A DNA stretch of 64,000 nucleotides from Chromatiales bacterium (GTDB lineage Bacteria; Pseudomonadota; Gammaproteobacteria; JAGRGH01), in contig JAGRGH010000063.1 in the NCBI GenBank assembly GCA_020445605.1, forward strand, positions 62,001-126,000, given 5' to 3'. Positions within the stretch are counted from its first letter, which is position 1. Each line of letters begins with the position of its first letter. The notes beneath the pieces are model-generated. The model did not search any database and was not told where the DNA came from. It was given only the letters and a program-made list of their open reading frames with translations. The position numbers and the translations under genes were made by a program. Below are positions 1-64,000 of this stretch, piece after piece.

Positions 1-491
1 GCGGGAAACAGCGTATCGGCATGATCGAGCACGAACTCGATCCGGTCGGCATCCAGCGCGCGAACGTCCATGAGATTGGCAAGCGTCGCGCGATGCGGCG
101 AGCCCGAGGCCGGATCGACAATGGCCCGATACAGCGCAACGACATCCTCGGCGTGCAGGCGCGTGCCGTCGTGGAATACCCGGTTCGCCTCGCCCAGTGA
201 AAAGACGTAGTGCGTGGCGTCGACTTGCTCCCAGCTCGCCAGCTTTGGCACCGGCCAGCCGCTGTCATCAAGCTCGACCAGCGATTGAGTGACGAGTCGC
301 AGCATGCGCGTGGCAATCGCATCGCTTGCAAGGACGGGGTTCAACGTCGACGGCAGGGTCTCGACGCCAATCACCATTGCCGTTTCCGGGACGCTGCGCG
401 TGCAGGCACCGACGAGAATGGCGATCAGTAAGAGGCTACCAGTCGCGATACGGATGCTGCGCAAGGCTGACGTTGTAGTAGCGCGGGTCAT
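1..491 (-). CDS. Peptide-type ABC transporter substrate-binding lipoprotein (partial, runs off left edge)
   Basis: Only the first 163 codons lie in the window. The ATG at 491 has AGGAGG six bases upstream, a strong ribosome site. Residues 1-30 form a lipoprotein signal peptide ending in the lipobox LVGAC (Cys30). The mature part begins like the SBP_bac_5 family (DppA/OppA): VETLPSTLNPVLASDA and then HDGTRLHAEDVVALY, the region where these proteins state how ligand-binding lobes start. The likely role is to bind an oligopeptide or similar solute in the periplasm for an ABC permease, but the substrate cannot be read from this fragment. Its start overlaps the end of the CYTH gene by 56 bases in another frame, suggesting co-transcription. 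Family assignment is fairly sure; substrate is unknown. Confidence 0.8.
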   Translation of the reverse strand, partial: MTRATTTSALRSIRIATGSLLLIAILVGACTRSVPETAMVIGVETLPSTLNPVLASDAIATRMLRLVTQSLVELDDSGWPVPKLASWEQVDATHYVFSLGEANRVFHDGTRLHAEDVVALYRAIVDPASGSPHRATLANLMDVRALDADRIEFVLDHADTLFP

Positions 492-903
492 CCGAGACCT
501 CCTCGCCGAGCCATTCCGGGCGATCAAAGTCTTCATCGGCACGGGCAAGCTCGATCTCCGCGACGATCAGACCGGCGTTTTCACCGCTAAACTCATCGAT
601 CTCCCACAGATGATCGCCCACGCGCACATAATGGCGACGTTTCTCGATCAGCGGCCGCATGCACAGGTGGTCGAGAATCTCGGCGGCATCCTTGGGCGGC
701 ATCTCGAGTTCGTATTCCCGGCGTTCGATGCCGAGCGTCGCACCCTTGATGTTCAGCCAGGCCTTGTCTCCGGCCACCCGCAGGCGGACCGAGGCACGAT
801 CGCTGCCAATCAGATAGCCCTGACGCATGTCCACACTGCGTTCGACCTGCGCACGCCAGGCGTCGCTCGCAAGCAGAAACTTTCGTTCTATCTCAATGCC
901 CAT
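436..903 (-). CDS. CYTH domain protein (probable inorganic triphosphatase)
   Basis: A 155-residue single-domain CYTH protein. The defining EIERKF signature is at residues 4-9, and the acidic and basic residues that line the tunnel follow at intervals (RLRVAGDKAWLNIK, RREYELEMP, EIDEF, AEIEL). Single-domain bacterial CYTH proteins of this length, such as the one studied in Nitrosomonas europaea, hydrolyse tripolyphosphate with a divalent metal; others are class IV adenylate cyclases or thiamine triphosphatases. The sequence alone does not choose among these, though triphosphatase is the commonest bacterial activity. It overlaps the end of rlmD by 11 bases and the next gene by 56 bases, so it is probably translated from the same message. 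Confidence 0.88.
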   Translation of the reverse strand: MGIEIERKFLLASDAWRAQVERSVDMRQGYLIGSDRASVRLRVAGDKAWLNIKGATLGIERREYELEMPPKDAAEILDHLCMRPLIEKRRHYVRVGDHLWEIDEFSGENAGLIVAEIELARADEDFDRPEWLGEEVSDDPRYYNVSLAQHPYRDW

Positions 904-2215
904 CGCGCCGGAACAGGGCCATGGCCTCTACATGCGCGGTATGCGGGAACATATCGACGACGCCGGCCGCATCCAGTCGGTAACCATGCCCGGCGAGAAT
1001 GCCGGCGTCGCGCGCAAGCGTCGCCGGATAGCACGAAACATAAACGATGCGCTGCGGGGCAAGACGATCCATGTGTTCGCAGATCCACTGCGCGCCGGAA
1101 CGTGGCGGATCGATGATCAGCCCGGAATACCCTGGCCCGAACCATGGCTCGCGCGAGACATCCTCGAACAGGTCGGCGGTATGGAACTGTGCATTCGAAA
1201 TGGCGTTCGCGCTGGCGTTGGAGCGGGCACGCGCAACCAGCGCCGCGTCTCCCTCGACGCCCGTCACCGAACCGGCGCGCCGCGCGACCGGCAGCGTGAA
1301 ATTACCCAGCCCGCAAAAGAGATCAAGGATGTCGTCGCCGGCGGTCGGCCGCAGAAGCTCGAGTGCCTGCGCGACCATTGCACGATTGGTTTGCGGATTG
1401 ACCTGTGTGAAGTCACCGGGCTCGAACTCGATCTGCAGCGCACCGTCATCCAGCGCATAACGCATGGGGCGCGCCTCGCCCAGGGGCCGGACCGAGTCCG
1501 GGCCGGCAGGCTGAAGATACAGATCGAAATCGTGCTCGCGGGCAAAGGCCTCCAGGCGCGCGAGATCGTCGGCATCGGGCGCCTCGAGGACACGCAGGAT
1601 CAGCGTGGCGAATTCATCGCCTCGTGCGACCTCGATCTGAGGCAACTGGCGCACGATTGAAAGCGAACTGACCAGCGCCGCAAATGCGTCCAGGCGTTCG
1701 CCGAAATCCGGGTGCAATACCGGGCAGTTGTGCAGGTCCGCGACATAGGGTTTGCTGCGCTCGCGGAAGCCGACCAGCACCCGGCCCTTCTTGTCGACAT
1801 GCTTCACGCCCAGCCGTGCCTTGTGTCGGTAGCCCCAGACCGGCCCGGTGACGGGCGCCAGCCGTCTGGCCGCCACGACGCCGCCGAGGCGTTCGAGGTT
1901 GTCGAACAACACCCGCTGCTTGGCCTGGAGCTGGGCCGCCGGGGCGAGATGTTGCAGGGCACAGCCGCCGCACACGCCGAAGTGTGCGCAGCGCGCTTGC
2001 ACACGATCCGGCGATGGTGTGAGCACCGCATGTACGCGCGCCTCGTCATGGCGACGACGCGCACCGGTATAGACGATCTCCACGGACTCGCCGGGCAACG
2101 CGCCATCGACGAACACGACCTTGCCGTCGACCCGGGCGACACCGCGCCCGTCATGCGAAAGTGAGTCGATCCCGGCGCGAACCGGATACTGCGGCAGCTT
2201 TGCGCGACGTGCCAA
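893..2215 (-). CDS. rlmD: 23S rRNA (uracil-1939-C5)-methyltransferase RlmD
   Basis: A 440-residue SAM-dependent RNA methyltransferase that makes m5U1939 in 23S rRNA. An N-terminal TRAM-like segment (SLSHDGRGVARVDGK) is followed by [4Fe-4S] cysteines at 76, 82 and 85 (CAHFGVCGGC), with a fourth expected in LHNCPVLHP. The Rossmann-fold motif is DILDLFCGLGNFTLP, the catalytic region is IIDPPRSGA, and the nucleophile-region motif is VSCYPATLARD. The only in-frame start is TTG at 2215, because an in-frame TAA lies two codons upstream. That TAA sits at the edge of the 162-bp element, and no Shine-Dalgarno sequence is visible. The element may therefore have replaced the original start region. Confidence 0.93.
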   Translation of the reverse strand: MARRAKLPQYPVRAGIDSLSHDGRGVARVDGKVVFVDGALPGESVEIVYTGARRRHDEARVHAVLTPSPDRVQARCAHFGVCGGCALQHLAPAAQLQAKQRVLFDNLERLGGVVAARRLAPVTGPVWGYRHKARLGVKHVDKKGRVLVGFRERSKPYVADLHNCPVLHPDFGERLDAFAALVSSLSIVRQLPQIEVARGDEFATLILRVLEAPDADDLARLEAFAREHDFDLYLQPAGPDSVRPLGEARPMRYALDDGALQIEFEPGDFTQVNPQTNRAMVAQALELLRPTAGDDILDLFCGLGNFTLPVARRAGSVTGVEGDAALVARARSNASANAISNAQFHTADLFEDVSREPWFGPGYSGLIIDPPRSGAQWICEHMDRLAPQRIVYVSCYPATLARDAGILAGHGYRLDAAGVVDMFPHTAHVEAMALFRRDGH

Positions 2216-2222
2216 GGCTTAA

Positions 2223-2384
2223 CGGGTTGTTGAAAAAGGCCAGTCCATGGCCGTTTCAACGTCACAACCGAAAAGCGCGGTTTTCGGTTGCGCACGAAAA
2301 TCAAACACTTGTGTGGTCGATTTTTGGGCGAGACGTCCCTGTCTCGCGTTAACAGGCCATTGAAAGGACAATTTCAACAGCCTG
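2223..2384 (+). repeat. 162-bp MITE-like hairpin element, copy 1
   Basis: This is the most diverged of three gap-free 162-bp copies, with 18 differences from copy 3 by hand count. Its ends are inverted (CGGGTTGTTGAAA on the left, TTTCAACAGCCTG on the right). Inside, a hairpin with arms CAACCGAAAA and TTTTCGGTTG spans 2265-2290, and one with arms GCGAGAC and GTCTCGC follows at about 2329-2346. The right end abuts the stop codon (TGA, read on the minus strand) of the ydbL-like gene. The left flank is TTAA and the right flank is TCAA, a possible decayed 4-bp target duplication. The element fills the whole gap between ydbL and rlmD. Confidence 0.85.
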
Positions 2385-2960
2385 TCAACGCTGCTTCCAG
2401 CTGCCGCCGGACCGCAGCCACCAACCCTTGCGCATTTCCCGGACCCACTCCGCAGCGAAGGTGCGCTGGATCTCCCCGGCCCACTCCGGATGATTGTTGG
2501 CGCTCGCGATCACGCGATAGAGCTTCTGCCGATCGGCGTTCTCGCCGTCCACGAGCTTGTTCACGCGCGCGCGATCGCGCAGTTCCAGGCCAGCGGCATC
2601 GCGCACCGCAATCAACGCATCGTCCGTGAAACCGACCGCGCCGGATTCATAGAACGGCAGCAGTTCGGCATGCCGGGTACGCATGCTTGCGCGCACCTGG
2701 CGAATCTCGGGAGAGTCGATGTCGAGCTTGGCGTCCGCGGCATGCGCGGCCGGAAACACCACCGCCAGCAGTCGATCGATCGCACGACCGAGTTCGTTCA
2801 CGGCACCGGTCTCGCCGGGACCGCGCTGGCGCAGGATGTCCTCGACGATTTCACGCGCGGCCTTCTCGGCCTCCGCGGACGGAAAGTAGACATTGATCGT
2901 CACACAGGCCGACGACACGAATACCAGGCCCGCAAGGGCCAAGCGCTGAATTGAAAACAT
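2385..2960 (-). CDS. ydbL: YdbL-like DUF1318 lipoprotein
   Basis: A 191-residue protein with signal peptide and lipobox VSSAC directly followed by VTINVYFPSAEAEKAA. The C-terminal half is the DUF1318 domain (SMRTRHAELLPFYESGAVG, then AVRDAAGLELRDRARVNKLV and GWWLR). In Escherichia coli the ydbH-ynbE-ydbL operon encodes an AsmA-like envelope bridge, a small outer-membrane lipoprotein and a chaperone-like partner. Here only two genes are present, and this one is a lipoprotein, so it may combine YnbE-like and YdbL-like roles (inference). The ATG at 2960 is chosen because AGGTG lies nine bases upstream; a GTG four codons earlier lacks a ribosome site. It starts 26 bases after the ydbH-like gene ends. 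Confidence 0.75.
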   Translation of the reverse strand: MFSIQRLALAGLVFVSSACVTINVYFPSAEAEKAAREIVEDILRQRGPGETGAVNELGRAIDRLLAVVFPAAHAADAKLDIDSPEIRQVRASMRTRHAELLPFYESGAVGFTDDALIAVRDAAGLELRDRARVNKLVDGENADRQKLYRVIASANNHPEWAGEIQRTFAAEWVREMRKGWWLRSGGSWKQR

Positions 2961-2986
2961 CTGTGTAAGCACCTGAGAGACCAGTT

Positions 2987-5071
2987 TTATCGAACCTGAA
3001 TTTCATCCGAGCGGGTCATCGCCGCGTTCAGGTTCGCAAGAAACGCGGCCCAGTCGACGCGCTGGTTGAAACCGATCACGTCCACGCGCGGCAGACCACT
3101 GCCTTTGACCAGATAATACCCGCCGTGTTCGGCCGGTTCGACCCCCCGAATCTCGAAGACCGAACCCTCGAGCCGTCCTTCGAGCCCGAGTCGCGAATAG
3201 CCGAAATCCTCGAAAAATCGCAGGTAGCTGCGCGACAGTGCGCCGGCCACCCCGCTGCCGCCAAGCTCCGTGAACTGGTCGACGGCACGCTGGCTGATAC
3301 GCCGGCGCGAACGGTCGTCGGCTGGCGTGGCGAGCAGCATCTCAAACGCGCGCGGCTGCCAGTTCTCCAGTACAAGCCCGCGGATATGCCCACCGAGCCG
3401 CCCGGTGATGCGGCCTACCTCGAACGCGCCCGTCAGCGCCTCCAGGTCCAGCGGCTGCAAGTCGACATCGGCACTGACGATCGGGTACTCCCCGAACAGC
3501 CCGTTCGCCTCCAGACGACTGATGCGCAGGGAACCATCGAAGGCGCGAACGAGCAACTGCCCATCGAGCCGCAGATTGCCCGCCGAGAGTTCGACGCCCG
3601 GGATCATGCCGGAGACGACACCGCGTAGCGGCGGCCAGCCGAATGCGGTCGACAGGCGTTCCAGCGACACCGGTTTCAGAAAACCGTCAAAACTGAGGTC
3701 CAGATCGGCCCCCGCCGTCGGGCGAGTGGCACGCAGGCGGTCGATGTGCAGCGCGCCATCGATCAGCGGAATCTCCAGCGGTTCCGCCAGCGAAACGCCG
3801 CGCGGCTGCACGTCCAGACGCGCGACGCTGGCACCGACCGGAATATCCCCGAACAGCGTGGCCGAGTCCCAGCCGACACTGGCCTCACCCGGCGCATCCG
3901 CACGCCACCGGCCGGTCGAATGCAGTCCGCGGGCGTCGACCCGCCCGGCACTGAGTGCCAGCTCGGGGAGTTCCGTCTGCCATTGCAGCCCGACCAAAGC
4001 ATCCTGCCACCGCGCATGAACCTTCGCGCGGCCGGCGACTCGCGCCGCCTCCCACACCGGACCGCTGAGGTTGTCCTTTACGAACTGCGAAAAAACGCCG
4101 GCCAGATCGTTCAGCTCGATCTCGACCTGGGCGTTTTCTAGATGCGGCTCGGGCGCAATCCCGGCACGCAGACCGGTCGCATGCGCCGAAAACAGGCCCG
4201 GGCTGGCAAGCATCAGTTCCCTCAGTGCCAGACGTTCACTGCCCGCCGTTCCGCGCGCGGTGAGTTTCAGGCCGCTTGGCGGCGCCGTGACAAACCAGTC
4301 ACCGGCCAGTACGTCGGCAGAGTCGAGACGCAGGTCGAAGGCATCGATCGACCAGGGCATCGAGGCATCGTCCGATCCATTCCGAACCGTTGCGCTGACG
4401 CGCCCGCTGACACGCTCGCAGGCGTTTGCCGCATCGGCCGCGGCCCAGGCAACGCCGTCAAATTCGAGCGTCGGCGCCAGACGTTCCATCGTGGCGCCAC
4501 GACCGGCGAGAGAAATCTTTCCGGACACCGACCCCGCGCTGAAACCCGTTGGCGCACCAAGGACGGCAGCCGCGATCGCATCCACCCCCCGGAGACTCAC
4601 GCCGCCGAGTTCCGCGATCGCGGACCAGCGCCCATCCGCCTCGGTTTCGACGCTCAGGTCCACCGTTCCATCGGCGAACCGCAGCCCGCGGACGCGCAGC
4701 TGCAATTCGCCGCTCGCGCGCACCAGGACCAGATCGACACGCGCATCGGGCGCCGCGATCCAGTCGTGCTCGAGCCGCAGACGCGCAGCCGCACATTCGA
4801 TACGTGCCTCGGACATGCGCAGATTGCGGCAATCGAGCGTGAGCCCGCGAATGGCCGGCAGCGGCGGCGCCAGCTCGACCTGCTCCGCGCTCAGCACCAG
4901 ACCGATGCCGCCGCCGGCACCCAGCACGAGTTCGGCGGCCGCATTGACCACCCGCACGCCATCGGCCTCGGACAGGGGAATCTGGATGCGCGCGCGCTCG
5001 ATGCCGAACGCGGTCAGGCTCACAAGGGCGAGGCTCGCCCACACCAGCAGACGCGGCGCAGGCCGACACAT
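2987..5071 (-). CDS. ydbH: YdbH-like AsmA-family intermembrane protein
   Basis: A 694-residue protein with an N-terminal hydrophobic segment (LLVWASLALVSLTAFG) and a long beta-rich body without enzyme motifs. It belongs to the YdbH/DUF2939-like AsmA superfamily group; in E. coli YdbH works redundantly with TamB and YhdP to move phospholipid from the inner to the outer membrane. The C-terminal region (AVDQFTELGGSGVAGALSRS, then RLGLEGRLEGSVFEIRGVEP) is the part that resembles the family best. The adjacent DUF1318 lipoprotein supports the call. It is shorter than E. coli YdbH (about 880 residues). It starts 8 bases after the cysM stop codon and probably shares its message. Confidence 0.75.
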   Translation of the reverse strand: MCRPAPRLLVWASLALVSLTAFGIERARIQIPLSEADGVRVVNAAAELVLGAGGGIGLVLSAEQVELAPPLPAIRGLTLDCRNLRMSEARIECAAARLRLEHDWIAAPDARVDLVLVRASGELQLRVRGLRFADGTVDLSVETEADGRWSAIAELGGVSLRGVDAIAAAVLGAPTGFSAGSVSGKISLAGRGATMERLAPTLEFDGVAWAAADAANACERVSGRVSATVRNGSDDASMPWSIDAFDLRLDSADVLAGDWFVTAPPSGLKLTARGTAGSERLALRELMLASPGLFSAHATGLRAGIAPEPHLENAQVEIELNDLAGVFSQFVKDNLSGPVWEAARVAGRAKVHARWQDALVGLQWQTELPELALSAGRVDARGLHSTGRWRADAPGEASVGWDSATLFGDIPVGASVARLDVQPRGVSLAEPLEIPLIDGALHIDRLRATRPTAGADLDLSFDGFLKPVSLERLSTAFGWPPLRGVVSGMIPGVELSAGNLRLDGQLLVRAFDGSLRISRLEANGLFGEYPIVSADVDLQPLDLEALTGAFEVGRITGRLGGHIRGLVLENWQPRAFEMLLATPADDRSRRRISQRAVDQFTELGGSGVAGALSRSYLRFFEDFGYSRLGLEGRLEGSVFEIRGVEPAEHGGYYLVKGSGLPRVDVIGFNQRVDWAAFLANLNAAMTRSDEIQVR

Positions 5072-5079
5072 GAACGCCG

Positions 5080-5976
5080 TCAGGCGGATGGAAAAACGCC
5101 GGTCGAGAGGTATCGATCACCCCGGTCACAGATGATCGCGACGATGACCGCACCGGAGCACTCGGCGGCGAGTCTGCGCGCAGCGGCCACCGCGCCGCCC
5201 GAGGAGATTCCCGCGAAGATGCCTTCGTGCTGCGCGAGGTCGCGCGTCGTGGCCTCGGCCTCATCCTGCGTCACATCGATGATGCGATCGACCCGCGCGG
5301 GTTCGAAGATCTTCGGCAGATAGGCCGCGGGCCAGCGCCGGATGCCGGGAATGCTCGACCCCTCGGTCGGCTGTACGCCGACGATTTGCACCGCGGGATT
5401 GCGTTCCTTCAAGAAGCGTGAGGTGCCCATGATGGTTCCGGTCGTACCCATGGAGCTGACGAAATGGGTGATCTCGCCGCCCGTGTCGCGCCAGATTTCC
5501 GGGCCGGTGCTCTCGTAGTGGGCGAGCGGATTGTCCGCATTCGAGAACTGATCGAGGATGCGGCCCTCGCCTGCGGCTTCCAGCGCACGTGCACGATCAA
5601 TCGCACCTTCCATGCTCAGAGCCTGCGGAGTCAGCACCAGTTCGGCGCCATAGGCACGCATCAGCGCGCGACGCTCGACGCTCATGTGCTCCGGCATGAC
5701 GAGGATCAGCCGGTAACCGCGAATCGCCGCGGCCATGGCAAGTGCAATGCCGGTATTGCCGCTGGTGGCTTCGATCAGCGTATCGCCGGGCCGAATGTCG
5801 CCACGGGCCTCGGCGTGACGAATCATGGACAGCGCCGGACGATCCTTGACCGACCCTGCCGGGTTGTTGCCCTCGAGCTTGACCAGCAGCGTGTTGTCGA
5901 CACCAGCGGCCAGGCGTTGCAGGCGCACCAACGGGGTGTTGCCCACGCTGGATTCGATCGTCGGATACTCGCGCAT
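5080..5976 (-). CDS. cysM: Cysteine synthase B (O-acetylserine/thiosulfate sulfhydrylase)
   Basis: A 298-residue PLP enzyme of the CysK/CysM fold. The PLP-lysine motif is LVKLEGNNPAGSVKDR, the phosphate loop is EATSGNTGIALA, and the C-terminal glycine loop is GIFAGISSGGA. The sequence TLIEATSGNTG and the missing long CysK loop favour CysM, which can use thiosulfate to form S-sulfocysteine; this would suit a sulfur oxidiser. The ATG at 5976 (MREYPTIESSVGNTPLVRL) matches the usual N-terminus. A longer in-frame extension to 6075 exists, but it is GC-rich, unlike the family, and overlaps the next gene. Confidence 0.9.
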   Translation of the reverse strand: MREYPTIESSVGNTPLVRLQRLAAGVDNTLLVKLEGNNPAGSVKDRPALSMIRHAEARGDIRPGDTLIEATSGNTGIALAMAAAIRGYRLILVMPEHMSVERRALMRAYGAELVLTPQALSMEGAIDRARALEAAGEGRILDQFSNADNPLAHYESTGPEIWRDTGGEITHFVSSMGTTGTIMGTSRFLKERNPAVQIVGVQPTEGSSIPGIRRWPAAYLPKIFEPARVDRIIDVTQDEAEATTRDLAQHEGIFAGISSGGAVAAARRLAAECSGAVIVAIICDRGDRYLSTGVFPSA

Positions 5977-6032
5977 CGTGATTGCGACGCGACCGGCGGG
6001 CTCCCTCCCGCCGATCGCGTTCACGGAGGAGG

Positions 6033-7385
6033 CTACTCGGCCGTGCGCGCCGCCGGTGGCGGCGGCGGGAGCCACGGTCCGGGCGCCGGCGGCGGCCCCC
6101 AGTAGCCCGGCGCCGTATAGTACGGGCGCGGCCAGTATCCGGGCGGCGCATATCCCGGCGGCGGCGGGGGTGGCGGAACCGCATCACGCACGTCCGGCGG
6201 CTGCGGTGCAACTGGCGGCTCCGCGACCGGACGCCACTTGGGCATCTCCGGAGGCTCCGGCATCTCCGGCGGCTCCGGCATCTCCGGGGGTTGCGGCGGC
6301 TCCGGCATGGTCGGCGGTTCCGGCAGCGGCGGCATCTCCGGGGGTTGCGGCCGTTCCGGCATGGTCGGCGGTGCGGGCGGCTCCGGCAGCGGCGGCACTT
6401 CCGGAGGCTCGGCCATCGGGCGCCACTTCGGCATCTCCGGCGGTTTGGGCGGCGGCGGCATCGCCGGCGGCTCCGGTAACGGCGGCAGATCGGGTGGCTC
6501 CGGGCGCACGGGCGGCGCCGGCGGCTCGGCCATCGGGCGCCACTTCGGCATCTGCGGTGGTTCGGGCAGCGGCGGCATCTCCGGGGGCTGCGGCCGTTCC
6601 GGCATGACCGGCGGTGCGGGCGGCTCCGGCAGCGGCGGCATCGCGGGCGGCCTGGGCCACTCGGTCATCCGCGGCGGCAGCGGTTCAGGGCGACCGGGTG
6701 CTGGCACGGGACGGTTCAACGGCCTGCCGAGAACAGGCGGTTCCGGCGGCGGCGGGATCCCGCCCATCGTCGGCAGCTCGGGGGGTGGTGGAACAACCGG
6801 CACTGGCGGTGGCTCGGGCGCCGGCTCGCGCATCACCGATTTCACGCGTGCGACGAAGTCGTCCAGCCCGCCCTTGGCCACACCAACGGATCCGGTTCCT
6901 TCAGCCGCCGCAGCATCGGCCGACGCCGCCGGCACGACTGCCTTCGCGGCATCCGCGACTGCGGGCGGACTGGGTGCCTGATCCGCGACGACCGCACCAC
7001 CGGGCTCGGACGCGCCGGACTGCGTGGACTGGGTGTGCCGCTCGTCGAGGCACGAGCGCACAAGCACGATCAGCACAATCATCGCGATGACCCAGGCGAT
7101 GAACTTGGGCCAGAATCCGTTGGGTCGATCCTCCAGTTCGAACGCCTCCGCCGGGGCCTCCTGGATGATCGGCTCGGCAGCAGCCGGCGTGGCTTCGACC
7201 GGGGCCGCCGCTGGTGGCGGAGCAGCCGGCTTGGCCGTCGGCGCGGCCGGCGCCTTTTTCTTGGCGGCCGCCTTCTTGGGCGCAGCCTTCTTCGCCGCAG
7301 CCTTCTTCTTTACCGTGGATTTCTTCTTCGGGGCGGCTTTCTTGGCCGGCGGCGTTGCGCCGGGCTTGTCGTCTTCGTCGGCCAT
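6033..7385 (-). CDS. Proline-rich membrane-anchored repeat protein
   Basis: A 450-residue protein of unusual design; no family is recognised. Residues 1-60 are lysine/alanine/proline-rich like bacterial histone H1-type tails (KKAAPKKKS, KKAAAKKKAP). A single membrane segment lies at about 93-110 (FIAWVIAMIVLIVLV) and is followed by a linker. Residues 190-450 are more than one-third proline. PPLPEPP recurs at 250, 271, 301, 331 and 352, and PKWRP(M/V)AEPP recurs three times. A 17-residue block (MPERPQPPEMPPLPEPP) at 261 returns at 342. The layout suggests a cytoplasmic basic tail, one membrane pass and a stiff periplasmic rod like the TonB linker, but no TonB domain is present. The C-terminus is tyrosine-, glycine- and tryptophan-rich (GYWPRPYYTAPGYWG). 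Confidence 0.75.
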   Translation of the reverse strand: MADEDDKPGATPPAKKAAPKKKSTVKKKAAAKKAAPKKAAAKKKAPAAPTAKPAAPPPAAAPVEATPAAAEPIIQEAPAEAFELEDRPNGFWPKFIAWVIAMIVLIVLVRSCLDERHTQSTQSGASEPGGAVVADQAPSPPAVADAAKAVVPAASADAAAAEGTGSVGVAKGGLDDFVARVKSVMREPAPEPPPVPVVPPPPELPTMGGIPPPPEPPVLGRPLNRPVPAPGRPEPLPPRMTEWPRPPAMPPLPEPPAPPVMPERPQPPEMPPLPEPPQMPKWRPMAEPPAPPVRPEPPDLPPLPEPPAMPPPPKPPEMPKWRPMAEPPEVPPLPEPPAPPTMPERPQPPEMPPLPEPPTMPEPPQPPEMPEPPEMPEPPEMPKWRPVAEPPVAPQPPDVRDAVPPPPPPPGYAPPGYWPRPYYTAPGYWGPPPAPGPWLPPPPPAARTAE

Positions 7386-7522
7386 CAGAGAGGGCTCCAG
7401 GCTGCTTTTCGTTTAGGTGCTCGGCTGGCGGTTCGGGCGTTCGCGGCCGAACTTTCGCGCCGGCGCGCACCGGACAATAGCATCCCGCCGCAGCCAATCC
7501 AACCGGGCATTTGCCCTGCCAG

Positions 7523-9037
7523 TCAGACCACGTTGTGCAGGTCGATGACTGAATCCGCCGCCGCGCGACGCTGGCGCTTGGCGGTGTCGCTGCGCAGCAG
7601 TTCGAGCTGTTGCAGGTACTCGTCGGTGGGTTGTCCGGTCGGATAGACGCCGTCGAAAACCGAGGTGTCGAATCGTCCTATGCGCGGATTGCCCTTGCGT
7701 ACCGCGTTGATCAGGTCGTCGAGATCCTGATAGATCAGGCGGTCCGCACCGATCTCGGTGCAGATCTCCTCGATCGTGCGCCCGTGGGCGACGAGTTCAC
7801 CCAGTGTCGGCATATCGATGCCGTAGAGATTCACGTGCCGTACCGGCGGTGCAGCGGAGGCGAAGTAGACCTTGCGCGCACCGGCATCACGGGCCATCTG
7901 AATGATCTGCTTCGAGGTGGTGCCGCGCACGATGGAGTCGTCGACGAGCAGAACATTCTTGCCGCTGAATTCGAGATCAATGGCGTTGAGCTTCTGGCGC
8001 ACCGAGCGTTTGCGTTCGGTCTGCCCGGGCATGATGAACGTCCGACCGATGTACCGGTTCTTGATGAAGCCCTCGCGGTAATCAACCTTGAGGCGCTGGG
8101 CAAGCGACAGCGCGGCGGTGCGGCTGGTGTCCGGAATCGGGATCACGACATCGATGTCGTGATCGGCCCATTCGCGCTGGATCTTGCCGGCGAGTTTCTC
8201 ACCCATGCGCAATCTAGCCTTGTACACCGACACGTTGTCGATGATGGAGTCCGGACGCGCGAGATAGACGAACTCGAAGATGCACGGCGAGAGCTCGGCG
8301 GCGGCCGCGCAGCGACAGCTGTGCACTTCGCCCTCGCGATCGATGAATACGGCCTCGCCCGGACCCACGTCTCGAACCAGCTCAAACCCCAGCACATCGA
8401 GTGCCACGCTCTCGGATGCGATCATCCAGTCCTTGCCGCCATCGGCGCGGGTGCGGGAACCGAACACGATCGGGCGAATGCCGTACGGATCGCGAAAGCC
8501 CAATATGCCCAGGTCGCTGATCATCGCGACCGCCGCATACGCACCGCGGCAGCGGCGATGCACGCCAGCCACCGCTTCGAAAATGTCTTTGACTTCCAGC
8601 CGAATCTTGCGTTTTTCGGCAAGCTCATCGGCGAGGACATTGAGCAGGATTTCGGAATCCGAATTGGTGTTGATGTGCCGGAGCGATTCGCGAAACAGCG
8701 TCTCGCGCAACTCGTCGGCATTGGTCAGATTGCCGTTGTGCGCGAGCGTGATGCCGTAGGGCGAGTTCACATACAGGGGCTGCGCCTCGGCCGACGACGT
8801 GGTGCCTGCGGTTGGATAGCGGCAATGCCCAATGCCCATGGTGCCGGCGAGGTCACGCATGTGGCGGGTGCGGAAAACATCGCGAACCAGACCGGCATCC
8901 TTGCGCAGACACAGCCGGCCCTGGTCCGAGGTCACGATACCCGCGGCGTCCTGTCCGCGATGTTGCAGCACCAGCAGGGAGTCGTAGAGTTCCTGATTGA
9001 CAGGCGTCGACGAAACGATTCCGACAATTCCGCACAT
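7523..9037 (-). CDS. purF: Amidophosphoribosyltransferase
   Basis: A 504-residue enzyme that starts purine synthesis by transferring ammonia from glutamine to PRPP. The N-terminal nucleophile cysteine is residue 2 (MCGIVGIVS), exposed after methionine removal, and the class II glutaminase motifs follow ([20 protein letters not shown]). The PRPP-binding motif is [14 protein letters not shown]. Length matches the E. coli enzyme (505). It follows cvpA with a 4-base gap, the standard cvpA-purF arrangement, and is the last gene of the folC-dedD-cvpA-purF run. Confidence 0.97.
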
Positions 9038-9041
9038 GGCC

Positions 9042-9665
9042 TTACTCCGCCACCCTGGAGGCGTTGTTCGGGGAAGATTTTACCGGGGGTTGCGTCGGCG
9101 CTGCGGTGGGCTTTGCGCCTGGGCTCGCCTGCGGCGGCGGAGCGCCGGCAGCGGCAGCGGCAGCGGCGACCGGTGCCAGCCGCGCGGCGAGATCGGCCGG
9201 CAGCTGTTCCAGCAGCCAGCCCGCAAGCCGCTCGGATTCGGCGATCAGGCGCGACTGACGCCACCAGTCCTGCTCCGGCAGCACGGTGATGCGGCCGAGC
9301 ACCACGAGCACCGCAATCAGCAGCGCACCCCGCGCCATGCCGAAGATCGCGCCCAGCAGACGATCGGTGCCGGACAGTCCGGTGCGACTCACGGCCAGTG
9401 CGACGATGTAGTTGATCAGCGCACCGACCAGCAGCGTGAAGATCAGAATCGAGAAAAACGCGCCGGCCAGCCGCAGCGTGTCGTGGGCGATGTAGGCTTC
9501 TAGATGAGTCGCCAGCGGCTCGTAGAAGACGAGCGCGACCCAGATCGCGGCGACCCAGGTCGCGAGCGAGATGGCCTCGCGCACAAATCCGCGAATGATG
9601 CTGATCGTCACCGACAGCAACACAATCGCGACAATGACGTAGTCGGGCCAGATCAGTTTGGCCAT
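9042..9665 (-). CDS. cvpA: CvpA family membrane protein
   Basis: A 207-residue CvpA family inner-membrane protein with four predicted helices (roughly 9-27, 31-50, 66-90 and 105-125). CvpA was named for colicin V production and has later been tied to envelope stress and purine operon context; its molecular role is unsettled. The C-terminus carries a low-complexity tail rich in alanine and proline ([14 protein letters not shown]), unusually long for the family. It sits directly upstream of purF, as in most gammaproteobacteria. Confidence 0.9.
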
Positions 9666-9744
9666 CGTCCCGCCGGCCTGTTGCCGTGCGCACCGCTGCG
9701 TGAGGCGCGGATTTTAGCAGACCGCACCGCGCTGGCGTTCACGC

Positions 9745-10362
9745 TCACGGGTAGCGCAGCACCTGCCCCTTGAGGCGCAGCTTGGCGCGGATCGCCTTCT
9801 GCAGCTTTTCCGCGGCCTCACGCTCCAGTTCCGGACCGACGCGCACGCGATAAAACGTCTGCGAACCGACGAACGCGGGTTCCAGCAGGGTGACGAAGCC
9901 CGCATCGGTCAGACGTTTCTTCAGGGCTTCGGCGCGCGCACGTTCGCTGAAACTGCCGACCTGCACGGCCCAGGCCGACAACGCGCCAGCCGCCGGTTTG
10001 GGCGCCGCGGGTACGGGCTTCGGCGTTTCCGCCACCGGTGCGGGGGCCTCCGTCAGTGCGGGCTTCTCCGCGGGCGGCATGGACTGCGCGACCTCCGCGC
10101 GCGAGACCTCGGCCGTCGCCGGGTCGACCGGAAGCACCGCGTCGACTGCGATCGCCGCCGGCGCATCGATTCGATCGGTCGCCAGCGGCAGGATCGACGA
10201 CTGGAATCCGTCTTCGAGCGGCGGCGGCATCGGAGGCAGCGGCTGGGCGACGCGGGTCACCGGGGTCGGCGCGCGCTCGTCGATCAACATCGGCAGAAAG
10301 ATGACCAGCAGTGCGCCGAGCACCAGGATGCCAACCAGACGTTGTTTGACTCGGATATCCAT
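9745..10362 (-). CDS. dedD: SPOR domain protein DedD
   Basis: A 205-residue bitopic protein. A short cytoplasmic N-terminus is followed by one membrane helix (LVGILVLGALLVIFLPML, about 9-26), then a proline/alanine linker, then a C-terminal SPOR domain at about 128-203 (WAVQVGSFSERARAEALKKR, then TFYRVRVGPELEREAA). SPOR domains bind denuded septal peptidoglycan, and DedD helps constriction at the division site. Its place between folC and cvpA is conserved across gammaproteobacteria. It lies 11 bases downstream of folC. Confidence 0.9.
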   Translation of the reverse strand: MDIRVKQRLVGILVLGALLVIFLPMLIDERAPTPVTRVAQPLPPMPPPLEDGFQSSILPLATDRIDAPAAIAVDAVLPVDPATAEVSRAEVAQSMPPAEKPALTEAPAPVAETPKPVPAAPKPAAGALSAWAVQVGSFSERARAEALKKRLTDAGFVTLLEPAFVGSQTFYRVRVGPELEREAAEKLQKAIRAKLRLKGQVLRYP

Positions 10363-10373
10363 CGAATTCGGTG

Positions 10374-11699
10374 TTATTGCTCCGGCAACTGTGGGGCTGT
10401 GCCTGCAGCCAGGTATCCGCTCACGAGCCCGCCCGACGGATCGAGCAGTCCCGCGGCAACCAGAAACGAACCAAACGCCACGATCCGGTCGCCGGGCGCC
10501 GCACGTTCGCGCAGTTCGCGGGCGACGGTTACCGGCGCTTCGGCATGGGTGTGCATGCTAGCGCGAACGCCACCGCGCTTTAAGTCATCACGGATCGATT
10601 CGACCGGCGCGGCACGCGGACCCGGTAGAGCCACAATGTGCCATTCGTCGAAGACCTGCGCGAGTTCCGCGCCGATCCCGGCGATATCCTTGTCCGCGAG
10701 CGCCGCAAACAGCGCAATCTGGCGCCCGCTCACGGGTTGTTTCGCCAGCGTCTGCGCCAGTGTTGCCGCGGCCTGTGGATTGTGGCAGACGTCGACGATA
10801 AAGGTTCCGCGCCCCGGCAGGGACTGGAAACGTCCCGGCAGCGAGACCTCCAGCATGCCCTCGCGGGCGGCCTGCTGGGAAACCGGCAGACGCCCGGCGA
10901 GCTGTTCGATTGCAGCCAGGGCGACGGCGGCGTTGTCGATCTGCCGGGCGCCGACCAATGCCGGAGGCGGCAATCCCGAACGCACCCGCACCAGGCCGTG
11001 CCAGTCCCAGCCCGCCGCGCGCACGCGCGCATCGAATTCGTGACCGATGCGAAAGATGCGCGCATCCACGGCATGCAGCGCGTGCATGAGACCCGCGGGC
11101 GGGTCGCGATCGCCGACGATGACCGGTCGGTGAGCGCGCGCGATCCCGGCCTTCTCCGCGCCGATGTGATCCCGATCGGCGCCCAGCCACTCGGTGTGAT
11201 CGAGGCCGATGCTGGTAATGACCGCGACATCCGCGTCGACGATGTTCACCGCATCCAGACGTCCACCAAGGCCAACCTCAAGCAACACGACATCCGGCAC
11301 CCTCTGGTGGAAGATTTCCAGCGCCGCCAGCGTGGTGAACTCGAAGTAGCTCAGTGACACATCGCCGCGCGCGGCATCCACGCGCGCCAGTGCGGCAACG
11401 ATGGTTTCGTCACCCACCGGTTCGGCGTTTACGCGAATCCGCTCGTTGAAGCGGAGCAGGTGTGGCGAGGTGTACGCAGCGGTCGAATATCCGGCGCAGC
11501 GATAGGTCGACTCCAGAAGTGCCACGGTCGAACCCTTGCCGTTGGTGCCGGCAACGGTGATCACCGGCCAGGGCGCATGCGCACTGCGCCCCAGGCGCGC
11601 GTAGACCGCGGACACCCGATCCAGCCCGAGTTCGATCGGCTTTGGATGCGCCGTCTCGAGCCAGGCGAGCCAGTCGCCGAGGTTTTGAAATCGCGCCAT
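10374..11699 (-). CDS. folC: Bifunctional folylpolyglutamate/dihydrofolate synthase
   Basis: A 441-residue Mur-ligase-like enzyme that adds glutamate to dihydropteroate and to tetrahydrofolates. The ATP-binding loop is TVAGTNGKGSTVALLES, the Mur central motif contains TSIGLDHTEWLG, and the C-terminal domain has VDVCHNPQAA. The ATG at 11699 gives the family N-terminus (LGDWLAWLETAHPKPIELGL). It lies 41 bases downstream of accD and is probably co-transcribed with it. Confidence 0.96.
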   Translation of the reverse strand: MARFQNLGDWLAWLETAHPKPIELGLDRVSAVYARLGRSAHAPWPVITVAGTNGKGSTVALLESTYRCAGYSTAAYTSPHLLRFNERIRVNAEPVGDETIVAALARVDAARGDVSLSYFEFTTLAALEIFHQRVPDVVLLEVGLGGRLDAVNIVDADVAVITSIGLDHTEWLGADRDHIGAEKAGIARAHRPVIVGDRDPPAGLMHALHAVDARIFRIGHEFDARVRAAGWDWHGLVRVRSGLPPPALVGARQIDNAAVALAAIEQLAGRLPVSQQAAREGMLEVSLPGRFQSLPGRGTFIVDVCHNPQAAATLAQTLAKQPVSGRQIALFAALADKDIAGIGAELAQVFDEWHIVALPGPRAAPVESIRDDLKRGGVRASMHTHAEAPVTVARELRERAAPGDRIVAFGSFLVAAGLLDPSGGLVSGYLAAGTAPQLPEQ

Positions 11700-11740
11700 G
11701 GGCCGCCGATTGTGGACGACCGCAACGGAACCACGGTCCG

Positions 11741-12613
11741 TTACGGTACCGGCGGTGCCGCGCGGTGGGTCAGCTTCGCAAGCAGACGCGCGAGCGTGTC
11801 ACGCAACTCTCGGCGGTCGACGATCATGTCGATCGCGCCGTGTTCAAGCAGAAACTCGCTGCGCTGGAAACCCTCGGGTAACTTTTCACGCACGGTCTGT
11901 TCGATCACGCGCGGCCCGGCGAAGCCGATCAGCGCGCGCGGCTCGGCAATGATCACGTCACCAAGCATCGCAAAGCTCGCCGACACGCCGCCCATCGTCG
12001 GATCGGTCAGCACCGAAATATACGGCAGCCCGCGTTTCGCGAGCCGCTGTAGGGCCGCGCTGGTCTTGGCCATCTGCATCAGCGAGAACAGTGCCTCCTG
12101 CATGCGCGCTCCGCCACTGGCGGAGATGCAGACCAGTGGCAGTTCGCCCTGCAGACAGGTATCGACGGCTCGCACGAAACGTTCACCGACGACCGATCCC
12201 ATCGAGCCACCAATGAACCGATATTCGAACGCCGCCGCAACGAGCGGAATTTCGTGGATCGTCCCGGACATCACGACCAGTGCATCCTTTTCACCGGTGT
12301 CCTTCTGTGCAGTGGCCAGGCGGTCCTTGTATTTCTTGGAATCCTTGAACTTCAGCGGATCGGCTGGCTCGAGCTGGGCGCCGATTTCCTCACGATCGTT
12401 CGGGTCCAGCAGGATGTCCAGTCGACGGCGCGCGCCGATACGGTTGTGCTGCCCGCATTTCGGGCATACATCGCAGTTGCGTTCGAGGTCGGCGCGATAC
12501 AGCACGGCCGCGCAGGCATCGCACTTCGTCCACAATCCCTCGGGCACCTTGCGTCCTCCGTTCGTTCCCTCGGTGCGGATACGCGACGGGATCAATCGGT
12601 CGAACCAGTTCAT
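11741..12613 (-). CDS. accD: Acetyl-CoA carboxylase carboxyltransferase subunit beta
   Basis: A 290-residue beta subunit of the carboxyltransferase, which with AccA moves carboxylate from biotin to acetyl-CoA to give malonyl-CoA. The N-terminal zinc ribbon has cysteines at 31, 34, 50 and 53 ([10 protein letters not shown] and CPKCGQ). The crotonase-like core follows ([20 protein letters not shown], then [18 protein letters not shown]). It starts 2 bases after trpA. The zinc finger in E. coli also binds RNA for autoregulation; nothing here shows whether that holds. Confidence 0.97.
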
Positions 12614-12615
12614 GG

Positions 12616-13431
12616 TCAGGCGGCCGCGCGGTGGTCGATCGCCGCGCGCATCGACCCGAGCAGCGCGGTGAGGCGGGCCGCGAGTTCATCGAGCCGTCCG
12701 GCGTATTCACCGACGAGGCTTACCAGCGCGGAACCAACAATCACCGCATCGGCAATCTCGGCAACGCTCGCCGCGGATTCCGCATCGCGAATGCCGAAAC
12801 CGACACCCACCGGAAGGCTGGTATGGCGACGGATTTCGGCAATCCGTCTGGTCACCGCGGCCGTGTCCAGGTTCGCCGCGCCGGTCACGCCCTTGAGCGA
12901 GACGTAGTAGACGAAGCCGCGCGCGACGGCGGCGATGCGGTCCATGCGAGCGGCCGTCGTTGTCGGCGATATCAGAAAAATCGGATTCAGGCCCGCCTCG
13001 GTGAGTGCCGGCAGCAGATCGTCACCCTCCTCCGGCGGCAGATCGACGATCAGCACCCCGTCGACACCGGACGCGACTGCACGCTCGGAGAACACGCGCG
13101 CGCCCATTGCCTCGATCGGGTTCAGGTAGCCCATGAGGACGACGGGTGTCTCGCTGTCCGAACGGCGAAACTCGGCCACCATGCCGAGCACGTCGACCAG
13201 CCGAGTGCCGTGCGCGAGCGCGCGCTCGCTGGCGCGCTGGATCACCGGACCGTCGGCCATCGGGTCCGAGAACGGCACGCCGAGCTCGATCAGGTCCGCG
13301 CCGGCGGCGACCAGTTCACGCATCAGTCGGACCGTCTGGTCGGGATGCGGGTCGCCGGCGGTCAGATACGGAATCAGTGCCTTGCGACCGGCCTCGCGCA
13401 GCCGCTGGAAACGCCTTTCGATGCGGTTCAC
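12616..13431 (-). CDS. trpA: Tryptophan synthase alpha chain
   Basis: A 271-residue TIM barrel that cleaves indole-3-glycerol phosphate and passes indole to TrpB. Visible motifs are [10 protein letters not shown] (catalytic region start), [19 protein letters not shown] with the catalytic glutamate and aspartate, and the phosphate-binding [10 protein letters not shown]. Translation starts at a GTG (13431) whose bases overlap the trpB stop codon by four, the usual TrpBA coupling that helps equal synthesis of the complex subunits. Confidence 0.97.
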
Positions 13432-14639
13432 AGCCGGATGCCCTCGATGCGCGCAACGGTGTTGATGTCCTTGTCGCCGCGTCCCGACAGGTTGACGAGC
13501 ACGTTCTGGTCGGCGCGCATGGTTGCCGCAAGCTTCAGGGCATAGGCAACCGCGTGACTGGATTCCAGCGCCGGGATGATGCCCTCGGTTCGTGTGAGCG
13601 TGTGAAACGCCGCAAGCGCTTCGCGATCGTCGATCGCGACATAGTTCGCACGCCCCGAATCCTTGAGCCAGGCGTGTTCGGGACCCACGCCCGGATAGTC
13701 CAGACCGGCCGAGACCGAATGCGTCTCGATGATCTGGCCGTCGTCGTCCTCCATCAGATAGGTGCGGTTGCCGTGCAGCACGCCAGGGCGACCGGCGTTC
13801 AGCGGTGCCGCGTGCCGGCCACTGGCGATGCCGTCGCCGCCGGCCTCGACGCCGTACATCGGTACGTCATCGGCAAGGAATGGATGGAACAGGCCGATGG
13901 CATTCGAACCGCCGCCGACGCAGGCCACCAGGGCGTCGGGCAGTCGGCCGCTCGCCTCAAGCATCTGCGCGCGTGCCTCGCGGCCGAGTACGGCCTGGAA
14001 GTCACGCACCATGGCTGGATACGGGTGCGGGCCGGCAACCGTGCCGATGATATAGAAGGTGTTGTCGACGTTCGTGACCCAGTCGCGCATGGCCTCGTTC
14101 AGCGCGTCCTTCAGCGTCTTGGAGCCGGACTCCACGGCGACGACCTCGGCGCCGAGCAGACGCATGCGGTAGACGTTCGGCGCCTGGCGCTCGACATCGA
14201 CCGAGCCCATGTAGACCACGCACTCCAGTCCGAGGCGAGCGGCGACCGTGGCCGTGGCCACGCCATGCTGGCCGGCGCCGGTCTCGGCAATGATGCGGGT
14301 CTTGCCCATGCGCCGGGCAATCAACGCCTGCCCGACGGTGTTGTTCACCTTGTGCGCGCCGGTGTGGTTGAGATCCTCGCGTTTCAGCCAGATCTGCGCA
14401 CCGCCGTTCTGCCGGCTCAGGCGCGCCGCGTGATACAGCGGCGACGGACGGCCGACGTAGTCACGCAGGTCCGCGTCGAGTTCAGCGAGGAATTCGGGGT
14501 CTGCCAGATAGCGCTTCCACGCGGCCTCGAGTTCCTCGAGCGGCGCAATCAGGGTCTCCGCCACGAAACGGCCGCCATAGACGCCGAAGTGGCCGCGTGC
14601 ATCGGGCAATCGGGTATTGCTTGTCGCCTCAGTCGTCAT
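13428..14639 (-). CDS. trpB: Tryptophan synthase beta chain
   Basis: A 403-residue PLP enzyme that joins indole and serine. The PLP lysine is Lys97 in [16 protein letters not shown], the phosphate-binding glycine loop is [10 protein letters not shown], and [16 protein letters not shown] gives the standard N-terminus. The ATG at 14639 is used because it starts the family sequence ([20 protein letters not shown]). The gene overlaps the end of trpF by 11 bases and the start of trpA by 4, so trpF, trpB and trpA form one tightly coupled unit. Confidence 0.97.
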
Positions 14640-15279
14640 CTGCATCTCGCACGCCGGCGATGAACCGGCGGATCTTCTCTGCGTCTTTGATGCCGGGCGC
14701 GCTTTCGACGCCGCCGCTGACATCCACGGCCCATGGTCGCACGATCCGGATCGCGTCGGCGACGTTTTCCGGCGTCAACCCGCCAGCCAGCACCACGGGC
14801 GGGCCCGGGTCCAGCCGCGCACGCGACCAGTCGAACACGCTGCCAGTGCCCCCCGGGACGCCCGGAACGTAGGCATCCAGCAGCAGCGCCGCGGCATCGT
14901 GATAGGCCCGAGCCGCCGCCGCCAGATCGACTCCGGGCCGCATCCGAATGGCCTTCAGATAGCGACGTCCGTACGGGCGACAGGCCTCCGCCGATTCGTC
15001 GCCGTGAAACTGCAACAGTTCCACCCCTGTTGCGTCCAGCAGGCTTCGGATTCGCCGCTCCTCGGCGTCGACCACCAGCCCCACGACCGTCACGAACGCC
15101 GGGACCGCGCGCGCGATTCGGGCGGCGGTGTCCGCATCCACGTTGCGCGGACTTGATGGATGGAATACCAGCCCGATGGCATCCGCGCCAGCCTCGACCG
15201 CCGCCTCGGCGTCGACGGGCCGCGTAATGCCGCAGATCTTAACGCGGGTGCGACGGCGCGCAGCCGCGACAACGCTCAT
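14629..15279 (-). CDS. trpF: Phosphoribosylanthranilate isomerase
   Basis: A 216-residue TIM barrel that isomerises phosphoribosylanthranilate in tryptophan synthesis. Catalytic cysteine and aspartate motifs are [11 protein letters not shown] and [15 protein letters not shown], and [10 protein letters not shown] and LQFHGDES lie between them. The ATG at 15279 overlaps the truA stop (ATGA), and a much longer upstream extension lies in the truA reading region and is rejected. The truA-trpF-accD order is typical of Pseudomonas-like gammaproteobacteria; here trpBA is placed between trpF and accD. Confidence 0.96.
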
Positions 15280-16055
15280 GTTTCGCCCCCGGTTGCGAAA
15301 TCGGGCAGGCCGAACCGTTGCGGATAACGCACCGCTACGAGGTAAAGCCCTTGCGGCGGTGCCGTCACACCGCCGAGCGCGCGCCGGCGGGTCGCCAGCA
15401 CCTCGCCAGCCCAGCTTGCGGGGCGCTCGCCACTGCCGATCGCCATCAGAACACCGACAATGTTTCGAACCATGTGGTGGAGAAACGCATTCGCGGTCAC
15501 TTCGATCCACACCTCATCGCCGGCGCGGGTCACCGCAATGGACTCGATTTCGCGGACCGGGTGACGAGCCTGGCAGGCCTGCGCCCGATACGCACTGAAA
15601 TCGTGCTCGCCGACCAGCGCCTGCGCCGCAGCATGCATTCGAGCCGCATCCAGTGGCCTGCGAAACCAGCTGAGCCGCGTTGCGTGCAGCGCCGGTCGCA
15701 CAGCCCGGTTCAGGATACCGTAACGATACGTGCGAGCGCGTGCCGAAAACCGCGCGTTGAAAGACTCGTCGGTTTCTCGCACCCAGACGACGGCAATGTC
15801 CGCCGGCAGATTGGAATTGATGCCGAGCAGCCAGTTGCGCGGATCGCGCAGCGCTTCCGAATCAAAGTGCGCGACCTGCCCCAGCGCGTGGACGCCGGCG
15901 TCGGTTCGACCGGCCCCCGTGATCAGCACGGCGTGCGCGGCGACCTGACCGACGGCGGTCTCGACCGCGGCCTGGATCGATGGTCCGTTCGCCTGCATTT
16001 GCCAACCGCAATAGCGGCTGCCGTCGTACTCGATGCCGATCGCGATTCGCGTCAC
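15276..16055 (-). CDS. truA: tRNA pseudouridine(38-40) synthase
   Basis: A 259-residue enzyme that converts uridines 38-40 of the tRNA anticodon arm to pseudouridine. The N-terminus RIAIGIEYDGSRYCGWQMQ is standard, the catalytic aspartate lies in AGRTDAGVHALGQV, and the C-terminal half has FLHHMVRNIVGVLMAIG. Length is near the E. coli enzyme (270). It overlaps trpF by 4 bases. A GC-rich hairpin upstream at 16171-16192 may separate it from fimV. Confidence 0.97.
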   Translation of the reverse strand: MTRIAIGIEYDGSRYCGWQMQANGPSIQAAVETAVGQVAAHAVLITGAGRTDAGVHALGQVAHFDSEALRDPRNWLLGINSNLPADIAVVWVRETDESFNARFSARARTYRYGILNRAVRPALHATRLSWFRRPLDAARMHAAAQALVGEHDFSAYRAQACQARHPVREIESIAVTRAGDEVWIEVTANAFLHHMVRNIVGVLMAIGSGERPASWAGEVLATRRRALGGVTAPPQGLYLVAVRYPQRFGLPDFATGGET

Positions 16056-16170
16056 GGTTGGCGCATTCTTCAGAGGTTCAGGCGCATTCGGCTTGCAGCG
16101 TCTTCAGTGCGCTGGTGGCCGGACGTCATGGATGGACCTGGACGAACAATCATGCCCGGTGAAAACGGCC

Positions 16171-16192
16171 GCGGCCGCCCAGCGGCGGCCGC
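16171..16192 (-). terminator. GC-rich hairpin between fimV and truA
   Basis: A 9-bp perfect stem (GCGGCCGCC and GGCGGCCGC) around a CAGC loop lies 49 bases past the fimV stop. On the minus strand a TTTT follows after GGCCG. It could be a weak rho-independent terminator for fimV; the T-run is short and not adjacent to the stem. Confidence 0.4.
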
Positions 16193-16240
16193 GATTCGAT
16201 CGATCGGAGTGCGGAGCCAGCAGCGGCCCCGCCCTGCCCG

Positions 16241-19162
16241 TCACAGCTGGTCGAGCAGCCCCTGCGCCTCGTCACGCTGGCGGCCGGAGCCCTCGTCCAC
16301 AACCTCCAGCAGAATGCTCTTCGCACCCTCGGCGTCACCCATCTCCATGTAGGCACGCGCAAGATCGAGCTTGGTGGAAACCTCGTCGTCGTCTGGTACG
16401 GCGTCGTCGCCGTGGCCGGTCATGCCCGATCCCATATCGAATCCGAGCGCCGACGACGGCATCTCGTCATCCGTGAACTTGGATCCCGGTGCGGAATCGT
16501 GTCTGAGCCCGGATGCCGGCTCGACTTCGCCGAGCTCGTCAAGGTCCAGATCGAGGTCGGGTAGCTGTTCTGCAAGCATGTCGTCGTCCTCCCGGTCTGC
16601 GGAGTCCATCTCCGGGGAAATTTCGGAATCGTCGATATCGTCGAGTTCGGCCATCAACGAGTCGAACTCGTCACTTCCGCGCGAACCCGGCCCTTCGGTA
16701 CCGGTGTCGTCGTCGAGGTCCAGATTCAGGTCATCGAACACGCTGCTCGAACCCGGGCGTGACGTGCTCGGACGGTCCTCGACATCGCTGATCTCCGAAT
16801 CGAACGTCGACGCGTCCGATCGGCCCGAGAACGCCGCCGAGGAAAGATCCATGTCGAGGTCCAGTTCGGACTCGGCATTGAGATCAAGCTCCGACAGTCC
16901 CTCGAGTTCGTCCGGCAAATGACTGCTGGACTCCTCGGACAGCAGATCGGAATCCGAGGTCAGACTGTCGATATCGGGCTCGCGCCGATAGTTGGAGACC
17001 GGCGCGGAATCGAACGCGTCGAGATCATCATCGCCGGCCTCGCCGAAACCGGACGCGCCGTCCACATCGTCGGCCACGGCCGATGCCCCGAACGCCGCCG
17101 CGCCACCTGCGGCCGCGGCATACATCGCGTTCTTCGGATTGAGCTCATAGCCCCAGGCGAGCACCTTGTTCCAGACGCTGGTGTCGCGGTCCAGCCCCTT
17201 GCCCTTGAGTTCCTCGGCGAGGGCATCAAACGCACCGTGGTCTTTGGTCGCGAAGTGAATCTCGAGCAGTTTGAGTTTGAGGTCGGTGCGCTGGGGGTGG
17301 GCCTCGATGGCCTCGCTCACCAGCTCTTCCGCCTGCTGGTAGCGCCCGTAGGCCAGATAGACGTCGGCCTCGGCGAGCGGATCGACCTCGCCGGTGTCGT
17401 CCTGGATCGCGTCGATATCGCTTGGCGAGAAATCGCTCAGGAAAGAGGTGTCCTCGCTTGGCGCGGACGCCGGCCCGAGGTCCGGGGCACGACCGGCGGC
17501 GCCGGCAGCGGCCGCAGCGGCGGCCGGTGCGACGGCAAAGTCGCTGCGACCCATCTGGCGACGGCGCCAGGCGACGTACAGCAGTGCCACCAGAATCAGA
17601 ATGAACGCACCAACCAGGCCGACCACCAGCGGGTTGGCCATGGCCCGGTCCATGAACCCAAGCTTGGGTTCAGCCGGCTTCTTCACCGAAACGATCTCGG
17701 GCGGCGGCGCCTCGACGATCTTGGTCGGGGCCGGCGGCTCGACGACCGGCGGAGCAACGACCGGTTCCGCAGACGGGCTCTCGGCGACGGGTTCGGGCAT
17801 GACCGGCTCGACCGGGGCGACGGTCTCGCTGGCCGGCCCGGTCGGCGCCTCGGGGATCGCCGCAGGCTCGGCGAGCGCCATCTCCGGCATTGCGGGCTGC
17901 GCGTCGTCCGCCACCGTGGTATCGACCATGCCGGCGGAATCGATCTTTGCCGCGGCAGCGGCTGCGGCCTCGCGGGCCGCGGCCTCGGCGTCCTGCGCTT
18001 GCGCAAGTCGCTGCTGCAAGAGCGCGAGCTGCTCTTCCTTGAAGGTCAACAGGCGCGTCATCGCATCGATGCGCTCCTCCAAGTCCGAGACACGCGAACC
18101 AAGTTCGGCGTTCTCCTGCGCCGCGGAGGCATTGCGTTCCTCGGCCAGGACCAGCTTCTCACGGACCTGACTGAGTTCCTCTTGCAGACCTTCAGCGGCA
18201 TTGTCTTGTGCGGCGGGGCCCGGCTCGGCCGCGCCGGGTTTGGCGCTGGCGAGCTTGAGCGAGGGCGCAGTCGACTCTGGTGCCGTGACCACCGTGGACG
18301 GCATTTCCTTGGCGCCTGCCTCGGGCACCACCGGTGCACCGGGCACGCTGTCGACCGCAGCCACTTCACGCGTCGACCGCCATTCGGCGACCTGGCGGGC
18401 AAACTCGCGCTGGGCAGCACCGGGTTCAACGTAGTCCGACTCCGTCGGCGCGTTCAGAATCCGGCCGGTCTTCAGAAGATTCGCGTTGCCGCCAATGAAC
18501 GCCCCGGGGTTCGCGCGCACGATGGCCATCATCGTCTGCGCGTGACTGTAATCAGATCGACGCATCTGCTCGGCAATGACCCACAGCGTGTCATTGCGTT
18601 TGGTCGGTCCGTAGGCATCGACGCCCATCGCGGCACCGTCCGGGCTGGACGACGCGGCTGGCGCGGGGACGCTCGCAGACGGCGCGGCGGCGGTCGCGCC
18701 AGCGGTCGGCCGGGCGGGCACCGGCTCGGCCTTCGGCGGCGTTACGATCGGGGTCTGGGCGCGTGCGACGACGGTCGGCGGATCCAGGAAAACCGCGTAT
18801 TCGCGCAGCAGGCGGCCCTTGAGCCAGTCCGCCTCGAGGATGAAATCCACGACCGGCTCGCGAACCGGCTCCCGGGTCGTGACATGGATGTAGTAAGTGC
18901 CATCCGCGCGCTGGGCCGGCTCGAAGCGCAGGCTGGTGAGCAGGAACGCGCGCGGCACGCCGGCACGCTCGAAGGCCTCGTCGGAGGCCAAGTTCACGCG
19001 CAGGTTCTGGAAGTCGACCGGTTCGACCGACACGAGGTCGATCTCGGCGTCGAGCGGCTGGTTGAGCGCGGAATTGGTGTGTACGTCCCCAAGCCCCAGC
19101 GCGAACAGCGCCACGGGGGACAGACTCAGGACCCCGGCAATTACCGCAACTGTTTTACGCAC
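16241..19162 (-). CDS. fimV: FimV-like polar hub protein
   Basis: A 973-residue FimV/HubP family protein that organises cell-pole functions and type IV pilus assembly. In order: signal peptide (MRKTVAVIAGVLSLSPVALF), the FimV N-terminal domain (LGDVHTNSALNQPLDAEI), a LysM peptidoglycan-binding domain near 190-240 (DTLWVIAEQMR), a coiled coil near 330-400, a proline-rich stretch, a membrane helix (PLVVGLVGAFILILVALLYV), acidic cytoplasmic repeats with TPR-like segments, and the conserved FimV C-terminal motif (TKLDLARAYMEMGDAEGAKS). The GTG at 19162 has AGGAG eight bases upstream; a TTG two codons earlier is too close to it. Confidence 0.92.
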   Translation of the reverse strand: MRKTVAVIAGVLSLSPVALFALGLGDVHTNSALNQPLDAEIDLVSVEPVDFQNLRVNLASDEAFERAGVPRAFLLTSLRFEPAQRADGTYYIHVTTREPVREPVVDFILEADWLKGRLLREYAVFLDPPTVVARAQTPIVTPPKAEPVPARPTAGATAAAPSASVPAPAASSSPDGAAMGVDAYGPTKRNDTLWVIAEQMRRSDYSHAQTMMAIVRANPGAFIGGNANLLKTGRILNAPTESDYVEPGAAQREFARQVAEWRSTREVAAVDSVPGAPVVPEAGAKEMPSTVVTAPESTAPSLKLASAKPGAAEPGPAAQDNAAEGLQEELSQVREKLVLAEERNASAAQENAELGSRVSDLEERIDAMTRLLTFKEEQLALLQQRLAQAQDAEAAAREAAAAAAAKIDSAGMVDTTVADDAQPAMPEMALAEPAAIPEAPTGPASETVAPVEPVMPEPVAESPSAEPVVAPPVVEPPAPTKIVEAPPPEIVSVKKPAEPKLGFMDRAMANPLVVGLVGAFILILVALLYVAWRRRQMGRSDFAVAPAAAAAAAGAAGRAPDLGPASAPSEDTSFLSDFSPSDIDAIQDDTGEVDPLAEADVYLAYGRYQQAEELVSEAIEAHPQRTDLKLKLLEIHFATKDHGAFDALAEELKGKGLDRDTSVWNKVLAWGYELNPKNAMYAAAAGGAAAFGASAVADDVDGASGFGEAGDDDLDAFDSAPVSNYRREPDIDSLTSDSDLLSEESSSHLPDELEGLSELDLNAESELDLDMDLSSAAFSGRSDASTFDSEISDVEDRPSTSRPGSSSVFDDLNLDLDDDTGTEGPGSRGSDEFDSLMAELDDIDDSEISPEMDSADREDDDMLAEQLPDLDLDLDELGEVEPASGLRHDSAPGSKFTDDEMPSSALGFDMGSGMTGHGDDAVPDDDEVSTKLDLARAYMEMGDAEGAKSILLEVVDEGSGRQRDEAQGLLDQL

Positions 19163-19271
19163 GAGCAATTCTCCTCTCGAGGCGTCGTTGTGCGCCCTCC
19201 CGCCCGGTCGAGCCGCGTGCGCGCGCCGGCCGACTGTAGAATACGCTTTATAATTTTCGCGTAACTATAGC

Positions 19272-20294
19272 TTATAAAAAGTCTTTTACCAACACTTCCG
19301 CGATCTGGACACTGTTCAGGGCCGCGCCCTTGCGAACATTGTCGGCGACCACCCACAGGTCGATCCCGCGCGGATGCGAAATGTCCTCGCGAATCCGGCC
19401 GACGAAAACGGCATCCCGCCCGGCCGATTCGGTGACCGGCGTCGGATAGCCGCCCGGGGCGCGCTCGTCGAGCACCTCCACGCCTGGGGCCTTTTTCAGC
19501 AGCTCGCGCACGGCCTCCGCGCTGATCTTGTCCCGGGTTTCGATGTGTACAGCCTCGGAGTGGCCATAGAACACCGGCACGCGGACGGTCGTCGGATTCA
19601 CCTGGATGCGTTCGTCGCCCATGATCTTGCGCGTCTCCCAGACCATCTTCATCTCTTCCTTGGTGTAGCCGTTGTCGAGGAAGACATCGATATGCGGCAA
19701 CACGTTGAACGCGATCTGCTTCGGATAGACCTCGGCGCGCGCCGGTTTGGCGTTCAGCAGATTCGCCGTCTGGCTCGCCAGCTCCTCGATCGCCTCCTTG
19801 CCGGTGCCGGAGACCGCCTGGTAGGTCGCGACGTTGATGCGCTCGATGCCGGCCGCATCGTAGATGGGTTTAAGCGCCACCAGCATCTGGATCGTCGAAC
19901 AGTTCGGATTCGCGATGATGCCGCGGTTGCGGTAATCGGCGATCTTCTCCGGGTTGACCTCGGGCACGACCAACGGAATGTCGTCGTCGTAGCGAAACTG
20001 CGAGGTATTGTCGATCACGACGCAGCCGGCGGCGGCCGCCTTCGGTGCATATTCGGCCGAAACGCTGGCTCCGGCGGAAAAAAGACCAATGGGCGTTTTG
20101 GAAAAATCGAACGTCGAGAGGTCCTCGACCTTCAGATAGCCGTCGCCGAACGGCACGCGGTTGCCGGCCGAGCGGCTCGAAGCGAGCGCATAAACCTTCC
20201 CGACCGGAAACTTCCGCTCGGCCAGGATGGAAAGCATGGCCTCGCCAACGGCGCCCGTCGCGCCGACCACGGCGACATCGTATGTCTTGCTCAT
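19272..20294 (-). CDS. asd: Aspartate-semialdehyde dehydrogenase
   Basis: A 340-residue NADPH enzyme that reduces aspartyl phosphate to aspartate semialdehyde for lysine, diaminopimelate, methionine and threonine. It shows the dinucleotide motif AVVGATGAVGEAML, the catalytic cysteine in NPNCSTIQMLV, and the substrate-binding YQAVSGTGKEAIEEL. The ATG at 20294 is chosen over a TTG one codon earlier. It lies 34 bases downstream of leuB and continues into fimV after 109 bases of AT-rich DNA that may hold a fimV promoter. Confidence 0.97.
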   Translation of the reverse strand: MSKTYDVAVVGATGAVGEAMLSILAERKFPVGKVYALASSRSAGNRVPFGDGYLKVEDLSTFDFSKTPIGLFSAGASVSAEYAPKAAAAGCVVIDNTSQFRYDDDIPLVVPEVNPEKIADYRNRGIIANPNCSTIQMLVALKPIYDAAGIERINVATYQAVSGTGKEAIEELASQTANLLNAKPARAEVYPKQIAFNVLPHIDVFLDNGYTKEEMKMVWETRKIMGDERIQVNPTTVRVPVFYGHSEAVHIETRDKISAEAVRELLKKAPGVEVLDERAPGGYPTPVTESAGRDAVFVGRIREDISHPRGIDLWVVADNVRKGAALNSVQIAEVLVKDFL

Positions 20295-20328
20295 CAAAGT
20301 CTCGTCAGAAAGATATCACTATGCCCGA

Positions 20329-21411
20329 TCAGCCCGCGGCCAACGCCGCGACGACCGCTTCGCCCATGGCGCGGGTGCCAACCACTTCGTGGCCGGAGCC
20401 GGCGATGTCCGCGGTGCGCAGACCACGATCGAGCACGGCAGCCACGGCGCGCTCGATCTGCTCCGCCAAGTCCGCGCGCGCCAGACTGTAACGCAGCAGC
20501 ATCGCCACGGAAAGGACCGTGGCAAGCGGGTTGGCGCGATCCTGTCCGGCGATATCCGGCGCCGATCCGTGGATCGGCTCATACATGCCCTTGTTGTTCG
20601 CATCCAGCGACGCCGAGGGCAGCATGCCGATCGACCCGGTCAGCATGGATGCCTCGTCCGACAGGATGTCACCGAACATGTTCGTCGTGACCATCACGTC
20701 GAACTGTTTTGGTGCACGCACCAGTTGCATCGCTGCATTGTCCACATACATGTGGCTGAGTTTGACGTCCGGATACTCCCGCCCGACGCGCGTGACGACC
20801 TCCCGCCAGAATTCCGTCGCCTCCAGCACGTTGGCCTTGTCGACCGAACACAGGCGACGGCCGCGCACCTGCGCGGCCCGGAACGCGACATGCGCGATGC
20901 GTTCAATCTCGGGTTCCGAGTACACCAGCGTGTTGAAACCCTCGCGCGCACCGTCGGCACGGGTCCGAATGCCGCGCGGCTGACCGAAGTAGATGCCGCC
21001 GGTCAGTTCGCGCACGATGAGGATGTCCAGGCCGGCGACGATCTCCTCGCGTAATGGCGACGCGTCGGCAAGCTGCGGATACACGATCGCCGGGCGCAGG
21101 TTCGCAAACAGGCCGAGTTCCGCGCGCAGCCCAAGCAGTCCCTTCTCCGGCCGCCGCGCGATCTCCAGCGATTCCCACTTCGGTCCGCCCACAGCGCCGA
21201 GCAGTACTGCATCGGCCTCGCGCGCGAGCGCCAGCGTGGATTCGGGCAGCGGCCCGCCTGTGGCGTCGATCGCCGCACCGCCGACCGCCGCCTCGCGCAG
21301 TTCAACATCAAGCCCGGCGTTGGCGTTCAGCCATTCGAGGACAGCACGGGCCTGCACCATGATTTCGGGACCGATCCCGTCGCCCGCCAGTATCGCGATC
21401 AGATGACTCAT
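20329..21411 (-). CDS. leuB: 3-isopropylmalate dehydrogenase
   Basis: A 360-residue NAD-dependent decarboxylating dehydrogenase of leucine synthesis. Visible motifs are [14 protein letters not shown] at the N-terminus, [15 protein letters not shown] at the substrate site, [23 protein letters not shown], and the NAD-binding [20 protein letters not shown]. The ATG at 21411 begins the standard N-terminus ([12 protein letters not shown]). It lies 16 bases after leuD; leuC-leuD-leuB form one operon. Confidence 0.97.
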
Positions 21412-21427
21412 CAGACAAATACCCCGT

Positions 21428-22078
21428 TCACACTTTCGAAGATTCGAACAACCATGGACGGCTTTCCCGACGTCGCGACTCGTAGTCACGGATCTCGTCG
21501 GCATGCCGAAGCGTCAGGCCGATGTCGTCCAGCCCTTCGAGCATGCGTTCCTTGCGGAACGCATCGATGTCGAACGCAAACGAATGACCATCCGGCGTGA
21601 CGACCCGCTGCGCGGGCAGGTCGACCGACAGGCGATAGCCGTCCTGTCGCTCGGTTGCATCAAACAGTCCATCGACCTCCTGCCCATCCAGCACAATCGG
21701 CAGCAGCCCGTTCTTGAAGCAGTTGTTGTAGAAGATGTCGGCGAAGCTCGGCGCGATGACGACGCGAAAACCGAAATCGGTCAGCGCCCATACCGCATGC
21801 TCGCGGGACGATCCGCAACCGAAGTTCTCGCGCGCCAGCAGTATGCTGGCCTGCCGGTACCGGGGCTGGTTCAGCACGAAGTCCGGGATTTCCTCGCGCG
21901 CACTGGCCGGCATGCCGTACTCGCCCGGTGTCTTGTAGCGCCAGTCGTCGAACAGGTACGGACCGAATCCGCTGCGGCGGATCGACTTCAGAAACTGCTT
22001 CGGGATGATCGCATCGGTATCGACGTTGGAACGGTCGAGCGGCGCGACGAGTCCTTCAAAGGTGGTGAAAGCCTGCAT
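21428..22078 (-). CDS. leuD: 3-isopropylmalate dehydratase small subunit
   Basis: A 216-residue small subunit that pairs with LeuC to isomerise 2- to 3-isopropylmalate. The N-terminus [20 protein letters not shown], the motif [13 protein letters not shown] and the active-site loop [15 protein letters not shown] are standard. The ATG at 22078 is chosen because it starts the family sequence; the upstream in-frame extension overlaps leuC. The gap from leuC is 16 bases. Confidence 0.97.
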
Positions 22079-22094
22079 GATCGTGATCCTCGGT

Positions 22095-23510
22095 TCAGTC
22101 CGCGGCCGGCGCGAATTCACGCACATCGACGAAGTGACCCGTGATCGCCGCAGCCGCGGCCATCGCGGGGCTGACCAGATGGGTACGCCCGCCCTGCCCC
22201 TGGCGACCCTCGAAATTGCGGTTCGAGGTCGAGGCACTGCGCTCACCGGGTTCGAGACGGTCCGCATTCATGGCCAGACACATCGAGCAGCCCGGTTCGC
22301 GCCATTCGAAACCGGCCTCGATGAAGATCCGGTCCAGGCCTTCCTCTTCGGCCTGACGTTTGACCAGCCCGGATCCCGGCACGACCATCGCCAGCCGGAT
22401 GGAATCGGCGACCTTGCGACCGCGCACCACGCCGGCCGCCGCACGCAGATCCTCGATACGCGCGTTCGTGCACGAGCCGATGAACACCTTGTCCGGGCGA
22501 ATCGCGGAAATCGGCGTGCCGGCGGCGAGCCCCATGTAGTCGAGCGCGCGCGCGATGCCGTCGCGACGGACCGCGTCGGACTGCGCGCCCGGATCGGGCA
22601 CGGTGTCGGTCACGGGAACGACCATTTCCGGTGACGTGCCCCAGCTGACCTGTGGCGCGATCTCTGCCGCATCCAGCACCACCTCTCGATCGAATTTTGC
22701 ATCCGGATCGCTGACCAAACCGCGCCAGTATTCGGCGGCCCGCTCGAACTGCTCGCCGACCGGCGCGTAGGGACGCCCGCGCAGGTAGTCGATCGTTGTC
22801 TCGTCCACGGCGACCATGCCAGCGCGCGCGCCGGCCTCGATGGACATGTTGCAGACGGTCATGCGCCCTTCCATCGAAAGCCCGCGGATCGCCGAGCCGG
22901 CATACTCGACGACATAGCCGGTCGCACCCGCGGTGCCGATCTCGCCGATGATTGCAAGGATGATGTCCTTGGCCGTGACCCCGAACCCGAGCGTTCCCTC
23001 TACGCGAATGCGCATGTTTTTCGCGCGCTTGTGCACCAGACATTGCGTCGCGAGCACATGTTCGACCTCGGAGGTACCGATGCCGAAGGCCAGCGCCCCG
23101 AACGCGCCGTGCGTCGAGGTATGGGAGTCGCCGCAAACGATGGTCATGCCCGGCAGGGTCGCGCCCTGCTCCGGCCCGATGACATGGACGATGCCCTGAC
23201 GCGGATCGTCGATGCCGAACTCCGTGATGCCGAAGGCGCGGCAATTGCTGTCCAGCGTCTCGACCTGGATGCGTGACAGCGCATCGCTGATCCCGCCGGC
23301 GCGGTTGACCGTCGGCACGTTGTGATCGGGCACCGCGAGGTTGGCCCCGCGACGCCACAGGTCGCGCCCGGCCATGCGCATGCCTTCAAAGGCCTGCGGC
23401 GAGGTGACTTCATGCACCAGATGGCGGTCGATGTACAGCAGCGCCGTGCCGTCCGGCTCGCGGCGGACGACGTGCTCGTCGAAAAGTTTGTCGTAGAGCG
23501 TACGCGACAT
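22095..23510 (-). CDS. leuC: 3-isopropylmalate dehydratase large subunit
   Basis: A 471-residue aconitase-superfamily subunit with a [4Fe-4S] cluster. Cluster cysteines lie in [17 protein letters not shown] and in GCSMCLAMN; other motifs are [18 protein letters not shown] and the start [15 protein letters not shown]. The ATG at 23510 gives the standard length (E. coli LeuC 466). A divergent LysR regulator begins 105 bases away, and the space between holds a palindrome suited to a LysR-type operator. Confidence 0.97.
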
Positions 23511-23556
23511 CAGGGGCTCCGGGCCGGCAATTGTGGCACCCACTATGGCGTAGCCA

Positions 23557-23575
23557 ATGAATAACTACAATTCAT
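23557..23575. promoter_or_regulatory. Palindromic LysR-type operator candidate between leuC and lysR
   Basis: ATGAAT, seven bases, ATTCAT: an exact inverted repeat in the 105-bp divergent spacer, inside the only AT-rich patch nearby. On the leuC strand TTGTAG, 17 bases, CATAGT overlaps it and could be the leuC promoter. The position fits autoregulation and leuC control by the adjacent regulator, which is inference. Confidence 0.45.
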
Positions 23576-23615
23576 ATTTATTATTTTTCGAATTCCTGAT
23601 GCATATAATTCCTCC

Positions 23616-24509
23616 ATGGACCCCGCCAGCCTGCGCGCCTATCTCGCCGTCGCCGAACACGGCTCGTTTTCACTGGCCGCCGAGGCCCTGCACCTGACCC
23701 AACCCGCGGTCAGCAAGCGGATCGCCACCCTGGAATCCGAGCTCGGTGAGCGCCTGTTCGACCGGGTCGGACGCGGCGCGAAACTGACGGCCGCCGGGAT
23801 CAACCTGATGCCCCACGCACACGGGGTGCTGGACGGCATCGCGCGTGCGCGGGCTGCCGTTGCCGCGAGTTCCGTCGAGGTCGCCGGACGTCTCAGCGTC
23901 GCGACCTCCCATCACATCGGCCTGCACCGCCTGCCGCCGGTGCTGCGAACATTCATCGGCCGCTATCCGCGCGTGGAGCTCGATCTCAGCTTTCTGGCTT
24001 CGGAAGCTGCGTGGGCCGCCGTCGGGCAGTCACGGCTCGAACTCGCGATCGTGACGCTGCCGCTGCGCGAGGACCCGCTGCTGGCGCTAACGCCGATCTG
24101 GGAGGATCCGCTGGTGCCAGTCGCGACGCCGTCGCGGCTCGGCGCGGTTCGGCCGCTCGACGCACTGACGACCCTGCCCGCGATCCTGCCTGCCCGCGGC
24201 ACGACGACCCGCACCCTGATCGACCGCGCCTGCACGGCGGCCGGGCTCAGCCCGCGTGTGCGGCTGGAGACCGACCACCTGGAGACGATCCGCATGCTGG
24301 TCTCGGTCGGCTTCGGCTGGAGCGTGCTGCCACGCAGTCTGGTTGGGCCGAGCGTGACCGAAATCGACGTTCCACAGCTGCGCATGACCCGCCAGCTCGG
24401 GATCGTGCGCCACCGCCGACGCGAGGAATCGCCCGCCGCGCGCGCATTGATCTCGGCCTGCCGGTCGTCCGCAGGCGCCGCTCTGGCGCCGAACGCCGAA
24501 GGGCATTGA
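23616..24509 (+). CDS. LysR family transcriptional regulator (divergent from leuC)
   Basis: A 297-residue LysR regulator. The winged helix-turn-helix is at residues 1-60 (LRAYLAVAEHGSFSLAAEAL, then TQPAVSKRIATLESELGERL) and the effector-binding domain follows from about 90. Divergent placement next to leuC, with a palindrome between, suggests it controls leucine synthesis as a LeuO/IlvY-like local regulator, but the inducer is not evident. A TATAAT at 23604-23609 ends six bases before the ATG and no Shine-Dalgarno is present, so the message may start at or near the start codon. Confidence 0.9.
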   Translation: MDPASLRAYLAVAEHGSFSLAAEALHLTQPAVSKRIATLESELGERLFDRVGRGAKLTAAGINLMPHAHGVLDGIARARAAVAASSVEVAGRLSVATSHHIGLHRLPPVLRTFIGRYPRVELDLSFLASEAAWAAVGQSRLELAIVTLPLREDPLLALTPIWEDPLVPVATPSRLGAVRPLDALTTLPAILPARGTTTRTLIDRACTAAGLSPRVRLETDHLETIRMLVSVGFGWSVLPRSLVGPSVTEIDVPQLRMTRQLGIVRHRRREESPAARALISACRSSAGAALAPNAEGH

Positions 24510-24718
24510 AAACCCCGCCCGCTGGTCTATAACCAGAGAAGGCTTGACGGGCCAGCCGCAGCTTGGCCCGGCGGGCCGGACGGGGGCCGCGCCCGCGCGG
24601 AGCTGTCCCCGACGTCCATGACCGGTCAGGCCGCGACGCCGCACGTGCCCCGGGGGCTCCTGTCTCGAGTATCACCCTCCCGCGACACGCTGCCGGCGCC
24701 GCCGGCCGGAGGAATCCC

Positions 24719-24940
24719 ATGGCCAACGTACTCGTACATATCGACGAAACCCTGCCCGCGGCCGAACTCGACCGCCTGCAGCGGGATGTATCGCAACGCG
24801 ACGGAATCATCAGCGCCTGCGTCAGCGACCGAGCCCAGCATCTGATGATCGTGGATTTCGACCACGCACGACTGCGCACCGCCGACGTGCTCGGCGAAGT
24901 GCGCGCCCACGGCCTGCACGCCGAACTGCTGGGGCTTTAA
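24719..24940 (+). CDS. 73-residue protein, possible metal-free HMA-like fold
   Basis: A short protein with a strong ribosome site (GGAGGA five bases upstream of ATG). The pattern VLVHIDETLPAAELDRLQRD, then GIISACVSDRAQHLMIVDFD, then TADVLGEVRAHGLHAELLGL reads as strand-helix-strand-strand-helix-strand, like heavy-metal-associated (HMA) domains. The CxxC metal site is missing; the single cysteine is not in that loop. No function is assigned. The stop codon TAA is followed at once by copy 2 of the 162-bp element. A GC-rich 209-bp stretch with hairpins separates it from the LysR gene upstream. Confidence 0.7.
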   Translation: MANVLVHIDETLPAAELDRLQRDVSQRDGIISACVSDRAQHLMIVDFDHARLRTADVLGEVRAHGLHAELLGL

Positions 24941-25102
24941 CAGGATGTTGAAAAAGGCCCATCCATGGCCTTTTCAACGTCGCAACCGAAAAGCGTGGTT
25001 TTCGGTTGCCTCCGAAAATCCAACACTTGCATGTTCGATTTTCGGGCGAGACGTCCCTGTCTCGCGTGATCAGGCTGTTGAAATGAGAATTTCAACAGCC
25101 TG
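24941..25102 (+). repeat. 162-bp MITE-like hairpin element, copy 2
   Basis: Same length and orientation as the other copies, with 15 differences from copy 3 by hand count and no gaps. It begins CAGGATGTTGAAAAAGGCC directly after the TAA stop of the 73-residue gene and ends TTTCAACAGCCTG. A near-perfect first hairpin spans 24947-24978 and the CAACCGAAAA/TTTTCGGTTG hairpin follows. The last hairpin has a 14-bp perfect stem with a GAGA loop (25071-25102). The left flank is TTAA and the right flank is GCAA. Confidence 0.9.
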
Positions 25103-25147
25103 GCAACCCGTCGCATCGCACCCGGGCCGACCCGCGCGGGCCGGCCG

Positions 25148-25153
25148 TATAAT
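25148..25153 (+). promoter_or_regulatory. Consensus -10 box upstream of ygiQ
   Basis: A perfect TATAAT lies 45 bases past the right end of element copy 2 and about 95 bases before the ygiQ start. The -35 region is GC-rich and weak. Confidence 0.5.
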
Positions 25154-25248
25154 TACGCCCGCCTGAAGGCGCCACTTGCCCTGTGACGAGCGTGCATCGG
25201 CTGCGCGCGCCGTCAACCCGTTCGCGCATCCCTTTAAACCCCAAAACC

Positions 25249-27420
25249 ATGCAACAGACCGCGACCAATCTCTTCTCGCACCCGCGCTACTGGGCGGAGT
25301 GCTTTGGCACGGCACCGTTTCTGCCGATGTCGCGCGCCGAGATGCAGCCGCTCGGTTGGGACAGCTGCGACATCATCCTGGTGACGGGCGATGCCTATAT
25401 CGACCATCCCAGTTTTGGCATGGCCGTGATCGGCCGGTTTCTGGAAGCACTGGGGTTTCGCGTCGGAATCATCGCGCAGCCGGACTGGCGCGACACAAGG
25501 GCATTCGCCGCACTCGGCCCGCCGAATCTGTTCTTCGGCGTGACTGCCGGAAACATGGATTCGATGATCAACCGCTATACGGCGGACCGAAAACTGCGCA
25601 ACGACGATGCGTATACGCCGGACGGAATCGGCGGCAGTCGCCCGGACCGCTCGGTCATTGTCTACAGCCAGCGCTGCCGCGAGGCGTTCCACGACGTCCC
25701 GATCGTCATCGGCGGCATCGAAGCCAGTCTGCGCCGCATCGCGCAGTACGACTACTGGGACGACGAGGTGCGCCGTTCGGTCCTGATCGATTCGGGCGCG
25801 GACATCCTGCTGTACGGCAACGCGGAACGCGCCATCGCCGAACTCGCGGCACGTGCCGCACGCGGCGAACGCATTCGCGACATGCACGACATCCGCGGCA
25901 CCGCGGTCGTGCTCGAATCCGTGGCGGCCGGCTGGACCGAACTCGACAGTTCCCGCGTCGACTGGCCGGGAACCATCGACGCGATCCCGAGCCCTTACCA
26001 ATACGAGGCAGCGAAAGCGGGTTGCACGAAGAGCGACGGTGCCGCATCCGAAAGCACCACCGTCCGCGTCGTCCCCTTGCCGCTGCATCGCAGCGAGTCG
26101 CTCGACCCGCGCACCACCTGCATACGCCTGCCGTCGTTCGAAAAGGTACGCAACGACGCGACGCTCTATGCTCACGCATCGCGTGTGCTGCATGTCGAAG
26201 CCAATCCGCACAACGCACGGCCGCTGGTGCAGCGCCACGGTACGCGGGAGATCTGGATCAACCCGCCACCAATCCCGCTGGAAACCGACGAGATGGACGG
26301 CGTGTTCGACCTGCCCTATGCGCGAGTGCCGCACCCGTCCTATGGGAAACGGCGCATTCCCGCCTACGAGATGATCCGTTTCTCCGTGAACATCATGCGC
26401 GGCTGCTTTGGTGGCTGTACGTTCTGTTCGATCACCGAACACGAGGGCCGCGTCATCCAGAGTCGCTCACATGAATCCATCCTGCGCGAGATCGAAGCGA
26501 TTCGCGACAAGGTGCCGGGGTTTACCGGAACGATTTCGGACCTCGGCGGCCCGACGGCCAACATGTACCAGCTTCGCTGCAAGAGCGACGAAATCCAGTC
26601 GAACTGCCGACGTCTGTCCTGTGTGTATCCGACCATCTGCAAGAACCTCGATACCGACCACTCACCGACCACCGAGCTTTACCGCAAGGCGCGACAGGTG
26701 CCCGGTGTCAAGCGTGTCGCGGTCGCCTCGGGTCTGCGCTACGACCTTGCCGTGAGGGACCCCGAGTATGTACGCGAACTCGTCACGCACCACGTCGGCG
26801 GTTATCTGAAGATCGCCCCGGAACACAGCGAGGAAGGCACACTGTCGAAGATGATGAAACCGGGCATGGACAGCTACGAGGAGTTCAAGGCGATGTTCGA
26901 TCGTTACTCGAAAGAGGCCGGCAAGGAACAGTACCTGATTCCATATTTCATCGCCGCGCATCCGGGTTCGACCGACGAGGACATGCTGAACCTCGCGCTG
27001 TGGCTGAAGCGGCAGCGCTTCCGCCCGGACCAGGTACAGACCTTCTATCCGTCACCGATGGCCATGGCCACGGCGATGTATCACTCGGGCCGCGATCCGC
27101 TACACAAGGTCGGCTACAAGACCGACAAAATGTTCGTGCCGCGCAGCCCCGAACAGCGTCGGCTGCACAAGGCGTTCCTGCGCTATCACGACGAGAAGAA
27201 CTGGCCGCTGCTGCGCGCAGCGCTGAAGGACATGCATCGCGAGGAACTGATCGGCGATGGCGAGAACCAGCTCGTTCCGGCAGAGCGCCCGGGCAGCGCC
27301 GGACGTGGGCACAGAAATCAACCAGCCCCGGGCAAGCGAGCAAGGAATCCGTCCCGCCATACACAACCCGCCGCACGCGGGCCGCGCAAGCGTCGGCCTA
27401 AGGCACGACCCGCGCGATAA
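25249..27420 (+). CDS. ygiQ: YgiQ family radical SAM protein
   Basis: A 723-residue UPF0313/YgiQ protein. The radical SAM cysteines are 386, 390 and 393 ([15 protein letters not shown]), following a B12-type N-terminal domain with [19 protein letters not shown]. The C-terminal extension is basic and proline-rich. The reaction is unknown for the family. The ATG at 25249 ([20 protein letters not shown]) fits the usual N-terminus; a GTG 66 bases upstream is in frame but has no homologous-looking sequence and neither has a clear ribosome site. The gene ends inside the 3' end of ccmI, with 23 bases of convergent overlap. Confidence 0.93.
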
Positions 27421-28654
27421 GGAGCGCGGCCTGATTCTCGTCCGAGCCGAGCGTTTTTGACTCGCTTTCGAAGTCACCGCTCGATGCCGTCGGCTGACCG
27501 GAGCGTGACACCCGCGCCTGCACCCGGATCTGGTCGAACGCCGAAATCCTGAGCTGCGGCATCATCGCCATGGAATCGTCGAGCTGCACCTGTGTCGGCA
27601 GGGTGCTCACGGGGATTCGTGCAACCGCGAGCGGCATCGGTGGACCACTCGCGGCGCGCGCAAAAATGAATACCGTTTCATCGCCCTTGAGCTGGCTGCG
27701 CAGCTCGTCGGCAAGCGTGACGTCGACCTGTACGCTACGCGCGCCGGCGTCGGCCACGACCTCGGGCGCAGCGGCGAGCTCGGGCGCCCCCTCCACCGTG
27801 CCACCGGCCATCTGGATGGACTCGCGAACGCGGGTCGCGTCTTCACCGTCCGGATCGAGCCGCGCAAGCAGATCGCGCCAGACGGCAATCGCCGCGTTGT
27901 TTTCGTCGGCCTGATAGTGCGCGAATCCGCGCAACCAGGCCGCCACCGGGTTGTCGGGTTCAGCGGCCAAGGCGGCATCCAGCAAGGCCGCCGGACGCCC
28001 GGTGAAATTCCGCTCATTGACCGTCGCGAGCGCCTGCGCCAATCCGAGGTAAACCGACGCGGGCGGGTGCTCGTAGAGCTCGAGCGCACGCTCGTAGGCC
28101 GGCACGGCTTCCTCGATGCGCCCCATGACGGTGTAGCTGCGCCCGAGCATCAGCCAGCCTTCGGGATTGTCCGGATTGGCCTGAAGTTTCTGCTCGAGCC
28201 GTTCGACCATCTCCTCGACGGACATCTGCGGCGCGGCATCACCCCCACCGGCAACCGCGGTTCCGCGCTGCGCAATCGCGACCTCGAACTGCGGAACCAG
28301 CGACTGCGCGCCGAGCAGGCCATAAAACAGTATCGCCGCAACCGGGATCGCCACGACCAGCACGATCGCCATGCCCCAGGCGGGACGACCCGCCGCCGCA
28401 ACCGGTGAGGGTTTCGCATCCGGGTCTACGTCACCGAGCAGTTCGCGCTGCACATCGGCGCGCGTGGCCTCGAACTGGTCGGGTGCGATCACGCCATTGT
28501 CGCGCTCGGCCTCGAGTTCCGCGAGCCGCGCCTTGTAGACACGCAGATTCAGGGCACGCGCACGTTCCGGCGCACTGATCTGGTGACGCAGCAGGGGGAA
28601 CATTACGAGCGCAAGCGCGAGCGCGAGCATCGCGGCAACAACTGTCCAGAACAT
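27398..28654 (-). CDS. ccmI: Cytochrome c maturation protein CcmI
   Basis: A 418-residue protein that holds the C-terminus of apocytochrome c for haem ligation. Two membrane helices (about 1-22 and 95-120) flank a cytoplasmic loop ([18 protein letters not shown]). TPR repeats follow ([32 protein letters not shown]), then a C-terminal periplasmic beta-rich domain ([20 protein letters not shown]). It is the last gene of the ccm operon, with ATG 4 bases after the ccmH stop. The 3' end overlaps ygiQ on the opposite strand by 23 bases. Confidence 0.93.
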
Positions 28655-28658
28655 CAAT

Positions 28659-29141
28659 TCAATTCCGGTCTTCGCGGTCGGTATCGTTCAGCGCGCGATT
28701 CAGGCGCTCACGCTCGTCATCGGAAAGCGCAGCGATGTTGGTCACCGGTGTACGACGGCGCAGATAGATCGCGACGCCGATCACGACCACCAGCAACAGC
28801 ACGAACGGCCCGGCCCAAAGCACGATGGTCTCGCTTTTCACCGGCGGCCGATACAACACAAAGTCACCATACCGCGCGACCAGAAAATCCGTGATCTCGA
28901 CATTGCTCTGCCCGGCGCTGAACATCTCGTAGACCTCATCGCGCAGATCCTTGGCGAGCGGCGCATCGGAATCCGCGAGCGACTGGTTCTGACAGACCAT
29001 GCAGCGCAGCTCGGCGATCAGGTCCTTGTAACGTTCCTCGTCAGCCTTCGAGCCAAAATCACGGAGCTCCGTTGCGTGCAGACCCGTCGAGGAAAGCAGC
29101 GTCCAAAGGGCAAGACCCATCCACGCAATGGCACGCTTCAT
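28659..29141 (-). CDS. ccmH: Cytochrome c maturation thiol reductase CcmH
   Basis: A 160-residue protein that handles apocytochrome c thiols before haem attachment. It has a signal peptide (to about 23), the redox motif LRCMVCQNQSLADSDAPLA with cysteines 47 and 50, and a C-terminal membrane helix (VLWAGPFVLLLVVVIGVAIY). Length equals the short CcmH form, with CcmI as a separate gene. It overlaps ccmG by 4 bases. Confidence 0.95.
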   Translation of the reverse strand: MKRAIAWMGLALWTLLSSTGLHATELRDFGSKADEERYKDLIAELRCMVCQNQSLADSDAPLAKDLRDEVYEMFSAGQSNVEITDFLVARYGDFVLYRPPVKSETIVLWAGPFVLLLVVVIGVAIYLRRRTPVTNIAALSDDERERLNRALNDTDREDRN

Positions 29142-29668
29142 GCGCCGGCCCTGATCTTCGCGATCAGCGGTTCGAGCGTGTCACGCCAGACCTCCGGCGT
29201 CAGCGCGCCGATGTGCTTGTAGCGAATCATGCCATTGGCATCCACGACAAAGGTTTCAGGGGCGCCATAGACACCCCAGTCGATCCCGACGCGACCATCG
29301 GCATCGAACGCCGTCATCCGGTACGGGTCGCCGAGGCTGCGAATCCAGCGCGTGGCATCCGCATGTTCATCCTTCCAGTTCAGGCCGATGATCGGCACGC
29401 CGTTGCGCGCCAGCGCCAGCAGCATGTCGTGCTCGACGCGGCACTGACTGCACCAGCTCGCCCAGATGTTGACGAGCGTGATCTCCTTGCGCAGATCGGC
29501 GCTCGTGACACGCCTGGACGCATCATTGAGGGACGGCAGATCGAACTCGGGAACCGGTTTACCGATCAGTGGCGAGGGAACATGCCGGGGATCGATGTGC
29601 AGACCCGCATACAACAGACCCGCAAGCGCCGCGAAGATCAACAGCGGCCAGAGAAACCGCAGCTTCAT
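29138..29668 (-). CDS. ccmG: Cytochrome c maturation thioredoxin CcmG (DsbE)
   Basis: A 176-residue membrane-anchored thioredoxin that reduces apocytochrome c. The N-terminal anchor is FLWPLLIFAALAGLLYAGL, the redox motif is WASWCSQCRVEH with cysteines 73 and 76, and the conserved DsbE segment is GVPIIGLNWKDEHADATRWI with VYGAPETFVVD. It overlaps ccmF and ccmH by 4 bases each. Confidence 0.96.
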   Translation of the reverse strand: MKLRFLWPLLIFAALAGLLYAGLHIDPRHVPSPLIGKPVPEFDLPSLNDASRRVTSADLRKEITLVNIWASWCSQCRVEHDMLLALARNGVPIIGLNWKDEHADATRWIRSLGDPYRMTAFDADGRVGIDWGVYGAPETFVVDANGMIRYKHIGALTPEVWRDTLEPLIAKIRAGA

Positions 29669-31644
29669 GCGCGCGTTGCCACCGCACCATCCGCAGCGCC
29701 CGCACGCGCGCGGCGCACCAGACGATAACGCCGATCACTGACCGCAAGCAGTCCGCCGGCGGCCATCAGCAGCGCACCGAGCCAGATCCAGCGCACGAAC
29801 GGCTTGTAGTACACGCGCAGACTCCACGCCCCGCCACCGAGCGGTTCGCCGAGCGATACGTACAGATCGCGCGTGAAGCCGGCATCGATGCCGGCCTCGG
29901 TCATGGGTCGGGTCTGCACACGATAGACGCGCTTTTCCGGATCCAGCACGGCAACTTGCCTGCCCTTGCCATCGAGCACCCGCACATGCCCGCGCTGTGC
30001 GGTGTAGTTCGGCCCCTCGACGTCGGCGACCGAATCAAAGACAAAGCGATAGCCGGCCACCTCGGTCGTGTCGCCGGGCTGCACGCTGACGTCACGTTCA
30101 ACCCCGTACTGGCTCACCACCGCGACACCAACGATGGTGAACGCAACACCGATGTGCGCCAGCAGCATGCCGTAGAAGCTCGGCGACTGAGCACGCAGCC
30201 CGGCGATGATGCCGGAGCGCAGTCGCACGCGCGCCCAAAGCACATTCGCGCTGGTCGCCACGATCCACACCGCCAGCGCACCGGCGAGCCCGACCGCGAG
30301 TGAACCCGCGCCGATCAGCGGCGTGGAAAGCACGACACCGGCGATCACCGCCGCCGCGAACGCAACCCGAGCGCGTCTGGCGAACTCGCCTACATCACCG
30401 CCGCGCCACCCGACCAGCGGCCCGATGCCCATCAGCACGAACAGCGGCACCATCAACGGCACGAAGGTCGCATTGAAGTACGGAAACCCGACCGAGACCT
30501 TGCCGAGGTTGAAGGCGTCGGCGATCAGCGGAAACAGCGTGCCCAACAGCACCGTCACGGCGGCCACGGCCAGCACCACGTTGTTTGCCAGCAGCAGCGT
30601 TTCGCGCGAGAACGCACTGAAGGCACCACCCACGCTGATGCCGGGCGCCCGCCACGCGTACAGGGTCAGCGACCCGCCGATCACGACGCCGAGAAAACCC
30701 AGAATGAACACGCCGCGCTCGGGATCGGATGCGAATGCATGCACCGAGGTCAGCACGCCGGAGCGCACCAGGAAGGTCCCGAGCAGACTCAGGGAAAACG
30801 CGGAGATCGCCAGCAACACCGTCCAGCGCTTGAACGCACCGCGCTTTTCAGTGACGGCCAGCGAATGCAACAATGCGGTGCCGACGATCCATGGCATGAA
30901 CGAAGCGTTTTCGACCGGATCCCAGAACCACCAGCCACCCCAGCCGAGTTCGTAGTAGGCCCACCACGAACCAAGCGCGATGCCGGTGCCCAGAAACGCC
31001 CAGGCGATGGTCGTCCACGGGCGCGACCAGCGCGCCCAGGTCGCATCGAGTCGGCCACCGATCAGCGCGGCGATCGCGAAGGCGAATGCCACCGAAAATC
31101 CGACGTAGCCCATGTACAGCATGGGCGGATGAATCGCGAGCCCGAAATCCTGCAACAGCGGGTTCAGGTCGCGGCCCTCCTGCGGCATCGGCAACAGCCG
31201 GTCGAACGGGTTCGAGGTCAGCAGCATGAACAGCAGGAAGCCGATCGCGATGAACCCCATGACCGACAGCACGCGTGCGATCAGCGTCAGCGGTAGCTGC
31301 CGGCTGAACACCGCAACCGCGAAGCCCCAGCCGGCCAGAATCAGGCCCCACAGCAATAGCGAGCCCTCGTGCGCCCCCCAGACCGCGGAGATCTTGTAGA
31401 GCGTCGGCAGTTCGGTGTTGCCGTTGTGCGCGACGTAGGCGACGGTGAAGTCGTTGCGCAGGAAGGCATCGACCAGCGTCCCGAAGGAAATGACCATGAA
31501 CGCGAACTGGCCAAACGCGAGCGGCCGCGCCAGCGACATCCACGCGGTGCGTCCCAGCAACGAGCCGGCCATCGGCACCACGGCCTGGACGATCGCGATG
31601 ACCAGCGCCAGGATCAGCGCAAAATGTCCGATCTCCGGCGTCAT
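29665..31644 (-). CDS. ccmF: Haem lyase subunit CcmF
   Basis: A 659-residue polytopic protein that ligates haem to the CxxCH cysteines of apocytochromes. About 15 membrane helices are evident, with the WWD-type motif WGGWWFWDPVENASFMPW near residue 230 and histidine-bearing loops such as SAVWGAHEGSLLLW and DFGLAIHPPMLYMGY. The length is the usual one for the family. It overlaps ccmE and ccmG by 4 bases. Confidence 0.97.
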   Translation of the reverse strand: MTPEIGHFALILALVIAIVQAVVPMAGSLLGRTAWMSLARPLAFGQFAFMVISFGTLVDAFLRNDFTVAYVAHNGNTELPTLYKISAVWGAHEGSLLLWGLILAGWGFAVAVFSRQLPLTLIARVLSVMGFIAIGFLLFMLLTSNPFDRLLPMPQEGRDLNPLLQDFGLAIHPPMLYMGYVGFSVAFAFAIAALIGGRLDATWARWSRPWTTIAWAFLGTGIALGSWWAYYELGWGGWWFWDPVENASFMPWIVGTALLHSLAVTEKRGAFKRWTVLLAISAFSLSLLGTFLVRSGVLTSVHAFASDPERGVFILGFLGVVIGGSLTLYAWRAPGISVGGAFSAFSRETLLLANNVVLAVAAVTVLLGTLFPLIADAFNLGKVSVGFPYFNATFVPLMVPLFVLMGIGPLVGWRGGDVGEFARRARVAFAAAVIAGVVLSTPLIGAGSLAVGLAGALAVWIVATSANVLWARVRLRSGIIAGLRAQSPSFYGMLLAHIGVAFTIVGVAVVSQYGVERDVSVQPGDTTEVAGYRFVFDSVADVEGPNYTAQRGHVRVLDGKGRQVAVLDPEKRVYRVQTRPMTEAGIDAGFTRDLYVSLGEPLGGGAWSLRVYYKPFVRWIWLGALLMAAGGLLAVSDRRYRLVRRARAGAADGAVATRA

Positions 31645-32108
31645 TGCACGGTCGTCTGTTTCAGGCCCTGCAGGCGCGGATCGCTGCCGGCGGCCTTGAG
31701 CGCATCGGCCACCTCGGGCGGCATGTAGTTCTCGTCATGCTTGGCGAGCACTTCGTCGGCGACGAACACGCCGCCGCCATCCAGACGGCCGTCCGCGACG
31801 ATGCCCTGCCCCTCGCGGAACAGGTCCGGCAGCAGGCCCTCGTATTCGACCGGCACGCTGCGCGCGTTGTCGGTGATCTGAAAACGCACGCGCAGCGACT
31901 GCGGCGCGCGTTCGACCGACCCGGGCACGACCAGTCCACCGACGCGGAATTTGCGCGTCGTCGGCGCCTTGCCGTCGGCGATCTCGCTCGGCGAGTGGAA
32001 CAGCATCAGGTTGTCCTGAAATGCCGTCAGGATCAGCGCCCCCGCGGCAGCGACCCCGAGCAGGATCAGGCCAACCGCCATAAATCGGCGTTTCTGTTTC
32101 GGTGTCAT
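31641..32108 (-). CDS. ccmE: Haem chaperone CcmE
   Basis: A 155-residue periplasmic haem chaperone anchored by one N-terminal helix (FMAVGLILLGVAAAGALIL). The covalent haem site is His124 with Tyr128 in LAKHDENYMPPEV, and the core beta-barrel carries FRVGGLVVPGSVER. It receives haem from CcmABCD and passes it to CcmF/CcmH. It overlaps ccmD and ccmF by 4 bases each. Confidence 0.97.
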   Translation of the reverse strand: MTPKQKRRFMAVGLILLGVAAAGALILTAFQDNLMLFHSPSEIADGKAPTTRKFRVGGLVVPGSVERAPQSLRVRFQITDNARSVPVEYEGLLPDLFREGQGIVADGRLDGGGVFVADEVLAKHDENYMPPEVADALKAAGSDPRLQGLKQTTVQ

Positions 32109-32275
32109 TGACGTCTCTCGGCGCGACGCTGACGCCGCGCAAGTTCAGCGAGCAACTGGCGACGCGCTCGCATCGGCGCGATCCAGTTCCAGATCAGTAC
32201 GGCCACGGTGAGACCGATGGACGGCCACACGTAGACGGCGTACCCGCCCATCGAAAACCATTCGGACAAGCTCAT
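32105..32275 (-). CDS. ccmD: CcmD, small haem-export protein
   Basis: A 56-residue protein, MSLSEWFSMGGYAVYVWPSI then one membrane helix, then a basic tail (RARRQLLAELARRQRRAERR). The GGYAVYVWPS motif is characteristic of CcmD, which is needed to release holo-CcmE from CcmABC. The ATG at 32275 overlaps the ccmC stop by 4 bases; a long upstream in-frame extension lies in ccmC and is not part of the gene. Confidence 0.93.
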   Translation of the reverse strand: MSLSEWFSMGGYAVYVWPSIGLTVAVLIWNWIAPMRARRQLLAELARRQRRAERRQ

Positions 32276-33009
32276 GATGCCGCCAGTTCCTGAACCCAGG
32301 CGCTGTTTCGCTCCTGATCGAGCACCAGCACGCGGGCGCGCATGAGCATGGTCGCACCGTAGTAGAAGGTGCAGCCGATCGCCATCGACAGCAGGGGGAT
32401 CAGCATGGAGATGTGAATCGACGGCTTGTCGAATTTCGTCACGGTCGGCCCCTGGTGCAGGGTGTTCCACCATTCGACCGAGTAGTGAATGATCGGAATG
32501 TTGATGATGCCGACGATCGCGAGCAGCGCGGCGGCCTTCGCGGCGGACCGCTTGTCCTCGATCGAACTGTAGATGCCGATCACGCCCAGATACAGGAACA
32601 GCAGGATCAGCTCCGAGGTCAGCCGCGCGTCCCAGACCCAGTAGGTGCCCCACATCGGCTTGCCCCAGAGCGAGCCGGTCACCAGCGCGAGAAACGTGAA
32701 CGAGGCGCCGATCGGCGCACTCGCCATCATGACCACGTGTGCAAGCTTGATGCGCCAGATCAGACCGATCGCGCCGACCACCGCCATGGTCGTGTAGATG
32801 AACAGCGACATCCACGCCGCCGGCACATGCACGAAGATGATGCGGTAGCCCTGACCCTGTTCGTAATCGGCCGGGGCGACGACCAGCCCCTGCCACAGCC
32901 CGAACACGATCAGGATGCCCGCAATCGCCCCCAGCCACGGAATGAAACGCCCCGCGATGCGATAGAAATACCGCGGCGACGCCATTTGATGAAAGAATCC
33001 ACCGGCCAT
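32272..33009 (-). CDS. ccmC: Haem exporter protein CcmC
   Basis: A 245-residue protein with six helices that delivers haem to CcmE. The tryptophan-rich WWD motif is MWGTYWVWDARLTSELILLF, near residue 125, and the flanking histidines are in IIFVHVPAAWMSL and HYSVEWWNTLHQG. It starts immediately after the ccmB stop codon and overlaps ccmD by 4 bases. Confidence 0.97.
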   Translation of the reverse strand: MAGGFFHQMASPRYFYRIAGRFIPWLGAIAGILIVFGLWQGLVVAPADYEQGQGYRIIFVHVPAAWMSLFIYTTMAVVGAIGLIWRIKLAHVVMMASAPIGASFTFLALVTGSLWGKPMWGTYWVWDARLTSELILLFLYLGVIGIYSSIEDKRSAAKAAALLAIVGIINIPIIHYSVEWWNTLHQGPTVTKFDKPSIHISMLIPLLSMAIGCTFYYGATMLMRARVLVLDQERNSAWVQELAAS

Positions 33010-33687
33010 TCAGTTCACGCTAATCCGAAGAGCGGCGGCAATGCCGAACGGCGCCAGCGTCAGCGCCAGAATCAGCAAGCCACCCAAAAACCACAACGAC
33101 GCATCATATGCGAAGCCCCCGGCGGCCGCAGCGACCACCCCCGCGCCGAAGATCAGTACCGGCACGTACAGCGGCAGCACGAGCAGCGACAGGATCACCC
33201 CGCCGCGACGCAACGCAACCGTCAGCGCCGCGCCGATGCCACCGATCAGGCTCAGCACGGGCGTACCCAGCGCGAGCGAGAGCACCAGCGCGCCGATCGC
33301 CTCGCCGGGCAAGCCGAGCAATACCGCGAACAGCGGCGCGAGCACGATCATCGGCGCACCGGCGATCAGCCAGTGCGACAGCGCCTTGGCCAGCACCAGC
33401 ACCGGCAACGGGTGCGGGCTCATGAGCATCAGGTCCAGCGCGCCGTCGTCGAAATCCGCGCGAAACATCGCGTCCAGTGACAGCAGCGTCGCCAGCAGCG
33501 CCGTGACCCAGACCAGTCCCGGCGCCAGTGCCGCCAGCAGTTTCGAATCCGGCCCGACGCCGAGCGGAAACAGCGTCAGCACGATCACAAAGAACAGCAG
33601 CGGATTGGCGATCTCACGACGCACGCGCAGCGCGAGCATCAAATCGCGGCGGATGACCGCCAGCCCCGCGCCGATCGCCCCGCTCAT
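33010..33687 (-). CDS. ccmB: Haem exporter permease CcmB
   Basis: A 225-residue membrane component of the CcmAB transporter with about six helices. Recognisable segments are RREIANPLLFFVIVLTLFPL, GVGPDSKLLAALAPGLVWVT and LMSPHPLPVLVLAKAL. It overlaps ccmA by 4 bases and abuts ccmC. Confidence 0.96.
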   Translation of the reverse strand: MSGAIGAGLAVIRRDLMLALRVRREIANPLLFFVIVLTLFPLGVGPDSKLLAALAPGLVWVTALLATLLSLDAMFRADFDDGALDLMLMSPHPLPVLVLAKALSHWLIAGAPMIVLAPLFAVLLGLPGEAIGALVLSLALGTPVLSLIGGIGAALTVALRRGGVILSLLVLPLYVPVLIFGAGVVAAAAGGFAYDASLWFLGGLLILALTLAPFGIAAALRISVN

Positions 33688-34322
33688 GCGGCCGACAGGT
33701 CCAGCGTGACGACCCGGCCGGGATCCAGCCGCACCGGCCGGTGCGTGCTGAGCACCGCCAGCCCACCGTTTTCGAGATGCTGATCCAACATGCCTTCGAA
33801 CAGTTCCATGCCATGACGGTCCAGCGCCGTGAACGGCTCATCGAGCACCCACAGCGGCGCCGGGCAGACCAGCAGACGCGCAAGCGCCACACGCCGCGTC
33901 TGACCGGCCGACAGGAACGCCGTCGGCACGTCCTCGAAGCCGTTGAGCTCGACCTCGCGCAACGCCTCGCGCACCGACATCGCGGCCTGCGTGCCGTGCA
34001 GCATGAGCGCAAACCCGAGGTTCTCCTCGGGCGTGAGTTCGCGCTTGACCCCGGCGAGATGGCCTACATAGGCCAGATTGCGCGCGAACGGCTCGTCGAG
34101 TGTCTCGATCCCCCGGCCACACCAGTGGACTTCGCCCGCATCCGGCCGGCGCGCGCCGGTCAGGATGCGCAGCAGAGTCGTCTTGCCCGCGCCGTTGCGG
34201 CCCTCCACCTGCAACACCTCGCCGGGCCGCACACCGAGATCGAGCGCGTCAAACAGCACGCGATCATCGCGGGTGCAGCCGAGGCCGGATGCGGTCAGTG
34301 ACGGGGCTGCGCTGGAGGTCAT
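33684..34322 (-). CDS. ccmA: Haem exporter ATP-binding protein CcmA
   Basis: A 212-residue ABC ATPase, first gene of ccmABCDEFGHI. Walker A is GRNGAGKTTLLRIL, the signature is LSAGQTRRVALARLLV, and Walker B is APLWVLDEPFTALD. Its ATP hydrolysis drives release of haem-loaded CcmE. The start at 34322 lies just past the strong terminator of the fccAB side, so the ccm operon probably has its own promoter between 34322 and 34440 or is fed by read-through. Confidence 0.97.
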   Translation of the reverse strand: MTSSAAPSLTASGLGCTRDDRVLFDALDLGVRPGEVLQVEGRNGAGKTTLLRILTGARRPDAGEVHWCGRGIETLDEPFARNLAYVGHLAGVKRELTPEENLGFALMLHGTQAAMSVREALREVELNGFEDVPTAFLSAGQTRRVALARLLVCPAPLWVLDEPFTALDRHGMELFEGMLDQHLENGGLAVLSTHRPVRLDPGRVVTLDLSAA

Positions 34323-34339
34323 TGCGATGGGTTTCGGGC

Positions 34340-34377
34340 AAAAAAAATCCCGCGCGCCGGGCGCGGCGCGCGGGATT
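34340..34377 (-). terminator. Strong rho-independent terminator after fccB
   Basis: On the minus strand a perfect 13-bp stem (AATCCCGCGCGCC and GGCGCGCGGGATT) with a 6-base loop is followed by a run of eight T. It sits 64 bases past the fccB stop and 18 bases before ccmA. Confidence 0.9.
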
Positions 34378-34440
34378 ATAGCCTGAGGGCTGGAGTGTGC
34401 CGCCTTGATCTTGGTCTAGACGGCGCCGGGCTGCCTTGGA

Positions 34441-35694
34441 TTAGCCCCAGATCTCTTTAGTGATGTTCGACCACCAGCTTTCCGCATACACGGCCTCGAG
34501 CTGCCGGCTGGTGTCCTTTCCGGACAGTCCGCCAGCACCCTTGACAGAGGCCACCTTGCCGCCTTCGAGGTTGTAAACCGCGGCAACTGAAATGCCATAG
34601 GTCGGGGCCACGAGGCTGTAGCAGGTGTTGACCCAGCTCGGGTCGCCGGGCTCGCGACCGTTCAGCAGATCGGCCACCGCCGCGGCGCAGACCTTCGCCT
34701 CGGAGTTCGCGGCATAGCCGGACTTCGGCAGCGGAGACTGATGCGCGGCGTCACCGATGACGTGCACGTTCGCCTGCTGGGTCGACTCCCAGGTCTTGTG
34801 ATCGACCGGGCACCAGCCCTTGTCGTCGACCAAGCCCGCTTCCTTCGCGATCCAGCCGGCCTTCTGCGGCGGGATGTAGTTCAGGACGTCGGCCTTGATG
34901 TCGTCGAACTCGGTCTTGACGACGCGGTTCTTGAAGTCGATTCCTTCGATCGTCTGCTGGTGCATGTAGTTGATCATGCCGTCGTAGTTGGCCTTCCAGC
35001 CTTCCACGAACAGGCCTTGCTTCGAGAACTTCGGCTTGACGTCGACCGCGATGATCTTCGACTTCGGCTTATGCTGCTTGAAATAGTGCGCGACCATGCT
35101 GATGCGCTCGGCCGGCCCCGGCGGACAGCGGAACGGGTTCGGCGGCGGGACGATCACGAACGTGCCGCCATCGGGCATGGCCTCTAGCTGCTTGCGCAGC
35201 GCGTCGGTCTGCGGACCGGCCTTCCAGGCATGCGGGTTGTGGTTTTCGTCATAGCCTTCCATCGGGTCGAAGTCGACACCCGGCGAGACGATCAGACGGT
35301 CATACGGCAGCGAACCGCCGCCTTTCAGCGAGACCTTGCGCGAGCCGGTGCTGACACCGGTGACCCAGTCGTGCACGACCTTGACGCCGGCGGCCTTCAG
35401 GCCGTCGTAGGTCATGGTGATGTCCGACATCTTGCGCAGGCCGCCGAGCACCCAGTTGGAGCCCGGGCAGGTCGCGTAGGTCGTGTTGACCTCGACCAGC
35501 GTGACGTCGATCGACGGATCGAAATGCTTCAGATAACGCGCAGCCGTGGCACCGCCGAAGCCGCCGCCGATGACGACGACCTTCTTGGGACCACTCGAGC
35601 CGCCACCCACCTGGCAGCCGGCCAATGCAAGGCCCGATGCCGCACCCGCGGCGCCGCTGACCTTGAGGAAATTACGACGTGAGAACTTTGCCAT
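34441..35694 (-). CDS. fccB: Flavocytochrome c sulfide dehydrogenase, FAD subunit
   Basis: A 417-residue periplasmic flavoprotein that oxidises sulfide and passes electrons to the haem subunit. The Tat signal SRRNFLKVSG at 5-14 is followed by a lipobox-like LALAGC (Cys27). The FAD-binding motif is VVVIGGGFGGATAARYL, and Cys76 in TYATCPGSNWV corresponds to the covalent FAD cysteine of Allochromatium FccB. Further cysteines in FRCPPGPAER and NTCYSLV fit the redox disulfide. It follows fccA after 20 bases. Confidence 0.94.
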   Translation of the reverse strand: MAKFSRRNFLKVSGAAGAASGLALAGCQVGGGSSGPKKVVVIGGGFGGATAARYLKHFDPSIDVTLVEVNTTYATCPGSNWVLGGLRKMSDITMTYDGLKAAGVKVVHDWVTGVSTGSRKVSLKGGGSLPYDRLIVSPGVDFDPMEGYDENHNPHAWKAGPQTDALRKQLEAMPDGGTFVIVPPPNPFRCPPGPAERISMVAHYFKQHKPKSKIIAVDVKPKFSKQGLFVEGWKANYDGMINYMHQQTIEGIDFKNRVVKTEFDDIKADVLNYIPPQKAGWIAKEAGLVDDKGWCPVDHKTWESTQQANVHVIGDAAHQSPLPKSGYAANSEAKVCAAAVADLLNGREPGDPSWVNTCYSLVAPTYGISVAAVYNLEGGKVASVKGAGGLSGKDTSRQLEAVYAESWWSNITKEIWG

Positions 35695-35714
35695 GATGAT
35701 TCCTCCGGCCGGCG

Positions 35715-36008
35715 TCAGAGCTTGGAAATGTAGTCGGACATCGCGGCGATGTCCGCGTCGGAATAGCCCTTCGCGATGCGATCCATGATCGTCGCGGGAC
35801 GCTTGCCCGACTTGAAATCGTTCATCGCGCCAGACACCACCGCAGCCGGCAGGCCCTTGAGCGAAGGCGCAGCGCCCGAGCTCTGGCCATTCGGTCCATG
35901 GCAACCCCAACAGGTGACCGCCAGGGTGCGCCCGGACGGGCCCGCCATCGAGGCCGAGGACGCGGACAGCAGGGCCATTGCCGCCGCAACCATAATCGTT
36001 CTTTTCAT
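35715..36008 (-). CDS. fccA: Flavocytochrome c cytochrome subunit (monohaem)
   Basis: A 97-residue secreted cytochrome with signal peptide (to about 22) and one haem site CWGCH at 33-37. A methionine in KRPATIMDRIAKGYSDAD could be the sixth ligand. FccA of Allochromatium is a larger dihaem protein; this short monohaem type resembles that of green sulfur bacteria and some Ectothiorhodospiraceae. It is directly upstream of fccB, so the pair is clear. Haem would be attached by the neighbouring Ccm system. Confidence 0.9.
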   Translation of the reverse strand: MKRTIMVAAAMALLSASSASMAGPSGRTLAVTCWGCHGPNGQSSGAAPSLKGLPAAVVSGAMNDFKSGKRPATIMDRIAKGYSDADIAAMSDYISKL

Positions 36009-36157
36009 TCGCTTGCTCCTCCAGAAGGTGCAGTGTTTACGGTTTCATAGCAAACCGGGCGTCCTTACTACCATGCCGTGCGCAACATTTCAAACCGCAA
36101 CTGCAACATCGTGTGGCATGTTTCGATCTGGAACGCCGAGTTTGCCGGCCGCCCGGG

Positions 36158-36943
36158 TCACAACATTGCAGGCATCCTCAAAACGGCCGGGTCGAAATGC
36201 GCGACCGCCGCGAGCCCGTCGTGGTCGTGAATGATCAGCCAGTGGTCGCGAATCTCCATCAGCCCACTCTCGCGCATCTCGCGCAGGGTGCGGTTGACGT
36301 GCACGGTCGTGAGCCCGACGGCGTCGGCAATCTGCTCCTGCGACAGCGGCAGCGCGATCGAGTCGGATTTCACGCCCATCGGCACCAAATCGTGCACGAT
36401 GCGCACACGGTGGAACAGCTCCAGCATCAGAAACGCGATTCGCTCGCGGGCACTTTTCTGGCCGGTCCCGATCAGGTGCTGATGACACAGAAACTGGTCG
36501 CGGGCGCTCAGCGTCGCCATCCGGCTGGCCAGGTCGACGCGTTCGCGCAGCAGACTGGCGAGGCGATCACGCTGAAACGCGCAGACCGTCACATCGGTCA
36601 GCGCGGTGGCCGTGGCGATGTGCGGGCCGCTCATGTCGGCTTGGAAGCCGAGAAAGTCGCCGGGCAGCACGAAGCGCAGGATCTGTCGCTTGCCGCTTGC
36701 CAGCGAAACCGACAGCATCACCCAGCCCGAGAACAACGTGAAGGCCAACGGACCGCGACCGCCCTCTTCGAACAGCGTCTCGCGCGCCGCGATCTGGTAT
36801 TGGCCCTCGCGATAGCGGCTGGTCCAGTCGAGGTCACGCTCGGCCACGCCCTGAAACAGCGCCAGCGCCCGCACCGGGCAGCCGGTACAGGCCGTCGGAT
36901 TTTCGCGTTTGCGTCCGGATGGCGCCTTCGTCGACGCTTTCAT
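36158..36943 (-). CDS. Crp/Fnr family regulator upstream of fccAB
   Basis: A 261-residue regulator with an N-terminal cysteine pair C19/C22 (TACTGCPVRAL), a cyclic-nucleotide-like barrel (SGWVMLSVSLASGKRQILRF), C121 in DVTVCAFQ and a C-terminal helix-turn-helix (SQEQIADAVGLTTVHVNRTL). FNR binds a [4Fe-4S] cluster with C20, C23, C29 and C122. Here the counterparts of 20, 23 and 122 are present but the one at 29 is missing, though C153 could replace it. It may still sense oxygen or redox state. The same strand and 149-bp gap to fccA suggest it controls sulfide oxidation (inference). Confidence 0.82.
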   Translation of the reverse strand: MKASTKAPSGRKRENPTACTGCPVRALALFQGVAERDLDWTSRYREGQYQIAARETLFEEGGRGPLAFTLFSGWVMLSVSLASGKRQILRFVLPGDFLGFQADMSGPHIATATALTDVTVCAFQRDRLASLLRERVDLASRMATLSARDQFLCHQHLIGTGQKSARERIAFLMLELFHRVRIVHDLVPMGVKSDSIALPLSQEQIADAVGLTTVHVNRTLREMRESGLMEIRDHWLIIHDHDGLAAVAHFDPAVLRMPAML

Positions 36944-37004
36944 TCTTTTACACCCAATCGTCCAGAGGTGGGCCTGAGCACCGCGGTCGCCTGCATCGCC
37001 CCGT

Positions 37005-38648
37005 TCAGGTTTGGCCGCGCGCCGCCGCTATGCGGCTTGCGAGACCACTGCGTCGCTCAAAGCGCCGCGCAACGGCCGCTGCGAGTCGCTCGCGCGAGCC
37101 GACGATCCGCACCCGCGAGCGCGCCCGTGTCACGGCAGTGTAGACGAGTTCACGCGTTGCCAGCAGAACTTCGCTGCCCGGCAGTATCAGCGTCACACCG
37201 TCGAATTCCGCGCCCTGCGACCGGTGTACCGTCAGCACGTAGCCCGGCTCGTGGGCCGGGATGCGTTCGGCGGCAAACCAGCGCTCACCGTCGAACCAGA
37301 CCTTGGGCGGCCCCGATTCCGGCCCGGCATGCCAGCGAATGCCCAGGTCACCATTGAACAGACCCTGCGCCGGATCGTTCGCGCGCACCAGCAGCGGCTC
37401 GCCGTGGCCGCCGCGGGTAGCCGTCAGCCGGGCGACCTCGGCGCCGATGCGGGTCACGCCCCAGGGGCCCTCGCGCACGACCGCGATCAGGCGCTCGCGG
37501 TCCAGCAGGCGCGCGACCTCGCCGGGTGACCCGCGGCCGATCGCTTGCGCAAGTTCCTGCGCGTAGGTCCCGAGCAGCGCGCCAGTCTGTTCAGCGGGGA
37601 CCAGTGTCAGCGCTGGATTGCCGGACCCGAGCGAGGCCAGTGCGGCATCGGCAGCTCCGGCGCGCACGGCATCGGCCAGCGCCGAAATGGGCGATTCCGC
37701 TCCGAAGCGGAACCGGTGCGTAAGCTCGATCATGGCACCATACAGCGGCCCGCCGCGACCCGCCGCGGCGCAGATCTCCGCCAGCACCGCGCCGGCCTCG
37801 ACGGACGCCAGCTGATCGCGGTCGCCGAGCAGGATCAGACGTGCGTCGTCGGCCAGCGCTTCCGCGAGCCGGCGCGCCAGTGCCAGATCGAGCATCGACG
37901 CCTCGTCGACCACCACCACGTCCAGCGGCAGCGGTCGGCACGGGTCGAACGACGCCCGACCGTCGCGACGCATCCCCAGCAGTCGGTGCAGCGTCTGCGC
38001 CCCCGCCGGCCGCGCCCGGGCCGCGCGTGGGGCTCGGGCGGCGTCGGGCCACGCTGTATTGAGGCTCTCGTCCAGGCGCGCGGCGGCACGGCCGGTAGGC
38101 GCCGCAAGGCCGATCCGCGGTGGCAAATCACCGGGCCAGCATTCGGCGAGCACCGCCAGGGCGTTGGCCACCGTCCAGGTCTTGCCCGTGCCGGGTCCAC
38201 CACTGACGACCACCAGACCGCGCGAGGCCAGGGCCATCGCGACCTCGCGCTGGCGATCGCGCGCATCCCCAGCGAGCGGCCCGAACAGGCGCCCGACCGC
38301 GGTGCCGATCGCATCGGCGTTCGCGACCGGCGCGGCACGATCGAGCACGGCCAGCCGTCGCGCCAGCGCGGCTTCGTGGTCCCAGTACCGAAACAGGTAC
38401 AGCCGGCCGGCGGCGTCGAGCACGAACGGTGCCGCGCACTCGCCGGCGTGGCCGACCAGACCGGTCGCGAACAGTCGCTCGGCGTCGAGACCGGCGGCAT
38501 CGGCCTCCAGGCAGACATGCCCGGCCTGCAGGGCCTCGATCGCGAGGCCCGCCATGCGCGCGGCGAGTTCGGGTTCGCCCGTACTCTGGCGCGCGGCCCA
38601 ATCGGCGAAGTGGCGCCCAAGTCCCGTGAACGGCGCCCCCCGGCTCAT
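37005..38648 (-). CDS. recD: Exodeoxyribonuclease V alpha subunit RecD
   Basis: A 547-residue 5'-3' helicase subunit of RecBCD. Walker A is VVSGGPGTGKTWTVANALAV, Walker B is DVVVVDEASMLDLALARRL, motif III is LILLGDRDQLASVEAG and motif VI is VLTVHRSQGAEFDGVTLIL. The ATG at 38648 overlaps the recB stop by 4 bases. E. coli RecD has 608 residues, so this is somewhat compact. Order recC-recB-recD on one strand suggests a single operon. Confidence 0.95.
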   Translation of the reverse strand: MSRGAPFTGLGRHFADWAARQSTGEPELAARMAGLAIEALQAGHVCLEADAAGLDAERLFATGLVGHAGECAAPFVLDAAGRLYLFRYWDHEAALARRLAVLDRAAPVANADAIGTAVGRLFGPLAGDARDRQREVAMALASRGLVVVSGGPGTGKTWTVANALAVLAECWPGDLPPRIGLAAPTGRAAARLDESLNTAWPDAARAPRAARARPAGAQTLHRLLGMRRDGRASFDPCRPLPLDVVVVDEASMLDLALARRLAEALADDARLILLGDRDQLASVEAGAVLAEICAAAGRGGPLYGAMIELTHRFRFGAESPISALADAVRAGAADAALASLGSGNPALTLVPAEQTGALLGTYAQELAQAIGRGSPGEVARLLDRERLIAVVREGPWGVTRIGAEVARLTATRGGHGEPLLVRANDPAQGLFNGDLGIRWHAGPESGPPKVWFDGERWFAAERIPAHEPGYVLTVHRSQGAEFDGVTLILPGSEVLLATRELVYTAVTRARSRVRIVGSRERLAAAVARRFERRSGLASRIAAARGQT

Positions 38649-41600
38649 GGTGCACCGGCCAGCAGGCGATCGAGTGCGTCGACGAACACGCGCGACGGAC
38701 GCGCCGCGAATACGCCGCATTCCGGCGCGCGCGGATCGAGCCCTCGCAGGAACAGATAGCGCACGCCGCCAAAGTTCCGCTCGTAGTCGTAGCCGGGCAG
38801 GCGCTGCCCCAGCCAGCGGTGCAGCGCGACGGTGTAGAGCAGGTATTGCAGCGCGTAATCGTGCCGACGCATCTCCCCGTCCATCGCGGCGGCGTGATAC
38901 CCGCGCGGATCGGCACCGAGCCAGTTCGACTTGTAGTCGACGATCCACCAGCGGCCCACGTGTTCGAAGACCAGATCGACGAACCCGCGCAGGAATCCGT
39001 CGATTCGCGTGGCGGACAACTCGCCAACGGGCACGTCGTGGCGACGCAGCAGCTGCACGAGTTCTCGAGCGTCGAAGCGCGCGCCCAGATGAAACTCGAG
39101 TTCGCGGATCATGCGGTTCGGACCCACGTCCGCCAGCGTCATGCCGGTCGCAGAGTCGAGCGCCGTATGCGCGACCCGCCCGAGCATGTCCAGCGCAACC
39201 TCGGTCCAGGTCTGCGGATAGCCGTGACGCAGCAGCGTGCGCGCTACGACGTCGCGGTTACCGTCCGTCTGCGGAGCGGAGAGTTCTGCATGTTCCAGGA
39301 TCTCGTGCAGGCAGACACCGGCACGCGCGCCACGTGGAAACCCGGCGATGGACAAGGCGGACGCCGGCTCCGGCGCCTCGGCCTGCGCGGCGATCAGGTC
39401 GTAGTCCGGTGCGTCATCGGCGTGCCCCGCGCCCGCCAGCGAACTGAAACTTCCGATGCGTCGTGCCGTCGCCAGCCGGCCGGTGAAGCTTCGAGCCTTG
39501 CCGGCCGCCGCAATCGCCGCACCGGCCCGAATCGTCTCCGTCCCGGACGGCGCCGACGCGAACGCAATCGCGCCACCGGCTTGCGCCACAAGCGCGTCCC
39601 AGCAACGTCGCTGTGCGTCCGGTTCGCCCGCCGCCTCGGTGTTGACGAGCTGGTCGAGCATGGACACGCCACCGCTTTTCGTCAGCTTCACCGGCCCGCT
39701 GAAGACATGACACTCTTGCTCCGCGCGCGTCAGCGCGACGTACAGCAGGCGCGCGATCTCGGCCCGGGATTGTTCGCGCCCAAGCGCCCCTCGATCCGCG
39801 GAGACCCCGCCCCAGCTCACGAGCGGCGCGCCCTGCTCGTGCACGATCGCCAAGTCCTTTGGATCGTCAGCGGCCTTGTCGCAGGCGACAAACGGCAGCA
39901 CGACGACCGGATACTGAAGCCCCTTGGCCGCGTGCATGGTGACGATCTGGACCGCGTCGGCATCCGTTTCGAGCCGCAGCAGCGAGGGGTCCTCATCGCC
40001 GGCCGGTCGCTCTGCGCGTTGGGTCTCGAACCACGCCAGGGTTCCGCGCGGCGAGCGGCCCGCGTCGGCCTCGGCCTGCTCGGTCAGTTCGAGCAGGTGA
40101 TACAGGTTGGTGACCCGGCGTGCGCCGTCGGGCTCGGCCAGCAGGCGCGCGCACACCTGCTGCTCGATAAACACCCGTTCGAGCATCGCGCCAACCCCGG
40201 CGTGGTGCCAGCGCGCCTGGTATTCATGTGCACGATCCACATACCCGGCCCACGCCCGGTCATCGGACGCGAGCGCGGCGATCGCCGTGGCGTCCAGCCC
40301 GAACACCCGGGTCGCCAGTGCCCGCCGCAGTTCCGGCGCGCGCCCGGCCTCGATGCACGCGGCTAGCAGCCATTGCAGCTCGCGCGCTTCCTCGGTCTCG
40401 AACACGCCGGTCTTCGTGCGCGTGATCGCGGGAACGCCGAGCGCGGCCAGCGCCGCGCGCATGCGCTCGGCTTGAGCGTGCTGAAGCACGAGTACCGCGA
40501 AGTCCGCCGCGCGCCGGGTCGTGCCGTGCGCCGCAAGTTGCTCCGCGATCAGCCGCGCGGCGGCCTGCGCGAACACCGGCTGTGCGTCGGTCGCAGAAAG
40601 CGCCGCATCCAGCCAATGCACGCGCAGTGATTCCGCGCCTGGCTCACCGTCCGACCGGGACGATGGCAGGTTTGGCGCGTAATCGATCGAGGCATCCGCA
40701 AACGCCGCGGCATTGGCGGCATACAGGACGTTGACCGCCGCGATCATCCCCTGGGTCGAGCGCCAGTTCCTGCGCAACAGCCAGCGCGTTGCGACCTGCG
40801 CGCGCGCCCGGAAATAGGTATGCACGTCGGCGCCACGAAATGCATAGATCGCCTGTTTCGGATCGCCAACCAGAAACACCGGCGCGTCGTCCGCAAAGAT
40901 GCGCCGCACGATCTCGTATTGCAGCGGATCGGTGTCCTGAAACTCGTCGATCAGCGCGGCGCGATACCTGCGACGCAGTCGCGCGGCGAGTGGTGCGCCA
41001 CCGGCACCATTGAGCGCGGTGTGCAGCTCGACCAGCATGTCCTCGTAGCCCAGCACCCGGGCGGCGCGCCGCCGTATCGGCAGCTGCGCATCGAGCCACT
41101 CGAACGCCGCATGCCGCAGCGCTGCGATGCGCATCTCCACGGCCGCATCACGGGCCGCCGCCGCCATGCCCAGCCGCTCGATGCGCGCAAACATCGGGTG
41201 ATCGGGTGGTGTATGTCCCTTTTTGGCGAACTGACCCAGGTCCCCGGGCGCAAAGACCCGAAGGTCTATATGTTCGGGAAGCTCAGCGTCGACACCCGCA
41301 GCGACCGCGTCGAGCCACTCGAACACTCGCTGGATGCGCGGTTGACCGAAATAGGTCTTGCTCAGGCGACCGTCCCTGAGGATCTCTCCAAACTCATCGC
41401 GCTCGCGCGACCAGCGCTCGCGAAGCGCCGTGGCCTGTTCGTCGAAGGCGGCGAGCGCAGCATCGAGCCCGCCGTCGTCCGGCACCTCGTGTTCGAGATA
41501 CGGCCGCGCCAGCAGCTTGCGGAAATCTTCGGCCCAGCGTGTCGGCCCGGCCCCGCTGGCGACCAGCGCCGCCACCACCGCCTGCGGCTGCATCGGCAGC

Positions 41601-42034
41601 TGACGTTTCCACCACTCGCCGAGCGCCGCGACGCGATCGCTGGCCAACGACGGTGCGGCCTCGCGCGCAAGCGGCTGGCCGGCCGCGAAGGCGTGGTCGT
41701 CGAGCGCGCGCTGGCAGAAACCGTGGATGGTGTGGATCGCGGCGAGGTCCATGTCCGCGCGGGCGCGCTCCAGACGCTCGCGGGCCGGGTCGTCCGCGGC
41801 GATCCCGGCGATGCGTTTGCCCAGTGTCCCGGCGATCCGGCCGCGCAGCTCAGCGGTCGCGGCGCGCGTGAAGGTCATGACCAGAATCGATTCGACGGGA
41901 ATCCCGGCCTCCTCGACCAGCCGCCGGTACAGCTGTTCGAGCGCCCAGGTCTTGCCGGTGCCGGCATTGGCCTCGACGAGCTGCCAGCCGCCGAGCGCGA
42001 CGTCGTCGACGTCCAGGTCCGGGGTCGTCTGCAT
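38645..42034 (-). CDS. recB: Exodeoxyribonuclease V beta subunit RecB
   Basis: A 1129-residue UvrD-type 3'-5' helicase and nuclease. Walker A is LVEANAGTGKTWALEQLYRR, motif II is ALIDEFQDTDPLQYEIV, motif III is VFLVGDPKQAIYAFRGAD and motif V/VI region is VQIVTMHAAKGLQYPVVVLP. The C-terminal RecB nuclease is intact (GVCLHEILEHAE, then GFVDLVFEHVGRWWIVDYKS with the catalytic Asp and DYK). It touches recC with a 1-base overlap and recD with a 4-base overlap. Confidence 0.96.
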   Translation of the reverse strand: MQTTPDLDVDDVALGGWQLVEANAGTGKTWALEQLYRRLVEEAGIPVESILVMTFTRAATAELRGRIAGTLGKRIAGIAADDPARERLERARADMDLAAIHTIHGFCQRALDDHAFAAGQPLAREAAPSLASDRVAALGEWWKRQLPMQPQAVVAALVASGAGPTRWAEDFRKLLARPYLEHEVPDDGGLDAALAAFDEQATALRERWSRERDEFGEILRDGRLSKTYFGQPRIQRVFEWLDAVAAGVDAELPEHIDLRVFAPGDLGQFAKKGHTPPDHPMFARIERLGMAAAARDAAVEMRIAALRHAAFEWLDAQLPIRRRAARVLGYEDMLVELHTALNGAGGAPLAARLRRRYRAALIDEFQDTDPLQYEIVRRIFADDAPVFLVGDPKQAIYAFRGADVHTYFRARAQVATRWLLRRNWRSTQGMIAAVNVLYAANAAAFADASIDYAPNLPSSRSDGEPGAESLRVHWLDAALSATDAQPVFAQAAARLIAEQLAAHGTTRRAADFAVLVLQHAQAERMRAALAALGVPAITRTKTGVFETEEARELQWLLAACIEAGRAPELRRALATRVFGLDATAIAALASDDRAWAGYVDRAHEYQARWHHAGVGAMLERVFIEQQVCARLLAEPDGARRVTNLYHLLELTEQAEADAGRSPRGTLAWFETQRAERPAGDEDPSLLRLETDADAVQIVTMHAAKGLQYPVVVLPFVACDKAADDPKDLAIVHEQGAPLVSWGGVSADRGALGREQSRAEIARLLYVALTRAEQECHVFSGPVKLTKSGGVSMLDQLVNTEAAGEPDAQRRCWDALVAQAGGAIAFASAPSGTETIRAGAAIAAAGKARSFTGRLATARRIGSFSSLAGAGHADDAPDYDLIAAQAEAPEPASALSIAGFPRGARAGVCLHEILEHAELSAPQTDGNRDVVARTLLRHGYPQTWTEVALDMLGRVAHTALDSATGMTLADVGPNRMIRELEFHLGARFDARELVQLLRRHDVPVGELSATRIDGFLRGFVDLVFEHVGRWWIVDYKSNWLGADPRGYHAAAMDGEMRRHDYALQYLLYTVALHRWLGQRLPGYDYERNFGGVRYLFLRGLDPRAPECGVFAARPSRVFVDALDRLLAGAP

Positions 42035-45000
42035 CAGCCCTTGCCGCCCTTTACGCGTGCGCCGACTAGCGGGCCGAACACCTCGATGGCGATTTCAGCA
42101 AACGGCTCGGCGAGCGGGTCGCGGCCGCGGAACACCAGTGCATTGCCGGCATGCTTCATCGGTGTGTGGCCGCGATAATCCGGTTCGAGCGCGGCGCGCG
42201 CGGCGACCAGGGCCGCGTCGTGGTCGCCGGCCTTTTCCAGCGCTTCGACGTAATCCATCGCGGCGGCCGCAATGAGCGGCAGCGGCTCGATCTGCCCGCG
42301 GCGATACCAGGCGATCAGACGCGTCAGAATGCCCGGCGCATCGTCCACCGCCGCGAACTTCTTGGTTTCGTCGCCGCCGAGAACGACGCTCTGCACGTCC
42401 GCCGCCGACCGTTGCACGGCGCACAGGCACAAATGACGCAGCCACAGCGCAAGCTGATCGCGGGCGGACGGCTTCGAGTGGCGCGCAAACGACCACGCGC
42501 CGCGCTCGGCGATGTCGTCCAGCGTGCCGGTCAGCACTGCGCCGTCCAGGGTCAGTTCAAAGGCACGCGCCGCGACTGGATCACCGACCAGCGCCGCGCG
42601 CCGGCGCAGCATGCCGGCGAGCAGCTGACGTTCGCTCTGGAGCATCAGGCGGCCCGGCGCCCCGGCCGGCAATTCCAGATGCCGGCGCAGCCAGGCGTCG
42701 CTGACCTCGGGTTGTGCAAGCAGCACCCGCCGCAGGGCGATTCGCACATCGGCTTCGAGTTCGAACGGCTCGTGCTCAGGCAGCGAATCGGGCCGGTCGT
42801 ACAGATCGATGCCGAGTGCCGTGCGCACCCAGCGCCCGGGTGCGTCGGCCCAGAAGCGCTCGAACGCCGCCAGCTCGATCACCGCTGGTTCCACTGCCGG
42901 CGCCGCCTCGATTCGCGCGTCGACGAACGGCCGCAACGGCACCGCGGGGGCCGGCACACGCTCGCCGCGGTAGCTGAACAAGCGTGCGTCCGCGGCAAAA
43001 TAGCGTGCGCTGAACGCATGCCGCGGATGGCGTGTGATCAGCGCGTCGCGCTCCGCGCCGGTCAGCGACACGCAGGTATCCAGCAGGTGGTCGAGCGCGA
43101 CCGAACACGGCCGCAGCACATCGTCGCGCGGATGCTGGCCGCACCAGCTCGCGATGAAGCCATCGCGTGCCGCGGCCAGCGCATCGAACAGCGCGTTGCG
43201 GTCGTCGTCGCGCGCCGACGGATCGCCCGCCCGATGTTCATCGGCCAGTCGATCGAAATCCTTTGCGCGGTCCCGCCGCGGGAAACGTTCGGCGTCGAGC
43301 CCGAGCACGCAGACCACGCGAAACGGCACGCCGCGCAGCTGACCGATCGGTGCGACCACGACACCGCCGGAAAGCCGCGGCGACCCGCGACCGGACGCCC
43401 AGGCGGCGTCGAGCGCCGCGCGCAGGGTCTCGACATCGAGCTCGCGCGCGAAGCGCGCGACGGTCAGCGCGTGTTCGATGCGATCCAGCGCGGCGTCGTA
43501 CACCGCCGCGGCGTCCGGTTGCGCTTCGCCGTCGAACCCGGCGCGACCGAGTGCGCGCAGGCGTTCGATCCACGTGGATGCGTCCGCTGCGGTGCGCCAG
43601 CTCGAGCGCAGTTCGCGCACGACCGAGACGTAATCCAGCCATCGACTGAGACACTCGCCGCGTTCGCCCTCGAAGTCCACCGGCGGGCACCAGTCCAACC
43701 AGTCGACCCCGCCGGCCGGCAACGCGACGCCGAGCAGCAGTCGGTCGAGGCCCTGGGCCCAGCTGAAGTCCAGTCCGTCGGCCATTGCCAGCGCCGTGTC
43801 GGTGTCGGGCGCACCACGCATCGCCACGGCACGCACCCAGTCCTCGATATCCGCGAGCTCGCTCAGTTCGATGCCGAACCGCGCACGGACCGCTTCACAC
43901 TCCAGCGGCGCGAGCAGCCGTTCGATCGGCGGCGTGTCCGCGCACAGATCGAACAGGGCATCGATCGCCCGCTGCCAGGCGGCAATTTCCGGCGCACGCT
44001 CGCCGGCCAGATCCACCGGGATACGCAGGTGCTCCGGCGCCGCACCAAACACCGCACGCAGGGCGGTGCCGTACTCGTCGATGTCCGGCACGAACAAGGC
44101 GATCTCATGTGGCCGGAGTCCGGGCAGCGACTCGAAGCGATCGAGCAGCAGATCGTGCAGGACTTCCGCCTCACGCCACGGGGTATGCGCGCTGTGAAAC
44201 TGCACGCTGGTGTCGCCCATGGCCCCACCGGGCTCGGCTGCGCGCAGGTCGAGCAGGTCGGCCTGTATCCGCCCGAGCAACGTATTCGACGCTGGCTCGA
44301 CCCAGACCTCGGCATCGACCGCGTCCAGCCCGTGCACCGCGCCGATGAAGTCGCGCGCCGGGCGCGCCAGCGCGCCGAGCAGCGGTTGCCCGGTCGCGAA
44401 GTATTCGCGGCGCGGCACGCTCTGCCGGTCGCGTGTGCGCTCTGCGACGAGGTCAGCCCAGTACTCGCGGCACGGATCGAGGACGTAGAGCTCGATGTCG
44501 AGGAACTGACCGAGCGCAGCAACCGCCTCCAGATAGGCGGGCGACAGGGCCGTGGATGCGAACACGGCCACTGGCGCGGCCGACGGCCAGATCGCCCCGT
44601 CCGCGAGCCGTTCAAGGGTGTCGGACAGGCGCAGGCGCCAGTGCGCCGGCGCGCGGTCGCGGTGCATTTGCGCCCACAGCGCGGCCTGCCAGTCGTCGCG
44701 GGTAGCGCAACGATCCCAGGGCTCGATCCACTCCGGTCGATAGATGAGATAGCGCTCGAAAGTCCGCCCCAGCGCCTGTGCGAACTCGAACTGCCCGCGC
44801 CGGTCCTGGGCGCGGAAATAGTCCAGCGGCGGGCCGGCCTGCGTGCCGAGATCGAGCGCGGCCAGCAGACGCCAGCCGAGCACCTCGGCCGTGTAGGCGG
44901 CCGCGTCGGGCGACTCGCCGGCGACGCCGTTGGCGACCCGCGCTAGGAACTCGGCGGGCAGCAGCGCCTTGAGATTCGCCGCGATGCCGGTCTGCGCGGC

Positions 45001-45174
45001 CCGCTGCTGAACCAGCCAGTGACCGGTTCCGATGTCCGGCACGACCAGCCACTCCGGTTCAAATGGGGACGCACACCCGCCATCCACGCCGCGCCGCCAG
45101 GCATCCGCAAGCGCCTCCAGGTGGTTGGCGCGCGTGACCTTCAGCATCGTTGCGTAGGCGAACGGTCGACGCAC
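42034..45174 (-). CDS. recC: Exodeoxyribonuclease V gamma subunit RecC
   Basis: A 1046-residue inactivated helicase-like subunit that recognises Chi in RecBCD. Segments typical of RecC are SCQHPRDD-like IASWCGQHPRDDVLRPCSVA, SPRLSGGVVVAPIGQLRGVP and GLDAERFPRR. The ATG at 45174 has GAGGA eight bases upstream; an internal ATG at 45147 (MLKVTRANHLEAL) begins exactly where homologues usually begin but lacks a ribosome site. The gene is divergent from a Crp-like regulator that starts 48 bases away. Confidence 0.94.
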   Translation of the reverse strand: MRRPFAYATMLKVTRANHLEALADAWRRGVDGGCASPFEPEWLVVPDIGTGHWLVQQRAAQTGIAANLKALLPAEFLARVANGVAGESPDAAAYTAEVLGWRLLAALDLGTQAGPPLDYFRAQDRRGQFEFAQALGRTFERYLIYRPEWIEPWDRCATRDDWQAALWAQMHRDRAPAHWRLRLSDTLERLADGAIWPSAAPVAVFASTALSPAYLEAVAALGQFLDIELYVLDPCREYWADLVAERTRDRQSVPRREYFATGQPLLGALARPARDFIGAVHGLDAVDAEVWVEPASNTLLGRIQADLLDLRAAEPGGAMGDTSVQFHSAHTPWREAEVLHDLLLDRFESLPGLRPHEIALFVPDIDEYGTALRAVFGAAPEHLRIPVDLAGERAPEIAAWQRAIDALFDLCADTPPIERLLAPLECEAVRARFGIELSELADIEDWVRAVAMRGAPDTDTALAMADGLDFSWAQGLDRLLLGVALPAGGVDWLDWCPPVDFEGERGECLSRWLDYVSVVRELRSSWRTAADASTWIERLRALGRAGFDGEAQPDAAAVYDAALDRIEHALTVARFARELDVETLRAALDAAWASGRGSPRLSGGVVVAPIGQLRGVPFRVVCVLGLDAERFPRRDRAKDFDRLADEHRAGDPSARDDDRNALFDALAAARDGFIASWCGQHPRDDVLRPCSVALDHLLDTCVSLTGAERDALITRHPRHAFSARYFAADARLFSYRGERVPAPAVPLRPFVDARIEAAPAVEPAVIELAAFERFWADAPGRWVRTALGIDLYDRPDSLPEHEPFELEADVRIALRRVLLAQPEVSDAWLRRHLELPAGAPGRLMLQSERQLLAGMLRRRAALVGDPVAARAFELTLDGAVLTGTLDDIAERGAWSFARHSKPSARDQLALWLRHLCLCAVQRSAADVQSVVLGGDETKKFAAVDDAPGILTRLIAWYRRGQIEPLPLIAAAAMDYVEALEKAGDHDAALVAARAALEPDYRGHTPMKHAGNALVFRGRDPLAEPFAEIAIEVFGPLVGARVKGGKG

Positions 45175-45222
45175 ATCGTTACAATCCTCGCGACTTGTGC
45201 AATTCGGCCTTGCAGCGGAACC

Positions 45223-45879
45223 ATGTCCTCGGGTTACCTCCTAAAAGATGTCACGCTGTTCGGTGGTCTCGCCGACGCCGATCTGAACGTCATTGCCGAC
45301 CTGGCAGTTCAGCGGGCCTTTCCCAGAAACGCCGTCGTCATCTCACGCGATGACGATTCCGACTCGCTTTACGTGATCGTATCAGGCCGCGCTCGCGTTC
45401 TGATCGCCGACGACGAGGGCCGCGAAGCGGTGCTGGGCACGCTCGACGCAGGCGACTCGTTCGGCGATCTGGCGTTGCTCGACCCGGCCCCCAGGGTCGC
45501 GACCGTGGTTACGCTGGAACCAGCGGAAATGCTGGTGATCACGCGCGCCGATTTTCTGCGCTGGCTCGATGCGCGCCCGGGAATCGCGCTGAACCTCCTA
45601 CGCACCCTTGCGCGCCGGGTACGGGCGCTCGCGGAAAACGTCGGCAGCCTCGCGCTGCTGGATGTCTACGGCCGCACGGCGCGGCTGTTGCTCAACCAGG
45701 CGCAGGAGGAAAATGGCTTGATGATCACCCCGCGGCTCACGCACCAGGAGATCGCCTCAATGGTGGGCGCTTCGAGGGAAATGGTCACGCGTATTCTCAG
45801 TGACCTGCGCGCCGGCGGCTACATCGAAGTTGAAGACAAGCGCATCATCGTGAAGGAGCGGCTGCCGAAACGCTGGTAA
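45223..45879 (+). CDS. Crp/Fnr family transcriptional regulator
   Basis: A 218-residue regulator with a cyclic-nucleotide-binding barrel (ISRDDDSDSLYVIVSGRARV, GDSFGDLALLDPAPR with an R at the usual phosphate position) and a C-terminal winged helix (THQEIASMVGASREMVTRIL). No cysteine is present, so it cannot carry an iron-sulfur cluster. The PAPRVAT segment resembles the cAMP-binding PRAAT motif, but a ligand cannot be assigned. It is divergent from recC across 48 bases. Confidence 0.9.
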   Translation: MSSGYLLKDVTLFGGLADADLNVIADLAVQRAFPRNAVVISRDDDSDSLYVIVSGRARVLIADDEGREAVLGTLDAGDSFGDLALLDPAPRVATVVTLEPAEMLVITRADFLRWLDARPGIALNLLRTLARRVRALAENVGSLALLDVYGRTARLLLNQAQEENGLMITPRLTHQEIASMVGASREMVTRILSDLRAGGYIEVEDKRIIVKERLPKRW

Positions 45880-46006
45880 CGGTCGCTTGCAGCGGAGCGA
45901 CACCCGATGCATGCTTTCGCGCCCGGCGCGGGTCCCGCCCGGGCGACCCGAATCCCCGACGTTGCCCCCGGCAGCGTCCCAGACCGTCCTCTTTCAGGAG
46001 CAATCC

Positions 46007-46216
46007 ATGACCTACAGCGAAACCCTGGCGAAGAACGCCGACCGCGACGGCTTCATCATCGGCTGGCGTATGAAGTACGGCTTCGAGGCCGGCAAGATGG
46101 CCGACAAGGTGATGACCTACGGCGCGGCGAAAAAGCTCGCCGCCGAACTCAATGCCAAGGATCCGAAAAAGACCTACTGGCCGGAACTGGCCATGGAACG
46201 CGCCGGACACGGCTGA
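46007..46216 (+). CDS. 69-residue hypothetical protein
   Basis: A small soluble protein with a good ribosome site (AGGAG six bases before ATG). It is charged and aromatic (GFIIGWRMKYGFEAGKMADK, then KLAAELNAKDPKKTYWPEL), with no signal peptide or membrane segment. No family is recognised. It follows the Crp-like regulator on the same strand after 127 bases. Clean coding pattern and ribosome site make it a likely real gene. Confidence 0.7.
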   Translation: MTYSETLAKNADRDGFIIGWRMKYGFEAGKMADKVMTYGAAKKLAAELNAKDPKKTYWPELAMERAGHG

Positions 46217-46374
46217 CCGGCGACCCACGGCGGGACACGGAGGTCTCGCCCGGCAATCGCCCCGCCATTCCAGGGGGCCGTATCAAGCCGCCCCGGCTTG
46301 CGAGGGCAAAACTGACGTGAACAGAGTTGCGCTGGGGAAGCTCCGATCAATCCGTCCAGGATTTCCAGAGCGCC

Positions 46375-46404
46375 GAAAACGAAAAGGTGCGATTTTTCGT
46401 TTTC
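46375..46404. terminator. Bidirectional hairpin, AT-rich
   Basis: A perfect 11-bp stem (GAAAACGAAAA and TTTTCGTTTTC) with an 8-base loop, in the spacer between the plus-strand 69-residue gene and the minus-strand sulfotransferase-like gene. The T-rich 3' arm followed by TTTC suits a terminator on the plus strand. Confidence 0.65.
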
Positions 46405-46436
46405 TTTCATTTTCAACGTCTAACATCCGTTGACTA

Positions 46437-46464
46437 GGAAAACTCTGAAATTTTCAGAGTTTCC
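46437..46464. terminator. Hairpin directly after the sulfotransferase-like gene
   Basis: AAACTCTGAAA pairs with TTTCAGAGTTT around a short T loop; flanking GG and CC extend it. It begins at the base after the stop of the minus-strand gene at 46465 and faces the other hairpin 33 bases away, so the two insulate a convergent pair. Confidence 0.6.
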
Positions 46465-47343
46465 CTAACCGCGCCCGGTCGCCAGGCGACGCCACACGCT
46501 TCGCCATCCCGCTGGCCGCCCGGACCAGTCGCCTTCATAGAGCCGCTGCATATACCCGGAGCCAGTCCGCGGATCGAGCACCGGCGTTTCGTCGAGTCGC
46601 CAGTCGTCGGCGTCGTAACCACAGGCGCGGAGAATCGGGTCGATTCGCGGCGAAAAGAATTCCACATCCGCCGGCGTGAACCATTTGCGCCAATTGGCAC
46701 TCGAGCGCGACCGCGCGACCCGCGCTACTGAATCATCCACCCTGACGTCGGCGGACAGGTCCAGGCCCAGATGCGCGGACAGCACCTCAATCCGGCCGGC
46801 CACGAAGTCCTCGTACCGCATCACGAATGCACCTGCCCCGGCCATGGTCAGCAGCTGCCGCAACTCCGCATAGGCCGGAACAATCTCCTCGCCGAGGTCG
46901 CGCCCTGATGCATTGCCGGCAGCCAGAAGCCGGAAAAACGGCAAGCTGACAGGGGCGGCCTCCTTGCGTCGCACGAGACGCACTGCGCGGCGGTAGAACT
47001 TGGCGACCGGCTGGTGCTTGCGATACCAGCTGTACAAATAGCGGCTGATGATCCAGTCGCGCGGATCGCGCACCAGCAACACTGCATGGTCGAAAGCGGT
47101 CAGGGCCGGTTCGAGCGCGGCCGCGTTCATTGCCCCGTGCACGATCACTTTGACCAGCATTGGATCGTGCAATGAAATCTCGCGTCCGCCGAGATGCAAG
47201 GTCACGGATTGTTCACCGACCGTAACGCCGCCAGGTTCAAACACCGTCTCCGGCGCTTCACCGGCCGCGGCCATCGCGTCCCGAACCATGGTGAACACCG
47301 CCGTCGTGGCGGTCTTCGGCAACCCCGCTACCAGCACCTTCAT
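46465..47343 (-). CDS. Sulfotransferase-like P-loop protein
   Basis: A 292-residue protein with the 5'-phosphosulfate loop of PAPS-dependent sulfotransferases, GLPKTATTAVF at 7-17, and a 3'-phosphate motif region VLLVRDPRDWIISRYLYSWY near 90-110. Sulfotransferases move sulfate from PAPS to an alcohol or amine of a lipid, sugar or protein. The acceptor is unknown. Downstream of a HExxH lipoprotein on the same strand (31-base gap), it may modify a surface molecule (inference). The fold assignment is good; true PAPS use is likely but not proven. Confidence 0.78.
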   Translation of the reverse strand: MKVLVAGLPKTATTAVFTMVRDAMAAAGEAPETVFEPGGVTVGEQSVTLHLGGREISLHDPMLVKVIVHGAMNAAALEPALTAFDHAVLLVRDPRDWIISRYLYSWYRKHQPVAKFYRRAVRLVRRKEAAPVSLPFFRLLAAGNASGRDLGEEIVPAYAELRQLLTMAGAGAFVMRYEDFVAGRIEVLSAHLGLDLSADVRVDDSVARVARSRSSANWRKWFTPADVEFFSPRIDPILRACGYDADDWRLDETPVLDPRTGSGYMQRLYEGDWSGRPAGWRSVWRRLATGRG

Positions 47344-47374
47344 TGACCTGACCCGGGCACCAAGCAGTCCGCGC

Positions 47375-48289
47375 TCAGTTCGCTGGAACGACGATGACGA
47401 ACCCGTCCTGTCCGGGGTCGGCCAGCCGCGAATCGAAGTGGACGCGGCCCGCGGCCAGGTCCATTCGACTCGCGTCGGGCGTCAGGTTCGAGAACTCGAA
47501 CAGCCAGATTCCGGACCTGCGCACGGGGGAATTCGACCGTGGCAGGGGGACCTCCACATGCACCAGGCCAGCCGCGTCGCTGGCGTGCAGGCGCACGCCG
47601 ATGATGTCGGCATGCTCGGCGGCAAGCGCGTCGGCAAACCGCCGCAGCAGCGGGTAGATCGCGCGGTGCGCCGGATCGGCCTGGTCGAGGTCGAAGCGAC
47701 CGTTGCACAGTTCCGTGCGACCGTCGTCGCTGCCAAACCAGTCGATCAGAAGCTGCGCGTGCAGCAGTTCGTGATAGACGAGACCGAAGTCGAACAGATC
47801 GCGCTCGATCTGATTGGCATCGGCACCGCGGTGGCGATCGGGACTGAACATGACCAGGTTGTCGGCCTCTACCTGCATCTGCCGACCGCGTACAGCCAGC
47901 ACCGGCGCCCAGAGATAGTAGCCGGCGTTCTGCGGCGGTACCTGCTGTAGGCGCCCGTTGACGGTCACCTGGTCGCGCCAGCGCGAAAACCGCGTGCGAA
48001 GCCGGATGTCGACGCGATCCAGAGGCGCAGCGGCCGGACAATCGATCGAATAGCTGCGCCACGCACCCAGCGAAGCGAACGCCTCATCGATCGGGTGCGG
48101 CCATTGCCGGGCGCGCGCGAAAACGGCATCGCTGGCCCTGACCAGCCAGGCGATCTCGGACGCATCGGGCGGGGACTCCGCGTCGATCAGCGCCGTCGTC
48201 CGGGCACCGCCCACGGTGCCCTGACAGGCAGACGACAGCGCTGCGAGCGCCGCACCCGCCATCAGACTGCGTATCCGGTGTCCAGTCAT
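47375..48289 (-). CDS. Lipoprotein with HExxH zinc-peptidase-type motif
   Basis: A 304-residue protein of no recognised family. The signal peptide ends in the lipobox LSSAC (Cys22). A long folded region contains VYHELLHAQLLIDWFG at 172-187, whose HELLH is the zinc-binding helix of many metallopeptidases; no obvious third-ligand motif is assigned. The rest is beta-rich, with WAPVLAVRGRQMQVEADNLV before the motif. It would act at the outer membrane or periplasm. It is divergent from the mini-protein/hydroxylase operon and 31 bases upstream of the sulfotransferase-like gene. Peptidase activity is a hypothesis. Confidence 0.7.
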   Translation of the reverse strand: MTGHRIRSLMAGAALAALSSACQGTVGGARTTALIDAESPPDASEIAWLVRASDAVFARARQWPHPIDEAFASLGAWRSYSIDCPAAAPLDRVDIRLRTRFSRWRDQVTVNGRLQQVPPQNAGYYLWAPVLAVRGRQMQVEADNLVMFSPDRHRGADANQIERDLFDFGLVYHELLHAQLLIDWFGSDDGRTELCNGRFDLDQADPAHRAIYPLLRRFADALAAEHADIIGVRLHASDAAGLVHVEVPLPRSNSPVRRSGIWLFEFSNLTPDASRMDLAAGRVHFDSRLADPGQDGFVIVVPAN

Positions 48290-48380
48290 CGTTGCAATCC
48301 GCTAAAGTAGCGTCCGCGCGCGCCTGTGGCGGCGCAAAAGATCCGGAATTTCGTGGTTTTCCGCTGGGGGGAGATTATCC

Positions 48381-48548
48381 ATGAAGCGCATGCTCGCATT
48401 GTCCTCGATCTTGCTGTTTGTTTCCGATGTCTGCGCCGCCGCGGTCAAAGGGGCCAATGCCGTGCCGGCGCTGGGCGCCGAGGGCCTGCTGGGAATCGCG
48501 GTGATGGTCGGCCTGCTGGGTCTGCGCGCGCTGCGTAGTCGCCGCTGA
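48381..48548 (+). CDS. 55-residue mini-protein with sorting-type tail (first of two)
   Basis: MKRMLALSSILLFVSDVCAA is a signal peptide; only a handful of residues (VKGANA) then separate it from VPALGAEGLLGIAVMVGLLG and the basic end LRALRSRR. The C-terminal half has the layout of PEP-CTERM/IPTL-CTERM sorting signals: a VP motif, a hydrophobic helix, and a cluster of arginines. The second gene encodes a similar protein. A ribosome site GGGGAG lies nine bases upstream. No function is known; it may be a minimal substrate of an exosortase-like enzyme, or a two-helix membrane peptide if the signal is not cleaved. Confidence 0.7.
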   Translation: MKRMLALSSILLFVSDVCAAAVKGANAVPALGAEGLLGIAVMVGLLGLRALRSRR

Positions 48549-48580
48549 CCTTTCGCCCGACCTCATTGAGGAGCCGCTCC

Positions 48581-48745
48581 ATGAAAAAACCATTGCTCGC
48601 AATCGCGCTGTTCGCAGCCCTGCCGTCCGCCTGGGCGAGTTCGCGGGCAGTACTCGCGGTCCCCGTGCTCGATGCGCCCGGTCTGCTCGGTCTGGGTGTT
48701 CTGCTCACCGTCATCGCGGCGCGAGTGCTGCGCCGTAAGGCCTAA
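48581..48745 (+). CDS. 54-residue mini-protein with sorting-type tail (second of two)
   Basis: A paralogue-like companion 32 bases downstream of the first. Signal peptide MKKPLLAIALFAALPSAWA, a very short spacer, then AVPVLDAPGLLGLGVLLTVI and the basic end RVLRRKA. AVPxLxAxGLLG is shared with the first mini-protein. GAGGAG nine bases upstream of ATG is a good ribosome site. It lies 29 bases before the fatty acid hydroxylase GTG start, so the three probably form one operon. The mature product would be almost only the tail. Confidence 0.7.
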   Translation: MKKPLLAIALFAALPSAWASSRAVLAVPVLDAPGLLGLGVLLTVIAARVLRRKA

Positions 48746-48774
48746 GCCTCGCTCAAGCGCATGCGAGGTTTGGA

Positions 48775-49611
48775 GTGACGGACCCCAACGCACCCTGGCT
48801 GATCTGGCTGGCGCTGTTCGGCTGGATCGGCGGCGCGATCCTAGTCGCGCTGTGGGAATCGCTGGCCCCGCGCCGGCCTGAAGGCCAGCACCTCGTGCAG
48901 CGCTGGATGACGAATCTGTCGCTGTTCGCCGTAAACGAGGGCGTCGCCTTCGCGTTGCGTGCCGCGGCGCTGTCGACCGGTCTGTGGGCCGGGTCCGAAA
49001 CCGGCGTGGGCCTGTTCAGGATGCTCGAACTGCCCTTCTGGGCACAGTGCGCGGCGCTGCTGGTGATCAGCGACTTTGTCGGTTACTGGCAGCACCGCAT
49101 CGAACACCTGTGGGCTCCCCTGTGGCGCATCCACGCGATTCACCACACGGATGTCGAGATCGACTTCTCGACCAACTTCCGCCATCACCCGCTGGAAGTC
49201 ATCCTGAGCACAATGGTTGCGCTGGTGGTCGGCTGGGTGCTGGGGCCTGCGCTTGCGGTGTGGATCGTCGTGCAGGCGATTTCACACACCGTGCAGTATC
49301 TGAATCACGGTAACGTGCGTATTCCGGATGCCGCCGATCGCGGCCTGCGCAGGCTGATCGTCACGCCGGACATGCACCGGATTCACCACTCGCGCGAGCG
49401 CGTGGAGACCGACCGCAACTTCGGCAATGTGTTTCCCTGGTGGGATCGTCTGTTCGGCACGTACCGCACGCGCCCCTGGGAGGGTCAGCTCGATCTCGTG
49501 GCCGGGCTCGAGTATTTCCGCGAACCGCGCGAAATCACCCTGTTCAAGCTGCTGGCGATGCCGTTTACCTGGCCGCGCGAACGTTCACTGCAGGGCCAGC
49601 GCACGGCCTGA
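48775..49611 (+). CDS. Fatty acid hydroxylase superfamily membrane protein
   Basis: A 278-residue di-iron membrane enzyme of the sterol desaturase/fatty acid hydroxylase superfamily. Histidine boxes are visible: GYWQHRIEHLW, WRIHAIHHTDVEIDF, HTVQYLNHGN and DMHRIHHSRE. Membrane helices precede and separate the boxes. Substrates in the family include sterols, sphingolipids, carotenoids and alkylglycerols; this one cannot be assigned. GTG at 48775 is used (GGA upstream). It is the last gene of the operon with the two mini-proteins and is convergent with the rhodanese. Confidence 0.88.
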   Translation: MTDPNAPWLIWLALFGWIGGAILVALWESLAPRRPEGQHLVQRWMTNLSLFAVNEGVAFALRAAALSTGLWAGSETGVGLFRMLELPFWAQCAALLVISDFVGYWQHRIEHLWAPLWRIHAIHHTDVEIDFSTNFRHHPLEVILSTMVALVVGWVLGPALAVWIVVQAISHTVQYLNHGNVRIPDAADRGLRRLIVTPDMHRIHHSRERVETDRNFGNVFPWWDRLFGTYRTRPWEGQLDLVAGLEYFREPREITLFKLLAMPFTWPRERSLQGQRTA

Positions 49612-49634
49612 AGGAACGCGGTCCGGCAGGGGTC

Positions 49635-50063
49635 TCAGCACTGCTCCCACGGCAGGCCGTGGAATCTCCAGCCACCAACCGTTGAACGGTGATGGTGGTC
49701 GTCCAGTTCGCCCTCGAAACCTTCGTTGATGCTGAACACACGCTTGAAGCCGGCTTCCAGCAGCACGCGACCGGCCTCCATGGAACGCTTGCCGCTGCGG
49801 CAGATCAGCACAATCGGCGCACAGCCATCGTCCGGCTCGCAGACGATGCCACCGAGCATGACCTTGCGCACCTCGCGCGCGAAGTTCGGGTTCACGTTCC
49901 AGTCCGGCTCGTCGATCCACGGCACATGCACCGCACCCGCGGGATGACCGACGAACAGAAACTCCATCTCCGAGCGACAGTCGATCAGCACGGCGCGTGG
50001 ATCTTCCTGGATCAGCTCCCAGGCCTGCTTCGGCCCGATTTCGACGATCTTCGCCTTGCTCAT
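49635..50063 (-). CDS. Rhodanese-like sulfurtransferase
   Basis: A 142-residue single rhodanese domain. The active-site loop is ICRSGKRSMEAGRVL with the catalytic cysteine; the loop CRSGKRS matches thiosulfate sulfurtransferase types. Other segments are AVLIDCRSEMEFLFVGHPAG and VPWIDEPDW. It probably moves sulfane sulfur in the cytoplasm, a useful role in a sulfur oxidiser. It lies 26 bases past aceA on the same strand. Confidence 0.9.
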   Translation of the reverse strand: MSKAKIVEIGPKQAWELIQEDPRAVLIDCRSEMEFLFVGHPAGAVHVPWIDEPDWNVNPNFAREVRKVMLGGIVCEPDDGCAPIVLICRSGKRSMEAGRVLLEAGFKRVFSINEGFEGELDDHHHRSTVGGWRFHGLPWEQC

Positions 50064-50089
50064 CGCTGTCGCCCTCCGGGGGCGCTTGG

Positions 50090-51394
<1,305 letters not shown>

Positions 51395-51460
51395 GGTGAC
51401 CTCTCAATCAGTTCGACGGTTTCCGATGCGCCCGAGCCTACCGAAGGGCCAAGTATTTAT

Positions 51461-51501
51461 CATTCCAATCTTTTTAATCTAGACTATAGCGACATTCCAA
51501 T
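51461..51501. promoter_or_regulatory. Direct repeat CATTCCAAT in the aceA-LysR spacer
   Basis: CATTCCAAT occurs at 51461-51469 and again at 51493-51501, 32 bases (three helical turns) apart, in the AT-rich centre of the 126-bp divergent spacer. Placement on one face of the helix fits binding by the adjacent LysR protein; this is inference. Confidence 0.45.
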
Positions 51502-51520
51502 AATTCAAGTCGCCCAAGCC

Positions 51521-52528
51521 ATGACCGACCCCAAGCCCCCCTACTACAAACAGAACCGGCTCAAGCAGTTGCGTGCGTTCGTCCACGCGGCCCAGGCCGG
51601 CACGGTGTCGAAGGCCGCGGAGCGTCTGTTCCTGAGCCAGCCGTCCGTTTCGTTACAGATCCAGGCCCTGGAGCGGGAGTTCTCGACGACCCTGTTCGAG
51701 CGCCGCGGCCCGTCGATCAAGCTGACGCCCGAGGGCGAGGTGCTCTATGAACTGGCTCGCCCGCTGATCGAAGCGATCGACCAGTTGCAGGAGACCTTCT
51801 ACGCCCACTGCGGTCGGCTCGAAAGCGGCCAGCTGTCGATCGCCGCCGGCGAGGCGACCATCCTTTATCTACTGCCCGAGCCCATCAAGCAGTTCGTCGC
51901 GGAATACCCGGGCATCGACGTGAAGCTGCAGAACGTCACCGGACGCGACGGCATGGTCATGCTGCGGGCCGACGAGGTTGACTTCGCCGTAGGCTCGTTC
52001 ATCGATGTGCCCGATGACGTCTGCTACCGCAGCCTCAAGACCTACAAGCCGGTGCTGATCACCCCGCGCGGGCATCCGCTGTCGAAGCTCGAATCCCTGA
52101 CGCTCGCCGACATCTCGCCCTATGGCCTGATCCTGCCGCCGCGGCATCTGAGCACCTGGCGCATTGTCGACACCGTGTTCAACCAGAACGACGCGACCTA
52201 CCAGGTCGCGCTGGAGGCCGGCGGCTGGGAGGTCGTCAAGAAATACGTCGAGAACGGACTGGGGGTTTCCATCGTCATCGATCTGTGCCTGACCGGCGAT
52301 GAAGACCTGGAAGTGATCCCGCTGTCGCGCTACTTCCCCAAGCGCGACTACGGCATCGTCACCCGTCGTGGCCGGTTTCTGTCACCACAGGCGCGCCGTT
52401 TCATCGACATGATGGACCCGCACTTTTTCGAGGCAACCGGCGAAACCCACAACATCAAGGACGATGCGACCGACGACGCTCGCGGCACCTGCACCACGCA
52501 GAACGATCGCAGCGTTGGAATACGCTGA
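51521..52528 (+). CDS. LysR family regulator (CysB-like length) divergent from aceA
   Basis: A 335-residue LysR regulator. The helix-turn-helix is at about 10-70 (LKQLRAFVHAAQAGTVSKAA, then SQPSVSLQIQALEREFSTTL), and the effector domain starts near 100 (GQLSIAAGEATILYLLPEPI). The C-terminus has a short polar extension past the usual end. Divergence from isocitrate lyase suggests a role in C2 metabolism control. The ATG at 51521 is chosen because it begins the family sequence; the in-frame extension upstream lies in aceA. No clear ribosome site. Confidence 0.9.
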   Translation: MTDPKPPYYKQNRLKQLRAFVHAAQAGTVSKAAERLFLSQPSVSLQIQALEREFSTTLFERRGPSIKLTPEGEVLYELARPLIEAIDQLQETFYAHCGRLESGQLSIAAGEATILYLLPEPIKQFVAEYPGIDVKLQNVTGRDGMVMLRADEVDFAVGSFIDVPDDVCYRSLKTYKPVLITPRGHPLSKLESLTLADISPYGLILPPRHLSTWRIVDTVFNQNDATYQVALEAGGWEVVKKYVENGLGVSIVIDLCLTGDEDLEVIPLSRYFPKRDYGIVTRRGRFLSPQARRFIDMMDPHFFEATGETHNIKDDATDDARGTCTTQNDRSVGIR

Positions 52529-52570
52529 AGATTCCGTCATGCGACAAAAACACTTCTGACTCATTACCAG

Positions 52571-52680
52571 GGGTGCGTGCCACGCACCGACACGAACCCA
52601 GCCCAACCGTCCCTTGGTGCGCGGTGCGCACCCTACGTGTGCCGGGGTTTGTGTTCCGTTTAGGGTGCGCACCGCGCACC
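52571..52680. repeat. Inverted-repeat element GGTGCGCGGTGCGCACCCTA
   Basis: A perfect 20-bp inverted repeat: left arm 52616-52635, 25-base loop, right arm 52661-52680. Just upstream at 52571-52587 lies a smaller hairpin, GGTGCG-TGCCA-CGCACC, sharing the GGTGCG core. Together with copy 3 of the 162-bp element this fills the whole 334-bp gap between the LysR gene and phaC; no coding sequence is seen there. The right arm pattern TAGGGTGCGCACC resembles dispersed small repeats of gammaproteobacteria. Confidence 0.75.
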
Positions 52681-52700
52681 GTGGGCAATCGAGGCACTAG

Positions 52701-52862
52701 CAGGTTGTTGAAAAAGGCCCGTCCATGGCCTTTTCAACATCGCAACCGAAAAGCGCGGTTTTCGGTTGCTCACGAAAATCGAACACTTGGGTGTTCGATT
52801 TTCGGGCGCGACGTCCCTGTCTCGCGATATCAGGCTGTTGAAATTAAAATTTCAACAGCCTG
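52701..52862 (+). repeat. 162-bp MITE-like hairpin element, copy 3
   Basis: The best preserved copy. Flanking CTAG on both sides is an exact 4-bp direct repeat; the right CTAG includes the TAG stop of phaC (minus strand). Ends are inverted (CAGGTTGTTGAAAA and TTTTCAACAGCCTG, one mismatch). Hairpins in order: 52707-52738, 52743-52768 (10-bp stem), 52773-52804 (14-bp perfect stem, CGAAAATCGAACAC), 52806-52825 (one mismatch) and 52831-52862 (14-bp perfect stem, TAAA loop). Confidence 0.92.
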
Positions 52863-53930
52863 CTAGCCGCGCTTGTCCAGCCACTCGCCGATCGCCGGCG
52901 GCACCTGCGCCATTGCACCGCCGCTGACGAAGATGCCGATGTGGCCGCCGCGGAACGCCAGTTCGCGGTAGTCCTTCGTGCCGACGTGCTTGCGCAGGGC
53001 CAACGATGCGGCCGGCGGCACGAGGTGGTCCTTCTCGGCGTAGACGTTGAACACGGGCATGTCGACCGCACCCAGATCGACGGTGCGCGCGCCGATCTTC
53101 AGCTCGCCCTTGATCAGCAGATTGCGCTGATACAGGTCACGGATGAACTGACGAAACGCCTCGCCGGCCTGGTCGGGGCTGTCGAAAATCCATTTTTCCA
53201 TGCGCATGAAGTTCTTGAGCTTGTCGGGCTCCTGCATGAGATCGACCGCGTCGATGTACTTCTGGCCGGCCATGCGGAACGGCTGCATGGACAGGAACGT
53301 CGCGTTCATGAGATCGCCCGGAATGTTGCCGAGCGTATCGACGAGCAGGTCGACGTTCAGGCACTGCGACCAGCGGCTCAGCAGGTTGTCCGGCGTCTGA
53401 AAGTCGACGGGCGTGACCATGGTCACGAGGTTGCGTACCTTGCGTGGATGCAGCGCGCTGTAGCACAGGCTCAGCGTGCCGCCCTGGCAGATGCCGAGCA
53501 GGTTCATGTCCTTGCGGCCATGCGCCTTGAGGATGTGATCCACACAGCTGTCGATGTATCCGTTGATGTAGTCGTCGAGGGTGATCCAGCGATCGGCCGC
53601 GTCCGGATAGCCCCAGTCGATGAGATAGACGTCCTGCCCGGCCTCGAGCAGTCCGCGGATCATGGAGCGGTCTTCCTGCAGATCGGTCATGTACGGGCGG
53701 TTCACAAGCGCATACACGACCAGCGTCGGCACCTTCGAACGCTTGACGCCGGCCGGCGTCGCGTAGCGATAAAGCGTCACCTTGTCATCGCGAAACACCG
53801 CCTCGCGCGTGCTCACGCCGGTGCTGATCTCATCGAGCTCGCTCAGGTTTTTCAGGCCCACGGCGAGCTTGCGGTTGAACTCGGCGACTTCCTGAATCAT
53901 GGTCGCGCCGTTTGCATTCGGGTTCGTCAT
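52863..53930 (-). CDS. phaC: Class III polyhydroxyalkanoate synthase subunit PhaC
   Basis: A 355-residue catalytic subunit that polymerises 3-hydroxyacyl-CoA on the granule surface. The lipase-like box is LLGICQGGTLSL with nucleophile Cys148; Asp301 (YAEKDHLVPP) and His330 (RGGHIGIFV) complete the triad, each one residue from the Allochromatium positions. The short length is typical of class III, which needs PhaE. It lies 15 bases after phaE. Its stop codon TAG forms part of the CTAG flank of element copy 3. Confidence 0.97.
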   Translation of the reverse strand: MTNPNANGATMIQEVAEFNRKLAVGLKNLSELDEISTGVSTREAVFRDDKVTLYRYATPAGVKRSKVPTLVVYALVNRPYMTDLQEDRSMIRGLLEAGQDVYLIDWGYPDAADRWITLDDYINGYIDSCVDHILKAHGRKDMNLLGICQGGTLSLCYSALHPRKVRNLVTMVTPVDFQTPDNLLSRWSQCLNVDLLVDTLGNIPGDLMNATFLSMQPFRMAGQKYIDAVDLMQEPDKLKNFMRMEKWIFDSPDQAGEAFRQFIRDLYQRNLLIKGELKIGARTVDLGAVDMPVFNVYAEKDHLVPPAASLALRKHVGTKDYRELAFRGGHIGIFVSGGAMAQVPPAIGEWLDKRG

Positions 53931-53945
53931 TTCAGGCTCACTCCG

Positions 53946-55007
53946 TCAGGATTTGCTTTTCTTCGACTTGCCGCCGGCGGACTTCTTTTTCGCCGGCCTC
54001 TTTTCCGCCTTCGGCTCATCGCGCGACTGCCCTTCGAGCGCCTCGATGCGCTGGATCAGCGCGCGGTTCTCGCGCTTGAGTGACTGCACGCGCTGGGCGA
54101 GCGAGTCGAAATCGGCGCGGGTCGGCAGATGCAGCTGGTGCAGGCTCGCATCCACGAGCTGGTTCATCTCGCGCTTGAACGACATCTGCGCGTCGATCAT
54201 GCGGCCGTTCGCGGCCTGATACGCGTCGGTGGTGACGATCTCGGCATAGACCGCCTCGGCCGCGTCGACCCACAGCCCATACAGACCGCGCGCGGTGGAC
54301 CACGGTCCGTCCGGCTGCGCGACGGCCTCTTCGGTCATGCGTGTCTGTAGCCGCTGCGCGGTCTCGCTGGCGAAGTCCTTGAACAGCGCGGTGAATTCCA
54401 GGAATGCCCGCTGATAATCCATGTAAAGCGTGACCGCGCGCTGCCATTGCCCCTGACGCTCGCGGCTGAGACCCAGACCCGGCGTGTTCAGCCAGCGCGC
54501 GGTATTCGCATACCAGCCGTCGGCGGTCATCTGCGACCAGGGGCCGCTGCCCGGCTGCATGAACAGATCGGTGATCGCCGGCATCGCCGGCATCTGCTTC
54601 TGCCATTCGGCCACCGGCGCCGTCCAGAATGAAAACACCCGATCGAGACCTCCGGTCTGGCCCACGCCCTCGCGGAGCTGTTCGAAGCCCTTCTCGATCG
54701 CCTTGGACCAGGCGGCCTGCGCCTGCTCACCGGAATTCATCGCGGTCTGGAAGCCCTCGTTGCAGACCCGCGCCAGGTTGTCGAACACCTTGCCCTGATC
54801 GACGACACGACCGAACAGATCGCCCGCCACACCGGACTGCGGCATGGCCGCACGGCGCCACTGCTCGAACATGTCCAGCCACGGGTTGGCCGGCGCCGCG
54901 GCCGGTTTGCCAGCATCGCCGAGCGCCGCGCTGCCCATTTCCTGCATCAGGCCCCAGTAGCGCCGCTGCAGGTCCAGCCACTCGTTACCAAAAGCATTCG
55001 CCGCCAT
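53946..55007 (-). CDS. phaE: Class III PHA synthase subunit PhaE
   Basis: A 353-residue non-catalytic partner of PhaC. The body is helical with typical PhaE motifs ([20 protein letters not shown], then [20 protein letters not shown]), and the C-terminus carries a coiled coil (LQRVQSL-like [20 protein letters not shown]) followed by a lysine/serine tail ([14 protein letters not shown]). It is the first gene of phaE-phaC and divergent from phaA; the 133-bp spacer holds a likely PhaR operator. Confidence 0.94.
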
Positions 55008-55036
55008 CGCTCACTCCAGGAATTCGTTTTCAGGAC

Positions 55037-55079
55037 TTGACGCAGCGCAGCATAGCAGCCAGAATTGTGCACTGCAACA
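55037..55079 (+). promoter_or_regulatory. phaAB promoter with PhaR-type operator
   Basis: TTGACG (55037-55042), 17 bases, CAGAAT (55060-55065) form a fair sigma-70 promoter reading toward phaA. TTGTGCACTGCAACA at 55065-55079 overlaps the end of the -10 box and the start site. The same 15 bases occur in the phasin promoter. PhaR proteins bind TGC-rich CTGCN3-4GCAG-like sites, so this is a likely operator; it lies in the spacer shared with phaE. Confidence 0.6.
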
Positions 55080-55140
55080 AAACAACGGCCGGGCCGGACC
55101 CGGCCTGAATCCCACCCTGAAACATTGTCGGAGGAGTCTC

Positions 55141-56322
55141 ATGAACGACGTACCCGTGATCGTCGCGGCCGGTCGCACGGCGATCGGAAACTTTGGTGGT
55201 GCGCTGGCGAACGTTCGCGCCCACGAACTCGGCGCCACCGTCATCCGCGCCCTGCTCGAACGCACCGGTGTCGCCCCGGAATCCGTCGACGAGGTCATTC
55301 TCGGCCATGTGCTGACCGCCGGCGAAGGCCAGAACACCGCACGCCAGGCCAGCATGGCGGCTGGCATCCCGCACACCACGCCGGCGCTGACCATCAACAA
55401 GGTGTGCGGCAGCGGGCTGAAGGCCGTACACCTCGCCGCGCAGGCGATCCGTTGTGGTGATGCCGAGATCGTCGTCGCCGGCGGTCAGGAGAACATGAGC
55501 CGCTCCGCGCACGTGGTGCCGAATTCACGCAACGGCCAGCGCATGGGCGACTGGGCGCTGAAAGACACCATGATCGTCGACGGCCTGTGGGATGCCTTCA
55601 ACAGCTGTCACATGGGCATCACGGCCGAGAACATCGCGAAGAAGTTCGACATCTCGCGCGCCGATCAGGACGCCTTCGCGGCCGAATCGCAAAGGCGTGC
55701 GGGTGAGGCACTGGAAAACAGCCGCTTCGCCGACGAGATCGTTCCGGTCTCGATCCCGCAGCGCAAGGGCGACCCGATCGTGTTCGATCGCGACGAGTTC
55801 CCGCGCCCCGGCACCAGCGCCGAATCGCTCGGCAAACTGCGCCCGGCGTTCGACCCGGCCGGCTGTGTGACCGCCGGCAACGCATCGGGTCTCAACGACG
55901 GGGCGGCGGCCGTGATCGTCATGAGCGAGGCGCGTGCCAAGGCGCTTGGCCTGAAGCCACTGGCGTGCATTCGCGGATTCGCGAGCGCCGGCGTGGATCC
56001 GGCGATCATGGGCACCGGCCCGATCCCGGCGTCGAAAAAGTGCCTGGAGCGCGCCGGCTGGGAAGTCGCCGATCTGGATCTGGTCGAGGCCAACGAGGCA
56101 TTCGCCGCGCAGGCGATCTCGGTGAACCGCGATCTCGGCTGGTCGCTGGACCGCGTGAATGTCAACGGCGGTGCCATCGCACTGGGACACCCGATCGGCG
56201 CCTCGGGCGCACGTGTGCTGGTCACCCTGATCCACGAGCTGGCGAAGCGCGACGGGCACAAGGGACTTGCTACGCTGTGCATCGGCGGCGGACAGGGCGT
56301 CGCCATGGCGATCGAGCGCTAG
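55141..56322 (+). CDS. phaA: Acetyl-CoA C-acetyltransferase (beta-ketothiolase)
   Basis: A 393-residue biosynthetic thiolase that condenses two acetyl-CoA to acetoacetyl-CoA. The nucleophile is Cys89 ([13 protein letters not shown]), the catalytic histidine is in [11 protein letters not shown] and the second cysteine is in [18 protein letters not shown] five bases upstream of ATG is an excellent ribosome site. It opens phaA-phaB; phaB follows after 84 bases that contain a hairpin (GGTCGGGAC with GTTCCGACC, 56338-56376). Confidence 0.97.
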
Positions 56323-56406
56323 AATCGGGCGTTTTCCGGTCGGGACGGGGTCGCAACGCTGGCCTTCGTTCCGACCCTTTCAACAACGACACCAAACGAG
56401 GAGGCA

Positions 56407-57135
56407 ATGAACATGGCAAGAGTGGCTCTGGTCACGGGCGGGACCCGTGGCATCGGCGAGGCGATCTCGCTGGCACTGCGCGACGCTGGATATACCGTGG
56501 TCGCGAACTACGCCGGCAACGATGACGCCGCGCGCGCCTTCAGCGAACGCACCGGCATCAAGACCCAGAAGTTCGACGTCGGCGACTTCGAGGCCGTTCA
56601 GGCTGCGGTCGCACAGATCGAGCGCGACGTCGGCCCCGTCGACGTGCTAATCAACAACGCCGGCATCACACGCGACGGCACGCTGCAAAAGATGACGTTC
56701 GAACAGTGGAACGCCGTGCTGCAGACGAACCTGACCTCGTGCTTCAACACCTGTCGCGCGGTGATCGACGGCATGCGCGAGCGCGGTTTCGGCCGCGTGG
56801 TGAACATCGGCTCGGTCAACGGCCAGGCCGGCCAGTACGGGCAGGTCAACTACGCGGCGGCCAAATCCGGCATCCACGGCTTCACCAAGGCGCTGGCGCA
56901 GGAAGGCGCGGCCAAGGGCATCACCGTCAACGCGATCGCCCCGGGCTACATCAATACGGACATGGTCCGTGCCGTGCCCGAGAAAGTACTCGAGAAGATC
57001 GTCGCGCGCATCCCGGTCGGCCGGCTCGGCGAGGCCTCCGAAATCGCACGCGGCGTGCTGTTCCTCGTCTCGGACGACGCCGGCTTCATCACCGGCTCGA
57101 CCCTGTCGATCAACGGCGGCCAGCACATGTACTGA
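56407..57135 (+). CDS. phaB: Acetoacetyl-CoA reductase
   Basis: A 242-residue short-chain dehydrogenase that reduces acetoacetyl-CoA to (R)-3-hydroxybutyryl-CoA, usually with NADPH. The cofactor loop is VTGGTRGIGEAI, the SDR motif NNAGITRDGTLQKM is typical of PhaB, and the catalytic Ser-Tyr-Lys lie in IGSVNGQAGQYGQVNYAAAK. A GAGGAGG site precedes the ATG at 56407 by three to six bases; ATG at 56413 is an alternative with better spacing (about 10 bases). Confidence 0.96.
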   Translation: MNMARVALVTGGTRGIGEAISLALRDAGYTVVANYAGNDDAARAFSERTGIKTQKFDVGDFEAVQAAVAQIERDVGPVDVLINNAGITRDGTLQKMTFEQWNAVLQTNLTSCFNTCRAVIDGMRERGFGRVVNIGSVNGQAGQYGQVNYAAAKSGIHGFTKALAQEGAAKGITVNAIAPGYINTDMVRAVPEKVLEKIVARIPVGRLGEASEIARGVLFLVSDDAGFITGSTLSINGGQHMY

Positions 57136-57261
57136 GGCGCCGCCCGGCGCCGCCCGGGCGTATGGACATGCCCGGGTACCCAACCCCCTGCAAGCCCGGA
57201 ATGTTGCGATGCAGCGAAAATGGATTAGAATCCTCAATAGTCACGATTGAGGAGCTTCCCG

Positions 57262-57732
57262 GTGGCCGAGCCACATCTGATCAAGAAGTACCCGAACCGG
57301 CGCCTGTACGACACGATGCAGAGCCGGTACGTGACGCTGCACGAGGTGCGCGACCTGGTGCGCTCGGGCGTGGACATCCGCGTGATTGATTCCGAGACCA
57401 ACGAGGAAATCACCCGTGCCGTGCTCCTGCAGATCATCCTCGAACAGGAATCCGGCGGGGAGCCGCTGTTCACGGCCGACGCGCTGGCCCGCATGATCCG
57501 CGTCTACGGCGATTCGGTTCAGCAGCTGTTCGGCGGGTTCTTCGAGCGCAGCATGGAGCTGTTCAGCGAACAGCAATCGCAGGTCTCCAGGGCGCTGTCC
57601 GGCACGCCCATGGGCGCGATGAGCGATCTCGCGATGCGCAACATGGAACTGTGGCAGGACCTCCAGCGGCAGTGGCTGAACGCCGCCGGCGTCGGCGATT
57701 CCGGCACAAAGAAGGATTCCGGCAAGCCGTAG
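57262..57732 (+). CDS. phaR: PHA synthesis repressor PhaR
   Basis: A regulator of 156 residues from GTG 57262. The N-terminal DNA-binding domain is unmistakable (LIKKYPNRRLYDTMQSRYVT, then LHEVRDLVRSGVDIRVIDSE), followed by the PHB accumulation domain (EITRAVLLQIILEQESGGEP). PhaR binds both PHA and DNA and frees phasin genes when polymer appears. GTG 57262 has GAGGAG eight bases upstream; a TTG five codons earlier is less well placed. It lies 126 bases past phaB. Confidence 0.94.
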   Translation: MAEPHLIKKYPNRRLYDTMQSRYVTLHEVRDLVRSGVDIRVIDSETNEEITRAVLLQIILEQESGGEPLFTADALARMIRVYGDSVQQLFGGFFERSMELFSEQQSQVSRALSGTPMGAMSDLAMRNMELWQDLQRQWLNAAGVGDSGTKKDSGKP

Positions 57733-57930
57733 CGCCTGGAACGCCCGACCCGGCGTCGGGCAGGTTCCGACCCGCCACCCGGCCTGATAGCCAACCTACC
57801 CGGGTGGTTGAGCGACACGGTCAGGTCCCACGCTAGACCGGCCTGCCCCGGGCGCGATCCCGCAGATTCGGCCCCATCCCCTGCCCGCACGATTTTTTGC
57901 TGCGGTGCAAAAATATTTTCCCAAAACCCC

Positions 57931-57959
57931 TTGACAGGGTCCCCGCGTACCGCTATTGT
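57931..57959 (+). promoter_or_regulatory. Consensus sigma-70 promoter of the phasin operon
   Basis: TTGACA (six of six) at 57931-57936, 17-base spacer, TATTGT at 57954-57959. The start site would fall near 57966, inside the palindrome below. The rest of the 296-bp spacer after phaR holds GC-rich hairpins (for example 57746-57763) but no gene. Confidence 0.8.
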
Positions 57960-57986
57960 GCACTGCAACAATGTTGCACTGCACAA
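57956..57986. promoter_or_regulatory. 31-bp palindromic PhaR operator candidate
   Basis: TTGTGCACTGCAACA, one base A, TGTTGCACTGCACAA: 14 of 15 positions pair as an inverted repeat. Each arm contains TGCN3GCA. It covers the end of the -10 box and the expected start site, so binding would block transcription. The left arm is identical to the site before phaA. Assignment to PhaR is inference from the gene context. Confidence 0.7.
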
Positions 57987-58028
57987 AGGCAACAAGGTAA
58001 CCGAATCCACTTAACCGGAGACACTGCC

Positions 58029-58415
58029 ATGATGAATGAAATGTTCGATTCCGTTAACACGGTCAGCAAAAATGCGGCGGTCGCTGCCAAGCAGCTCGCC
58101 GGTGTGAACCTGACGGCCAGCCGCAAGCTGGTGCAGTCCCAGATGGAACTCGCCGACGACGTTATGAAGGCGCAGGTCGAGTTTCTGCAGGCCGCCGCGA
58201 AGGCGAAATCCGCGCAGGACGTCGTCGCCCAGCAGGTGCGCCTGTTCGAGGCCCTGAGCGCCCGTTCGCTGGCCGCCAGCCGTGCGTTCGTCGAGCTTGC
58301 GACCGAGACCTTCGACCAGGTTCGCGCCGTGGTCGAGCAGGAAGTCGAAGCCGCCACCGCGCGTGCCAACCAGGTCGTCGACAAGGCCGTCAGCGCCGTC
58401 CGCAAGGCGGCCTGA
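58029..58415 (+). CDS. phaP: Phasin (PHA granule coat protein)
   Basis: A 128-residue helical phasin. The sequence is amphipathic and alanine-rich with no transmembrane segment (NAAVAAKQLAGVNLTASRKL, QVEFLQAAAKAKSAQDVVAQ, then LAASRAFVELATETFDQVRA), matching the phasin_2 pattern. It coats granules and limits their size. CGGAG about nine bases upstream of ATG is the ribosome site. It has a consensus promoter with a strong PhaR-type palindrome and is followed by a second reductase gene after 3 bases. Confidence 0.9.
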   Translation: MMNEMFDSVNTVSKNAAVAAKQLAGVNLTASRKLVQSQMELADDVMKAQVEFLQAAAKAKSAQDVVAQQVRLFEALSARSLAASRAFVELATETFDQVRAVVEQEVEAATARANQVVDKAVSAVRKAA

Positions 58416-58418
58416 AGC

Positions 58419-59174
58419 ATGGAAGCCCCGGTGACCCGCGTCGCGCTGGTCACGGGCGGCATCGGGGGCATTGGCACCGCGATCTGCCGTCGGATGGCCA
58501 GGGAAGGCCATCGCGTGGTCGCGACCTACCATCCGGCCGAGGCCGACCAGGCGCTGGCCTGGCAGGCCGCGGAACGCGAGGCCGGCGCCGACGTCCACAT
58601 CGCCCCCGTTGATGTCAGCTCGTTCGACTCCTGCCGCGATCTGATCAGCAAGGTCAGCGCCGAACTCGGCCCCGTGGACATTCTCGTCAACGGCGCCGGC
58701 ATCACGCGTGACAAGACGCTGAAGAAAATGGACCCCGAGCAGTGGCGTGCCGTGCTGTCGACCAATCTCGACAGCGTGTTCAACGTCACCAAGCACGTGA
58801 TCGACAGCATGGTCGACCGTGGTTTCGGGCGCGTTGTGAACATCTCGTCGGTCAACGGCCAGAAAGGCCAGTTCGGCCAGACGAATTACTCGTCGGCGAA
58901 GGCCGGCATGCTTGGCTTCACGATGTCGCTGGCGCAGGAAGTCGCGACCAAGGGCGTGACCGTCAACGCGATCTCGCCGGGCTACATCGACACGCCGATG
59001 ACTGCCGCCATGCCCGATGACATCCGCAACGCAATCGTCGCCGGCATTCCGCTGCGCCGCATGGGCACGCCCGACGACATTGCCAACGCCGTCGCGTTCC
59101 TGATTTCCGGCGACTCGGACTACATCACCGGCGTGAACCTGCCGGTCAATGGCGGGATGTTCATGAGCTGCTGA
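58419..59174 (+). CDS. phaB: Second acetoacetyl-CoA reductase-like SDR
   Basis: A 251-residue short-chain dehydrogenase close to the first PhaB. The cofactor loop is VTGGIGGIGTAI, the PhaB-type segment is GAGITRDKTLKKMD, and the catalytic residues lie in ISSVNGQKGQFGQTNYSSAK. It differs from the first copy in the loop after the cofactor site (TYHPAEADQALAWQA), which may alter cofactor or chain-length preference. Three bases separate it from the phasin stop, so it would be induced with granule formation. A strong terminator follows. Confidence 0.88.
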   Translation: MEAPVTRVALVTGGIGGIGTAICRRMAREGHRVVATYHPAEADQALAWQAAEREAGADVHIAPVDVSSFDSCRDLISKVSAELGPVDILVNGAGITRDKTLKKMDPEQWRAVLSTNLDSVFNVTKHVIDSMVDRGFGRVVNISSVNGQKGQFGQTNYSSAKAGMLGFTMSLAQEVATKGVTVNAISPGYIDTPMTAAMPDDIRNAIVAGIPLRRMGTPDDIANAVAFLISGDSDYITGVNLPVNGGMFMSC

Positions 59175-59264
59175 GGCGACCCGTCGCGATCTGAAGGCCT
59201 GCCGACGCATGGCGTTGGCCGGCCGGTCGCGACGCACGAATTCCCTCCTCCTCGCACCTTGCGA

Positions 59265-59300
59265 CGCCGCCGGACCCGGTTCGCCGGCGGCGATTTTTTT
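59265..59300 (+). terminator. Rho-independent terminator after the phasin operon
   Basis: CGCCGCCGG and CCGGCGGCG form a 9-bp stem around an 8-10-base loop, followed by A and seven T (59294-59300). It ends the plus-strand operon 90 bases past the reductase stop and lies just before the convergent secreted-protein gene. Confidence 0.9.
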
Positions 59301-59313
59301 GCCCGGTTTCCCG

Positions 59314-59805
59314 CTACTTCGGCAGCGGCGCGTTGATCTTGAGATCGACCGACCACTTGTCGTCAAAGAACGAGCGCTCGCCGTCCGTGGTGAAGTGCGC
59401 CGACACCTCGCCGCCCTTCATCGAGAAGCCGTTCACCTTGATCGTGCCGCTGGACGAAAACCCGCTCCGCTTCAGTGCCTGATGGCAGATCTGCGCCGAG
59501 AACAGCTCGCCGTCCTCGGTGACGCTCAGCACCAGCGCATCGCCCAACTTTCCAAACTGTGCGTCGAAGTCCGGCTTTTTCGAGCCGCCGGAAGGCTTTT
59601 CGCTGGCGATGATCGTCCAGCCCTTCCTGCCCTCCCAGCCGTCGTTTTTGATCACGCTGACATTGGGAAGCTTCGCATCGCGCCCGTTGCCCACGTAGTG
59701 ACCGGTTGCACTGCCGGCGGCCAGGGCGCCGGCACCCGGGACGATCAGGGCAAGACCGAACACCAGCCCGGCCATCGGCAACGGCCGACACCACTGCGTA
59801 AACAT
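59314..59805 (-). CDS. Secreted hypothetical protein (163 residues)
   Basis: A protein with a signal peptide (MFTQWCRPLPMAGLVFGLAL, cleavage near ALAAG) and a beta-rich body. Lysine, glycine and serine are frequent (SEKPSGGSKKPDFDAQFGKL, then TIKVNGFSMKGGEVSAHFTT). No family is recognised. The ATG at 59805 has AAAGGAG eight bases upstream; an upstream ATG at 59838 gives an unlikely charged extension. It is convergent with the phasin operon and divergent from the dioxygenase. It probably acts in the periplasm or outside. Confidence 0.72.
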   Translation of the reverse strand: MFTQWCRPLPMAGLVFGLALIVPGAGALAAGSATGHYVGNGRDAKLPNVSVIKNDGWEGRKGWTIIASEKPSGGSKKPDFDAQFGKLGDALVLSVTEDGELFSAQICHQALKRSGFSSSGTIKVNGFSMKGGEVSAHFTTDGERSFFDDKWSVDLKINAPLPK

Positions 59806-60015
59806 GGTCCGTCTCCTTTCGGGAAAGTCATACGACAAACATCAGTCGCGGAACGATCGCTGATCGCCGCGGCGCAAACGCTAGCACCGCAACAATCCAC
59901 CCGGCAAGGACCGCAATGCCCGCCCCACGCCCTGCGCCGGGACATAAAAAAACTTTGGTGTACAAGTCGTAACGGCCGGGGTATATCGCTCGCCGCCGTC
60001 CCTGCATTTTCATGT

Positions 60016-60669
60016 ATGCCACAGGCTTCCAGCGCCCTCGAATCATCGGCCACCGGATCGCAGCTCGACGACATCGTTCGTGCACTGCAAACGACTGGCT
60101 GGATCGTCGTTCCCGATTTTCTGCCCGCCAGTGACTGGCAGCCACTGATGCTGCGTGCGCTGGCGATCGACGATTACAACCGCGCCGCGATTGGACGCGG
60201 CGAACAGCAGCAGGTGAACAACGGCGTGCGCACCGACCGTGTCGCCTGGATGGAAGCCGACGACCCGACGGACCAGGCCTGGCTCAGGCGAATGGAATGC
60301 CTGCGACTCGCGATCAACGAACGGCTGTTCCTGGGTCTGTTCGAACACGAGGCGCATTACGCGCGCTACGAACCAGGCGCCTTTTACACGCGCCATGTCG
60401 ATGCGCTGCATGGCGAGTCGAACCGCGTCGTTTCGACGGTTCTGTACCTCAATCCAGAGTGGGAGCCCGCCGACGGCGGCGAACTGGTGCTCTATGCCGA
60501 CGGATCAAGCGAGGGTCGGCGCATCTCCCCAATCGCCGGCACCCTGGTCGCGTTCCTCAGCGAAGTGTTTGCACACGAGGTGCTGCCCACGCAACGCACG
60601 CGGCATTCCATCGCCGGGTGGTTTCGGGTCAACGGCTCGACTGGAGCGCGGGTCGATCCGGCCCGGTAG
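60016..60669 (+). CDS. Fe(II)/2-oxoglutarate dioxygenase (prolyl-4-hydroxylase-like)
   Basis: A 217-residue P4Hc/2OG-FeII_Oxy protein. The metal triad is His127 and Asp129 (YTRHVDALHGES) with distal His187 (VFAHEVLPTQ); Arg196/His197 in RTRHSIAGWF mark the 2-oxoglutarate end. The double-stranded beta-helix strands STVLYLNPEWEPADGGELVL and GTLVAFLSE are clear. The substrate is unknown; relatives hydroxylate proline or other protein and small-molecule targets. A shared spacer of 210 bases with the divergent secreted protein holds no obvious operator. Confidence 0.9.
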   Translation: MPQASSALESSATGSQLDDIVRALQTTGWIVVPDFLPASDWQPLMLRALAIDDYNRAAIGRGEQQQVNNGVRTDRVAWMEADDPTDQAWLRRMECLRLAINERLFLGLFEHEAHYARYEPGAFYTRHVDALHGESNRVVSTVLYLNPEWEPADGGELVLYADGSSEGRRISPIAGTLVAFLSEVFAHEVLPTQRTRHSIAGWFRVNGSTGARVDPAR

Positions 60670-60688
60670 GCACAGCGGTCTTTCCGGC

Positions 60689-61834
60689 TCAGGGACGGGC
60701 CGTGTGGCGCAGCTTCACGCTCAGAAACGTCAGCACCGCAAGCAGCGTCAGTAGCAGCGATACCAGCGCACCCCATCCAGCGCCCTGATACAGAAAACCG
60801 GGCAGATACGAACCCAGCGCACCGCCGGTGTAATAGCTCGATACGTACAGCCCGTTGACCAGCCCCTTGCGCTCGGTTTCCAGGTGATTCAGAAACGCCG
60901 ACAGCACGCTGTGCAGTGTGAACATGCCGGCCGCGAAGATCAGCATCGCGAAATACGCGAAACCGTTGCCACCGAACGCAAACGCGGCGGTGCCGATGAA
61001 GTACACAACGCTGCCGACCACCAGCGTGCGCCGCTCGCCGCCGAACGCATCAATGATCCGCAGCGATGCAAGCGCGATGACCACGCCAACGAGATAGCCG
61101 GTGTAGACGAGCGCGATTGCGCTCTGCGAGATGGCGGGGTCGTTCTCACGCATGCGGAACGGCAGAAAATTCAGCAGCGCCGCGAACACGAAGAACAGCA
61201 GGAACGCGCTGGCAAAACCTTCGGCGTAGACGGGCCGGCTCGCAAGCGCTCGGATCTCGACAAACCGCACCTTGCCCAGACGAATGCGTGGATCGGACGC
61301 GAGCCGCGTGGTCAGAAACGCCGCGACGAGCGCATTCGCCGACCAGAACTGGAACGCGATCGTCCAGCCCGACAGATCGGTCAGGATGCCGCTCAGCACC
61401 CGGCCCGCATAACCGCCGACGATCGTCGCGGCGATATAGATCGAGATGTTGCGTCGTGTGCGCCCCGGCCCGCCGGCGGCCGAACTGTAGGTCATCAGCG
61501 CCGTGAAGATCGCCGGCAGCATGAGCCCTTCGAGCGTGCGCAACGCCAGAAACAGCGGATAGTCCGGACCGAGCCCCAGCGAGAACTGCGCGACGGTCAG
61601 CACGCTGAATGCCACGGTCAGCATCAGTCGAGTCGAGACATGCTCGAGCACGTAGCCGTACAGCAGGGGCCCGAGTGCCAGCGGAATCATCGTTGCCGTG
61701 GTCAGCAGCGCAAGGTCGCCGGTCGAGCGTCCCCATTCGCTTGCAAGCAATGGCAGCAACGGCTGCGGCGCATACAGCACCGCGAAACCGACGATCGTGC
61801 AGTAGATGACGATGGCGAGGTTACGCGCGCCCAT
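60689..61834 (-). CDS. MFS transporter (YnfM-like)
   Basis: A 381-residue major facilitator with 12 predicted helices. The first-loop motif is degenerate (LGPLLYGYVLEHVSTRLML), and the central loop contains SDPRIRLGKVRF. It resembles the YnfM/AraJ branch of drug and metabolite exporters. No substrate can be assigned. It is convergent with the dioxygenase, with a 19-base gap, and downstream of the Calx-beta gene on the same strand. Confidence 0.88.
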   Translation of the reverse strand: MGARNLAIVIYCTIVGFAVLYAPQPLLPLLASEWGRSTGDLALLTTATMIPLALGPLLYGYVLEHVSTRLMLTVAFSVLTVAQFSLGLGPDYPLFLALRTLEGLMLPAIFTALMTYSSAAGGPGRTRRNISIYIAATIVGGYAGRVLSGILTDLSGWTIAFQFWSANALVAAFLTTRLASDPRIRLGKVRFVEIRALASRPVYAEGFASAFLLFFVFAALLNFLPFRMRENDPAISQSAIALVYTGYLVGVVIALASLRIIDAFGGERRTLVVGSVVYFIGTAAFAFGGNGFAYFAMLIFAAGMFTLHSVLSAFLNHLETERKGLVNGLYVSSYYTGGALGSYLPGFLYQGAGWGALVSLLLTLLAVLTFLSVKLRHTARP

Positions 61835-61937
61835 GAATGGTCAGTCGCCGACGGGACTTGATCGGCCGACTTGCAGGGTCAGCAGTTGTGGGCGCAGTGC
61901 AGACCCCACATGCAGACAAGCAACAGCCGGGGTTGGC

Positions 61938-61960
61938 CGCAGCCCCGCAGCGGGGCTGCG
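61938..61960 (-). terminator. GC-rich hairpin after the Calx-beta gene
   Basis: CGCAGCCCC pairs with GGGGCTGCG around a 5-base loop, eight bases past the stop at 61968. No T-run follows on the minus strand, so it may be a weak or rho-aided terminator, or an mRNA 3'-end stabiliser. Confidence 0.4.
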
Positions 61961-61967
61961 CCGATTG

Positions 61968-63884
61968 TCACGCGCGCCGGGACCAAGTCCGGCGCAAACC
62001 GAACAGTCCCAACAGACCCGAAAGCATCAGCAGGGTCCATGGTGCGAACACGGGCACCGGATACGGTTGATCCTGAATGGTCAGGATCGCGGTCGGGATA
62101 CCGCCCAGCACGGCCCCGCCGGTCGGCCCGCCCAAGCTCAGGTTGATGGTTTCCGGCAGTTCCTTATAGGAGTCGGAAACGATCGGCACGATGAAGGTCT
62201 TGTTCGAGCCGTCACCATGCGGCCAGTTCAACACGCCGAACGAGTTCAGATAGTCATCGGGATTCACGGCCGTGCCATCGGCGGTCGCATACATGACCGA
62301 GACCGGACCCGAGGTGCCGCCCGTGCGAGTGACCGTGATCAGCGCGGATGGGACACCTTCGACGACCAGGTACGTCGGCGAGCTGAACTGCAACGCGCCG
62401 GCCGGCGGAATGTCGTTGTCGACGATCGAGAGCACGGCGGTCGACTGCGTGCCCAGGATCGCGCCGCCGGTCGGGCCGCTCAGGCTGAGATTCAGCGGCT
62501 CGTCGCCTTCGATGTCCGGATCGTCGGTGATCGGCACATCGAAGGTCTTGGCCGCGCTGTCGCCGTCGCCCCACATCAGCACAGATGCCACGGCGGTGTA
62601 ATCACTGCCATCCAGCGCAACATCGTCGGCGGTCGCGTAACTGACCGATACCATGCCGCTGCTGCCGCCCGTGCGGGTCACGGTGATGGTGGCCATGCCG
62701 GCACCTTCGTTCACGCTGTAGACCGGCGCACTGAACTGCAGGGCACCGCCGGGCGGAACGTCGTTGTCCTGGATCGTCAGGATCGCCGCGCCGTTCGGAC
62801 CGATCGCCGCGCCACCCGTGGGGGCGGAAAGTGCGAGATTGACCGTTTCGTCCCCTTCGGCATCGGCGTCGTTGGTGACTGGCACGTTGAAGGTCTTCGA
62901 GGCGGTATTGCCTGGGCCCCAGAACAACACGCCTGCGACCCCGCTGTAGTCCGCACCGGCCGTCGCGCTGCCGTCCGCGGTCTGGTAGCCGACCGAGACG
63001 CTGCCGGCCGAACCGCCGGTGCGCGTAACGGTGATCAGCGCGGACACGCCGGCTTCGCTGACGACATAGGTCGGCGAGCTGAACTGCAAGACACCCGGCA
63101 GCAGAGATGGATCTTCGAGCGCAGCCAATGCGTCGAGATCAGCGGGCGCCCAGGTCGCGTGTTCCGCCGAACCGTCGTAGGCCATTTCCCAGGTCGGCCC
63201 GGCCGGGTCGTACTCGATCACGTCCTCATCGTCGAACGCGACGCCGCCGACCGACTCGCTGGCATCAAACGAAACCAGCAGGTGGCCGTTGGCAAGTACG
63301 TGTGCGCCATCGAGGTCCAGCGCGTCCGGCACACTGGCGGCAGAGGCATCGAAGAACAGGCTGTACGCGCCGTCGTAGCGCACGATATCGGCATCGTCCG
63401 CCGTGACGGCGCCGACGATGACCGTGGTATCGAAAGACAGCAGCAGGGCCCCGTCGGTACCAAGCGCGATCGCGTCGATCTGCGCACCGGGCGGCACGCC
63501 GAGGTTGCTGCCGTCGAAATCGATCGTGAAATTCACGCCGTCGTAACGCACCACATCGCGCGACTCGGCCGTGACGAATCCGACCGTGACCGTGGTATCG
63601 AATGCCAGGAGCTGATCGCCGTTCGGCAGCGCATGGTAGCCGACGATATCCGCCCCGCCGGGAATGGTGCCGACATCCAGTGCCGTGACCGTGCCCCCCA
63701 GATCGTCCGATGCCGCGTCCTCGTCATCGAGCGTGACGCCGCCCAGGGTGACGGTCACATCCGGCGAGTAGCGCACCTCGGCGAGCGGAGTGGCCGCGAA
63801 AGCCGCCGCCGGAGCGAAACAAGCTGCGAGCAAAATCCCTGGCAGGAACCCGGTACCCAGTGCGCGATGCAGTGCGTGTTTCAC
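61968..63884 (-). CDS. Calx-beta repeat surface protein with sorting-type tail
   Basis: A 638-residue secreted protein. A signal peptide (LPGILLAACFAPAAAFA) leads to an N-terminal region with three repeats of the form LLxFDTTVxVGxVTAxxxDIVRYDG, probably part of a propeller or beta-solenoid. Three tandem Calx-beta domains follow at about 300-600, each with ITVTRTGGxxGxVSVxY and ending DNDxPPxGALQFSxP. Calx-beta domains bind calcium and occur in adhesins. The C-terminus (VPVFAPWTLLMLSGLLGLFG, then LRRTWSRRA) has a sorting-signal layout. GTG 63884 has GAGG nine bases upstream; a longer start at 63977 adds an unlikely extension. Confidence 0.85.
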   Translation of the reverse strand: MKHALHRALGTGFLPGILLAACFAPAAAFAATPLAEVRYSPDVTVTLGGVTLDDEDAASDDLGGTVTALDVGTIPGGADIVGYHALPNGDQLLAFDTTVTVGFVTAESRDVVRYDGVNFTIDFDGSNLGVPPGAQIDAIALGTDGALLLSFDTTVIVGAVTADDADIVRYDGAYSLFFDASAASVPDALDLDGAHVLANGHLLVSFDASESVGGVAFDDEDVIEYDPAGPTWEMAYDGSAEHATWAPADLDALAALEDPSLLPGVLQFSSPTYVVSEAGVSALITVTRTGGSAGSVSVGYQTADGSATAGADYSGVAGVLFWGPGNTASKTFNVPVTNDADAEGDETVNLALSAPTGGAAIGPNGAAILTIQDNDVPPGGALQFSAPVYSVNEGAGMATITVTRTGGSSGMVSVSYATADDVALDGSDYTAVASVLMWGDGDSAAKTFDVPITDDPDIEGDEPLNLSLSGPTGGAILGTQSTAVLSIVDNDIPPAGALQFSSPTYLVVEGVPSALITVTRTGGTSGPVSVMYATADGTAVNPDDYLNSFGVLNWPHGDGSNKTFIVPIVSDSYKELPETINLSLGGPTGGAVLGGIPTAILTIQDQPYPVPVFAPWTLLMLSGLLGLFGLRRTWSRRA

Positions 63885-64000
63885 CTGGTCCACCTCATTT
63901 GTTGTTCGGTCGTCCGCCGCGCTCCGCAAATGCCGTGGCATCCCGACGCCTGCAAGCCCCATCCGGCATCGACACAACGACCGCTCAGGCCCTGGTCAGA

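Follow-up and report, generated by a model that had tools for sequence, protein, structure and literature searches.

Why should three copies of one small repeat each lie with an end directly after the stop codon of a gene? In the 64,000-nucleotide stretch of DNA analysed here, which we call the window, a 162-bp gene-less element is present three times, with flanks that read TTAA/TCAA, TTAA/GCAA, and CTAG/CTAG. In each copy one end immediately follows a stop codon, which is TGA for copy 1, TAA for copy 2, and TAG for copy 3. The original prediction had described these flanks and stops correctly, and had proposed that the stop codon forms part of the element's target site. The features of the three sites, in window coordinates, are as follows.

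2219..2222, unstranded: left target duplication of copy 1, TTAA
2223..2384, plus strand: element copy 1, 162 bp (L095:3524-3685)
2385..2388, unstranded: right target duplication of copy 1, TCAA, a decayed TTAA; TTGA on the minus strand, which gives the TGA stop
2385..2972, minus strand: DUF1318/YdbL-like gene, whose TGA stop adjoins the right end of copy 1
24719..24940, plus strand: 73-residue gene, whose TAA adjoins the left end of copy 2
24937..24940, unstranded: left target duplication of copy 2, TTAA, stop codon included
24941..25102, plus strand: element copy 2, 162 bp (L096:3542-3703)
24941..24955, plus strand: left terminal inverted repeat of copy 2, CAGGATGTTGAAAAA
24944..24981, plus strand: predicted hairpin 1 of copy 2
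24982..25009, plus strand: predicted hairpin 2 of copy 2
25012..25045, plus strand: predicted hairpin 3 of copy 2
25046..25065, plus strand: predicted hairpin 4 of copy 2
25071..25102, plus strand: predicted hairpin 5 of copy 2, the 32-nt terminal palindrome CAGGCTGTTGAAAT..ATTTCAACAGCCTG, with the right terminal inverted repeat inside
25103..25106, unstranded: right target duplication of copy 2, GCAA, decayed
52697..52700, unstranded: left target duplication of copy 3, CTAG
52701..52862, plus strand: element copy 3, 162 bp (L097:3502-3663)
52863..52866, unstranded: right target duplication of copy 3, CTAG, which holds the phaC TAG (minus strand)
52863..53930, minus strand: PhaC-like (alpha/beta hydrolase) gene, whose TAG adjoins the right end of copy 3

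The short gene next to copy 2 required separate attention. Its 73-residue product gave no Pfam match; homologues occur in 32 of the 184 genomes searched, the source genome included, and 11 orthologues in other genomes are free of the element and have the same end point. Judged from these sequences, the gene is genuine. Because the element-free orthologues share its end, its stop predates the insertion, which cost it no coding sequence.

Pattern and similarity searches combined with an HMM gathered about 80 copies of the element in this genome of 3.36 Mb; 55 are full-length, and strongly decayed copies may have escaped the collection. The element has the properties by which a MITE is recognized: it is multicopy, leaves no room in its 162 bp for a transposase gene, carries terminal inverted repeats (CAGGYTGTTGAA) at both of its ends, which read CAGGNTGTTGAAAAA, and is bordered by a 4-bp target duplication. 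The two flanks are identical in 17 of the 55 full-length copies and differ by at most one mismatch in 42 of 55. Pairs such as TTAG/TTAG and CTAA/CTAA are non-palindromic and are therefore true duplications. Column composition and the table of flanks both give the motif as YTAR, which is the sequence duplicated by IS5 (PMC10359306), and the earlier proposal of a 4-bp target of IS5 type is thus borne out. In the orientation of the element, the base just before the left YTAR is C in 34 of the 55 full-length copies, with no matching excess of G after the right YTAR. Six copies (in L063, L077, L087, L122, and two in L101) pair a YTAA-type flank with YTCA, or TGAR on the opposite strand, at the other end; the same transversion of the central TA is seen each time.

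The element is MITE-like and of an already known type, as a comparison with MITEPsy1 of Pseudomonas syringae illustrates. In the available part of its description (PMC3189936), MITEPsy1 is thought to derive from ISPsy2, and its insertions follow CTAG or YTAA and duplicate 4 bp. Both elements are short and gene-less, with terminal inverted repeats and a 4-bp duplication, whereas MITEPsy1 is 100 nt long rather than 162 and its repeats are GGAAGGTCTGAAAAAGCC rather than CAGGNTGTTGAAAAA; that part of the description reports no excess at stop codons. BOX elements of Streptococcus pneumoniae are likewise small repeats found at gene 3' ends, and they supply the stop codon for 36 coding sequences (PMC3049150). 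There, however, the repeat encodes the stop, whereas in the window element the stop precedes the repeat and belongs to the duplicated target. ERIC, RUP, and Correia repeats (PMC2229807) are similar in being 100-200 bp long, structured, mostly intergenic, and bounded by TA, and RUP has been tied to IS630-Spn1 and TA-containing targets (PMC2229807); they differ in their ends and sizes, the ends and 4-bp target of the window element being IS5-like. A search of the available literature for the end sequence of the element returned nothing relevant.

How often the element truly abuts a stop codon was determined from our own gene calls, made with an in-frame hexamer model that had been trained on long ORFs. 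On these calls, 20 of the 55 full-length copies (36%) adjoin a stop exactly, with the left or the right end of the element on the stop side equally often (10:10). The other 35 lie at varied distances, for the most part no more than 60 nt from a stop. The claim that the ends fall exactly after stops thus holds for all three copies in the window and for only 20 of 55 in the genome at large; likewise, a target containing the stop codon describes about one third of the insertions and is not the rule. Tabulating the distance to the nearest stop was the test that the original prediction had set for itself, and the varied distances of the 35 off-stop copies count against it. As background we took the free YTAR sites in the same DNA whose use would break no gene (n=232), and 52 of these (22%) are gene stops in the source genome. 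Three stop-abutting copies out of three would be found in the window with a chance of about 1% at the background rate and 5% at the observed 36%; three of three in a single window overstated a 36% effect.

The distribution of occupied sites identifies what is actually enriched. Occupancy, the share of occupied sites among all occupied and free sites in the DNA read, is a relative measure only, the DNA and control sites having been chosen around elements. It is 28% at zero distance past the nearest facing stop, 25% at 1-10 nt, 29% at 11-30 nt, and 43% at 31-60 nt; further out it is 14% at 61-100 nt, 8% at 101-200 nt, and 5% beyond, distances at which uncalled genes might inflate the number of free sites. 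A direct comparison of the exact stop with sites 1-60 nt past it in the source genome gives an odds ratio (OR) of 0.7 (p=0.44). The excess therefore spans roughly the first 60 nt past the stop, and within this zone the stop itself is not special in this genome.

Two further samples were drawn from other genomes. Small elements in a GTDB collection abut a stop in 11 of 32 cases (34%), compared with 31 of 251 free sites (12%), and in six further genomes, where genes were called on the site after removal of the element, 15 of 39 usable elements do so (38%), compared with 35 of 238 free sites (15%). Genome G021 has 8 of its 14 usable copies at stops. When samples are pooled by the Mantel-Haenszel method, the exact stop is enriched against all other sites (OR 2.7, p=1.3e-6), as are the zone 0-60 nt past the stop against the rest (OR 3.1, p=2.5e-8) and sites at 1-60 nt against those beyond 60 nt (OR 2.4, p=3e-4). 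The exact stop against 1-60 nt gives a pooled OR of 1.5 (p=0.15), and borderline values in the two other-genome samples (OR 3.0, p=0.06; OR 2.7, p=0.04). The element has a modest bias toward gene 3' ends.

We consider it probable, at roughly 85%, that this is a MITE-like, non-autonomous IS5-type element whose positions at gene ends are explained by its YTAR target together with selection for harmless sites. A transposase acting in trans would recognize the CAGGNTGTTGAAA ends, insert at YTAR, and duplicate four bases; the duplication is evident in the flanks, and the transposase is what we infer. YTAR is rare in this genome of 65% GC, and about 22% of the sites outside coding interiors are the TAA or TAG of a gene, preceded by C or T. 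In the tolerated stretch just past genes, stop codons are the most frequent sites of this kind. Insertion at such a stop leaves one full YTAR, and thus the stop codon, on the gene, and the expectation that stop sites lose no coding sequence stands. Copies accordingly accumulate at stops and within the next 60 nt or so, where they presumably do least harm, probably through selection rather than targeting. Because sites 1-60 nt past the stop are used about as often as the stop itself, and because the two ends abut stops equally (10:10), the element appears to target YTAR; that the stop codon as such is the target, as had been proposed, is not supported.

Later, the stop-side duplication could drift from TAA or TAG to TGA, and the other duplication could decay freely. 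Among the 20 stop-abutting copies, four read TGA on the stop side with an intact YTAR on the other (L076 3601, L095, L099, and L103), a count biased in that copies that lost their stop are not counted as stop-abutting. Copy 1 is the one in L095, and these four copies lend support to the earlier suggestion that its TGA is a decayed TAA. The pattern fits drift among stop codons.

Other explanations deserve to be weighed against this reading. That the stop codon, or the termination of translation or transcription there, steers insertion beyond what the YTAR motif and selection achieve would accord with the pooled enrichment of abutment across three samples and with the borderline lean to the exact stop outside the source genome, G021 included. 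We nevertheless regard it as very unlikely, given the flat occupancy from 0 to 60 nt in the source genome, the 35 off-stop copies, and the fact that the commonest stop, TGA (331 of 482 called genes of at least 300 nt in the source genome), does not fit YTAR. A broader proposal is that insertion itself, and not survival alone, favours gene 3' ends, for example via transcription termination, hairpins, or DNA state there, which would make an IS5-type YTAR element a built-in safe-site inserter; this we consider unlikely. The preferred reading must itself accommodate the lean of the other-genome samples (OR 2.7-3.0, p 0.04-0.06), which makes a weak stop preference possible, as well as a putative partner transposase for which no match was found in the source genome. 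A scarcely credible alternative is that the element supplies the stop and genes merely seem to end there through truncation or read-in. In four full-length copies a flanking called gene does continue for 11 nt inside the element, as far as a TGA in the inverted repeat, but the stop-abutting copies have their stop inside the target site, before the element, and for copy 2 the shared end of the element-free orthologues refutes the idea.

The structure of the element suggests yet another possibility, which is that copies are retained because their hairpins act as 3'-end signals, whether terminators or protectors of mRNA ends, for the upstream gene. The element had indeed been expected to bring a 3'-end hairpin, and for copy 2 five hairpins are predicted on each strand, with a folding energy of about -85 kcal/mol and z of -11.1 and -10.2. 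Such strong folding on both strands, the excess just past stops, and the comparable roles discussed for other bacterial repeats (PMC10969869) speak for a signal of this kind. However, neither copy 2 nor its surroundings show an intrinsic terminator pattern or a match to a U-tract, on which ground a terminator role for copy 2 was rejected. Of 23 predicted pairs, just 3 show two-sided change in the alignment, and a constraint at the RNA level was likewise rejected; in addition, hairpins are missing from many copies. Left and right ends adjoin stops equally often (10:10), which argues against any orientation-dependent 3' signal. On balance we judge retention for this purpose quite unlikely. An Rfam scan of the window at gathering thresholds gave no match, nor did the exact inner-hairpin pattern in the genome contigs searched.

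The element provides a clean, quantified case in which a short target motif overlapping TAA and TAG allows a mobile element to occupy gene ends with coding sequence intact. Of 276 genomes of the class, 34 (12%) contain the pattern YTARCAGGNTGTTGAAAAA, and a reversed-pattern control gave none. Small elements with CAGGNTGTTGAAAAA ends form a widespread set, which can serve to tell target choice apart from selection. The same ends also appear in many phyla of the GTDB collection, where 43 end pairs have matching or nearly matching flanks; the element was not matched in a plasmid collection. These ends and the YTAR target are common to several families, and G021 (L137:1920-2060) holds a second family of small elements, alike in its ends but with a different middle.

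A source of mobility is suggested by longer elements of 1.29-1.5 kb that have these ends (CAGGNTGTTGA) and YTAR flanks and encode an IS5-family transposase of the NF033581 type, about 350-370 aa long. Examples are found in G039 (L140, 1.29 kb, CTAG on both sides), Methylophaga (L215, 1290 bp), and Sphingopyxis (L208, 1502 bp). They differ from the window element in size and in coding for a transposase, and the common ends mark the latter as an IS5-family derivative that was presumably moved in trans by a transposase of this type. In the source genome neither a PF01609 match nor any homologue of the G039 transposase turned up; the assembly has 63 contigs, some short ones only N, which bears on this absence. 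A cognate transposase in the same genome is not strictly required of a MITE family, and the partner may have been lost. Contigs C2, C4, C5, C8, C11, and C12 (1.0-1.6 kb) are apparently only N. IS1182-like (DUF772) transposase fragments lie at contig edges, in the first bases of C50 and C51 of the source assembly, G000 (L143 and L144); these were not adopted as the partner, as the stretches read have no CAGGNTGTTG ends.

Copies also vary internally. Five short ones (L105, L074, L076:10252-10380, L109, and L118) lack the last 36 bp, comprising an inner tetranucleotide and the 32-nt palindrome; they end at approximately ...CTCGCG and run directly into YTAR, and it looks as though the palindrome was deleted between short direct repeats. 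Other copies in the source genome have lost inner hairpins. The inner tetranucleotide itself, at element positions 127-130 (25067-25070 in copy 2), belongs to the most variable parts of the element. Viewed by eye in the alignment it tracks subfamilies, ATAT-like forms going with CAGGCTG and YYAA-like forms with CAGGCCG, and it looks structured accordingly. We abandoned the notion that the palindrome inserted separately and brought a duplication of its own: the inner tetranucleotide usually does not match the outer duplication, and it seems to vary by subfamily.

Other repeats are present in the window. A long array at 6219-6678 has spacings that are multiples of 9 bases, and 62273-63622 contains two repeat families with spacings of about 348 and 166 bases. 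Near the PhaC-like gene, 56422-57060 and 58440-59096 are diverged copies of one stretch, 73-78% identical and 2 kb apart.
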